40,695 nt of DNA from Paludibacteraceae bacterium (GTDB lineage: Bacteria; Bacteroidota; Bacteroidia; Bacteroidales; Paludibacteraceae). Positions within the stretch are counted from its first letter, which is position 1, and each line of letters begins with the position of its first letter. Positions 1 to 40,695 of the stretch are shown piece by piece. Made by a program: the position numbers and the translations under genes. The stretch lies in the NCBI GenBank assembly GCA_017557345.1, contig JAFYZR010000001.1:1-40695 (forward strand), in the 5' to 3' direction. The notes beneath the pieces are model-generated. The model worked only from the letters and a program-made list of their open reading frames with translations. It made no database searches and was not told where the DNA came from.

Positions 1-120
1 AAAGACGGAGTCCTGCATTTCCGGAGAAAAAGAATTCCACAGTTCGCGGCACTTGCCTTTCAGTTGGTCGTACTCTTCTTTTGGCTGCAAAAGCGCCAAT
101 AAATCTTCAAATAATTTCAT
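1..120 (-). CDS. Partial hypothetical protein (N-terminal 40 codons)
   Basis: An ATG at 120-118 on the minus strand opens a frame that stays open to the window edge. It begins MKLFEDLLALLQPKEEYDQL and continues with charged, probably helical sequence. The 3' end lies outside the window. I do not recognise the family. It is divergent from glyS, and I see no clear TAnnTTTG promoter for it in 121-200. The reading frame is clean, but 40 codons are too few for a functional call. Confidence 0.6.
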   Translation of the reverse strand, partial: MKLFEDLLALLQPKEEYDQLKGKCRELWNSFSPEMQDSVF

Positions 121-200
121 AAGAATAAGAATAGAATAGAACTTCTTTTTTAATTTTTCTTTTGTGTTACTTTTCTTTTTATCGACTTTTCTTTTTCCCC

Positions 201-234
201 GCTAATCACTAATTCCAAAATCGAAAATCGTAAA
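201..234. repeat. Heptamer array upstream of the glyS promoter
   Basis: Five degenerate units read GCTAATC, ACTAATT, CCAAAA, TCGAAAA and TCGTAAA. The array runs almost directly into the -33 TTTG of the glyS promoter. Similar TCGAAAA arrays stand at the same place before the promoters at 6714 and 33956. Confidence 0.6.
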
Positions 235-238
235 AAAA

Positions 239-270
239 TTTGCACATGTCAAAAAAAAGCAGTAATTTTG
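239..270 (+). promoter_or_regulatory. Bacteroidota-type promoter of glyS
   Basis: A -33 TTTG at 239-242 and a -7 TAATTTTG at 263-270 (consensus TAnnTTTG) are separated by 20 nt. Transcription should begin about 5-8 nt downstream, giving a leader of about 30 nt before the ATG at 307. Confidence 0.8.
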
Positions 271-306
271 CAGGCAAAATTCGGATTTAGTAAAAAAACA
301 AAATAT

Positions 307-1878
307 ATGGCAACACAGGAAGAAACATTTAAGAAAATCGTTGCGCATTGCAAGGAATACGGCTTTGTATTCCCGAGCAGCGAGATATACGACGGTCTGG
401 GCGCAGTATATGATTACGGCCAGAACGGCGTAGAGTTGAAGAATAATATCAAGCGTTACTGGTGGGATTCGATGACGCTCCTTCACGAGAACATAGTGGG
501 TATCGATGCAGCTATCTTCATGCACCCGACCACATGGAAAGCTTCGGGTCACGTGGACGCATTTAATGACCCGCTGATAGATAACCGTGACAGCAAGAAA
601 CGTTACCGCGCAGACGTGCTGATCGAAGATCAGATTGCCAAATATGACGATAAAATAGCCAAGGAAGTAGAGAAAGCCCGCAAGCGTTTCGGCGATTCGT
701 TCGACGAGGAACTCTATCGTAAAACGAATGAGCGAGTTAGCGAATTAGTGAATAAACGTGAGGCACTGCACACTCGTTTTGCCAAGGCTATGAACGATAA
801 CAACCTTGACGAACTCAAACAGATCATCCTCGACGAAGAGATCGTTTGCCCGATAAGCGGCACACGCAACTGGACCGACGTTCGTCAGTTTAACCTGATG
901 TTCTCCACCGAGATGGGTTCGACAGCCGATGGTTCGATGAAGATTTACCTCCGTCCGGAAACCGCACAGGGTATCTTCGTTAACTTCCTGAACGTGCAGA
1001 AGACCGGCCGTATGAAAGTGCCTTTCGGTATCGCACAGATCGGTAAGGCCTTCCGTAACGAGATAGTGGCCCGTCAGTTCATCTTCCGTATGCGCGAGTT
1101 CGAGCAGATGGAGATGCAGTTCTTCGTTCGTCCGGGCGAGGAGTTGAAATGGTTCGAGCACTGGAAGCAATTCCGCCTCAAATGGCATAAAGCACTCGGT
1201 CTAGGCGACGAGAAATACCGTTTCCACGACCACGATAAGTTAGCGCACTACGCCAACGCAGCAACGGATATCGAGTTCCTCATGCCGTTCGGATTCAAGG
1301 AAGTGGAAGGTATTCACAGCCGTACGAACTTCGACCTGAGCAGCCATGCCAAGTATAGCGGCAAGAAAATCGAATACTTCGACCCGGAACTCAACCAGGC
1401 CTACACGCCTTACGTCATTGAGACATCCATCGGCGTGGACCGTATGTTCCTGAGCGTTATGTGCTCGAGCTACGAAGAGCAGGCACTCGAAGGCGGCGAC
1501 ACACGCGTCGTTCTCCATTTACCGCCGGTTTTGGCGCCTGTAAAGGCTTGTATCATGCCGCTTGTCAAGAAAGACGGGCTGCCAGAGAAAGCACGCGAGA
1601 TAATGAACGAACTGAAGTTCGATTTCAAGATCGCATACGACGAGAAAGACTCTATCGGTAAGCGTTACCGCCGCCAGGATGCAGTCGGCACACCGTTCTG
1701 TATCACCGTTGACCATGACACGCTTAACGATGGTTGCGTGACCGTTCGTTACCGCGATACCATGGAGCAAGACCGCGTGAAGATTGAAGACTTGCACGAG
1801 ATAATCCGCAAGGCCACGGACGCCAAAGAGCTATACCGCAAGATTGTAGGTGACTCCTTGGAAGATACGAATGAGTAG
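307..1878 (+). CDS. glyS: Glycyl-tRNA synthetase (dimeric, single-chain type)
   Basis: Cytoplasmic class II aminoacyl-tRNA synthetase that charges tRNA-Gly. The 523-aa product matches the homodimeric form rather than the separate GlyQ/GlyS subunits. Visible signatures are the N-terminal catalytic start (VYDYGQNGVELKNN), YLRPETAQG near residue 214, the motif 2 region AFRNEI followed by REFEQMEMQFF near 248-273, and motif 3 with GVDR near 376. A C-terminal anticodon-binding domain follows. I take ATG 307 as the start: an in-frame TTG at 268 lies inside the -7 promoter box. Residues around 143-152 (nt 731-754) are encoded by three near-identical 8-nt words (GCGAGTTA, GCGAATTA, GTGAATAA) that resemble spacer repeats. 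The gene is monocistronic and ends before a bidirectional terminator. Confidence 0.97.
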   Translation: MATQEETFKKIVAHCKEYGFVFPSSEIYDGLGAVYDYGQNGVELKNNIKRYWWDSMTLLHENIVGIDAAIFMHPTTWKASGHVDAFNDPLIDNRDSKKRYRADVLIEDQIAKYDDKIAKEVEKARKRFGDSFDEELYRKTNERVSELVNKREALHTRFAKAMNDNNLDELKQIILDEEIVCPISGTRNWTDVRQFNLMFSTEMGSTADGSMKIYLRPETAQGIFVNFLNVQKTGRMKVPFGIAQIGKAFRNEIVARQFIFRMREFEQMEMQFFVRPGEELKWFEHWKQFRLKWHKALGLGDEKYRFHDHDKLAHYANAATDIEFLMPFGFKEVEGIHSRTNFDLSSHAKYSGKKIEYFDPELNQAYTPYVIETSIGVDRMFLSVMCSSYEEQALEGGDTRVVLHLPPVLAPVKACIMPLVKKDGLPEKAREIMNELKFDFKIAYDEKDSIGKRYRRQDAVGTPFCITVDHDTLNDGCVTVRYRDTMEQDRVKIEDLHEIIRKATDAKELYRKIVGDSLEDTNE

Positions 1879-1920
1879 TGTACGGTGTACGGTGTACGGT
1901 GTATGGTGTACGGTGTATAG
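1879..1920. repeat. Six-unit heptamer array TGTACGG
   Basis: Starting on the base after the glyS stop codon, six 7-nt units follow exactly: TGTACGG three times, then TGTATGG, TGTACGG and TGTATAG. The terminator follows at once. A related array (TGTACAC type) fills the exbD-tonB spacer. Confidence 0.9.
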
Positions 1921-1953
1921 AAAAAAAAGCGGAGCGTTGAGCTCCGTTTTTTT
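1921..1953. terminator. Bidirectional intrinsic terminator between glyS and the aminotransferase gene
   Basis: Stem CGGAGC (1930-1935) / GCTCCG (1941-1946) with loop GTTGA is flanked by an A-run on the left and a T-run on the right, so it can work on both strands. It sits between convergent genes. Confidence 0.85.
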
Positions 1954-1960
1954 ATTCCTT

Positions 1961-1988
1961 TAAACTTTAAACTTTCTACTTTAAACTA
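1961..1988. repeat. TAAACTT heptamer array overlapping the aminotransferase stop
   Basis: Four units read TAAACTT, TAAACTT, TCTACTT and TAAACTA. The stop codon (1976-1978) and last codons of the aminotransferase gene lie inside units 3 and 4, so the array supplies the end of the protein. Confidence 0.75.
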
Positions 1989-3169
1989 TTGTACGCCTCG
2001 AGTGCTTTGCGAAGAACGACCATCGCTTTACCGAGGTCTTCTTTACATAAGATATATGCCATACGCACTTGATGACGGCCATCTTCCGGATTGGTATAGA
2101 AACCTGTTCCCGGTGCCATCATGATCGTTGCGCCTTCATATTGGAAATCGGTCAGACACCATTTGCAGAATTTCTCTGTATCATCTACCGGCAGTTCAAC
2201 CATCACGTAGAACGCGCCCGTAGGAGCCGGGGCAAAGACACCCGGAATCTGATTGAGCTGGTCGATTAAGAAATTACGACGACCGAGGTACTCATCGTAC
2301 ACTTCCTGCATGTATTCCTCGGGCGTAGAGAGCGATGCCTCAGCGATGACCTGACCAATCAGCGGAGGACTCAGACGCGCCTGACAGAATTTCATTACCG
2401 CTTCGCGGACCCCTTTATTCTTCGTGATGAGCGCACCGATACGGATTCCGCACTCGCTATAACGCTTCGACACGCTATCCACGAGAATGACGTTTTGCTC
2501 AATGCCTTCCAAGTGGCACGCAGAGATATACGGCGACTTGGTATAGATAAACTCACGGTACACCTCATCCGAGATAAGATAAAGGTCATATTTCTTCACC
2601 AGATCGCGTATCTGGCGCATCTCCTGCTTGGTGTACAGGTAACCTGTCGGGTTATTGGGATTGCAGATAAGGATAGCGCGGGTCTTCGGTGTGATCTGCT
2701 TCTCGAATTCCTCTACCGGCGGCAGCTTAAAGCCGTTCTTGATATCCGTCTTAACCGATTTAACCACTGCGCCTGCGGAGATAGCGAACGCCATATAATT
2801 GGCATACGACGGGTCGGTTACGATAATCTCATCACCCGGATTGAGGCAACTCATATAAGCGAACATAATCGCCTCTGAACCGCCTGCCGTAATGATTATC
2901 TCATCCGGCGAGAGGTCAATGCCATAGTCCGCATAATAGCTCACCATCTTCGTTCGCAGCGATTTGAGTCCCTGCGAAGGAGAATAAGCCAAAATATCCT
3001 CATTAAAATGCTTGACCGCCTCCATCGCCTGCGGTGGCGTTTTGATATCCGGCTGGCCGATATTCAGATAATAGACATGAACACCCGCCAGTTTCGCCTC
3101 ATCGGCATACTTCGCCAATTTACGGATTGGCGATTCAGGCATCGATTGGGCACGAAATGAGATTTCCAT
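1976..3169 (-). CDS. Pyridoxal-phosphate aminotransferase, class I/II (aspartate aminotransferase-like)
   Basis: A 397-aa cytoplasmic fold-type I PLP enzyme. NPNNPTG is at residues 170-176, the cofactor-binding SDEVYREF at 200-207, and the Schiff-base lysine is probably K235 in DSVSKRYSECGIRIG. The C-terminal substrate-carboxylate arginine is in HQVRMAY. Length and motifs fit the aspartate/tyrosine/aromatic aminotransferase group, and exact substrate cannot be read from sequence. It is the last gene of the pdxJ-exbB-exbD-tonB-DJ-1 operon, 36 nt after the DJ-1-like gene, and ends at the shared terminator with glyS. Sharing a transcript with pdxJ (PLP synthesis) is suggestive, but I would not infer a functional link from that alone. 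Confidence 0.92.
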   Translation of the reverse strand: MEISFRAQSMPESPIRKLAKYADEAKLAGVHVYYLNIGQPDIKTPPQAMEAVKHFNEDILAYSPSQGLKSLRTKMVSYYADYGIDLSPDEIIITAGGSEAIMFAYMSCLNPGDEIIVTDPSYANYMAFAISAGAVVKSVKTDIKNGFKLPPVEEFEKQITPKTRAILICNPNNPTGYLYTKQEMRQIRDLVKKYDLYLISDEVYREFIYTKSPYISACHLEGIEQNVILVDSVSKRYSECGIRIGALITKNKGVREAVMKFCQARLSPPLIGQVIAEASLSTPEEYMQEVYDEYLGRRNFLIDQLNQIPGVFAPAPTGAFYVMVELPVDDTEKFCKWCLTDFQYEGATIMMAPGTGFYTNPEDGRHQVRMAYILCKEDLGKAMVVLRKALEAYNSLK

Positions 3170-3205
3170 AATTCCCTAACTCGAAAATCGTTAACTCGCT
3201 AATCG
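3170..3205. repeat. 36-nt heptamer spacer between DJ-1-like and aminotransferase genes
   Basis: Units such as CCCTAAC, TCGAAAA, TCGTTAA, CTCGCTA and ATCGTTA fill the whole spacer. On the minus strand it contains CGATTAGCGAGTTA, a 14-mer that recurs inside the nadK coding sequence at 10575. Confidence 0.75.
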
Positions 3206-3733
3206 TTAATACTGCGCAGCATCGTATACGGAATCGGCCACATCCGAGCCGACCAGCCGCTCAATGATACAGAAAGCAAAATCGGCACTCAGTCCGGGGC
3301 CTTTCGCTGTGATGATATTCTTTGATTCAACAACCAGTCCGCCCACAAAACTCTCTCCCAGCGCATCTTGGAAGCCCGGATAGCAAGTAGCCTGTTTGCC
3401 TTTCAGAATACCTAATTGCCCCAGCACAGCCGGCGCAGCGCAGATAGCTGCAATCGGTTTTTCCGCTTTGTTATGCTCTACGAGCAAGTCGCGGAGTGCA
3501 GAACACTCACCAAGTTTGGTTTGGCCACCCGGCAGGATAAGCATCTCTGAGTCGGAGAAGTCAATGCGTTCAATGAGCCCATCGGCCTCTACGGCGATGT
3601 TATGTGCGCCGAGCACCATCGGATTACCGGTAATGGAGACTGTCGTTACCGCGATATTAGCACGGCGTAACAAATCAATTGTCGTGATAGCCTCGATTTC
3701 TTCGAAACCATTGTCCAAAAACAAATAATTCAT
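3206..3733 (-). CDS. DJ-1/PfpI family protein
   Basis: A 175-aa single-domain DJ-1/PfpI (ThiJ) protein. The nucleophilic elbow cysteine is C98 in AAICAAPAVLG, and the conserved acidic residues lie in NGFEEIEA at 9-15. The late stretch AKGPGLSADFAFCIIERL fits the subfamily's C-terminal helix. Members include YajL-like chaperones/deglycases and related stress proteins, and the specific activity cannot be assigned here. ATG start. It lies 35 nt after tonB and 36 nt before the aminotransferase gene in one operon. Confidence 0.92.
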   Translation of the reverse strand: MNYLFLDNGFEEIEAITTIDLLRRANIAVTTVSITGNPMVLGAHNIAVEADGLIERIDFSDSEMLILPGGQTKLGECSALRDLLVEHNKAEKPIAAICAAPAVLGQLGILKGKQATCYPGFQDALGESFVGGLVVESKNIITAKGPGLSADFAFCIIERLVGSDVADSVYDAAQY

Positions 3734-3768
3734 AAAACTTTAAACTCTAAACTTTTAACTTTAAACTT
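3734..3768. repeat. 35-nt spacer of exactly five TAAACTT-type heptamers (tonB to DJ-1-like)
   Basis: The spacer divides into AAAACTT, TAAACTC, TAAACTT, TTAACTT and TAAACTT with no base left over. On the minus strand it ends at the ATG of the DJ-1-like gene. Confidence 0.9.
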
Positions 3769-4539
3769 TTAGTTTAACTTGAATATATAGGTGATTGTTC
3801 CGATCTGATCATGGTCGCCCTCCGTAAACTTGGCCTTCCGAGCCGCCTCGAGAGCGAGTTGTTGTGTTTGTTTGTCTGATACATCGCCACCGGTGATGGA
3901 AGCGTTAATGACTTGTCCGGCAGCATTCACACGAATCTGCACCACTACTTTGCCTTCCTGCCTAAAGTCATTTGACGGCTGCGGGAGCGTTCCTTTAATG
4001 CCACGCCCTGCCAGGCTCCAACTGTTTCCTCCGGATGTGCCGTGGCCGACAGGATTGCCTTTCTGTCCGCTGCCTTGACCATCGCCGGAACCGGTGGTAT
4101 TACCGGTATTGCCGAAGAGTGAGCCGAGTTGATTGGCTTTCGCGATAGCCTCAGCTTCCTTAGCCTTGCGTTCGGCTTCTGCCGCTTCGCGGGCTTTACG
4201 CTCTTCTTCCAGACGCGCTTTCTCCTCCGCCTCTTTTTTCTTCTTGGCCTCAGCGAGCGCAAGAGCCTCCGGATCTTCCGTCGTTACATATTCCTCCACC
4301 ATAGGTGCGGAAGAGTGTGCAGGCGCAGCCGTTTCCGGCGAAGGCATAGGAACTGCTTCCGATTGCTCTGCCATATATCCGCCTGCATCTTCTACTTCGC
4401 CGAAGGCGACTTCAATGCCTTCCTCCTCTTCCGGTTGCACATAATAAAGGCGCATGAACCATAAGAGCAGGAAAACCAGCACCATAAACAAGATGGTGCC
4501 TATTGTTGCGATTATATGTCGTTTTTGTTTCTTGGTCAC
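3769..4539 (-). CDS. tonB: TonB family energy transducer
   Basis: A 256-aa inner-membrane protein that would carry proton-motive force from ExbB/ExbD to outer-membrane TonB-dependent receptors. One N-terminal transmembrane helix (about 9-30) is followed by an acidic/proline linker, a Lys/Glu/Ala-rich probable coiled-coil stretch (about 97-136), a Gly-rich stretch (140-172) and a C-terminal TonB domain with EGKVVVQIRVNAAGQV and a final FKLN. The Gly-rich spacer instead of a Pro/Lys linker is usual for Bacteroidota TonB/TolA-like proteins. The start is GTG at 4539, directly after the repeat spacer. Gene order exbB-exbD-tonB supports the role; a TolA-like function is the alternative. Confidence 0.9.
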   Translation of the reverse strand: MTKKQKRHIIATIGTILFMVLVFLLLWFMRLYYVQPEEEEGIEVAFGEVEDAGGYMAEQSEAVPMPSPETAAPAHSSAPMVEEYVTTEDPEALALAEAKKKKEAEEKARLEEERKAREAAEAERKAKEAEAIAKANQLGSLFGNTGNTTGSGDGQGSGQKGNPVGHGTSGGNSWSLAGRGIKGTLPQPSNDFRQEGKVVVQIRVNAAGQVINASITGGDVSDKQTQQLALEAARKAKFTEGDHDQIGTITYIFKLN

Positions 4540-4573
4540 TTTACACTGTACACCTTACACCGTACACTGTACA
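4540..4573. repeat. 34-nt heptamer spacer exbD-tonB (TGTACAC type)
   Basis: Units TTTACAC, TGTACAC, CTTACAC, CGTACAC and TGTACAC fill the spacer, the last sharing its final base with the exbD stop codon. The word is related to the TGTACGG array after glyS. Confidence 0.88.
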
Positions 4574-4984
4574 CTATTGTCGCTTCGTAGCGACAACCAG
4601 CCTCATATGATGTTCGTTAGCGATGTCGAGCACACGCACCACTTCCTTGTATGCCACATCCTCATCGGCATGCAGCGCGATATACAAAGTGCTATCCGAT
4701 GCCTGAATACCGCTCAGATAACCTTCCAGGCTCTCCGGATCGATGGGTCTTGGTTTCTCTTTGCCAATCGCCACGAAATAATTACCGAGGTTGTCTATCG
4801 ACACTTTCGCTACCTGCGGGCGTGTGGCAGTCTGCGCACGGGAAGTCGGCAGGTTGATTTTTATATCATTGGGAGAGGACATTGTAGACGCCATGACAAA
4901 GAAGAGCAACAACAGGAACACCAAGTCCGTCATTGAACTCATTGCGAACGTCGCTTCTACCCTATTTCGTCTTTTTAAAGCCAT
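4574..4984 (-). CDS. exbD: ExbD/TolR family biopolymer transport protein
   Basis: A 136-aa inner-membrane protein with a short basic cytoplasmic N-terminus (MALKRRNR), one transmembrane helix at about 17-37, and a periplasmic domain ending LVVATKRQ. D20 in SSMTDLVFLLLLFF is the expected protonatable aspartate of the ExbD/TolR helix. It should form the proton channel with the upstream ExbB. Spacers of 37 nt before and 34 nt after it, both made of repeats, place it in the same operon. Confidence 0.93.
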   Translation of the reverse strand: MALKRRNRVEATFAMSSMTDLVFLLLLFFVMASTMSSPNDIKINLPTSRAQTATRPQVAKVSIDNLGNYFVAIGKEKPRPIDPESLEGYLSGIQASDSTLYIALHADEDVAYKEVVRVLDIANEHHMRLVVATKRQ

Positions 4985-5021
4985 AAAATCATTTACGATT
5001 TACAAATTTACGATTTACGAT
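4985..5021. repeat. 37-nt heptamer spacer exbB-exbD (TTTACGA type)
   Basis: Units TTTACGA, TTTACAA, ATTTACGA and TTTACGA fill the space between the two genes. The same word recurs after rlmH (37338-37365). Confidence 0.85.
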
Positions 5022-5705
5022 TTAAGCAGGCTCGTTGAGCAAGTCCATAAACTCCAGTGTACGGCTCTCGAGGAGGCGCACCACGCGGTCAATACGTGCC
5101 ACGAGATAGTTATAGGCAAACATAGCGAGGATACCTACAATCAAACCGCCGATGGTTGTTACCATTGCTTGGTACATACCGGTTGAGAGAGCGCTCATCT
5201 CAATAATGCCGCTGGAGGATTGCGCCATGTTATAGAACGTCTGCACCATACCCAACACGGTCCCCAAGAAACCGAGCATCGGAGCACCTCCGGCTATGGT
5301 TGCCATGATAACAAGACCTTTCTCCAGGCGGCCTACTTCCAGGTTTCCTACGTTCTCCACAGCCACTTGCACGTCTTGCATCGGGCGGCCTATACGCGTT
5401 ATTCCTTTCTCAATCATGTGCGCGGAAGGAGTGTCCGTCTCTTTGCAGAGGTTCAGAGCCGAATCAATTTTGCCGTCGTGAATATAATCGCGGATACGGT
5501 CCATGAACGACTTATCCTCTTTCGTAGCCTGCTTGATAACTACCAGACGAGCGATGAAGATATAACATGCGCCGGCAAGGAGGATAGCCAGGATAAGCAT
5601 TATCCAACCGCCATATTGCGCCATTTCCCATAAGTTGATTGACTCTTGCGTCATTTCTTCCATTACCGGCTCTTGAAGAGCGATTGTATCAATTTGAAAA
5701 AGCAT
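5022..5705 (-). CDS. exbB: MotA/TolQ/ExbB proton channel family protein
   Basis: A 227-aa inner-membrane protein with three predicted transmembrane helices at about 33-54, 129-155 and 172-200. The family signature is in TM2 (APMLGFLGTVLGMVQTF, about 141-157) and TM3 carries the conserved TTIGGLIVGILAMFAYNYL. With ExbD it forms the proton-driven motor that energises TonB. I choose ATG 5705. A TTG nine codons upstream falls inside the repeat spacer and adds an unlikely extension. The gene follows pdxJ by 45 nt. Confidence 0.93.
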   Translation of the reverse strand: MLFQIDTIALQEPVMEEMTQESINLWEMAQYGGWIMLILAILLAGACYIFIARLVVIKQATKEDKSFMDRIRDYIHDGKIDSALNLCKETDTPSAHMIEKGITRIGRPMQDVQVAVENVGNLEVGRLEKGLVIMATIAGGAPMLGFLGTVLGMVQTFYNMAQSSSGIIEMSALSTGMYQAMVTTIGGLIVGILAMFAYNYLVARIDRVVRLLESRTLEFMDLLNEPA

Positions 5706-5715
5706 ATAATAAAAT

Positions 5716-5750
5716 AAATTACAAATTATCAATTACAAATTACCAATGAT
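5716..5750. repeat. 35-nt array of five AAATTAC-type heptamers after pdxJ
   Basis: Units AAATTAC, AAATTAT, CAATTAC, AAATTAC and CAATGAT end exactly at the pdxJ stop codon (5751-5753). About 10 more A/T bases separate the array from the exbB start. Confidence 0.88.
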
Positions 5751-6464
5751 TTACTTAAGTAAATCCAGATATTCCTGAATCGTTTCCTGGATGCCAAGAT
5801 AGAGCGCATCGCAGATGATGGCATGTCCGATACTTACCTCCGCGGTCCACGGGAAAGCTTTGATGAACGGCTTGAGGTTCTTCAGGTTCAAGTCATGTCC
5901 GGCATTCATTCCCAGTCCCAGCTCATGCGCTTTCTCTGCTGCCGGGCGATACATCTCAATGGCACGTTTCGGATCTTCGGGGAACAATTCCGCATAAGGA
6001 CCGGTATATAACTCCACGCGGTCGGCGCCAGTACGCAAAGCGTACTCCACCATTATCGGATTCGGATCAACGAAGATGCTCACGCGCATGCGATGAGCGT
6101 GCAACTGGTTCACCACGCCTTTGAGGAAATGCAGGTTTTTGCGTGTGTCCCATCCATGGTTGGACGTCAACTGGTTAGGATCATCCGGCACCAAGGTCAC
6201 TTGCGTCGGACGCACATCTTCTACCAGCGCCAGAAATTCTTCCGTCGGATTGCCTTCTATATTCAACTCCGTCGTGATCATCGACTTGAGCTGATAGACA
6301 TCCTCCTTGCGGATATGCCGCTCATCGGGACGCGGATGCACCGTTATGCCCTGTGCGCCGAACAACTCGCAATCGACCGCAAAACGCTGAACGTCAGGCA
6401 GATTGCCGCCGCGCGCATTGCGCAGCGTTGCCACTTTATTGATGTTTACACTAAGTTTCGTCAT
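5751..6464 (-). CDS. pdxJ: Pyridoxine 5'-phosphate synthase
   Basis: A 237-aa cytoplasmic TIM-barrel enzyme that condenses 1-deoxyxylulose 5-phosphate with 3-amino-2-oxopropyl phosphate in DXP-dependent vitamin B6 synthesis. Signatures: [16 protein letters not shown] at the N-terminus, [13 protein letters not shown] (catalytic histidine and phosphate loop), [29 protein letters not shown] near 180-190 and [13 protein letters not shown] near the C-terminus. Length is normal for the family. It is the first gene of the leftward operon, with a good promoter at 6487-6518 and a leader of about 15 nt. Confidence 0.97.
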
Positions 6465-6486
6465 GAGTATGCCACAAAATCCGGTG

Positions 6487-6518
6487 CAAAGTTACAACAA
6501 ATTTTTTAAATTTGCAAA
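6487..6518 (-). promoter_or_regulatory. Bacteroidota-type promoter of pdxJ operon
   Basis: On the minus strand, TTTG (6518-6515) and TAACTTTG (6494-6487) are separated by 20 nt. The pdxJ ATG at 6464 lies about 22 nt beyond the -7 box. Confidence 0.8.
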
Positions 6519-6583
6519 CTTTTTAGCAAAAAAAATATCGTGTAGCGTCCGAAGTGACTACAAATTTATGCCCATTCGGGGAG

Positions 6584-6673
6584 AAAAATTGAACATTTTT
6601 GGATAGGTGTTGCATAGGTAATAACCTCGACATAATACCGATGAGACACCGATTGGAAAAATTGAACATTTTG
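6584..6673 (+). repeat. Boxed 11-nt-periodic element, copy A
   Basis: Two direct boxes AATTGAACATTTT (6587-6599 and 6660-6672; box-to-box 73 nt) enclose units of about 11 nt such as TTGCATAGGTA, ATAACCTCGAC, ATAATACCGAT and GAGACACCGAT. It shares AACCTCGACATAATACCGAT and the following GAGAC with copy D at 33803. Confidence 0.85.
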
Positions 6674-6708
6674 TCGAAAATCGAATATCGAAAATCGAAA
6701 ATCGAAAA
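6674..6708. repeat. Five-unit TCGAAAA heptamer array before the LRR-protein promoter
   Basis: Exactly TCGAAAA, TCGAATA, TCGAAAA, TCGAAAA and TCGAAAA, 35 nt. It begins one base after the element's right box and is followed by an A-run leading into the -33 TTTG. Confidence 0.9.
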
Positions 6709-6713
6709 AAAAA

Positions 6714-6745
6714 TTTGCATATTTGATTTTTTTTTAGTAATTTTG
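6714..6745 (+). promoter_or_regulatory. Bacteroidota-type promoter of the LRR-protein/nadK operon
   Basis: TTTG at 6714-6717 and TAATTTTG at 6738-6745 with 20 nt between. The leader before ATG 6796 is about 45 nt, A-rich and lacking a Shine-Dalgarno sequence. Confidence 0.85.
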
Positions 6746-6795
6746 CAGCGCAAAATGTGTGCAAAAATGATTAACAACTATAATAACAAACAGTT

Positions 6796-9700
6796 ATGAA
6801 AAAAATCTTTACTTTCTTTGTTGCTCTCCTGTGCGCAGGAACAATGATGGCCTTTGAAGGTGCATTAAACGGAGCATTCACTATTAATGCCTCCGGTGAC
6901 AGAATTCAATTCTCGCAAGGCAACTTGCAGTATGTCGGTACGTGGCAGTTTGCCGAGAATCAATGGGATATTATCGGTGATGCACAAGCCGATGATAACC
7001 GCGACCTCTTCGGCTGGGGAACAGGTGATGCGCCCAACAAGGTCAGCACTGACAACAACGACTACGCTGATTTCGTTGACTGGGGTGTTAATCCCATCAC
7101 TAACGGCGGCAACGAAGCCAACGCATGGCGTACGCTGACCAGTGACGAGTGGGCATATATATTGAGCACTCGCGCTACGGGAGTAACCGTAAATAGTACG
7201 GATAATGCCCGTTTCACTCTGGCAAACATCAACACAGATGCCACGTCCGTTTTCGGTCTTATTATCTTCCCAGATGTTTTTGCCGGAGCAGCAACAGCCG
7301 GCGTTACATGGGGAACCATCAATGCTGCTGATAACAATCCTACTTCCTGCACCTCAGCCGGCTGGGCTGCTTTGGAAGTTGCCGGTGCAGTCTTTTTGCC
7401 TGCTGCGGGCGGCCGCTACGGCACGGATGTGGACGATGTCGGGTACGGTTACTACTGGTCGGCTACGCCTAGCGGCACGAACTACGCGTACAGCCTCAGC
7501 TTCTATTCGTACGGCCTCTATCCGCAGGACTACAACTATCGGTACTGCGGTTTCTCTGTCCGCCTGGTGATAAAGATCCCCGCCGTTGGCGATACGATTG
7601 TAGTTGATGGCGTACAGTACAAAGTAACTTCAGTTACTTCCGGTGCAAAGAAAGTATCTGTTCCGAAGCAAGACTACACCGGTACATCACTCGTTATCCC
7701 GGCCAAAGTCAATTATTTTGGCGAGGATTATGCTGTGACTATGGTGGAGCAAAAGGCTTTCCAAGGAAATACATCCATTACGTCTCTCGATGTCGCAGCC
7801 GAGATGATCAATAGTTTTGCTTTCAAAGAATGTTCTAACTTGGCGAACGTCACTTTACGTGAAGGTGTGACAGGCCTTTACCGTGATGCCTTCGAAGGAT
7901 TTGCTGCTACATCGATCACGCTGCCTGCTTCGCTGACCGAGATAGACGAATACGGCTATTACTGTCCGTTCCCCGATAATCAGTTGGAATCGATTGTCGT
8001 AGCAGCTGGAAACACCCATTTTGTGGTAGGAGAAGATGGCGCTTTGTATAACACAGATAGAACGCGTATCTATGCCTTCCCGCATAATTTCTCGAAACCT
8101 TTTAAAGAGATTCCTTCAACGGTACAGATTATTCACGATGATGTGTTTAATGACTGCACCAATATCGCGGACACCATCATTATCCCCGCGACACTACAAA
8201 GGGCTGCTTCTTTCCAGAATAGTAATGTCAAGTGTGTTATTCTTGAAAGCAACTTTTTGAATGTCCGCAGTTGTTTTCAAAGGTGTTCCGATCTTGAAGA
8301 GATTATTATCGGAGAGAATGTGACCCAAATAGGACAGCTCATGTTCACCGGAGCATGCAATGTGAAAAAGATTACCGTCTTGGGCGAAACGATGCCTGAT
8401 TGGCAATATGGAACGGATACCAATTGGCCCGTTTTCGGAAACTATGGTGGTTTTTGTGGCGGAATATCTCCGTTTACTGATGCCAAGGTGTATGTTCATT
8501 GCGGACTAAGTGGTACGTATGTGGCCGATGAGAACAAATGGGCTAACTTTACCAATGTCATCGATACGCTGATGTATGATATCGATGTTACTGCTGAGAA
8601 TGCGACAGTAGTTATCTTGGAGCCTGAAGAGTGCAACAAAGTAACTATTACTGCTACGCCGGAGGAAGGATTTGCCTTTGTCAATTGGGATAACGGCCTT
8701 ACCAATCCGGAAATCACGATAACGGTGGACAAAGATACCGCACTTACGGCTAATATCAAGAAGATTCTCGGTGTTGGCGATACATTCTTTGCTGCTACTG
8801 TTGAAGGCGTGAATGTAACTTATAAGATTCTTACCAAAGAACCGGGCAATATGACCGTGCAGATTGGTCCAAAGACAGGTTTTGGTTCCGATAATGGTAA
8901 TGCGATAAGCAAAACATATAACGGACCACTCACTATTCCTGAAACGGTAAATTATTATGATGAGACTTACACCGTTGTGGCTGTAGGAGGTCATGCGTTC
9001 TATCTCTGCGCCCTTACTTCACTTTCGTTGCCGAACACGGTACAAACTTTGGATCAAGGAAGTATCCAAGAGTGCACGTCGCTCACTTCGGTGAATATTC
9101 CGGAGGGTATAACCTTCATTCCGCGCTATAACTTCAGTTATATGAGTTCACTCACATCGCTTACTCTGCCGACCACATTGCAATATATCGGTTCCGGAGT
9201 ATTCAATTATGATTTGCAATTGGCAACCCTCGAAAACTGGAATCCTTCCCAATATCTTCGCGTGGGTAGTAATATAGGCGCGATGGATACCAAATACTTT
9301 AAAGAAAATTGTATTGTTGAGAATGGTTTGAAGTATGCGGGAGATATTTTGCTGGGTAGAGTAAATTACTTGGAGTCCGATACGCTCGTTGTAAAAAATG
9401 GAACACGTCTAATTCCGTATATGGCTTACAACCCGAATGTAAAGACCATTGTCTTCCCGTCGACACTGGAAGCTATCGGAGCCGAGTCGCTCACGGACTA
9501 TCCTGTTTTGGAGAGCTGCACGCTCAACGTTGCTACTCCTCCTGTAGTATACAGATCAAGGGATAGTCAAGATTTTGCCGCTGAGCTAACCGCAAATCAG
9601 ATCTTTACTGGTACAACGCCAACGGATATTAAGGTATATGTTCCGAAAGCGGCAGTGGCAACGTATAAAGCTAACGCCAAATGGAATATGTTGGACATTC

Positions 9701-10413
9701 GTCCGATTGGCGGCTGGGAGATTCAGTTCGTGGACGGAGACGGAAATATCACCACGCAATTTGTGGAAGAAGGCGAGATGCCTGAAGTACCTGCTTCTGC
9801 AACGAAAACAGCTACCGATACGAAAGCCTATATCTTCAACGGATGGGACAAGACAGTGGTTGCGGCTACCGAAGATGCCACTTACACCGCTCAGTTCACG
9901 GAGATAGACCTCATTACCAATGTGGCGCTGACCGTAGAATTCCCGGATACAGGTGATGAGATTCAATCTCATGGTTACGGATACACACCCGAAGCTTTAG
10001 GTCTGACTGATCTCTGTCCGAAGGATGCATTCTATCATGTAGATAATATTTATTTCTATAATGCAGCAGGTGGTTACTTCGATGAGACAGCTCTTCTGCC
10101 GGGTACAACCTACATAATGCAGTTCTATGTTGCTCCGAACGATCACAGCAGTTTCAAACTTAGAGAAGGATCATTCTATCCGGATTACGACAACATGACC
10201 TTCACCGTTAATGATGTAGAACGTGAATATGATGTAATGCACATTACTTGGTGCATTTTCTCCGCTGACTTCACCACCTCTGGTGATGCTCCAACAGGAA
10301 TCGAGAGTGTTCAGGATTCAGATATCAGTATTCAGAAGGTTGTTCGCGACGGCCAGTTGCTGATTATCCGCGGTGAGAAACAATATAACGCGCAAGGCGC
10401 ACAAGTGAAATAA
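6796..10413 (+). CDS. Large secreted surface protein: FISUMP domain, BspA-type leucine-rich repeats, InlB B-like repeats, C-terminal tag
   Basis: 1,205 aa. A signal peptide (MKKIFTFFVALLCAGTMMA) precedes a FISUMP-type domain (about 22-258) ending in YYWSATPSG...GFSVRLV. BspA/LRR_5 segments follow at about 300-560 and 690-935 (for example SITSLDVAAE, TSLTLPTTLQYIGSGVF). InlB B/bacterial-repeat modules lie at about 590-650 (FAFVNWDNG) and 985-1045 (YIFNGWDK). The last residues, KVVRDGQLLIIRGEKQYN then AQGAQVK, match a tag on the proteases at 19373 and 20984, so I infer export to the cell surface. A binding or adhesion role is likely, with ligand unknown. Codons 208-251 show the pattern of a DGR variable region and are richer in GC (67 of 120 nt in 7441-7560) than nearby sequence. 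nadK starts 1 nt after the stop codon. Confidence 0.9.
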   Translation: MKKIFTFFVALLCAGTMMAFEGALNGAFTINASGDRIQFSQGNLQYVGTWQFAENQWDIIGDAQADDNRDLFGWGTGDAPNKVSTDNNDYADFVDWGVNPITNGGNEANAWRTLTSDEWAYILSTRATGVTVNSTDNARFTLANINTDATSVFGLIIFPDVFAGAATAGVTWGTINAADNNPTSCTSAGWAALEVAGAVFLPAAGGRYGTDVDDVGYGYYWSATPSGTNYAYSLSFYSYGLYPQDYNYRYCGFSVRLVIKIPAVGDTIVVDGVQYKVTSVTSGAKKVSVPKQDYTGTSLVIPAKVNYFGEDYAVTMVEQKAFQGNTSITSLDVAAEMINSFAFKECSNLANVTLREGVTGLYRDAFEGFAATSITLPASLTEIDEYGYYCPFPDNQLESIVVAAGNTHFVVGEDGALYNTDRTRIYAFPHNFSKPFKEIPSTVQIIHDDVFNDCTNIADTIIIPATLQRAASFQNSNVKCVILESNFLNVRSCFQRCSDLEEIIIGENVTQIGQLMFTGACNVKKITVLGETMPDWQYGTDTNWPVFGNYGGFCGGISPFTDAKVYVHCGLSGTYVADENKWANFTNVIDTLMYDIDVTAENATVVILEPEECNKVTITATPEEGFAFVNWDNGLTNPEITITVDKDTALTANIKKILGVGDTFFAATVEGVNVTYKILTKEPGNMTVQIGPKTGFGSDNGNAISKTYNGPLTIPETVNYYDETYTVVAVGGHAFYLCALTSLSLPNTVQTLDQGSIQECTSLTSVNIPEGITFIPRYNFSYMSSLTSLTLPTTLQYIGSGVFNYDLQLATLENWNPSQYLRVGSNIGAMDTKYFKENCIVENGLKYAGDILLGRVNYLESDTLVVKNGTRLIPYMAYNPNVKTIVFPSTLEAIGAESLTDYPVLESCTLNVATPPVVYRSRDSQDFAAELTANQIFTGTTPTDIKVYVPKAAVATYKANAKWNMLDIRPIGGWEIQFVDGDGNITTQFVEEGEMPEVPASATKTATDTKAYIFNGWDKTVVAATEDATYTAQFTEIDLITNVALTVEFPDTGDEIQSHGYGYTPEALGLTDLCPKDAFYHVDNIYFYNAAGGYFDETALLPGTTYIMQFYVAPNDHSSFKLREGSFYPDYDNMTFTVNDVEREYDVMHITWCIFSADFTTSGDAPTGIESVQDSDISIQKVVRDGQLLIIRGEKQYNAQGAQVK
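7408..7569 (+). other. Candidate DGR-type variable region in the FISUMP domain
   Basis: Between W221 and V258, and probably from about Y208, almost every surface-type codon is NNC or NNT and could derive from AAC/AAT by changing only adenines: AGC226, AAC229, TAC230, AGC233, AGC235, TAT237, TAC239, GGC240, TAT242, GAC245, TAC246, AAC247, TAT248, TGC251. The scaffold codons between them (Leu, Phe, Pro-Gln, Arg) contain few adenines. A constant GC-rich end (GFSVRLV, 7549-7569) follows, where an initiation sequence would sit. There is no reverse transcriptase or template repeat in this window. Confidence 0.55.
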
Positions 10414-10414
10414 T

Positions 10415-11323
10415 ATGAAAATAGCTATTTTTGGTAATGCGATGAAATCCGAGACGTTGCGCGAGGTGCAGCATATCTTGGAGTTTATGGAGCAGAAAGG
10501 CGTTCATGTCTTGCTTTCCCAAGAGTTGCGTCAGGAATTGAACCTCCGCGAGTACCCGAGTTTTCCGGATAAATCGATTAGCGAGTTAGGGATTAGCGAG
10601 TTAGGGATTAGTGGATTAGCGGATGAACCGATAGACTTTGCGTTGTCGATTGGCGGCGATGGTACCTTCCTGACCAGTGCAGCCGCCATAGGAGACAAGA
10701 ACATACCTATTCTTGGCGTCAACTGCGGCCGGCTCGGTTTCCTAGCCGAAGTACAGACGGACGCTCTGGATGAGATATTACAGAAGCTCATCGCCGGAGA
10801 ATATACGATCGAGCAGCGCAGTCTGCTGAACCTGACGGTATTAGACAAAGACGGTATTGCTCGTGAGGGCTTGATCCTATCTCCGAACGCGCTTAACGAG
10901 ATAGCTATCCTCAAACAAGGTCTGACGAACATGCTGACCATCGAGACCAAAGTAAACGGCGAACTGCTGCATACCTATCATTCCGACGGTCTGGTTATCG
11001 CTACGCCAACCGGCAGTACAGCTTATAACCTCTCCATCGGCGGTCCGCTGTTGGTGCCGCAGAGCCGTGGAATCATCCTAACGCCTATTGCGCCTCACAG
11101 TCTGACCGTTCGACCGATAGTAATGCTGGATGAGTGGAAATTTGATTTCCGTATCAGCAGTCGTTATGACGCGTACATGGTGTCCGTCGATGGTCGCAGT
11201 CAGAGTTTAAGCACCGACATGAGTCTGCATGTAGAACGTGCTCCGTACACCATCAAAGTAGTGCAAATAGGCGATAATAGCTTCTTAAAGAGCTTGCGGA
11301 CAAAACTGAATTGGGGGAAATGA
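10415..11323 (+). CDS. nadK: NAD kinase
   Basis: A 302-aa cytoplasmic enzyme that phosphorylates NAD to NADP. GGDGT is at 80-84 within SIGGDGTFLTSAAA, followed by ILGVNCGRLGFLAE; the second domain has SDGLVIATPTGSTAYNLSIGGP and a C-terminal VSVDGR. Residues 54-68 (SISELGISELGISGL) are encoded by two 15-nt tandem repeats plus a partial third, built from the spacer words GATTAGC and GAGTTAG. This is a low-complexity insertion in the loop before the nucleotide-binding motif. ATG starts 1 nt after the LRR-protein stop, and lgt overlaps the 3' end (ATGA), so nadK is translationally coupled on both sides. Confidence 0.97.
   Translation: MKIAIFGNAMKSETLREVQHILEFMEQKGVHVLLSQELRQELNLREYPSFPDKSISELGISELGISGLADEPIDFALSIGGDGTFLTSAAAIGDKNIPILGVNCGRLGFLAEVQTDALDEILQKLIAGEYTIEQRSLLNLTVLDKDGIAREGLILSPNALNEIAILKQGLTNMLTIETKVNGELLHTYHSDGLVIATPTGSTAYNLSIGGPLLVPQSRGIILTPIAPHSLTVRPIVMLDEWKFDFRISSRYDAYMVSVDGRSQSLSTDMSLHVERAPYTIKVVQIGDNSFLKSLRTKLNWGK
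10576..10620. repeat. In-frame GATTAGC/GAGTTAG array inside nadK
   Basis: Two perfect 15-nt tandem units (GATTAGC + GAGTTAG + G) are followed by a degenerate third (GATTAGT, GGATTAGC). The sequence CGATTAGCGAGTTA is identical to one in the 3170-3205 spacer (minus strand). The 15-nt period preserves frame. Confidence 0.88.
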
Positions 11324-12237
11324 TTTTAGATTTTATAACTTGGGATGTTGACCCGATATTGATTCATTTCGGGGACGGAGGAATACGCTGGTACGGTCTG
11401 CTGTGGGCCATCGGTTTGTACGTGTGCTGGTCCATAACGGACAAGATGTACAAGCGCGAGAATTGTCCTGCCGAATGGTCCGACCAGTTGTTCTTTTGGC
11501 TGGCCATCGGACTGATTGTAGGTGCACGCGTAGGGCATTGCTGGTTCTATGAATGGCACCAATATGGTCAGCCGTGGCATCTGTTTGGATGGGAATTCAC
11601 CTACCGCAATCCGTATATCGAACAGCCCTGGCGACTGGTAAAGATATGGGAAGGCGGCTTGAGCAGTCACGGCGGAGCTATCGGACTAATCACCGCCTCA
11701 TGGCTGCTGAATAAATACAAATACAGCCGCTATCCGCAATACGGCACCAGTTGGCTCTGGATCCTTGATCGTGTATGCGTGGGCGTGTGCATCACGGCGA
11801 TGCTCATTCGCCTGGGCAACCTCTTTAACAGCGAGATATACGGCGGTCCGACAGATCTGCCGTGGGGATTTATCTTCGTTCGTGACGGTCAGACAGTTCC
11901 TTGTCACCCAACGCAGCTATACGAGATTCTATACTGCTTTGTTGCCCTGTGCGTTGTATGGCCGCTATATTGGCATACCGAAGCCAGACGGCGCGAAGGA
12001 TTGCTGCTCGGCATATTCCTGGAGATCATCTTCATCACACGTTTCTGCCTGGAATTCATCAAAAACGACCAAGAAGCGTTTGAGGCAAATCATGTGCTCA
12101 ACATGGGTCAATGGCTCAGTTTGCCGTTCATCGCTTTGGGCATATTCCTTATTGTTCGCGCGTATATGCGTCCTCTTTCGCCGGTAGTGGATAAACAGCC
12201 GGAGAGTCTCGATAAGAAATATCAAGAGAAGAATTGA
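11320..12237 (+). CDS. lgt: Prolipoprotein diacylglyceryl transferase
   Basis: A 305-aa multi-pass inner-membrane enzyme that adds diacylglycerol to the lipobox cysteine of prolipoproteins, the first step of lipoprotein maturation. Signatures: IRWYGLLWAIG at the N-terminus, GARVGHCWFYEW, EGGLSSHGGAIG (H117), RLGNLFNSEIYG (R164) and CHPTQLYE near 195-202. About seven hydrophobic segments are visible. ATG 11320 overlaps the nadK stop as ATGA; the in-frame TTG at 11311 is less likely. Substrates encoded nearby include the lipoproteins at 26314, 28019, 28528, 34629 and 35959. Confidence 0.97.
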   Translation: MILDFITWDVDPILIHFGDGGIRWYGLLWAIGLYVCWSITDKMYKRENCPAEWSDQLFFWLAIGLIVGARVGHCWFYEWHQYGQPWHLFGWEFTYRNPYIEQPWRLVKIWEGGLSSHGGAIGLITASWLLNKYKYSRYPQYGTSWLWILDRVCVGVCITAMLIRLGNLFNSEIYGGPTDLPWGFIFVRDGQTVPCHPTQLYEILYCFVALCVVWPLYWHTEARRREGLLLGIFLEIIFITRFCLEFIKNDQEAFEANHVLNMGQWLSLPFIALGIFLIVRAYMRPLSPVVDKQPESLDKKYQEKN

Positions 12238-12297
12238 CGATTGGACGATTGACGATGTACGATTGATTGACGATTGATTTTAATTGACGATTTATTT
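12238..12297 (+). repeat. Start-codon leader cassette, copy 1 (lgt to fmt)
   Basis: A 60-nt spacer of ATTGACG-type words ends at the fmt ATG. GGACGATTGACGATGTACGA and the nine bases after it (29 nt in all) are identical to the spacer before dut. The 3' end AATTGACGATTTA is shared by both. Confidence 0.9.
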
Positions 12298-13224
12298 ATG
12301 ACCAAGAAGGATCTGAGAATAGTTTATTTGGGTACGCCGGAGTTTGCTGCAGCGAGTCTGCAAGCTTTGGTAGAAGGCGGATATAATGTCGTAGCGGTAG
12401 TCACCATGCCGGATAAACCGGCAGGACGGGGACACCAGGTACAATTCTCAGATGTAAAGAAATACGCCTTATCCGTCGGCCTGCCGATTCTGCAACCCGA
12501 GAAACTGAAGGACGAGACTTTCATCGAAGAACTTCGTTCTTATCATGCAGACTTGCAAATCGTCGTTGCTTTCCGTATGTTACCTGAGGTTGTATGGTCC
12601 ATGCCGCGACTAGGGACATTCAATCTTCATGCCTCTTTATTGCCTCAATACCGCGGTGCTGCGCCAATCAATTGGGCCGTGATGAACGGCGACACGGAAA
12701 CCGGAGCTACCACATTCATGCTAAAGCATGAGATAGACACGGGAAACATGATTCTACAGGAACGCATCCCTATCGGTCCGAACGAAGATGTGGGGTCTGT
12801 GCACGACCGTCTAATGGCTCTCGGCACAAGAATGGTGACACGCACCGTGGACTTGATTATTGATTGCGAAAATCAAGGTATTCCCGTTCCTACAACGCCA
12901 CAACCCGAGTTAACGGACCTACGTCCAGCGCCGAAGATTTTCAAGGAAGACTGCGAGATAAAATTCCAAGAGAAGACCGCCGAAGAAGTGCATAATTTCG
13001 TTCGCGGACTCAGTCCCTACCCCGCCGCTTGGGCAAACCTGAACATCAACGGGCAAGTATTTGAGAACGTGAAGGTGTTCAAAGTGGAAAGTTTAAAGTT
13101 GAAAGCGGAAAGTAAAGGAGAGATTATTGTTCCTTGTCGCGAAGGAGCGGTACGGATTCTCGAGCTGCAAGTCCCCGGAAAGAAACGCATGGATGCACGT
13201 GCATTCCTTAACGGACTGCACTAG
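12298..13224 (+). CDS. fmt: Methionyl-tRNA formyltransferase
   Basis: A 308-aa cytoplasmic enzyme that formylates initiator Met-tRNA from 10-formyl-THF. N-terminal IVYLGTPEFAAASL leads to the formyltransferase core with N109 and H111 in TFNLHASLLPQYRGAAPINW and D147 in KHEIDTGN. The C-terminal OB-like domain has EVHNFVRGLSPYPAAW. I choose ATG 12298; a TTG at 12274 lies inside the leader cassette. Residues about 262-274 (KVESLKLKAESK) are encoded by five consecutive heptamers, a low-complexity insertion in the C-terminal domain. A short heptamer spacer separates it from the HD-domain gene. Confidence 0.97.
   Translation: MTKKDLRIVYLGTPEFAAASLQALVEGGYNVVAVVTMPDKPAGRGHQVQFSDVKKYALSVGLPILQPEKLKDETFIEELRSYHADLQIVVAFRMLPEVVWSMPRLGTFNLHASLLPQYRGAAPINWAVMNGDTETGATTFMLKHEIDTGNMILQERIPIGPNEDVGSVHDRLMALGTRMVTRTVDLIIDCENQGIPVPTTPQPELTDLRPAPKIFKEDCEIKFQEKTAEEVHNFVRGLSPYPAAWANLNINGQVFENVKVFKVESLKLKAESKGEIIVPCREGAVRILELQVPGKKRMDARAFLNGLH
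13084..13118. repeat. In-frame five-unit heptamer array inside fmt
   Basis: Exactly GTGGAAA, GTTTAAA, GTTGAAA, GCGGAAA and GTAAAGG, 35 nt. GAAAGTTTAAAGTT is also found on the minus strand of the 1961-1988 spacer array. Confidence 0.88.
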
Positions 13225-13245
13225 TTTAGTGTTTAGAGTTTAGTG
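13225..13245. repeat. Three-unit heptamer array that includes the HD-gene start codon
   Basis: TTTAGTG, TTTAGAG and TTTAGTG directly follow the fmt stop. The last three bases (GTG, 13243-13245) are the apparent start codon of the next gene. Confidence 0.8.
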
Positions 13246-13779
13246 GATTATAACGCGATAATAGACAAGTACTACGGCAATGTGCCGGAATTGCGGCATA
13301 TTCTGGTGACGCACAGCCGACAAGTGGCGGATCGGGCGTTACGTATTATTGATAAACATCCCAAATGGGATGTAGACCGTCAGTTTGTTGAGGAAGCCGC
13401 TATGCTTCACGACATAGGAATCATCTTCTGTGACGCGCCGAAAATCCATTGTCACGGGTCACATAAATACATTGAGCATGGCTATCTGGGCGCAGAACTA
13501 TTGCGTCAGGAAGGCTTGCCGAAACATGCATTAGTGGCTGAGCGACACACAGGAACGGGCATTACGATTGAGCAGATTGTTCGCGAAGAATTGCCTATCC
13601 CCGAACGTGATTATTGTCCGCAAAGCCTGGAAGAGAAAATTATTTGCTATGCAGATAAGTTCTATTCAAAGAGCCACCTCGGCGAAGAAGTAGACATTAA
13701 TAAAATCAAGTATAATATCTGGAAATACGGCCACGAAGCGTTCGTTCGCTGGAATGAGTTATGCGCTTTGTGTGAGTAA
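13243..13779 (+). CDS. HD/HDIG-domain phosphohydrolase-like protein
   Basis: 178 aa with a metal-binding HD signature: H24 in VTHSRQVADRA, HDIG at 56-59, further histidines in CHGSHKYIEHGYLGAELL, and AERHTGTGI near the middle. It resembles the small HDIG family of conserved hypothetical proteins; members are presumed metal-dependent phosphohydrolases with unknown substrate. The start is GTG 13243, the end of a repeat unit, 18 nt after fmt, since I see no better in-frame start upstream. It is the last gene of the operon and converges on the outer-membrane protein gene. No convincing terminator is visible in the 29-nt gap. Confidence 0.85.
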   Translation: MDYNAIIDKYYGNVPELRHILVTHSRQVADRALRIIDKHPKWDVDRQFVEEAAMLHDIGIIFCDAPKIHCHGSHKYIEHGYLGAELLRQEGLPKHALVAERHTGTGITIEQIVREELPIPERDYCPQSLEEKIICYADKFYSKSHLGEEVDINKIKYNIWKYGHEAFVRWNELCALCE

Positions 13780-13808
13780 CCGGGCTTTCTGCGTGAACCT
13801 CGATAAGT

Positions 13809-14480
13809 TTAGAAATGGCAACCTAAACCTGCCTTAACAATCGCATCGTACCCCAGGTTCGTTTCTACATATCCATATACCGGCCAACTGCCAAAGGCTA
13901 CGCCTACCGGCGTAATATTCAAGGCAGGCAACCAAACTGCCTCTCCGTCAGAACCGGAAAAGCCAGGTTCGTATCGCGTGTTTGCGAAATGCACACCTAC
14001 ACCTACATCCGCACCAGAGTATACTTGTACGCGCGGACGATTGAAATAGGTAAACTGCACACTCGCGACCAGAGAAACAGTATTGTTTCGCGTGACTCCT
14101 TTCTTCTTCGCATCGGCATCGCTACTCTCATAGATATCATAGGCATCAATCTCCCAGTTGAGTTTACCTCCTACACGACAATACCAATTCAACTGGTAGT
14201 AGTACTGCAAGCCGTAGTTTCCGTAATAATTCCACTCACGGGAGTGTCCGGCAGCAGCAGGAATCCATGCAAAGAGTTGCTTGACAGCCCAAAATCCGCT
14301 GAATAAACCAACGCTAATCTGGAGTGTATTGCGTTGAGCCTGATAGTAAGGAACAGAATCGTGCGGCAGATAGTTATCCGAGGACGATATTTCGGTTGCA
14401 TTGGCAGATTCTTGTGCCATTACTGAGGCACAGCTCAAAGAGGCGGCCATCAGAAATACTATTATTCTCTTCATACTCAT
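13809..14480 (-). CDS. Secreted outer-membrane beta-barrel-like protein
   Basis: 223 aa with a clear signal peptide (MKRIIVFLMAASLSCASVMAQ). The rest alternates polar and aromatic residues in beta-strand-like fashion (YYQLNWYCRVGGKLNWEIDAY, SVQFTYFNRPRVQVYSGADVGVG) and ends in a phenylalanine (GLGCHF), as expected of an outer-membrane barrel. I do not recognise a named family. The product at 33992 has a similar size, strand pattern (TVRFTYFFHPYVNLYSGLGFG) and final ARF, so the two may be distant paralogues. Its ATG overlaps the upstream stop (TAATG). An alternative start, MKRI, lies two codons in. Confidence 0.75.
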   Translation of the reverse strand: MSMKRIIVFLMAASLSCASVMAQESANATEISSSDNYLPHDSVPYYQAQRNTLQISVGLFSGFWAVKQLFAWIPAAAGHSREWNYYGNYGLQYYYQLNWYCRVGGKLNWEIDAYDIYESSDADAKKKGVTRNNTVSLVASVQFTYFNRPRVQVYSGADVGVGVHFANTRYEPGFSGSDGEAVWLPALNITPVGVAFGSWPVYGYVETNLGYDAIVKAGLGCHF

Positions 14481-15649
14481 TATCTGAATTTATGCGCAAA
14501 ACCGATTGAGAGCAGTTCGCGGAACTGCATCTTCGCCCGTTCATCGCCTTCCATAATTACCGAACTATCATACCTCGGATGAATCGTCAGACGGGAAGTA
14601 AGCCAACGATTGATGATAAAATCGCAGTTTATCTCCAAGTCTAACTCCACATTCCGATAGTTGGTATACATATAGAATTTTGTTTCCAAGGCGAACTCAC
14701 GAACCGGTTTCCACGTATATTCCACGCGGACGGAAGAACCGATATTATGTTGCGTTTGTTGACCGGGTTCCAGACCAAAATCCTTGCCGTTAACACGCGC
14801 TGTATCCATGATATGGATAACCTTGTATGAAAGCGGCGAGAAAGACACAGACAAATCCTTGATGGGCTTGTAATCAAGACCAAGTGCTGCTGTGAATCGG
14901 AAAGGCGAAAACGGTCCGCTCTTGAGGTTATGCGAATTGGATTTATAGGTAGGCAATAATCGTGTCTCTATCTCTGACGAAATCGATGCAAAGAGTTTAG
15001 GCACAATCCGGTAGTTTCCTTTGGAATAAAGGCGGAACAGATCGTCCGTCGTATTCATTTTATGGATAGTGTCCGCCGAGATAGTGGATCCGCCCATGCG
15101 CCATTCGCCGAAGTTCTCCCACGTGAAATTCTCCCGAATGTAACTGATTTGTCCTTTCGCGCTGGTAAGTGCAGCAAAAGACGACGACCCACCTTGATAC
15201 CAGTTGGCGGTAACATAGTTCTGCGTGATCTGCGCCATGAGGGTCAGTTCGCGCCGCCAAGGAGAATGCATATCCCGAATGGCGCGTAGTACATCGTTTC
15301 GATCCTCCTCTGCATCTTTGACCCAAGATTTCTCAATCACGATATGCGGCGTTGTATCCATTTTCTGGATAACAAGACTGGCATTAACGGTACGCAGCGA
15401 ATCTATCTCATGCAACTCTTGCTCAATGGAATCCAGACGCATGAGTTCCGCCAAGGTCATTAGCGAGTCACCGGCATACAAATCCTCGCTCTGCCGGCTT
15501 ACCATTTCCAACAGATACGCATCCATATTGACCGTTTGATTTTGGTCAGCCAGTTTAAACGTATCCGGATAAAGATGGATACTATCGTTTTGTGCCGCCA
15601 GAGATCCGGCGGCACAAACAAACAGTAATATTAGAATCTTAAATCTCAA
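14480..15649 (-). CDS. DUF3078-like exported protein
   Basis: 389 aa, signal peptide MRFKILILLFVCAAGSLAAQ. The middle carries ITQNYVTANWYQGGSSSFAA, resembling the NW..GG motif of DUF3078 proteins of Bacteroidota. Many alternating beta strands follow and the protein ends IGFAHKFR, so an outer-membrane barrel is likely. Function is unknown for the family. The start appears to be TTG 15649, 10 nt after the secA stop, and the 3' end overlaps the next gene by one base. Co-transcription with secA gives no specific clue beyond envelope biogenesis. Confidence 0.72.
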   Translation of the reverse strand: MRFKILILLFVCAAGSLAAQNDSIHLYPDTFKLADQNQTVNMDAYLLEMVSRQSEDLYAGDSLMTLAELMRLDSIEQELHEIDSLRTVNASLVIQKMDTTPHIVIEKSWVKDAEEDRNDVLRAIRDMHSPWRRELTLMAQITQNYVTANWYQGGSSSFAALTSAKGQISYIRENFTWENFGEWRMGGSTISADTIHKMNTTDDLFRLYSKGNYRIVPKLFASISSEIETRLLPTYKSNSHNLKSGPFSPFRFTAALGLDYKPIKDLSVSFSPLSYKVIHIMDTARVNGKDFGLEPGQQTQHNIGSSVRVEYTWKPVREFALETKFYMYTNYRNVELDLEINCDFIINRWLTSRLTIHPRYDSSVIMEGDERAKMQFRELLSIGFAHKFR

Positions 15650-15659
15650 ATTTCAGATT

Positions 15660-18600
15660 TTATACTCCTGCAGCACCTAATTTGCCGTGGCATTGTTTGT
15701 ATTTCTTGCCACTACCGCATGGACATGGGTCATTTGGACGCGGTTTCTTATCCACACGAATCGGTTCCGGGCGTCCTTGCTCACGCGTATCACGACCTGC
15801 CGCAGCTGCAGCACCTGACGCTTGAGCCGCTTGTTGAACGGCATCTTTCTGCGTACGATATTTCGAATAATCCTGACGACGTTGCTGTTGGGCTTGCTGA
15901 ACATGATCCGGTTCTTGCTGATGTATCTGGCCACGCAGCAAGATTGCGATTGCACGACGATTCAGGTTATCAAGCATACCTCTAAAGATATTAAACGACT
16001 CCAGTTTATAAATCAACAGCGGGTCTTTCTGTTCATACGAAGCGTTCTGGACGGATTGCTTGAGGTCATCCAATTGACGGAGATGCTCTTTCCATTCGTC
16101 ATCAATCACGAAGAGCAACATACGTTTTTCGAACTCTTTCACTACCTCTTTGCAATGGCTCTCTGCCGCAGCTTTCAGGTTCACGGCTATGTTATAAACA
16201 CGCTTTCCGTCGGTAATAGGTATGAGAATATTCTCATACATCTGACCTTTGGTCTCATATACACGCTGGATAACCGGGTCTGCTATCTGCATGAGTTTAT
16301 CCATACGGCGCTTGAAACTATCGAGTGCAGCCTCAGCTAGTTGCTCGCTCATTTGCGCACGACGGCCCATATTAAACTCTTCTTCCGTGAATGGAACTTC
16401 CATCGCAAACGTCTGAAGCACCTCTTGCTGCAAGCCTTCGTAATCATTAGCGGAGCGTGCGTCAAGGTAAATATTTTCAGCCGTCTCGTAGATCATATTC
16501 GTTATATCTACGCCGATTCGTTCACCCAAAAGTGCGTGATGGCGTTTCGCATAGATCAAGTTACGCTGCTGGTTCATCACATCATCATACTCGATCAAAC
16601 GTTTACGGATACCGAAGTTGTTCTCCTCCACTTTCTTTTGCGCACGCTCGATGGAATTAGAAATCATGTTATGCTCGATCATCTCGCCTTCCTGGAAGCC
16701 CATACGATCCATGACGCCTGCGATTCGTTCCGAACCAAACATACGCATCAAATCATCCTCCAGCGAGACATAGAATACAGAACTTCCCGGGTCACCTTGA
16801 CGGCCGGCACGACCGCGTAACTGGCGATCCACACGACGACTCTCATGACGCTCCGTACCGATGATTGCAAGACCTCCGGCCTCTTTTACTTCCGGTGTCA
16901 GTTTAATATCGGTACCACGACCTGCCATGTTGGTTGCGATGGTTACAACGCCCGCTCTACCTGCTTCGGCAACAACCTGTGCCTCTTGCTGGTGCAACTT
17001 GGCGTTAAGGACATTATGCTTGATCTTACGGATGTTAAGCATCTTACTCAACAACTCGGAAATCTCGACACTCGTTGTACCTACCAATACAGGACGGCCT
17101 TGCTCTACCATGTTTTGAATCTCATCGATAACGGCATTGTATTTCTCACGCTTGGTGCGGTAAATACGGTCGTTCATATCGTTACGAGCAATCGGTTTAT
17201 TGGTAGGGATAACAACTACATCCAGTTTGTAGATATTCCAGAACTCACCCGCTTCCGTTTCTGCCGTACCGGTCATACCGGCAAGCTTATGATACATACG
17301 GAAATAGTTCTGCAACGTGATGGTTGCGAAAGTCTGCGTTGCGCCTTCCACTTTCACGTTCTCTTTTGCCTCAACTGCTTGATGCAGACCATCCGACCAG
17401 CGACGGCCTTCCATAATACGGCCGGTCTGCTCGTCAACAATCTTCACCTCGCCATTATCGATGATATAATCAACATCTTTTTCGAAAAGCGTGTAGGCTT
17501 TGAGCAGTTGGTGAACCGTGTGAACGCGCTCAGACTTAATCGAATAATTCGTCAGAATATCGTCTTTCTTTTGTTGTCTCTCTTCGGCAGAAAGGCCGCT
17601 TGTATTCTCTAATTCTGCAATCTCGGAACCTACGTCCGGTAATACGAAGAAGTTCGGGTCATCGGTTGTTCCTGTCAAAGAATCGATACCTTTATCGGTC
17701 AGCTCAATGGACTTGTTTTTCTCGTCGATAACGAAATACAGTTCATCGGTTGCGATGTGCATATTCTTCTCATTCTCTTGCAGATAGAACTCTTCGGTTT
17801 TCTGCAAACGCACTTTAACTCCCGGCTCCGAGAGATACTTAATAAGCGCTTTGCTCTTCGGCATACCTTTGAAAGAACGGAAGAGTGCCAATTCGCCTGC
17901 CTCACGTTCTTTCTCATCTGCAGAACCCATCTTGGCTTTTGCCTCGGCTAACAACTTTGTTGTTAAAGTCGTCTGTTGGCGTACCAGCGAAGCCACGCGA
18001 TCCTTGTATTCATCGAACATCTGATCCTCGCCACGAGGTATAGGACCGCTGATAATCAACGGAGTACGAGCATCGTCAATCAAAACCGAGTCCACCTCAT
18101 CGACAATGGCATAATTATGTCCGCGTTGTACCAAATCCAACGGAGAAGTAGCCATGTTATCACGCAGGTAGTCAAAGCCGAACTCGTTATTCGTACCAAA
18201 GGTAATATCGCACGCATAGGCCTTACGACGCTCGTCAGAATTAGGTTTGTGCTTATCGATACAATCAACGGTCAAACCGAGGAACATATAAATCGGTCCA
18301 TTCCATTCCGAGTCACGTTTTGCCAGGTAATCGTTTACCGTCACAACGTGCACACCTTCGTGCGTCAAAGCATTCAGATAAACCGGCAACGTAGCAACTA
18401 AAGTCTTACCTTCACCGGTCGCCATCTCTGCTATCTTTCCTTGATGCAAAACGACACCACCAAAGAGCTGGACATCATAATGCACCATGTCCCAAGTGAT
18501 CTCGTTTCCTCCGGCCATCCAATGGTTCTTGTAAACCGCCTTTGCCAGATTTTCGCCTCCAACTATCTCTACAAAGTCAAATCGCGGATCTGCAGCCAAG

Positions 18601-19010
18601 GCACGATCCATCTCCGTTGCGGTCACTTCTACGGTCTCGCTCTGCGCGAAACGACGAGCTGTAGATTTAACAATCGCATAGGCTTCCGGCAAAATCTCTG
18701 TGAGAACCTGCTCGTAAACCTCTTTGATTTCTTTTTCCAGCTTGTCAACTTCGTTGTAAATCTTCTCGCGTTTCTCGATTTCCGTTCCTTCGATGGATGC
18801 TTTCAACTCCGCGATACGTGCTTTTTTATCCGCCACGGCGGCTTGCAGTTTGTCCATCAATGCCCAAGAACGAGCACGCAACTCATCATTCGACAGCGCA
18901 TCAATCGTTTCGTACGCTGCCTTGATCTGGTCTACTATCGGCTGAATGGCACGCATATCTTTCTGCGCCTTGTTGCCGAATAGTTTGGTAATAATCTCTA
19001 AAAAACTCAT
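15660..19010 (-). CDS. secA: Preprotein translocase ATPase subunit SecA
   Basis: 1,116 aa. ATPase motor that drives precursor proteins through SecYEG. Walker A TGEGKT is near 198-203, DEVD of motif II near 304-307 ([21 protein letters not shown]), and motif VI-like [18 protein letters not shown] is present. A helical scaffold domain follows, then a C-terminal zinc finger [14 protein letters not shown]. Its length above the E. coli enzyme comes from insertions usual in Bacteroidota: a Lys/Glu-rich segment near 60-105 and an extra segment in the region 360-520. ATG 19010 begins [12 protein letters not shown]; an extension of 16 codons upstream is possible but atypical. Confidence 0.98.
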
Positions 19011-19074
19011 ATATCTTGTTCTGTTATTCTCTGTTCTGTAGCGTCCACAATACGCCAAAATACAAATTCGGGTG

Positions 19075-19105
19075 CAAAGTTACAACAAAAAATTTACATA
19101 TGCAA
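19075..19105 (-). promoter_or_regulatory. Bacteroidota-type promoter of secA
   Basis: On the minus strand, TTG (19105-19103) and TAACTTTG (19082-19075) are separated by 20 nt. The leader to ATG 19010 is about 60 nt. Confidence 0.8.
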
Positions 19106-19171
19106 GAACAAAATGCATGCCACACACTTTTTTCTGCCGTTTTGGCAGTTTTATTGGTCATCTAAAGACAA

Positions 19172-19263
19172 GAAAAATTGAACATTTTGGAATGAAAAAA
19201 TTAGGTCAAAACCTCGACATAATACCGACGAAACCTCGAAGACCCGAAATATTGAACATTTTT
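19172..19263 (+). repeat. Boxed 11-nt-periodic element, copy B
   Basis: Boxes AATTGAACATTTT (19176-19188) and TATTGAACATTTT (19250-19262) lie 74 nt apart. The core repeats every 11 nt (AACCTCGACAT, AATACCGACGA, AACCTCGAAGA). A 36-nt stretch of the core beginning TGAAAAAATTAGG is identical to copy D. Confidence 0.88.
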
Positions 19264-19292
19264 ACACTTTTATGCTATACACTTTACACGAA

Positions 19293-19315
19293 AAATCGCC
19301 TAAAGGCGTTTTTTT
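19293..19315. terminator. Small hairpin with flanking A- and T-runs upstream of the M6 promoter
   Basis: CGCC-TAAA-GGCG (19297-19308) is preceded by AAAAAT and followed by seven T. The four-pair stem is weak, but the layout is that of a short bidirectional terminator. It would shield the M6 promoter from upstream transcription, or end a transcript starting in the repeat element. Confidence 0.4.
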
Positions 19316-19316
19316 C

Positions 19317-19347
19317 TTGCATATGTCATTTTTTTTTACTACCTTTG
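19317..19347 (+). promoter_or_regulatory. Bacteroidota-type promoter of the protease operon
   Basis: TTG at 19317-19319 and TACCTTTG at 19340-19347, 20 nt apart. The leader before the TTG start at 19373 would be about 20 nt. Confidence 0.8.
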
Positions 19348-19372
19348 CAGCCGATTTTATTAATTTGGCGTA

Positions 19373-20971
19373 TTGCGGGCATATGCGTGCATATTATTAG
19401 GGTGTTTAGCGGCTGCCAACATAATGGCAGTTCCGGCAAGACGAGGATGGCAGACGAAAAATCTGTCAGACGGACGTGAGATAAGCGTCTGTCTCGTTGG
19501 CGATGAATATTACCATTTCTGGCAGACAGCAGATGGCAAAATTGCCCTACCACAAAATGACGGAACATTCGTTCTTTCCGACGAAACGGCTCCAACGCCC
19601 GAAGAAATACGCGCACGCAAGAAGGCTTCGCCGATGTTTGCCGAGCAACCGCATAAAATCGGAACTCCAAATTTAGCCCCAAGAGGATTAGTTATTCTGG
19701 CTGCTTATCAAGACGTGGACTTTCAGACAGAGAACACGCAAGTTGCCATGTCTGAGATGCTGAATAAAGAAGGTTACGACTACAATGGAGCAACCGGTTC
19801 GGCTGCGGATTATTTCAAGGCACAGTCAAACGGGCAATATTCGCCGATTTTTGATGTTGTGGGACCGGTTGTTTTGCCGAACAATCGCGCATATTATGGA
19901 GCTAACACATCCAAACCCGGCACAGACATTCGGCCGGATGAAATGATTGTTGATGCTTGCACGGCTGTGGATGAACAGGTTGATTTCTCGCAATACGACA
20001 GCAATAATGACGGCAAGATTGATTTGGTGTATGTTATTTATGCCGGAAAAGGCGAAGCGGATGGTGGTCCGGCTGAATCCATTTGGCCGCACAGATGGAC
20101 TGCATATGGAACGTTTGACGGAAAATCTTTACACGACTACGCATGCTCAGGCGAATTAGAAGGTTTTAATGATGATAACAAGCGGAATGGCATTGGTACG
20201 ATTTGTCATGAGTTTGGACATGTTATCGGCCTTCCTGATTATTACGACACCAATTATAAAACGAATTACGATGCAGGCCTCACGCCCAATGACTGGAATG
20301 TGATGGATCAAGGATGCTATAACAACGATGGCAAAACGCCGCCTAACTATTCTATTTTCGACAAATACTTCATTGGCTGGGCAACACCTAAGTTCTTGGC
20401 GAAAGATGATCAACAATTCATTCAAATGACCACCGATTATAACGATGCATATCAAATTACCGGAAGTTCGGCTCTTGTGCCCTACTATTCAACCGACACG
20501 GTTCTATACATCGAAAATCGTCAGCCAGAAGGATGGGATACCTATCTGCCAGGACACGGAATGATTGTTTGGCAAGTTGTTTATGACCAAGATGCATGGG
20601 ATAATAATGTGCCCAATAATACCGCCAACAAACCGCGTTTGACGCTTTTGGCTGCAGACGGAAATCTGATGATTGGAAATATTGTAGAACAAGGAGTGAC
20701 CTTGCATGAAGGCAAGTCAGATCCATTCCCGGGAACAGCGAACATCGAAGCGTTCTACGCTTTTACAGGCTGTGAATTGACGGATATACAAGAAACGGAT
20801 GGCGTTATCAAGTTTAGTTTCAACGGAGCCGAAGATCCGGCAATGGAAATTGGAGATTGTAAATTGGAAATTGGAAATTGTAAAGTGCTTATCGACGGGC
20901 AAGTCTTTATCATTCGCCAAAACGACACATATACTATATATGGACAAAAAATAACAACATTTAACAATTAA
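19373..20971 (+). CDS. Secreted M6 family (immune inhibitor A-like) metalloprotease
   Basis: 532 aa. A signal peptide (ILLGCLAAANIMA) leads to the M6 domain. The zinc site is H279-E280-x-x-H283-x-x-G-x-x-D289 in CHEFGHVIGLPDYYD, with NVMDQGCY after it (Met-turn-like), and a calcium-type DSNNDGKIDL is at 209-218. An extracellular endopeptidase role is expected, with substrate unknown. The start is probably TTG 19373: the in-frame stop at 19361 bars longer forms and the next ATG (19424) would lose the signal peptide. Just before the C-terminal tag (KVLIDGQVFIIR...YTIYGQK), residues 492-505 (EIGDCKLEIGNCK) are encoded by six heptamers. The next protease starts 12 nt downstream. Confidence 0.92.
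   Translation: MRAYACILLGCLAAANIMAVPARRGWQTKNLSDGREISVCLVGDEYYHFWQTADGKIALPQNDGTFVLSDETAPTPEEIRARKKASPMFAEQPHKIGTPNLAPRGLVILAAYQDVDFQTENTQVAMSEMLNKEGYDYNGATGSAADYFKAQSNGQYSPIFDVVGPVVLPNNRAYYGANTSKPGTDIRPDEMIVDACTAVDEQVDFSQYDSNNDGKIDLVYVIYAGKGEADGGPAESIWPHRWTAYGTFDGKSLHDYACSGELEGFNDDNKRNGIGTICHEFGHVIGLPDYYDTNYKTNYDAGLTPNDWNVMDQGCYNNDGKTPPNYSIFDKYFIGWATPKFLAKDDQQFIQMTTDYNDAYQITGSSALVPYYSTDTVLYIENRQPEGWDTYLPGHGMIVWQVVYDQDAWDNNVPNNTANKPRLTLLAADGNLMIGNIVEQGVTLHEGKSDPFPGTANIEAFYAFTGCELTDIQETDGVIKFSFNGAEDPAMEIGDCKLEIGNCKVLIDGQVFIIRQNDTYTIYGQKITTFNN
20845..20886. repeat. In-frame six-unit heptamer array at the C-terminus of the M6 protease gene
   Basis: Exactly GGAAATT, GGAGATT, GTAAATT, GGAAATT, GGAAATT and GTAAAGT (42 nt, so frame-neutral). 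It joins the catalytic part to the exported-protein tag. Confidence 0.9.
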
Positions 20972-20983
20972 AATTTAAAAATC

Positions 20984-23980
20984 ATGAGAAAAATTCTTTC
21001 GAGTTTATTAGCTCTATTGGTCACGGTGACATTATTTGCCGCTCCGCGTACCGTAGAAGAAGCAGCTGCTATTGCTGCTCGTTTCACTAACAGCCAACCT
21101 CAATTGAGCCGAATGCACAAGGCTCCGCGCAAAGCGGCAGATATGAAGTTGGCACATAAAGCATTGCAGAATAATTCCGAGGCAGCGGCTTTCTACGTAT
21201 TCAATCAGGAAAATGCAAACGGATTTGTAATTGTTTCGGCAGATGACAGAACGGCAGAAGATGTGTTAGGTTATACCGAGAACGGTTCGTTTGATTATAA
21301 AAACATCAACCCGAATCTCAAGTTCTGGCTCAACCGTTACGCAGAAGAGATTACTGTGCTCCAAAACATTGATGATAGTGAGTTTATCAACGAGCCGCAA
21401 GCCCGCAAAGCAAAACAAGTAACTGCTATTCCAAACTTACTAGTAAACGATCAAGGATATGAAATCACTTGGTATCAGGAAACTCCGTACAATGACTACT
21501 GTCCAATTGACCAGCGCGACCAGACACGTTCCCTGACAGGTTGTGTAGCTACGGCTACTTCTGCTGTAATGTATAAGTGGCGCCATCCGGCCAGTGGTCA
21601 TGGTACACATTCGTATACTTGGTATAACTGCAAAAATGACAACTGCAGCCAATATTGGACTAAGACAGTAACTTCCAATTTTGACACTGTTGCCTTCAAC
21701 TGGGCTAATATGCTTCCTGCTTATGAAGGTATAAGTGCCACCGCTGCGCAGAAGAAAGCGATAGCATCGCTGATGTATAATGTAGGCGTTGCAGCAAAAA
21801 TGCAGTACGGCGGTGACGCTAATGAAGGTTCGGGCGCTTGGACGGATGACATGGCGTATGGTCTGATTACATATTTCGATTATCAGATAGACAAGTTTGT
21901 TACCATGTATTCCTCAAAATCTGACTACGAAGACGCCAAAGGTACTAACGTGGCAAACGTGACAGCCGAATACGGCTTGAGTTCCGCGCAAATCACCTCC
22001 TATTTTAATGCTGACTTGGAGGCTGGTCGTCCGATTGTTATGGGTGGAGAAGACTCCTCCGGTGGAGGCCATGAATTTGTCTGCTGTGGTCGTGATGCCA
22101 ACAATAAATTTTATATCAACTGGGGTTGGGAAGGCACCAGTAACGGCTATTATGCCATCACCTCACTCAAACCGAGTGGATATTCGTATAACTTCTCCAC
22201 TCACTTGGATGCCATCATCGGTCTCCGTCCTGCGGCAGATCCTTTTGAAATTACTTGGATGGCGGATGGTGAAGAGTTCACTAAAACAACAAGCACCGGT
22301 TCGGTAGTATTACCTGCTTCTACGCCCGAAGCCTGCGAAAGCGGCAAAGTGTTTGTAGGTTGGACGGCTACTGCGGACTACGAGCATGCCACCACCGCTC
22401 CAACGTTTGTCAAAGCGGGCAATGCAGTTAGCGAAGGCGCTATTTTCTATGCAGTTTATGCTACACTGGAAGGCGGAGGAAGCAGCATGGTTACATTTAC
22501 TCCGGGAACAGATACGGGAGAAACCAGTGTTACTAAGGATAATATTACCTGTACCATGACTACAATGAACAACGACTCGTATTATCAAATCTATGCTAAT
22601 GAGTCTGGTACATTCTCTTGTTCAACAGGCAATATTACAAAGATTGAATTTACATGTACTGCCAGTGGCAAAGATAAATATGGTCCGGGCAATGCATCTG
22701 CCGATGGTGGCAACTATAGTTATTCTGGCGACAAAGGCACATGGACAGGTGATGCTGCATCAGTTACCATTTCCTCTACAAAACAGATTCGTATGACTAC
22801 TTTGAGCATTACAGCAGGTTCCGGGAGCTATTCAGATTATTCAACTTCTTGTGGAGCGCCGGCAGAGAAATATGCAATTACCATCAATCCTTCGACTAAT
22901 GGTAGTTTAGCCACTTCGCCGAGTACAGAAGCCGCGGCAGGTCGTAAAGTGACAGTAACAGCAACTCCTGCTACTCACTATCAATTAGCAACTCTCACCG
23001 TGAAAGATGCCGATGATGCAACTGTAGCTGTTAGCGGCGAAGGCAATGTACGTACCTTCACTATGCCTGCTAAAGCAGTAACTATTAGCGGAACATTTGA
23101 AGAGCAAGCAAAAGTAACGGTTCGTTTCTTTGATAAGGGCCAACAGATTTCATCTGCACAATATTTCATCGGTGAAACAGCACAGAAGCCGGCTAATCCT
23201 ATTCCTTCTTGCGATGCATATACCTTTGTCGGATGGTGGACTGCAGAACTTCCTGCAAACAACAAAGACGCCAAAGCATGGATTACCAACTTCACCGTAA
23301 CCGAAGCAAAAGATTATTATGCAATCTATAGTTTAACCGAAGATGGCGGCAGTTTGGTTCCTACCAACACATATAAAAAGATAACTTCTGAGAGTGAACT
23401 ATCGACAGCTAACTATATTGTTGTAGGATATTACAACTCAGGCTATTACGCAATGAAGAACGAAGTATATAGTAATTACTATGTTGCTCAACAAGAAGTA
23501 ACTCCGAGTTCGGATATTATCACAACGAATGATGAAGGTATTATTTGGGAAATTACCGTGAACGGCGATAATCTGTCATTCTATAACGAAGAGATTGGTA
23601 AATACTTATACATATTACAGGATAACACACATTATAATCTCAAATTTACGAGCGAAACTAGCGGTATCTATTTCACTTACGCTGTAAATAGCGGTAGTTG
23701 GGAATTTATTTCCACTACTTATACCGATCGATATATGCAATATTACGGAAGCAAGAGCGATTTCTCGGTTTACACCACAGCCGGAGACCCGATTTACTTG
23801 TACAAGCAGCAAGTGGAGATTTCCGGCACGACATACTATTCGTCGGTTATTTCTTGTGGCGGTACAACTATTGAGAATAACACAATACAACCCGAGACGA
23901 ATAAAATACTGCGTAACGGACAAGTATTGATTATTCGTGACGGCAAAATATACAACGTTTTAGGCGTTCCAGTACAATGA
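20984..23980 (+). CDS. Secreted C10 (streptopain-like) cysteine protease with repeat modules and C-terminal tag
   Basis: 998 aa. Signal peptide (about 1-19), then a streptopain-type propeptide (TVEEAAAIAARF, FVIVSADDR). The peptidase domain has the nucleophile C187 in LTGCVATATSAVMYKW and H363 in GGGHEFVCCGRD, followed by FYINWGWEG. InlB B-like modules (about 420-492 and 712-785, VFVGW and TFVGWW), a beta-sandwich-like stretch (502-612) and a bacterial-repeat module (630-706) follow. A beta-rich C-terminal segment then leads to the tag KILRNGQVLIIRDGKIYN. C10 family members degrade host or dietary proteins, and this one is probably surface-exposed. The stop overlaps the lipid-kinase start (ATGA). 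Confidence 0.93.
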   Translation: MRKILSSLLALLVTVTLFAAPRTVEEAAAIAARFTNSQPQLSRMHKAPRKAADMKLAHKALQNNSEAAAFYVFNQENANGFVIVSADDRTAEDVLGYTENGSFDYKNINPNLKFWLNRYAEEITVLQNIDDSEFINEPQARKAKQVTAIPNLLVNDQGYEITWYQETPYNDYCPIDQRDQTRSLTGCVATATSAVMYKWRHPASGHGTHSYTWYNCKNDNCSQYWTKTVTSNFDTVAFNWANMLPAYEGISATAAQKKAIASLMYNVGVAAKMQYGGDANEGSGAWTDDMAYGLITYFDYQIDKFVTMYSSKSDYEDAKGTNVANVTAEYGLSSAQITSYFNADLEAGRPIVMGGEDSSGGGHEFVCCGRDANNKFYINWGWEGTSNGYYAITSLKPSGYSYNFSTHLDAIIGLRPAADPFEITWMADGEEFTKTTSTGSVVLPASTPEACESGKVFVGWTATADYEHATTAPTFVKAGNAVSEGAIFYAVYATLEGGGSSMVTFTPGTDTGETSVTKDNITCTMTTMNNDSYYQIYANESGTFSCSTGNITKIEFTCTASGKDKYGPGNASADGGNYSYSGDKGTWTGDAASVTISSTKQIRMTTLSITAGSGSYSDYSTSCGAPAEKYAITINPSTNGSLATSPSTEAAAGRKVTVTATPATHYQLATLTVKDADDATVAVSGEGNVRTFTMPAKAVTISGTFEEQAKVTVRFFDKGQQISSAQYFIGETAQKPANPIPSCDAYTFVGWWTAELPANNKDAKAWITNFTVTEAKDYYAIYSLTEDGGSLVPTNTYKKITSESELSTANYIVVGYYNSGYYAMKNEVYSNYYVAQQEVTPSSDIITTNDEGIIWEITVNGDNLSFYNEEIGKYLYILQDNTHYNLKFTSETSGIYFTYAVNSGSWEFISTTYTDRYMQYYGSKSDFSVYTTAGDPIYLYKQQVEISGTTYYSSVISCGGTTIENNTIQPETNKILRNGQVLIIRDGKIYNVLGVPVQ

Positions 23981-24870
23981 AAAATATAGCATTTATCATC
24001 AATCCTATTTCGGGATCGAAGGAGACGCAAAATGCCAAGCGTAAGCTGCCAAAGCTGATCATGCAGACTTTGGATAGCGAACAATGGCTACCGAATATCG
24101 TTTTTACCGAACGAGCAGGTCATGCAACGGAATTAGCAAATCAGTTTGCCCGTATGGGCTTTGATGCCGTTGTAGCAGTCGGTGGAGATGGAACGGTAAA
24201 TGAAGTAGCACAAGGTATCCGCGGAACACAAACGGCTCTGGGCATTTTGCCTATGGGTAGCGGAAACGGCTTTGCGCGTCATTTGAATATTCCTATTCGC
24301 CCGAATAAAGCGATTGAGATGATTAATCATTCAGAACCAATAAGTGTCGATTACGGTCTGGCGAACGGGAAACTGTTCGTCAGCACCTGTGGCACGGGTT
24401 TTGATGCAGTAATAGCAGATCATTTTGCAGGAAGTAACAAACGCGGTTTTGCTACGTATTTGCAGAACATTTTGCATGAGGTATTCTCTTATACGCCGCA
24501 GACCTATCATATTGTAGGCGACGGATTAGATGTGACTCACAAAGCGTTTCTTATTACTTTCGCTAATGCGAATCAATGGGGATACGAAGCACTTATAGCA
24601 CCTAAAGCGAGCGTACAAGACGGGAAAATGGATATCATGCTGATGTCAAGTCATGCTATCTTAGGAAGCGCAAGTCTGGCATTACGGCTGTTTGCCGGAA
24701 GTATAGATGACAGTCATTTTATGAATACTTTGCGTGCCAAAGAAGTGACCTTAGAACGCGAGAGTGCCGCGCCTTTCCATATTGATGGTGATCCGGTAGA
24801 GATGGAGAAAGATATTCATATCAAAATCGTTCCGGACGGACTAAGAGTCCTCGTTGAAAAACGATTCTAA
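23977..24870 (+). CDS. Diacylglycerol kinase-catalytic-domain lipid kinase (YegS/BmrU type)
   Basis: 297 aa. The family phosphorylates diacylglycerol, sphingosine or related lipids at the inner membrane. N-terminal FIINPISGSK, then the nucleotide site GGDGTVNEVAQGI (G69-T73), LPMGSGNGFARHL and FVSTCGTGFDA, and the C-terminal HIDGDPVEME. Length is typical. No transmembrane helix is evident. The start overlaps the C10 protease stop by 4 nt, so it is translationally coupled to a secreted protease with no obvious functional link. Lipid substrate is unknown; Bacteroidales make sphingolipids, so a sphingoid base is possible. Confidence 0.92.
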   Translation: MKNIAFIINPISGSKETQNAKRKLPKLIMQTLDSEQWLPNIVFTERAGHATELANQFARMGFDAVVAVGGDGTVNEVAQGIRGTQTALGILPMGSGNGFARHLNIPIRPNKAIEMINHSEPISVDYGLANGKLFVSTCGTGFDAVIADHFAGSNKRGFATYLQNILHEVFSYTPQTYHIVGDGLDVTHKAFLITFANANQWGYEALIAPKASVQDGKMDIMLMSSHAILGSASLALRLFAGSIDDSHFMNTLRAKEVTLERESAAPFHIDGDPVEMEKDIHIKIVPDGLRVLVEKRF

Positions 24871-24931
24871 TTGACGAATGGACGATTGACGATGTACGAT
24901 TGATTGACAAATTGAAAGAAATTGACGATTT
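24871..24931 (+). repeat. Start-codon leader cassette, copy 2 (lipid kinase to dut)
   Basis: A 61-nt spacer ending at the dut ATG. It is nearly identical to copy 3 (37750-37812, minus strand) and shares a 29-nt block with copy 1. Confidence 0.92.
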
Positions 24932-25366
24932 ATGGTTTTGAAAATAATTAACAAGAGCAATAATCCGCTTCCGAAGTATGAAAGTGCTCAAGCAGCCGGA
25001 ATGGATATCCGCTGTAACATTAGCGAATCTATCACGCTTCAACCGATGGAAAGACGCCTTATTCCTACCGGTTTGTTCATTGAACTTCCTGTAGGTTATG
25101 AAGCGCAAATTCGTCCGCGTAGCGGTTTGGCACTCAAACGCGGTTTAACGGTTTTGAATACTCCGGGAACGATTGATGCAGACTATCGCGGCGAAGTGGG
25201 TGTTATTCTCATCAACTTAAGCGGCGAAGCGCAAACGATTGAACCGGGAGAGCGTATTTGTCAGATGGTAATCGCTAAGCATGAAAGTCCGGAAGTTGTG
25301 GAAGTAAATGCGTTGAGCGATACGGAACGCGGAGCCGGAGGATTTGGTCACAGCGGCCGGAAATAA
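24932..25366 (+). CDS. dut: dUTP diphosphatase
   Basis: 144 aa, a trimeric enzyme that hydrolyses dUTP to dUMP and keeps uracil out of DNA. All five motifs are present: [35 protein letters not shown] with the catalytic aspartate, GERICQMVI, and the C-terminal [15 protein letters not shown] 24932 sits at the end of the leader cassette. The stop codon (25364-25366) touches the left box of repeat element copy C. Confidence 0.97.
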
Positions 25367-25472
25367 TGAACATTTTTTGCATAGGTATTGCATAGGTAAT
25401 GATAAGGTAATAATACCGATAAGGTACCGATGAAATACCGATCAACAATTGAGCGGAAAAATTGAACATATT
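25364..25472 (+). repeat. Boxed 11-nt-periodic element, copy C (two extra units)
   Basis: The left box (TGAACATTTT from 25367) follows the dut stop. The right box (AATTGAACATATT, 25460-25472) lies within the first codons of the TPR gene. Box-to-box distance is 96 nt, 22 more than in copies B and D. Units of 11 nt: TTGCATAGGTA, ATGATAAGGTA, ATAATACCGAT, AAGGTACCGAT, GAAATACCGAT. Confidence 0.85.
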
Positions 25473-26330
25473 GTCCTTTTAGTAGCACTTTTTGCTGTTC
25501 TTCCATTATCGGCTAAAAAGCCTCAGCAGGCAAGCATTTCTGCCGAACAAGAACAGCAGTTTAAGTACTATTGGTATGCCGCGCGTCAAGCCATCACGGA
25601 CGAACGTTATGCAGAAGCTTATACGTTGCTGGAGTTCTGCCGATGGATAAAACCGAACGATGGCACAACGCTTTACCAGCTGGGTATTGTTCAGCAGAGT
25701 TTAGGTCATGCCGATCAAGCCAGAGAATGTTTTGAACAAGCATATAAAGCCCAACCCAAAGGCACAGCAAGCGAAAATCTGCTGGAACAACTCAAGCGGA
25801 TTTATATGTCCAACAGCGAATGGGAAAAAGCGCTGAAGATGCAGGATGAGATTGACGATCGCACGGAATACGATGCTTATAGTGCATTAACGCGTTATCG
25901 CATTTATGCGATGTGGGGAAAAACGAAAGATGCCATTAAAGCCATCGACACTTATTTAGAACATGATCCGACAGACTTGCGTTTTTTGCTTTTCCGCCTG
26001 GAACTGCTTGAACAGACCGGTGCAAAGAAGAAAGAATTATATGCCATGTATGACAGGATTCTTGAACTCGATCCGCGCAATCTAATGGTTCTAAATAACT
26101 ATGCCTACCACATGGCAACGCATGGCGGAGATTTGAAGGAAGCCGAACGGATGAGTGGCATCACGATTCGCGAAGAGCCGAATAATCCCGTTTATCTGGA
26201 TACCTACGGATGGATTTTGCACTTGCAACAGCAAGACGACTTGGCTAAGTTCTATCTAAAAAAAGCGCTATGGAACGCCAAAGACGCGACAAAAGAAGAA
26301 ATCATAAAACACCTTGAAGCGATTAAATAA
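25449..26330 (+). CDS. Exported tetratricopeptide-repeat protein
   Basis: 293 aa. A signal-like segment (HIVLLVALFAVLPLSA) precedes several TPR motifs, for example YAEAYTLLEFCRWIKPNDGTTLYQLGIV, DQARECFEQAYKAQP, and a late block YAYHMATHGGDLKEAE...AKFYLKKALWN. TPR domains bind partner proteins, here probably in the periplasm. An in-frame stop at 25431 leaves TTG 25449 as the only reasonable start, so residues 4-8 (KIEHI) come from the right box of the repeat element. It is the first gene of a long overlapped run; the DUF4292 gene starts inside its last codons. I see no TAnnTTTG promoter between dut and this gene. Confidence 0.82.
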   Translation: MSGKIEHIVLLVALFAVLPLSAKKPQQASISAEQEQQFKYYWYAARQAITDERYAEAYTLLEFCRWIKPNDGTTLYQLGIVQQSLGHADQARECFEQAYKAQPKGTASENLLEQLKRIYMSNSEWEKALKMQDEIDDRTEYDAYSALTRYRIYAMWGKTKDAIKAIDTYLEHDPTDLRFLLFRLELLEQTGAKKKELYAMYDRILELDPRNLMVLNNYAYHMATHGGDLKEAERMSGITIREEPNNPVYLDTYGWILHLQQQDDLAKFYLKKALWNAKDATKEEIIKHLEAIK

Positions 26331-26862
26331 ATACATATGGCTTTTGTGCGCCGTGCTGGTATTAGTAGGCTGCGGGACGAAGAAGAAACTGGTGAGTACA
26401 ACGCCTGAAGTGCCATCATGGCATACTTGTCTGATACAAAGTGCACGCGCAACCATCACAACCAGTTCAGACCGATTGGCATCAACCATCACGATGCAAA
26501 CCGTGCGTGACTCGATGCTCATTATCAGCGTAACGCCTATGTTGGGCATGGAAATGCTACGCATCGAAGCAACACCGACAGAAGTAACGGCAATTGACAA
26601 GATTCACGGGCAGTATGCCGTTGCGACTTATGCAGAACTGAACCGCTCGTTGACACCAACTTTGAATTGGGATATTTTGCAGCAATTATGTAGTGCAGAA
26701 CTTCCCACAGGCAGCGAGAAAGCAAGATTACAATACATTTTTAATGACGAAACAATAGAATTGGTTATTGATTATGTGCCTCGGAAATTAGATGTTCCCG
26801 TGCGCGTTTTTCACCAACGACTCGACAAATATAACAAAGTGGATATAAGCAAATGGCTATAA
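26314..26862 (+). CDS. DUF4292 family lipoprotein
   Basis: 182 aa. The N-terminus IWLLCAVLVLVGCGTKKK gives a lipobox with cysteine 20, so it is a substrate for Lgt (11320). The rest matches the DUF4292 pattern of Bacteroidota lipoproteins that sit between a TPR gene and an EnvC-like gene; function is unknown and an LolB-like fold has been suggested for relatives. The start is probably TTG 26314, overlapping the TPR gene by 17 nt, and its stop overlaps the EnvC-like start. Confidence 0.82.
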   Translation: MKRLNKYIWLLCAVLVLVGCGTKKKLVSTTPEVPSWHTCLIQSARATITTSSDRLASTITMQTVRDSMLIISVTPMLGMEMLRIEATPTEVTAIDKIHGQYAVATYAELNRSLTPTLNWDILQQLCSAELPTGSEKARLQYIFNDETIELVIDYVPRKLDVPVRVFHQRLDKYNKVDISKWL

Positions 26863-28034
26863 AAAAACATATCATCATCGTTCTTTGTTCCTTATTCTGC
26901 CTGTCTGCATTTGGCGCAGATAGCGTGAAAGATTTGCAGAAGAAGCAAAAGAAACTGCAAGCAGAAATCGAGCAAACGAACAAAATGCTCAAGCAGACCA
27001 AAAAAGACGAGACAGCAACGATGAATAAGTTGCAACTGATTAACCAAAACATCAAAAATCAGAAACAACTTATCCGTACGCTGGATAACGAGATTGTGGC
27101 TCTAAATCACGAGATGAACCGCTTGAACAACACTCGCGATTCGCTACAAAATGTATTGGAACGCTATAAAGCAGATTATGCCAAAATGGTGCGTGACAGC
27201 CATTATGCCCGTATGCAACAGTCGCCTCTACTCTTTCTATTGAGCAGCGATAGTTTTCAGCAATTAGCGCGTCGAGCACGTTATTTGCAGGAGTTTGCGC
27301 ATTTCCGTCAGCAACAAGTACATCGAATTGAGCGTACCCAAGCAGAGATAGATATGCAGAATGAGTTGCTGAGAGCGAACAAGAACGACAAACAAACGGC
27401 ACTCAGCAGTCGTAAGAGAGAACAAGAGAACCTCAAACGCGACGAGAAAAAACAGCAGAATATGCTTAGCCAACTCAAGTCGAAAGAGAAAGATTTGAGT
27501 AATAAATTAAAACAACAACAGAAGAAAGTGGCTGCTCTCAACAAGAAAATCGATGATATGATCCGCAAACAAACGGAGAAAGCCTCGAAGACTACTTTAA
27601 CCAAAGAGCAGAAACTGATTGCAGGCGGTTTTGAAGCCAATAAAGGCCGTTTGCCATGGCCGGTGGAAAAAGGAATGATAAGCGGTCATTTCGGCAAGCA
27701 GCAACACCCCGTATATTCGCAAGTGACAATTGACAACAAAGGCATTTATCTTCAGACCGTAGCAGGCAGCAAGGCACGTGCGGTGTATAAAGGCGAAGTG
27801 ACGAGTTGTTTCCTGGTTGCAAATACGTATGCTGTGATTGTTCAGCACGGAAACTATCGAACCGTGTATTCGAATCTCAGCAAACTGAACGTCAAACAAG
27901 GCGATAAAGTAGAACCAAAGCAAATAATCGGTACTATTTTTACCGATGCAGAACAAGATCAGAAGACGGAATTATATTTCCAGATATATAAAGACAGAGA
28001 CATTTTAAATCCCGAAGTATGGATAGCAAAATAA
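26853..28034 (+). CDS. EnvC-like murein hydrolase activator (degenerate M23/LytM domain)
   Basis: 393 aa. Signal peptide (about 1-21), a long coiled coil rich in Lys, Gln and Glu (about 24-250), and a C-terminal LytM domain from LPWPVEKGMISGHFG onward. Zinc ligands are lost: the usual HxxxD is replaced by NKGIY, and HxH by LYF in TELYFQI. That is the pattern of EnvC-type proteins, which activate amidases at division rather than cutting peptidoglycan. It overlaps the genes on both sides. An active M23 protein is encoded separately at 37813-38847. Confidence 0.92.
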   Translation: MAIKKHIIIVLCSLFCLSAFGADSVKDLQKKQKKLQAEIEQTNKMLKQTKKDETATMNKLQLINQNIKNQKQLIRTLDNEIVALNHEMNRLNNTRDSLQNVLERYKADYAKMVRDSHYARMQQSPLLFLLSSDSFQQLARRARYLQEFAHFRQQQVHRIERTQAEIDMQNELLRANKNDKQTALSSRKREQENLKRDEKKQQNMLSQLKSKEKDLSNKLKQQQKKVAALNKKIDDMIRKQTEKASKTTLTKEQKLIAGGFEANKGRLPWPVEKGMISGHFGKQQHPVYSQVTIDNKGIYLQTVAGSKARAVYKGEVTSCFLVANTYAVIVQHGNYRTVYSNLSKLNVKQGDKVEPKQIIGTIFTDAEQDQKTELYFQIYKDRDILNPEVWIAK

Positions 28035-28546
28035 GTAAAGCGGTTAAATATCCGTTTATTTATATCGTAATTATTGCCCTATCACTCGCAGGTTGCAAAG
28101 AAAACAAGTGGGCTGACTGGAAAGTGCAAAATGAAGTATGGTTGGAGAATAACAAATCCAATCCGGGCGTAGTAGTGTGTGACGATGGTTTGCAATATCG
28201 TATCATTGCCGATCCTACTCCTCAAGACGCACGTCCAAACCTTAATAGCACTATCATTTGTGACTACACGGTCAAATTGATTAATGGTCATCAGATAGAT
28301 GGCGGACAATACGTCACGCTCAGCCTATCCAGTTGTATCAAAGGTTTTGCGGAAGGTTGCCATAAGATTCACAATAACGGCGATATTGAACTATTTATCC
28401 CTGCATATCTGGGTTACGACAAGACCAAATACGATTCTGATGAATACGAAGAGGCGGAAGGTTACGGAACCGAAGGCACACAAGCCTATATTCCACCCTA
28501 CTCTGTGCTCATCTACACTATTCATATATGCGGCGTTTCGGATTAA
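28019..28546 (+). CDS. FKBP-type peptidyl-prolyl isomerase lipoprotein
   Basis: 175 aa. The N-terminal hydrophobic stretch ends LSLAGC (C26), a lipobox. The FKBP-like domain spans about 55-172: GLQYRIIADP, STIICDYTVKLINGHQID, SCIKGFAEGCHKI, ELFIPAYLGYD and PPYSVLIYTIHI. Expected to be a periplasm-facing or surface folding factor. The start overlaps the EnvC-like gene by 16 nt, and the 3' end overlaps the next gene by 19 nt. Confidence 0.87.
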   Translation: MDSKISKAVKYPFIYIVIIALSLAGCKENKWADWKVQNEVWLENNKSNPGVVVCDDGLQYRIIADPTPQDARPNLNSTIICDYTVKLINGHQIDGGQYVTLSLSSCIKGFAEGCHKIHNNGDIELFIPAYLGYDKTKYDSDEYEEAEGYGTEGTQAYIPPYSVLIYTIHICGVSD

Positions 28547-29022
28547 GTTTCATATTATTTTGTGCTGTTTGCCTAATTTCCTGCGAAGGAACGTCTTTTC
28601 AGTCGAGTGTCCCGACCTACCCTGTACGTGTATCGATTGATACGAAAGTCGGTGCATTTGTGCATTTTCAAGAGACTTCTCTTGGTGAATATGTAGTAGC
28701 GAATAAAGACGGCTATTTTCTAAACGGGAGTTATGTTCTGCCCTTCCCTGTGACCGATGCTTGCGGTTATGGAGGAGTATTAGTGTATGTGGATTTATTC
28801 GGTTATGCTGCATACGATTTGGCTTGCCCTTATTGCGCCAGTAGAGGACTCAAACAGCCGTGCGAAATAAACGGAGCGTTTGCTGTGTGCCCAAACTGCC
28901 ACGAGGAATATGATGTGGCTTCCGGCACTGCTGCTCCGCAAAAAGGAATGATTAAAGAGACACTCCGACGATTGAATATCATTAACTCAGACGGCAAACT
29001 AACTATCACACAAAAGCAATGA
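28528..29022 (+). CDS. Small Cys-rich lipoprotein with a Rieske-like layout
   Basis: 164 aa; LISC (C19) is a lipobox. The C-terminal half has C100-P-Y-C103, C112 and C121-P-N-C124-H-E-E-Y-D followed by SGTAAPQKG. The arrangement (first metal loop, about 20 residues, CPxx, then Y-D-x-x-x-G and a proline loop) resembles a Rieske domain, but the histidines expected as [2Fe-2S] ligands are replaced by Cys or Tyr. The two CxxC pairs could bind zinc, or iron in rubredoxin fashion. I do not recognise a named family and the function is unknown. Overlaps its neighbours on both sides. Confidence 0.7.
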   Translation: MRRFGLSFILFCAVCLISCEGTSFQSSVPTYPVRVSIDTKVGAFVHFQETSLGEYVVANKDGYFLNGSYVLPFPVTDACGYGGVLVYVDLFGYAAYDLACPYCASRGLKQPCEINGAFAVCPNCHEEYDVASGTAAPQKGMIKETLRRLNIINSDGKLTITQKQ

Positions 29023-29423
29023 GCAATTCTGCATTTAACACGCAAGATTTCATATCTCTCGGCATAATCCGTCGGACACATTACAAGGATTTGCCGGAGT
29101 TTATCTTCGTGAAACGCGATGGACTGTTTGTTCCTTTCCGTTCTGAGAACATTTCAGAATTAATCGGAGAAGAAGGCTTTGCTTTGCGGACAGATATACA
29201 GGGAGAGGAAGATAGCGCGCTGACTTGGCAGGATTTGGTGGGTTGGACGATTGAAGATGAATCATCCGGAATATTGGGCACAATAGATAATATAGACGAA
29301 AGTACGATAAATACCTTAGCCACGCTGAATGACGGACGCTTGCTTCCTTTGCATGAAGATTTTATCATAGACATAGACGAGAACTCGCGTGTCTTGCACG
29401 TCAATCTACCCTTTGCACTATGA
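29019..29423 (+). CDS. rimM: Ribosome maturation factor RimM (shortened N-terminal domain)
   Basis: 134 aa against about 170-180 for usual RimM. RimM binds ribosomal protein uS19 and helps mature the 30S head. N-terminal LGIIRRTHYKDLPEFIF and LFVPFRSENI correspond to the edges of the usual first domain, but about 35 residues in between, including the KGE loop, are missing. The PRC-barrel half is well kept: TWQDLVGWTIED, GTIDNIDESTINTLA, LLPLHEDFIIDID and VLHVNLP. It overlaps the preceding stop (ATGA) and is followed at once by a tRNA/rRNA methyltransferase. Confidence 0.8.
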   Translation: MSNSAFNTQDFISLGIIRRTHYKDLPEFIFVKRDGLFVPFRSENISELIGEEGFALRTDIQGEEDSALTWQDLVGWTIEDESSGILGTIDNIDESTINTLATLNDGRLLPLHEDFIIDIDENSRVLHVNLPFAL

Positions 29424-29971
29424 GTAAGAAATTAACAACCGCAGAAATGGGCCGCATGAATGTGGACCAATACCGCGAGGCAGATAAACTGCCTTTGGTT
29501 GTTGTTCTGGATAACGTACGTAGTCAGCATAACGTCGGTGCTGTTTTTCGCACAGCCGATGCCATGCGAATCGAGCGCGTAGTGCTATGCGGTATTTGCT
29601 GCTGCCCGCCTAATCAAGAAATTCACAAAACGGCATTAGGCGCAGAGGAAAGTGTGGAGTGGCAATACTATAAGGACACAAAAGAAGCTGTGCAAGCGCT
29701 CAAAGAAGCAGGATACAGCGTTTATGCCGTAGAACAGGCACATGACTCCATTTCGCTGGAAGAATTCACAGAAAAACAGACTGCTGATGCCAAAATAGCT
29801 GTTGTTTTGGGTCACGAGGTATTCGGCGTTCAACAAGAAGTCGTTGACATCTGTAATCAATGCATAGAGATACCACAATATGGGACGAAGCACTCACTCA
29901 ATGTGAGCGTGGCAGCAGGAATAGTGATATACCGCTTAGCCTCCTCTCTCCGGCTCGCGACAAAGAAGTAG
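29420..29971 (+). CDS. TrmH/SpoU family RNA 2'-O-methyltransferase
   Basis: 183 aa SPOUT-fold enzyme using S-adenosylmethionine. Motif 1 PLVVVLDNVRSQHNVGAVFRTADA, motif 2 AVVLGHEVFGVQQEVVD, and motif 3 IEIPQYGTKHSLNVSVAAGIVIYRL near the C-terminus. The RNA target (tRNA or 23S rRNA) cannot be read from sequence. The start overlaps rimM by 4 nt. Its last 112 nt, which include the conserved motif 3, also lie within the next frame (U32 family), so at least one of the two starts is unusual. Confidence 0.92.
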   Translation: MSKKLTTAEMGRMNVDQYREADKLPLVVVLDNVRSQHNVGAVFRTADAMRIERVVLCGICCCPPNQEIHKTALGAEESVEWQYYKDTKEAVQALKEAGYSVYAVEQAHDSISLEEFTEKQTADAKIAVVLGHEVFGVQQEVVDICNQCIEIPQYGTKHSLNVSVAAGIVIYRLASSLRLATKK

Positions 29972-31362
29972 CCTTTGCTGCTATTCAAGCAGGAGCGGAT
30001 GCTATCTATATCGGTGCACCTGCATATGGTGCTCGGCAAGCGGCAGGGAACAGTTTGGAGGATTTGACGGAAGTGGTACACTATGCTCACACCTTTGGTG
30101 TGAAAGTGCTCGTAACACTTAATACACTTCTTCACGAAGACGAATATCCCGAAGCGGTTGCTCTCGCGCACCAGTTATACAAAATCGGAGTGGATGCGCT
30201 TATCATTCAAGATCTGCATCTGCTGGATTTTAATCTTCCTCCTATTCGTTTGCATGCTTCCACACAATGCGACAACCGTACCCCGGAACAAGTAGCACAA
30301 TTACGCGACTTGGGCTTTAAGCGCGTTGTCTTGGCGCGAGAACTGGGCATTGAAGAAATACGCGCCATTCACCAAGCGGTGCCGGATATTGAACTGGAAG
30401 TGTTTGTGCATGGAGCACTATGCGTTTCGTATTCCGGCCGTTGCTATATGAGCGAAGTACTTGCCGGACGAAGCGCTAACAGAGGAGCGTGTGCGCAGTT
30501 CTGCAGAATGGCTTATGATGTCTTGGATTCAGAGATGAACGAACTGCTCGATGACCAAGGAAATCCTATTCACCAGCGATATGTGCTTTCTTTGCAAGAC
30601 CTGGATCGCTCTGCATATTTGCAAGAACTCATTGATGCAGGCGTGACGGCTTTTAAGATAGAGGGCCGACTCAAAGATGCGGACTATGTGACCAATATTA
30701 CTGCATATTATCGAGAAAAGTTAGATCAACTAAATCCGTCATTCTCTCATTTCATCACTTCATCATTCACCCCTAATCCCGAGAAAACATTTCATCGCGG
30801 AGCAACGGACTATTTCTTGCATGGGCGCACAAGACCAATGGCTAATTGGGAAACGCCCAAATCTACCGGCGAATATATCGGCGAAGTCATAGAAGTTCAC
30901 GGTAATAGTTTGCGTGTCCGTCTCAATGAAGGCATCACGCTTCATAACGGAGATGGACTAACAATGGGTTCAGAAGGGTTTAACGTCAATGGCGTGAACG
31001 GAAATATTGTGAAGATCAATAAGCAACCTACCTCTATCTCCTCCCTAAAGGGAAGAGAATTATTCAGGAACTTAGATGTGGAATTTGTGAAGAATCTGCA
31101 CTCCGAACGCCGTATTCCGATAGATATCGTGTTCAGCGAAACAAATGATGGTTTCAGTTTGCGTATAGGAGATAAAGAGCGTTCATTCGTTTATGCAAAA
31201 GAACCCGCTAAGAATGAAGAGAAAGCCTTGCAAACCATCCATACGCAACTGACCAAATTAGGCGATACACCTTATATAGCCCGCAATGTGCGCATAGATA
31301 GCAAGCCCTATTTTATACCTATTAGTGTCTTGAATGAATGGAGACGAAGTACGCTCATCTGA
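29860..31362 (+). CDS. U32 family peptidase-like protein (RlhA/TrhP-type RNA hydroxylation family)
   Basis: 500 aa. Homology begins at LSLLSPARDKEVAFAAIQAGADAIYIG. The family signature HGALCVSYSGRCYMSEVLAG (184-203) and SANRGACAQFCR follow, with C188, C195, C211 and C215. Relatives take part in prephenate-dependent hydroxylation of tRNA or 23S rRNA; peptidase activity is doubtful. The first 24 residues (MHRDTTIWDEA...) are not family-like and are a frame-shifted reading of TrmH motif 3, so the true start may be a non-standard codon near 29929 (ATA). Residues 294-307 are encoded by six heptamers. The frame ends at WRRSTLI, and the Cys-rich tail usual in Bacteroidota follows as a separate frame (31362). 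Confidence 0.87.
   Translation: MHRDTTIWDEALTQCERGSRNSDIPLSLLSPARDKEVAFAAIQAGADAIYIGAPAYGARQAAGNSLEDLTEVVHYAHTFGVKVLVTLNTLLHEDEYPEAVALAHQLYKIGVDALIIQDLHLLDFNLPPIRLHASTQCDNRTPEQVAQLRDLGFKRVVLARELGIEEIRAIHQAVPDIELEVFVHGALCVSYSGRCYMSEVLAGRSANRGACAQFCRMAYDVLDSEMNELLDDQGNPIHQRYVLSLQDLDRSAYLQELIDAGVTAFKIEGRLKDADYVTNITAYYREKLDQLNPSFSHFITSSFTPNPEKTFHRGATDYFLHGRTRPMANWETPKSTGEYIGEVIEVHGNSLRVRLNEGITLHNGDGLTMGSEGFNVNGVNGNIVKINKQPTSISSLKGRELFRNLDVEFVKNLHSERRIPIDIVFSETNDGFSLRIGDKERSFVYAKEPAKNEEKALQTIHTQLTKLGDTPYIARNVRIDSKPYFIPISVLNEWRRSTLI
30739..30780. repeat. In-frame six-unit heptamer array inside the U32 gene
   Basis: TCATTCT, CTCATTT, CATCACT, TCATCAT, TCACCCC and TAATCCC (42 nt) encode SFSHFITSSFTPNP after a conserved helix. 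More degenerate than the fmt and M6 arrays. Confidence 0.55.
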
Positions 31363-31523
31363 TGACATGCAAATACTGCCTGCTCTTTGAGTTAGGCCAT
31401 TGCCGCAAGATCAATCCTTATCCCAAAGACAAGGAACCTCGTTATCTGCGCTTGCGAACGGGTAAAGTGCTGACACTCCATTTTGATTGCAAGAACTGTC
31501 AAATGACGATTGACGAATGTTAG
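31362..31523 (+). CDS. Detached Cys-rich C-terminal tail of the U32 protein
   Basis: 53 aa starting at ATG 31362, one base overlapping the U32 stop (TGATG). The sequence MTCKYCLLFELGHCRK, then PRYLRLRTGKVLTLHFDCKNCQM, has paired cysteines (C3/C6, C14, C43/C46). It matches my recollection of the end of Bacteroidota U32 proteins, which normally continue in one chain. Compared with those, a linker is missing and the tail is in a different frame. Termination-reinitiation could produce both pieces. Alternatives are a frameshift, or a truly separate small metal-binding protein. The final codons overlap the pectinesterase start. Confidence 0.65.
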   Translation: MTCKYCLLFELGHCRKINPYPKDKEPRYLRLRTGKVLTLHFDCKNCQMTIDEC

Positions 31524-32689
31524 TCCTTATTTTGTCGCTTATATTACATGTGGCTTCAGGTGAAAGCATTAACGATGCCTTGGATAGCGCACGGACAGTC
31601 TACTCCTTGCATAATGAACGGACAACTATATTCATTGCCCCCGGGACATATCAAGAGGAGTTGACAATTGATGTACCCGGTTTGACACTAAAAAACGCTT
31701 CCAAACAACCGTCTATCGCACTTCTAAACGGAGGGCTGGACTGCGATGAAAATGCCGTGCGTATTACTTGGTATTACGGGCATGGATACCAATACCGCTC
31801 TATGGGAGAGACAATCAATTACGGCGGCAGCCGTACGCGGAGATGGAATGCTTCGGTACTGGTTACAGCACCCGATTTCACGGCAGAGGATATTATCTTT
31901 GAGAACTCTTTTAATCTCTATGTCTCTGAGCGCGAAGCTACCGACAGCCTTTATATCATCCCCGAATACACGGCTCATGAAATGCCTGTACGCCCGAAAG
32001 AAGCGGGGTCTACGGTGGTACAGCAGAAAGTTTATCGGGAACGGGCGGCTGCTCTTTCTTTTACGGAAACGGCAAAGAATGCACGCATGATTAACTGCCG
32101 CGTTGTTGGACGTCAAGATGTGCTATACGGAGACCAAGGTGCTTCTATCTATTGGCAAGGAGGTATTTTGCAAGGCGGTGTGGATTTCATCTTCGGAGCT
32201 ATGACCATGGCTGTAGAACATGCCACTATTGTAGCGAATATCAATGGAGAAAAAGGAGATCATTGCTATATTGCTGCAGGACGTTCAGGCGGAGATCAAG
32301 AACCCACCGCACACACGCGAGGTCTGCTATTCTATAAATGCCATATCCGCTTGGCGAACGAAGAGGAATTACAAATCATCAATCGTCAATCGTCTAATCG
32401 TCAATTGGTCTGGCTCGCCAGACCTTGGCGTCCGTGGGGTGAGACGGTTTGGGCATACACCACTTGGGAAAACGGTATTCTGAATCCCGAAGGATGGCAT
32501 CTCGGATTAATACAAAAACGACCGGATTTTAATCCTGAGAACCCTTGCCCGAATAGTTATGAGTATAAATCTCAAGACGGTTCTGCCGGTAGACAAAAAT
32601 GGGTCTCCATTTTAAGGAAACCCACTCTACCCGATGGCACGAAACTTACGCCTAAGTCCTGGTTAAGTCAAGCTATTTCACAGCCTTAA
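31517..32689 (+). CDS. Pectinesterase (carbohydrate esterase family 8), secreted
   Basis: 390 aa with a signal-like N-terminus (MLVLILSLILHVASG). A right-handed beta-helix pectin methylesterase that would remove methyl esters from homogalacturonan. Catalytic residues are visible: Q200-D201 in GRQDVLYGDQG, D223 in GGVDFIFGAM, and R302-P-W304 in LARPWRPWGETVW. Residues 285-296 (LQIINRQSSNRQ), just before the RPW motif, are encoded by AATCGTC-type heptamers. It is the last gene of the overlapped run and the only carbohydrate-active enzyme in the window. The stop lies inside the convergent nadC (17-nt overlap). Confidence 0.92.
   Translation: MLVLILSLILHVASGESINDALDSARTVYSLHNERTTIFIAPGTYQEELTIDVPGLTLKNASKQPSIALLNGGLDCDENAVRITWYYGHGYQYRSMGETINYGGSRTRRWNASVLVTAPDFTAEDIIFENSFNLYVSEREATDSLYIIPEYTAHEMPVRPKEAGSTVVQQKVYRERAAALSFTETAKNARMINCRVVGRQDVLYGDQGASIYWQGGILQGGVDFIFGAMTMAVEHATIVANINGEKGDHCYIAAGRSGGDQEPTAHTRGLLFYKCHIRLANEEELQIINRQSSNRQLVWLARPWRPWGETVWAYTTWENGILNPEGWHLGLIQKRPDFNPENPCPNSYEYKSQDGSAGRQKWVSILRKPTLPDGTKLTPKSWLSQAISQP
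32367..32402. repeat. In-frame AATCGTC heptamer array inside the pectinesterase gene
   Basis: AATTACA, AATCATC, AATCGTC, AATCGTC and TAATCGTC, 36 nt. The same word, as GACGATT on the other strand, builds the leader cassettes. Confidence 0.82.
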
Positions 32690-33539
32690 AGCTCATGTCA
32701 AGACTTTTGTAACTATGCGTCAGGGCGCCTACAGAGACAAAGTCAACACCTTGCAGCGCATAGTCGCGAATCGTCTCTATCGTGATACCTCCGCTGCTCT
32801 CAATCTCCATATGACGACCGGCTGTCTTTTCCCATGTGCGGATAAGATCCACGGCCTCTTTCGTCTTCGCAGGCGTGAAATTGTCTAACATGATACGATC
32901 CGGGATATTGGTTGCCAATGCCTCGTTAATCTCATAGAAATTACGTACCTCTATCTCTATCTTCAGCGGTTTATTCTTTGCCTTGCAATAGTCACGGGCA
33001 CGTGTTAGCGCATTGGTAATACCTCCGGCAAAATCCACGTGATTGTCTTTGAGCAAAATCATGTCGAAAAGGCCGATACGATGATTCATTCCTCCGCCCA
33101 ACAGTACTGCTTCTTTCTCCAGATAACGCAGTCCCGGTGTGGTCTTACGGGTATCCAGTACATGGCAACCGGTATCCTCTATCAAACGCTGGTATTTATG
33201 CGCCGTGGTTGCTACGCCGGACATACGCTGCATGATATTAAGCATCGTACGTTCAATCTGCAACAGACTGAGTTCTTTGCCGTACACCTTAAATGCCACA
33301 TCGCCGGGTTTGACGTGCGCTCCGTCTTCCAGGAACTGCTCCACGCGGCACTCCGGGTCAAAATAGTTGATAATCTCTTTGGCCACTTCCACTCCGGCGA
33401 GCACACCGGTGTCTTTGATAATCAACTGCTGGCAACCCATCTGCGTGGGAGGAATACAACTGAGCGAGGTATGATCTCCGTCGCGGATATCCTCTTCAAA
33501 CCAAATAGCGATTAGTTTACGTAGTTCTTGTTTGTCCAT
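32673..33539 (-). CDS. nadC: Nicotinate-nucleotide pyrophosphorylase (carboxylating)
   Basis: 288 aa. Converts quinolinate and PRPP to nicotinate mononucleotide in de novo NAD synthesis. Signatures: EDIRDGDHTS, ERTMLNIMQRMSGVAT, DTRKTTPGLR (142-151 region), GGGMNHRIGLFDMILLKDNH, IEIEVRN, IMLDNF and IESSGGI with a C-terminal SVGALTHSYKSLDMS. Normal length. It stands alone, driven by a promoter at about 33560, and converges on the pectinesterase gene with a 17-nt overlap. I see no nadA or nadB nearby. Confidence 0.97.
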   Translation of the reverse strand: MDKQELRKLIAIWFEEDIRDGDHTSLSCIPPTQMGCQQLIIKDTGVLAGVEVAKEIINYFDPECRVEQFLEDGAHVKPGDVAFKVYGKELSLLQIERTMLNIMQRMSGVATTAHKYQRLIEDTGCHVLDTRKTTPGLRYLEKEAVLLGGGMNHRIGLFDMILLKDNHVDFAGGITNALTRARDYCKAKNKPLKIEIEVRNFYEINEALATNIPDRIMLDNFTPAKTKEAVDLIRTWEKTAGRHMEIESSGGITIETIRDYALQGVDFVSVGALTHSYKSLDMSFKAVK

Positions 33540-33559
33540 AGTTTTAATGAATTACGCTG

Positions 33560-33590
33560 CAAAGATACAACTTTTTTCCAATTTATGGAA
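33560..33590 (-). promoter_or_regulatory. Probable nadC promoter
   Basis: TATCTTTG (33567-33560, minus strand) fits the -7 box. The -33 position carries TTC rather than TTG, so this promoter is weaker in consensus than the others. The leader is about 15-20 nt. Confidence 0.6.
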
Positions 33591-33802
33591 ATTATTTTAT
33601 GGAAAAATGCAAAAAAACGTATTTTTCGAGTATATTCTGCTAAAAAAGCGCAAACAAATGGGTTTATAGCATTTGTGGAGAAAAATAATAAGTCAACATT
33701 TTTCAAGAAAAGACCAGGTGTGGTAACTATTATGTAACTATCATGTAAGTGTGCAATGTACAATTTCAATGTCGATACTTTTTACTTTTTACCTTTTTTC
33801 TT

Positions 33803-33890
33803 AAAATGTTCAATTTTACGGTTCATCGAGGTCTCATCGGTATTATGTCGAGGTTTTGACCTAATTTTTTCACCCCAAAATGTTCAATTT
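33803..33890 (-). repeat. Boxed 11-nt-periodic element, copy D (inverted)
   Basis: On the minus strand the order matches copy B: box (33889-33877), GGGG, a 36-nt block identical to copy B, units AACCTCGACAT, AATACCGATGA and GACCTCGATGA, then the second box (33815-33803). Box-to-box distance is 74 nt. Confidence 0.88.
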
Positions 33891-33917
33891 TTCCTTAATT
33901 TGGGGTCCTCGATGGAC

Positions 33918-33951
33918 GCTAATCTCTAATTCGAATATCGAAAATCGAAAA
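33918..33951. repeat. Heptamer array before the promoter at 33956
   Basis: GCTAATC, TCTAAT, TCGAATA, TCGAAAA and TCGAAAA abut the -33 element. Nearly the same unit order precedes glyS (201-234). Confidence 0.75.
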
Positions 33952-33955
33952 AAAA

Positions 33956-33987
33956 TTTGCATATATGCAAAATTTTTATTACTTTTG
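33956..33987 (+). promoter_or_regulatory. Bacteroidota-type promoter with little or no leader
   Basis: TTTG at 33956-33959 and TACTTTTG at 33980-33987, 20 nt apart. The only start that keeps the signal peptide (GTG 33992) lies 5 nt after the -7 box, where transcription itself should begin. Confidence 0.75.
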
Positions 33988-33991
33988 CAGC

Positions 33992-34648
33992 GTGAAACGT
34001 ATTTTTTACATACTTATCGTTTTATCATGCGTCTCTTTGAGTATGTTTGGCGAAGAGAGGTGGGCTTATATCCAACAGCGGCATGAGGTGCGGCTCGGTT
34101 GGGGAGACCAGCTCTTCGAGAGTCTGATGTGGCATAATCCGACCAACATTGCTACAACGATGCCTGTGGATTGGCAGCATATTTATCGTGAGGATTTCAA
34201 GCATCGGCAACATATATGGATGGAATACCAATGGCGTTACTTAGAGTGGATTTCCTTTGGTGCGATGTATGACATGAGCGAGGTGGGTTGGAGCGAAGTG
34301 ACGCGTAACGGAGCGGGAACGGAACTCAGTCGGAGTGACCGTAAGTTTTTCTACAATCTCGTGTTGATGCCAACGGTACGTTTCACCTATTTCTTCCATC
34401 CCTACGTCAATCTCTATTCCGGTCTGGGTTTCGGCATGGATATCAATGGTGGTACAGAAGTAAACGGTTTGGGGCACAAAACCGATGTCGGCATGGCTAT
34501 CAACATCACCTTGATTGGGGTGAGTGCGAACTATGAGAGATGGTTTATGGCGTTTGATTTAGGGGGATTAACGGCTTTAAAGAACAAAAACACCGTCTTT
34601 ATGGCGGCTTCTAGAATGATTAATTTTAGTGTTGGTGCGCGTTTCTAA
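33992..34648 (+). CDS. Exported outer-membrane beta-barrel-like protein
   Basis: 218 aa from GTG 33992. The signal peptide (FYILIVLSCVSLSMFG) is followed by strand-like sequence (TVRFTYFFHPYVNLYSGLGFG, TDVGMAINITLIGVSANYERW) and a terminal VGARF, consistent with an outer-membrane barrel. It resembles the protein at 13809-14480 in size and in the FTYF...P...YSG segment. No named family recognised. The longer ATG frame (33965) would begin upstream of the -7 box and cannot be on this transcript. The next gene overlaps its 3' end by about 20 nt. Confidence 0.75.
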   Translation: MKRIFYILIVLSCVSLSMFGEERWAYIQQRHEVRLGWGDQLFESLMWHNPTNIATTMPVDWQHIYREDFKHRQHIWMEYQWRYLEWISFGAMYDMSEVGWSEVTRNGAGTELSRSDRKFFYNLVLMPTVRFTYFFHPYVNLYSGLGFGMDINGGTEVNGLGHKTDVGMAINITLIGVSANYERWFMAFDLGGLTALKNKNTVFMAASRMINFSVGARF

Positions 34649-35969
34649 ATACATAGTACTTCTTGCTGCAGTTGCTTTAACTGCTTGCCAGTTCCGTAAT
34701 GACGAGTTCGTCGATTTCATGGATATGGAGGCCGCTAAAGGATTGTCATTCAAGGTAATCAGCCAGCATGAGACAGATTTGAGCGAAGGCTTGCCCTATA
34801 ACTGTTTCTTGCCGGATGGCACGCCCGTATCGGAATACACGGACGAGTCTGATGAGCCCGCCAATCCTAATAACGGTCCGCGCAAGACAAGCAGCGTAAC
34901 CGGTACGGCTATTGTCCAGGAATTGCTCAAGTACGGCAACCAGCACAAAGTGATAGAGATTGTCGGCACCTACCCTAGCTTCGATGGTAATGGAGAAGAG
35001 GTTACCCTTTCCGGAAAAGTCATGTTGCCAAAGGGCCGCAAGCCGAAACGTCTTATTCTCGTCAGCCATTATACGGTAGGCAGCAATGCGGAGGCTCCGA
35101 GTAACTGCTTCTCGCTCGAAGGAGTGCTCGTCAAACTGGGCTACGGACTGATTATTCCCGATTACATGGGTTATGGTATCACGGCCGACCAGATACACCC
35201 GTACCTGGTAATGATGCAAACGGCAAATAATGTGATACACATGTATTTTGCAGTTAGAGAATGGCTAGAGGCGGTAGATATGTCACCTGAATACAACGAT
35301 ATTTACTTGATGGGTTACAGCCAAGGCGGAGCGACTACCATGGCCGTGGAGTATCTGGCAGAAGTAGCGTATGGCGATCCGGAAGACCCGCTGTATATCC
35401 CTCTCCATCGCGTGTTTGCAGGCGGCGGACCTTATGACGTCAAAGCCACTTTTGAACGATTTATCAATACGGATTTATCGGGATACCCTGTCGCTGTTCC
35501 ACTGGTATTACAAGGTATGATCAAAGGCAATAACCTGAATATGCAGTTATCGGATATGATGCAGCCCTGGCTATGCGAAAAGATGGACGAGTGGATTAAC
35601 AGCAAGCGCTATACCACCGCGCAGATCAATTCCTTCATCGGCACAACGGTAACCCATGAGTTGCTGACGCAAGAGGCGATGAAACAGACATCCGATAAAG
35701 TAGCTGAACTCTATAAGGCGATGACGGTCAACTCCGTCGTCAACTATCACTGGCAGCCGCAGTCGTCGGTTTATATCATGCATTCGATGGACGATGAAAC
35801 GGTACCTTATACGAATGCAACCAATGCCAAAGCCAAGTGGTCGGATGCGAATATCACGTACAATTTCGGGCATTACGGCGGGCATGTCAAGACTGCTCTG
35901 CGGTTTATCTATTCCGTCCAGACACTCCTGCAGGAGGAAGAGAAAGAAAGGAAACAATATGATGAATAG
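34629..35969 (+). CDS. Alpha/beta-hydrolase lipoprotein
   Basis: 446 aa. Lipobox ALTAC (C20). The hydrolase core has VSHYTVGSNAEAP and IPDYMGYG (oxyanion side), nucleophile S231 in LMGYSQGG, an acid at D388/D389 in HSMDDETVPY, and H419 in GHYGGH. This arrangement fits secreted lipase/dipeptidyl-peptidase-like esterases of Bacteroidota. Substrate is unknown. Starts at GTG 34629 (TTG 34632 and GTG 34635 are alternatives), inside the end of the preceding gene. Its stop overlaps the next lipoprotein's start. Confidence 0.85.
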   Translation: MLVRVSKYIVLLAAVALTACQFRNDEFVDFMDMEAAKGLSFKVISQHETDLSEGLPYNCFLPDGTPVSEYTDESDEPANPNNGPRKTSSVTGTAIVQELLKYGNQHKVIEIVGTYPSFDGNGEEVTLSGKVMLPKGRKPKRLILVSHYTVGSNAEAPSNCFSLEGVLVKLGYGLIIPDYMGYGITADQIHPYLVMMQTANNVIHMYFAVREWLEAVDMSPEYNDIYLMGYSQGGATTMAVEYLAEVAYGDPEDPLYIPLHRVFAGGGPYDVKATFERFINTDLSGYPVAVPLVLQGMIKGNNLNMQLSDMMQPWLCEKMDEWINSKRYTTAQINSFIGTTVTHELLTQEAMKQTSDKVAELYKAMTVNSVVNYHWQPQSSVYIMHSMDDETVPYTNATNAKAKWSDANITYNFGHYGGHVKTALRFIYSVQTLLQEEEKERKQYDE

Positions 35970-36867
35970 TCGGAAACTTTCCTTTATGAGCCTTGGCGTC
36001 CTTTTGACGTTGATTCTGCTTACAGGCAGTCTCTGTTCCTGCGACCCGGAAGCTAAGTGGGATGTTAAAAACGTAGAGATCACGATGACGGTGGAGAACA
36101 TCTCTGCGGGCTTCATTGAATGTAGTTTTGAGACCAATAAAGAAGCGTATTACCTGATAGCCATCGAGGCTGCGCAGGAAGGATATAATCCAATGGAACA
36201 CCAGAAGCAGTTCATGATGCTGGCCATTGACTCGGCGAATGTAGAGTACCTGGCATGGCGTAACAAGCTGCTCAGGCAGGGCGAATTCAACATTGCTCCC
36301 TTCGCGAGTCACGCTTTGCAGTACGGTGCCGTGAATTATATCTTCACCGCTCTGGAGGCGGACACACATTACTGGATTTATGCCTTTGTGGTGAATCCGG
36401 AGACGATGATGCCGGTAGGCAAACTGCATCTGATTAATGCGTACACCTCCGTGGGCAGTACGGCGGAGATCCGCTTCGAATACCGCGTAAAAGGTAGATG
36501 GGACTATTCATACCCAATGGATATATATGGTAATATCCTTAATCATTACCCGTACGTAGGCACGACGCGCGACAGTCTGGAGGTGGTAGCTTCCGGCGAT
36601 GCACCAACAATGTATTTCGATTTCTGGTACAATAATCTGGTGCAGCACCCTGAACAGGCACGTATTGTCTATGGCGTGCAAGCGGTAGAAAACGACGGCT
36701 ATGACTCATACCTGGAGTTCCAGGAAGGGCACACCTATTATACGTATTTCTCCGGTTTCGATGGCTCATTCAACCATCATGTGCTGTATAAGTTCACCTG
36801 GACAGAGGACTATGAGCACTATTTCACGGAAGAGGAATCGGTGCTGGAGGAAAACACTGGCCTATGA
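35959..36867 (+). CDS. Hypothetical lipoprotein with fibronectin III-like sequence
   Basis: 302 aa from ATG 35959. The signal LLTLILLTGSLCSC gives a lipobox with C28. The segment VEITMTVENISAGFIECSF...LEADTHYWIYAFVVNP looks like a fibronectin type III-like beta sandwich (about 38-165). A second, less clear beta-rich domain follows. No catalytic motif is seen. It is preceded by a purine-rich AAGGAAA, unusual for this genome, and overlaps the hydrolase gene by 11 nt, which suggests the two lipoproteins work together on the cell surface. A longer frame from 35794 is a shadow of the hydrolase gene. Confidence 0.75.
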   Translation: MMNSRKLSFMSLGVLLTLILLTGSLCSCDPEAKWDVKNVEITMTVENISAGFIECSFETNKEAYYLIAIEAAQEGYNPMEHQKQFMMLAIDSANVEYLAWRNKLLRQGEFNIAPFASHALQYGAVNYIFTALEADTHYWIYAFVVNPETMMPVGKLHLINAYTSVGSTAEIRFEYRVKGRWDYSYPMDIYGNILNHYPYVGTTRDSLEVVASGDAPTMYFDFWYNNLVQHPEQARIVYGVQAVENDGYDSYLEFQEGHTYYTYFSGFDGSFNHHVLYKFTWTEDYEHYFTEEESVLEENTGL

Positions 36868-37295
36868 AAATCACGCTTATGGTGGTCGGTAAGACGACCG
36901 ACACACGTTTACAGACACTTATAGAGGACTATCAGCAGCGGCTCAAGCACTATGTGCCGTTTGAGTTCGTCGTGGTACCGGAGAGCAAGAATGACCAGGC
37001 TATCCTCTCTCGACTCACGCCTGCGATGGATGTGGTGCTGCTGGACGAGCGCGGGCAGGAGTTTCGCTCTATCGAGTTAGCGGACTGGCTGCAAAAAAAG
37101 ATGAATTCCGGCAAAGACTTAATGCTCATCATCGGCGGACCGTTCGGTTTCAGCAAAGAGGTCTATGCGCGCGCTAACGGACAATGGTCACTCAGCCGAT
37201 TAACCTTTAGCCACCAGATGATACGAATAATGGCCATCGAGCAGATCTACCGCGCAATGACCATTCTTCGAAATGAGCCTTATCACCATGAATAA
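36864..37295 (+). CDS. rlmH: 23S rRNA (pseudouridine1915-N3)-methyltransferase
   Basis: 143 aa SPOUT methyltransferase acting on 23S rRNA in assembled ribosomes. MKITLMVVGKT at the start, DVVLLDERGQEFRSIELADWL, LMLIIGGPFGFSKEV (SAM-binding knot), and the C-terminal LSRLTFSHQMIRIMAIEQIYRAMTILRNEPYHHE, which is nearly diagnostic. Its start overlaps the preceding lipoprotein gene (ATGA). A hairpin terminator begins at its stop codon. Confidence 0.97.
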   Translation: MKITLMVVGKTTDTRLQTLIEDYQQRLKHYVPFEFVVVPESKNDQAILSRLTPAMDVVLLDERGQEFRSIELADWLQKKMNSGKDLMLIIGGPFGFSKEVYARANGQWSLSRLTFSHQMIRIMAIEQIYRAMTILRNEPYHHE

Positions 37296-37321
37296 AGCGA
37301 CCTTCGATGGGCCGCTTTATT
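37291..37321. terminator. Terminator after rlmH
   Basis: AATAAAGCG (37291-37299) pairs with CGCTTTATT (37313-37321), with inner CC/GG pairs and loop TTCGAT. The stem includes the rlmH stop codon. The flanking A/T pairs allow action in both directions between convergent genes. Confidence 0.75.
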
Positions 37322-37322
37322 C

Positions 37323-37377
37323 TATTGACGATCGACTAATTTACGATTTACGATTTATTTACGATTGAATTTATTTA
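37323..37377. repeat. Heptamer array between rlmH terminator and four-helix-bundle gene
   Basis: Words ATTGACG, ATCGACT, ATTTACG, ATTTACG and ACGATTG fill the gap between two convergent genes. They combine the word of the leader cassettes with that of the exbB-exbD spacer. Confidence 0.75.
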
Positions 37378-37749
37378 CTATTGACGCTCTTTTGCGTCAA
37401 TGGTTTGTTTCACCGTTAGTATAGATCGTGTAACAATTTTTCGAAGCTCTACACATTCTTCATATAAGGCCTCTACTTGACTAGAAGGAAGAAGTTCAGC
37501 GTCAATAATAACACTCAACCAATGTGCCGTTTCGTCAATTTCCTCCTCCACCATTTTAAGTTTGTTAAGAAAATCCCTATTCGACTTTGCTAAGCAAGCA
37601 GCTCTATAATTAGCGGCAGGAGAAGTACCTGAACGGACAATTTGTTTAGCGATAGCATTTCCTGCTATATTATTAGGCATTATATTTACAAGCTTAATAA
37701 TCTTTATAGAAAATTTTCTGAATCGCTCTTTTAGTTCATCCGTAGTCAT
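37378..37749 (-). CDS. Four-helix-bundle protein (S23 / 23S rRNA intervening-sequence family)
   Basis: 123 aa, entirely helical. Signature IAKQIVRSGTSPAANYRAACLAKSNRDFLNKLKMVEEEIDE, typical of the S23-type four-helix-bundle family, which is common in Bacteroidota and of unknown function when not inside an rRNA intervening sequence. DGR Avd accessory proteins share this fold, but nothing around this gene suggests that role. ATG 37749 is immediately preceded (minus strand) by leader cassette copy 3. It follows the M23/LysM gene by 63 nt. Confidence 0.9.
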   Translation of the reverse strand: MTTDELKERFRKFSIKIIKLVNIMPNNIAGNAIAKQIVRSGTSPAANYRAACLAKSNRDFLNKLKMVEEEIDETAHWLSVIIDAELLPSSQVEALYEECVELRKIVTRSILTVKQTIDAKERQ

Positions 37750-37812
37750 AAATCGTCAATCCCTTTCAATTTGTCAATCAATCGTACCTCGTCAATCGTC
37801 CAATTTGTCAAT
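37750..37812 (-). repeat. Start-codon leader cassette, copy 3 (M23/LysM to four-helix gene)
   Basis: On the minus strand the 63-nt spacer ends at the four-helix ATG. It differs from the dut cassette at only about three positions over the last 55 nt. Both end ATTGACGATTT-ATG. Confidence 0.92.
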
Positions 37813-38847
37813 TTATCTTACTCTTAGCTTCATTCCTATCTGTAGGATCTTCGTTTCCTTGATGTTATTCAACTGACAGAGGCGCTTGACTGTAGTGCCG
37901 TATTTCTTAGCGATGGCGGAGAGGGTGTCGCCTTGTTTCACTTTATGCCATTTCATGGCAGCCTGTTCCGCACGCGCCTGTTTCATCGCCTTGATACCGA
38001 TGACGTATTCCTCTTTGTTCTTCAGTTCGCCTGTTCCGAAATCGATGAAGGATGCCGGGTTCATTGCCTCGCCCAGATAACGAATCTCGAGGTGGAGGTG
38101 ACTGCCCGTCGAACGGCCTGTATTGCCGCCTAAACCGATTACATCGCCTGCCAGCACTTTCTCATACTCATCCACCATCGGACGGCTCAAGTGGCCGTAA
38201 ATAGTCTCCAGTCCATTATCATGACGAACGACTACATAATAACCGTAGCCACGCGGATCCCAACCTACGATACGCACTTGACCGCTCCATGCCGAACGAA
38301 TCGAATCGCCTATCTGCACCTTGATATCCGTACCTTTGTGCATCCTATAACGGCGCCAGCCGTAAGGACTGGTCACGTATCCCGGAGCCGGCAGACGAAA
38401 ACCTGCCATCGGAATATGTACGTCGTCTTGAAGCGAGTCAAACAGATTGCCGTACGGGTTCACGCGCTCATCCGTCCATATACGATGATAAATGCTATCA
38501 GCAGGGTGCTGGGTCAGCAACGTAGAATCGCCCACCATGAACTGCGGAGCCATCTTATAGACCACTTCCCCGTCTTTGGTACGCACAATGATTTTACGCG
38601 GCAGCACATCCAGTTCACAGCCCAAAATAAGCGTGTCGTGCGAGAAAAGACCTGCCAGACACTCGGGTAACTCAGACGCACGTACGTCCAAATCGTCCAT
38701 TTCCTCCAACTCATCTCCTTCGCTATCTACCGCAGCGGTATCCAGAGGCGGGTTCAGGCCCAGATCCTCTGTGAACACGTTATCTGCGAACGCAGGAGAG
38801 CATAGCGCGAAGAGTAAAGCGCAAAGAATCGTTGCGGGCTTTCTCAT
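37813..38847 (-). CDS. M23 family peptidoglycan endopeptidase with C-terminal LysM
   Basis: 344 aa. Signal peptide ([15 protein letters not shown]), an acidic linker, then a complete M23 domain: [16 protein letters not shown] with the H-x-x-x-D zinc pair, [13 protein letters not shown], and the H-x-H motif in [11 protein letters not shown] LysM domain at about 298-343 ([21 protein letters not shown]) binds peptidoglycan. Expected to cut peptide cross-links in the periplasm, in contrast to the degenerate EnvC-like protein at 26853. Its ATG overlaps the upstream stop by 4 nt. Confidence 0.94.
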
Positions 38848-40562
38848 TCAGCGTCCTCCTCTGCTTCAATGGCTTCGTCTATTTCAATCGTCTCTACAGC
38901 CGTTGTATCAGCGTTGGCTTCCACTTGCTCGGGCTGAACATTGCGATGGGTGTAGGCGTAGATGCCCCATGCGCCGAGCGCAAGAATAACGATGACACCG
39001 ATAGCGATGCACCATTTATGCCATGCCTTCAGACCTTTCTTTACCTTCGGTAACTTAACGACAGGGAAAGCCACTTGCTCGGTGAGCGTACGGCCGAAGA
39101 TGACAGATATCAACGCGTCAGAGTTGACTGCCCAGCCGTTGGCGTTCAATACCGGAGCCAGGTTACGACGACGCAATTTAAGCCATGCCATGATCATACT
39201 CGGGCCGCTGATAACCAGCAGGATAGCCACGAAGAGAACGATATATTGCCACCATGTGAAACCGCTCAAACCTTTTGCTACGGATACCAAAGCGGTACCA
39301 ATCATGCCTAAAGCCATGCCGATGGCAGCAAAGATACCGGCGAACTTAGCGATGTCGAAGGCAGGTTTCTGAGCTGCCTCGCCGCCCTCTGCCTTGGTCT
39401 CTATCTTCGTGGTCACGTCGCTCATCACAGCTGCATCTTTCTCGGCTGCGGACTTGTTGATCTTCTCGGTAATCCAGTTGCCTAACTTGCGGTAAGGAGT
39501 CCAGAAGGCCTGACGGATAGAAATCGGGTTATCGATAATCTTCGTCACGGTTGCATCGTAGTCATTACCCTCGTTATCATAGAAAATAGCATTCTTGCCT
39601 ACGGCCAGGTTCTTCACCTCGCCTTGCGTCATGGCTGCTACGATTTGCATCTTCTTGCCCAGTTTCTTGCTCTCGCAGTCGCAGTAGATGAGATAGATTC
39701 CGGACAGCGGAGCCTGTACGTCATGCTTTGGCAGGTCGTTTACGCGGATACAGAGATGGCAAGCGCGCTGGTCGATGATGAGTGTTCCTGCCTGGAACGA
39801 AGCGATAGTAGCGTCATTGCCGTCATAGAAATCCTCGAACGTAACGAAGTTACGCAGCAGGCGGTAGAAATCACGATGGAGGAGCAGCAGTTTACGGAGC
39901 GGCATATATTCTGCTTTGGCAGCAGCCCATGCATCAGCGTTGGCTGTCTCTGCAGCGGCTTTAGCGGCCTCCCAATCGGCTATCTGCTTACCCATAGCAT
40001 CCCATTTAGCCTTGGTCATGCCGGGCTTGGCTGCATCCTCAGGGATAACGGCCAGACCGAGTTTCTGCAGTTTCTCTTGCTCAAAATAAGCGGCAAACTC
40101 TGCCTGTTTCTCTTTGTAAGCAGCAATGACATCTGCCTCCAGCGGTGCTGCAGGAATAGGTTGCTCTTCTACCGTGATGGCGTCTAAGGTTGCCTGTACG
40201 TCCGCCAAGGAAATGCTTTTCTTCTTGCCGGCTATCTTCTTTGCCACAGCCAGGATTGACTCGTCAGCGATGTTCTCGAGTGCTATCTCATCGCGTTGCT
40301 CAAGCAGCGAGTCGGCTTTCTTCAGCGTAGCACACAGCCAGTTTGCCGTGCCAACTACCTCTTTCACGCGGAGCTTGCCGTCGCCGTCGAAGTCAATCAG
40401 ACTCAGCGAGTCTGCACTGATCTCCAGACCATTCACCGGGCAGGAAAGCACGGTCCACATTTTCTTGTCTAACTCTCCGAGATGACGGATGTCTTCGCCG
40501 GAATGAATACGTACGCGAGTTGTGCCGCCTACGCTTGCAAATGTCCATTTGTACTTACTCAT
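38844..40562 (-). CDS. Membrane protein with an N-terminal EF-hand-like motif, unknown function
   Basis: 572 aa. No signal peptide. [12 protein letters not shown] at 57-68 is a canonical EF-hand loop (D57, D59, D61, E68) and could bind calcium. A Lys/Ala-rich helical region follows (about 100-230), then two hydrophobic segments at about 405-465, a third near 523-545, and an acidic tail. It resembles a conserved Bacteroidota family I remember only as EF-hand/hypothetical proteins with the N-terminal pattern GGxxxVxxxSGxDIRHLxELDxKxW. Function is unknown. The promoter at 40600 drives it with the M23/LysM and four-helix genes. Confidence 0.8.
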
Positions 40563-40599
40563 AATATATCGGATTTTGATTAGTTCGCAAATTTGCCTG

Positions 40600-40630
40600 C
40601 AAATTTACAACTTTTTTTTTACATATGCAA
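40600..40630 (-). promoter_or_regulatory. Bacteroidota-type promoter of the EF-hand protein operon
   Basis: On the minus strand, TTG (40630-40628) and TAAATTTG (40607-40600) are separated by 20 nt, with a leader of about 30 nt. The 65 nt to the right hold nothing I recognise. Confidence 0.8.
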
Positions 40631-40695
40631 ATTTTGTAACAATTTTAGCACGTTTTAATGATTTTATCGTTATAACGTTGTCCGGATTTCGGACA

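Follow-up and report, generated by a model that had tools for sequence, protein, structure and literature searches.

Stop-anchored arrays of 7- and 8-nt words in the pdxJ operon and elsewhere in a Paludibacteraceae-related genus

Introduction

Why should the spacers of one operon be made of short repeated words? In the window (the whole analysed stretch of 40,695 nt from a Paludibacteraceae bacterium), the pdxJ operon on the minus strand has gaps of 45, 37, 34, 35 and 36 nt, from the pdxJ side to the aminotransferase side. The original prediction, which gave these lengths correctly, held that every gap is a heptamer array and that the arrays could act as unstructured ribosome landing zones before start codons.

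Heptamers near stop codons are already known in other bacteria. It has been reported that TAACTGA direct repeats occur in marine Beggiatoaceae, Cyanobacteria and five Bacteroidetes including Paludibacter propionicigenes (available part of MacGregor 2015, PMC4679880). GGGAATC and GGGGA(C/T)T repeats were described in Xanthomonas and Nostoc (available part of PMC4692102). For bacterial heptameric simple-sequence repeats, a polymerase footprint of ~7 nt was proposed by Mrazek et al., as reported in the available parts of PMC4679880 and PMC4692102.

Results

Each operon gap was scored at period 7 against 5000 dinucleotide-preserving shuffles. As shown in Table 1, the scores of four gaps were reached by only 2-13 shuffles, and their lag-7 identities were 0.82 (3734-3768), 0.81 (4540-4573), 0.63 (4985-5021) and 0.66 (5706-5750). 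The gap at 3170-3205 is not heptameric, because 1835/5000 shuffles attained its period-7 score; its lag-15 identity was 0.76, and its best score at any lag from 4 to 16 was reached by 35/5000 shuffles. The observation that all five gaps are heptamer arrays was therefore partly confirmed, being real for four of them. In those four the 7-nt period exceeded what A/T-richness gives by chance, as had been claimed. The tonB-DJ-1 gap of 35 nt did consist of five heptamers, and the word did differ from gap to gap, as it also does between relatives. Pfam matches supported the PdxJ, ExbB, ExbD, DJ-1 and aminotransferase genes; the 'tonB' ORF had no Pfam match at E 1e-5.

Table 1. Repeat arrays and composite elements in the window
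Feature	Position	Strand	Context and content
GTGTACG array, about 6 units	1872-1920	+	Convergent gap; on an ORF stop codon (ORF end 1878)
CTTTAAA array	1958-1987	-	Convergent gap; spans the aminotransferase ORF stop codon (1976-1978)
DJ-1-aminotransferase gap	3170-3205	-	15-nt (7+8) unit, no plain heptamer array
tonB-DJ-1 gap	3734-3768	-	Five AAGTTTA-type units from the upstream stop on; 2/5000 shuffles
exbD-tonB gap	4540-4573	-	AGTGTAC/GGTGTAA units overlapping the ExbD stop; 2/5000 shuffles
exbB-exbD gap	4985-5021	-	TAAATCG units from the ExbB stop codon on, one 8-nt unit; 13/5000 shuffles
pdxJ-exbB gap	5706-5750	-	GTAATTT-type heptamers, array about 5716-5747; 9/5000 shuffles
TCGAAAA array	6672-6714		Divergent gap upstream of pdxJ
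GATTAGCGAGTTAGG (7+8) array	10576-10624	+	In frame within NAD kinase, peptide KSISELGISELGISGLADE
Dispersed composite element, ATTGACG units	12233-12279	+	Sits on the upstream ORF's TGA stop (ORF end 12237)
TGGAAAT array	20844-20889	+	In frame close to the C-terminus of a peptidase M6-domain protein (MEIGDCKLEIGNCKVL)
ATTGACG composite, further pattern match	24884-24908	+	
ATTGACG composite, further pattern match	37773-37797	-	

The window also carries arrays in a convergent gap, in a divergent gap and inside ORFs, so the periodicity is not an operon feature and is not confined to the pdxJ genes. The ORF ending at 1878 has class II tRNA synthetase domains, and a terminator-like hairpin was seen by eye between the two convergent arrays. 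The 14-mer CGATTAGCGAGTTA is common to the NAD kinase array and the gap at 3170-3205. When the window's own genome was searched for the pattern of one word, it gave 2 places, both on this contig.

Short runs of 7- or 8-nt words dotted the genomes of a group of bacteria from rumen and gut. In the genus studied here, whose nearest named loci are Paludibacteraceae, period 7 was dominant and periods 8, 9 and 11 were fewer. A 338,875-base sample of genome G034 held 0, 0, 0, 71, 11, 8, 3, 8, 1 and 0 arrays at periods 4 to 13. In 20 other Bacteroidales families, sampled by one stretch each with 4 further listed families left out, 307.6 kb held 1 period-7 and 3 period-8 arrays. The genus has a preferred unit length, and such arrays are nearly absent from the other sampled families. 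A period-7 array was present in 31/114 co-directional gaps of G034 (20-300 nt) compared to 0.1 in shuffles. In a sample in which the pdxJ region predominates, co-directional gaps of at most 400 nt had an array density of 1.61/kb vs 0.03/kb for CDS; about a third of the G034 arrays (26/71) were scored in called CDS. The arrays are mostly intergenic and have a 7-nt tandem unit beyond chance, as in the LSSR/STRR class of heptameric bacterial repeats, and STRR-type repeats were the right kind of analogue.

Density varied strongly within the genus, which was counted against our preferred explanation. Samples of 65-80 kb held 3 (G014), 4 (G017), 1 (G011), 0 (G027) and 2 (G032) period-7 arrays. A 100-kb impression that G002 lacks them was overturned by a 300-kb sample with 15 period-7 and 11 period-8 arrays. 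The samples are non-random, and G034 was sampled more fully because of its dense pdxJ locus. Densities for the window's own genome are probably understated, since its MAG is 6.84% contaminated and several of its sampled contigs either differed from the window in tetranucleotide profile or read as N. Loss of mismatch repair was rejected as a cause: MutS matches were found in 30/31 genomes (29 over the cut-off) and MutL in 27/31, and both were found in 11/11 genomes with a completeness of 90% or more and a contamination of 5% or less.

We then related the arrays to gene ends. In co-directional gaps of 60-400 nt, 56/99 arrays began at most 7 nt past the upstream stop or overlapped it, and only 11/99 ended 7 nt or less from the downstream start, with about 19 expected for each class; these pooled counts may hold a few arrays twice, since loci L029 and L032 come from genomes G034 and G021. 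Genes were called by a simple codon-usage script that failed to call small genes and some of the starts; stop positions are independent of start choice, and called starts inside arrays are doubtful. After identical sequences were removed (184 to 174), array starts peaked at -3/-2 from the stop codon end (28/174). The stop preference was absent in far relatives (5 near a stop and 5 near a start, of 13), which counts against our reading. Arrays occupied 9/38 convergent, 79/402 co-directional and 4/39 divergent gaps; convergent gaps have no start codon and divergent gaps two. In the denser species, arrays prefer gene 3' ends and start on the stop codon. The predicted landing zone before start codons was not supported, as arrays hug stops, and start-free convergent gaps are about as array-rich as co-directional ones with divergent gaps poorer.

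In relatives, only 55/312 orthologous gaps had an array. Gap lengths and words both varied, and the predicted near-constant spacer length failed, with lengths running from overlaps to 264 nt (10/25/50/75/90% quantiles over four gaps of 0, 1, 24, 40 and 83 nt, overlaps counted as 0). The operon was kept with gaps too short for arrays in L024 (1, -1, 3, 1 nt), L040 (1, -4, -4, 5) and L033 (1, 6, -4, 5). These results indicate that the arrays are not needed for translation. Among close pairs, one array differed between L034 and L035 by a 7-nt copy-number step. L054 carries a 31-nt CTTTCGA array that L055 lacks, and inspection by eye showed no copy of the word at the vacant site; this difference could alternatively be a loss. 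The tonB gaps of L035 and L053 differ by 1 nt, so import of alleles may account for part of the word replacement in close pairs.

In-frame arrays are also present in protein loops. In a relative, arrays lay within ORFs whose matches to MurF and XseA exceeded NCBIfam cut-offs; below the cut-offs, they lay in ORFs matching RluA, a GldA-type ABC ATPase, GMP_PMI and RimP, and an aminopeptidase ORF had four. The MurF alignment held 20 of 21 sequences, including G034; G004 was dropped, its reading frame being broken in its stretch. Eight sequences were insert-free at exactly 383 aa and 12/20 had inserts in at least one of two loops. Some of these inserts are not visibly heptameric, which again counted against our preferred explanation.

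The 71 arrays of G034 used 30 words and formed 133 same-word pairs. Random gap 7-mers gave a mean of 3.3 (maximum 11) and composition-shuffled words a mean of 28.9 (maximum 50); the recurrence is inflated because the words are A/T-rich and low-complexity, which raises the null from 3.3 to 28.9. The 17 arrays of G033 had no word in common with G034. G034 words were found in arrays of the window's own genome (4/26), G007 (1/9), far relatives (4/20) and close relatives (21/65, a set that includes G034's own pdxJ locus), in each case above the random null. Vocabularies differ between species, but they are only partly species-specific.

Longer composites were also dispersed. GATTGACGANGTACGATTGATTGAC (at most 2 mismatches) was found at 12 sites in G029, 4 in G021 and 3 in the window genome, with 0 for controls, and in 5/41 genomes overall. 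GGTAAATGACCAAATGGTAAATG had 78 sites in G009, 51 in G018 and 48 in G034, each unit of a tandem array counting separately, with 1 for controls in all; it was absent from 16/41 genomes. A test for copied arrays, comparing aligned shared variants among same-word arrays with shuffled unit order, was negative in G034 (36 vs 37.0; 266/300 shuffles reached the observed value), G033 (8 vs 7.75) and the own genome (3 vs 3.0), at low power because the arrays are short.

Discussion

The original interpretation is partly supported. We give about an even chance to the reading that the arrays belong to simple-repeat families specific to this clade, which expand through slippage and are probably copied to further sites where they are tolerated. 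Degenerate families with a unit of 7 nt, often 8, or 7+8=15, would have multiplied in one Paludibacteraceae-related genus. Units would arise and grow by 7/8-nt tandem duplication during replication slippage, and putative template switching or ectopic conversion may copy arrays to new sites, possibly through microhomology at the stop trinucleotide. Arrays would persist where harmless, just past stop codons in tight operons and in other gaps, and in protein loops when they lack in-frame stops. Most likely, they are neutral or mildly selfish and carry no translation signal for the downstream gene. It is possible, though doubtful, that 7/8-nt arrays are written and carried through the genome by a putative DNA-copying activity peculiar to this clade, with stop codons (TAA/TGA/TAG) as microhomology landing points. 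If so, each species would have its own expanding lexicon, a repeat family without its own gene; operon spacers would be continually rewritten and peptide loops added to conserved enzymes.

Pure local slippage, in which arrays are born and grow independently by 7-nt tandem duplication without copying between loci, is rather unlikely in our judgement. It agrees with the proposal of Mrazek et al., the stop-centred array starts fit duplication of a stop-containing heptamer, and both the unit-order test without a copying signal and the copy-number step between L034 and L035 point the same way. However, words recur above the composition-shuffled expectation (133 vs at most 50), irregular 23-25-nt composites occur at up to 12 or 78 sites and are missing from many genomes, no copy of the word was visible by eye at the L055 counterpart of the L054 array, and the 7:8 ratio varies by species (71:11 vs 3:12, p 6e-7). 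Chance periodicity of A/T-rich spacers, with which the failure of the gap at 3170-3205 at period 7 agrees, has a negligible probability; shuffle controls refuted it for the array class.

Selection could instead maintain tandem stops every 7-8 nt in three frames to catch frameshifted or read-through ribosomes. Stop-hugging arrays in gaps of at least 60 nt were stop-richer on the sense strand (37 vs 10, 10 ties), 44/57 of them had stops in all three frames vs 20/57 on the other strand, and near-stop arrays differed from far ones (71:20 and 22:20, p 0.004). An array overlapping a gene end, however, carries the gene's stop by construction. Stop columns were as variable as others (101/702 vs 123/936, p 0.47, in 75 stop-anchored arrays), array-free gaps had little or no sense-stop excess (0.32/0.33, 0.35/0.32, 0.33/0.30 per 7 nt), mid-gap arrays had no strand bias (19 vs 18), and far relatives leaned the opposite way (6 vs 15). 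Such selection is not supported, as the stop columns are not conserved, and we regard it as improbable. The ribosome landing zone is more improbable still. In its favour, a short operon gap leaves an array no place other than right before a start codon, and many words are A/T-rich, but arrays hug stops, occur in convergent gaps and coding loops, and are missing from orthologous operons.

The repeat families resemble several known systems. STRR are heptanucleotide tandem repeats of heterocystous cyanobacteria (Calothrix); the arrays here share the unit but differ in host lineage, number of words and stop anchoring. Rickettsia palindromic elements also place small in-frame repeats in conserved proteins, but they are palindromic and longer than the heptamer arrays here. 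In the available part of PMC4679880, TAACTGA repeats likewise form short intergenic arrays, some over upstream stop codons, with three-frame stops in one orientation while the other is readable within ORFs, and Paludibacter is among the hosts. That part describes one word, with most arrays just upstream of starts, whereas here many words are used that vary by species, and arrays anchor at stops (56/99, vs 11/99 near starts); 8-nt and 7+8 units and loop insertions in conserved enzymes are further differences. TAACTGA (rotated AACTGAT) was not among the words listed for the sampled array sets, at up to 25 words per set and with two sets listed in part. The available part of PMC4692102, which also mentions STRR, describes Xanthomonas and Nostoc repeats as 7-nt units between co-directional ORFs, variable among close relatives, mostly no more than 50 bp from the stop codon when on the coding strand, and under-represented between divergent ORFs; the arrays here are likewise near upstream stops and rare between divergent genes. 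Those repeats are of one G-rich, quadruplex-forming word type and under-represented in coding sequence, whereas here many words are used, mostly A/T-rich, with few carrying runs of C or G (e.g. AACCCCCT in G002), and about a third of the G034 arrays lie in called CDS. Borg repeats of archaeal extrachromosomal elements (available part of PMC9879509) are also fast-evolving tandem repeats of independent origins in gaps and ORFs; unlike here, those in ORFs are perfect amino-acid tandem repeats under strong selection.

These results caution that periodicity near start codons may in truth be anchored at the preceding stop. The genus is a natural experiment on 7-nt unit preference, in which the same operons are array-free or array-bearing with differing words and 7:8 ratios, and its many species could help to separate slippage, copying and selection. 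For these bacteria, the arrays supply conserved enzymes with new loops and give rise to operon spacers that change fast.

Heptamer arrays in the pdxJ operon and elsewhere

The original prediction placed heptamers in every gap of the pdxJ operon, and its five gap lengths were all correct. Each gap was compared with 5000 shuffles that kept the dinucleotide composition. In four gaps the heptamers exceeded the shuffles, of which 2, 2, 13, and 9 equalled or passed the period-7 score. However, the DJ-1-aminotransferase gap had a repeat unit of 15 nt (7+8) and no period-7 excess (1835/5000). Pfam supported PdxJ, ExbB, ExbD, DJ-1, and the aminotransferase as products; the same search gave no match for the 'tonB' ORF. 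The window is a single contig of a MAG, and its nearest named loci came from rumen and gut MAGs labelled Bacteroidales or Paludibacteraceae.

Similar arrays are present at other window sites and are not restricted to this operon. They were found in a convergent gap (Table), in a divergent gap, and, in frame, inside the NAD kinase and peptidase M6 protein ORFs. The 14-mer CGATTAGCGAGTTA was common to the NAD kinase array and the DJ-1-aminotransferase gap. By eye, a terminator-like hairpin separates the two arrays of the convergent gap. Comparison by eye also showed that a second family of repeats follows a rhythm of 11 nt (CCTCGACATAATACCGAT and AAAATGTTCAATTTTTC are among its parts); relatives G002, G021, and G011 also had 11-nt arrays, with words different from those of the window.

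Table. Repeat features of the window and arrays in orthologous operon gaps
Feature	Window positions	Gaps with arrays	Words	Remarks
pdxJ-exbB gap	5706-5750	21/78	20	
exbB-exbD gap	4985-5021	16/80	11	
exbD-tonB gap	4540-4573	5/78	5	
tonB-DJ-1 gap	3734-3768	13/76	9	
DJ-1-aminotransferase gap	3170-3205			
Convergent gap	1879-1975			one array at each of both stop codons
ATTGACG composite element	12247-12271, 24884-24908, 37773-37797			three copies
11-nt-rhythm family	6465-6795, 19011-19423, 33540-34042, 25367-25448			divergent gaps (three); partial in one co-directional gap

Preferred period and distribution

Arrays were scored as runs (match +1, mismatch -2, threshold 13), and every period was counted. 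The 339 kb sampled from the relative G034 held 0, 0, 0, 71, 11, 8, 3, 8, 1, and 0 arrays with periods from 4 to 13, in that order. Period-7 and period-8 arrays numbered 65 and 15 across 287 kb from 36 close orthologous loci, 3 and 1 across 42 kb from six Paludibacter-type loci, and 1 and 3 across 308 kb from 20 other Bacteroidales families, each represented by a single stretch. The 7:8 ratio varied by species (G034, 71:11; G002, 15:11; G021, 2:7; G011, 1:5; G034 vs G021 plus G011, p = 6e-7). Array density is very uneven inside the genus: samples of 65-80 kb per genome from G014, G017, G011, G027, and G032 contained only 3, 4, 1, 0, and 2 arrays of period 7, respectively. Contigs C1, C4, C9, C16, C18, and C19 of the window's own assembly had zero countable bases (read as N). 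Further sampled contigs of this assembly differed from the window in tetranucleotide profile, which is consistent with its 6.84% contamination.

Array position and a probable origin at stop codons

In co-directional gaps of 60-400 nt, the upstream stop lay within 7 nt of, or under, the array in 56 of 99 cases and the next start within 7 nt in 11; uniform placement would give about 19 each. This preference speaks against the proposed ribosome landing zones before start codons. Array starts were most frequent at -3/-2 from the stop-codon end, on the stop codon itself. Arrays occurred in 9/38 convergent, 79/402 co-directional, and 4/39 divergent gaps. The stop preference was absent in far relatives (5 near stop, 5 near start, n = 13) and in G007 (1 and 1, n = 5).

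Selection for stop codons could build such arrays into a stop ladder, and stop-hugging arrays in longer gaps had sense stops in excess (37 vs 10). However, mid-gap arrays had no sense-stop bias (19 vs 18), and the stops of far relatives tilted antisense (6 vs 15). When neighbouring units of 75 stop-anchored arrays were compared, stop columns were as variable as others (101/702 vs 123/936, p = 0.47), by which selection for stops was rejected, and a stop was kept in phase in 131 of 234 downstream units. These results suggest that such arrays originate at the stop codon, with no selection for stops seen.

The composite GGTAAATGACCAAATGGTAAATG, found in G034 and others, had one ATG per 7-8 nt, so that arrays may provide alternative starts besides stops. 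Of 10 sampled sites, 3 started 2 nt inside a called CDS.

Words, dispersal, and orthologous gaps

The 71 G034 arrays used 30 words and formed 133 same-word pairs, against at most 11 with random gap 7-mers and at most 50 with composition-shuffled words. The 47 arrays away from stops gave 40 pairs (at most 18 in the corresponding control). G034 words recurred above the random null in the own assembly (4/26), G007 (1/9), far relatives (4/20), and the close set (21/65, including G034's own locus); none of 17 G033 arrays used one. An aligned-variant test gave no support for copying between arrays.

Two irregular composites act as dispersed families. The ATTGACG composite matched in 5 of 41 genomes (at most 12 sites each; reversed control, 0) and the second in 25 of 41 (at most 78 sites each, units of one tandem array tallied separately; reversed control, 1). 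The window copies of the former were the only matches in the own assembly (at most 2 mismatches); G029 had 12 sites, and G021 had three spaced 74 nt plus one more.

Across relatives, the words in the same gap varied. Of 312 orthologous gaps, counting those of the window, just 55 had arrays (score at least 10); by this measure its operon is exceptionally full. Gap length, near-constant according to the original prediction, ranged from overlaps up to 264 nt. In the tonB-DJ-1 gap, loci L034 and L035 (95% identical) had unrelated arrays, and that of L035 nearly equalled that of L053. Because of this match, recombinational import of a gap allele is one possible route of word change.

Arrays inside proteins

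Called CDSs held 26 of the 71 G034 arrays. Of ten array-bearing ORFs scanned against NCBIfam, eight matched families: MurF, XseA, and YggS above curated cut-offs, and RluA, GldA-type ABC ATPase, GMP_PMI, RimP, and an aminopeptidase (four arrays) below them; two had no match. MurF had no inserts in 8 of 20 aligned species, each exactly 383 aa, and inserts at one or both of two loops in the other 12. Several inserts were visibly heptameric or octameric, with differing words; others were not visibly so. At L199:17765-19138, a heptamer array lies where a YggS-type PLP protein meets a HAD phosphatase within a single ORF.

Discussion

PMC4679880 describes TAACTGA arrays from Beggiatoaceae, Cyanobacteria, and five Bacteroidetes, one of which is a Paludibacter; some of the arrays overlap stop codons, as also seen here. 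PMC4692102 describes G-rich heptamers close to stops in Xanthomonas and Nostoc, a proximity also seen here. According to both papers, a 2007 survey found heptamers over-represented and raised a polymerase-footprint idea. Multi-word, stop-anchored arrays in Paludibacteraceae were not described among the literature matches listed. The arrays are real and widespread, though uneven, within the genus, and are a known kind of repeat with new features. Most likely, they are simple repeats spreading where tolerated and not a translation signal.
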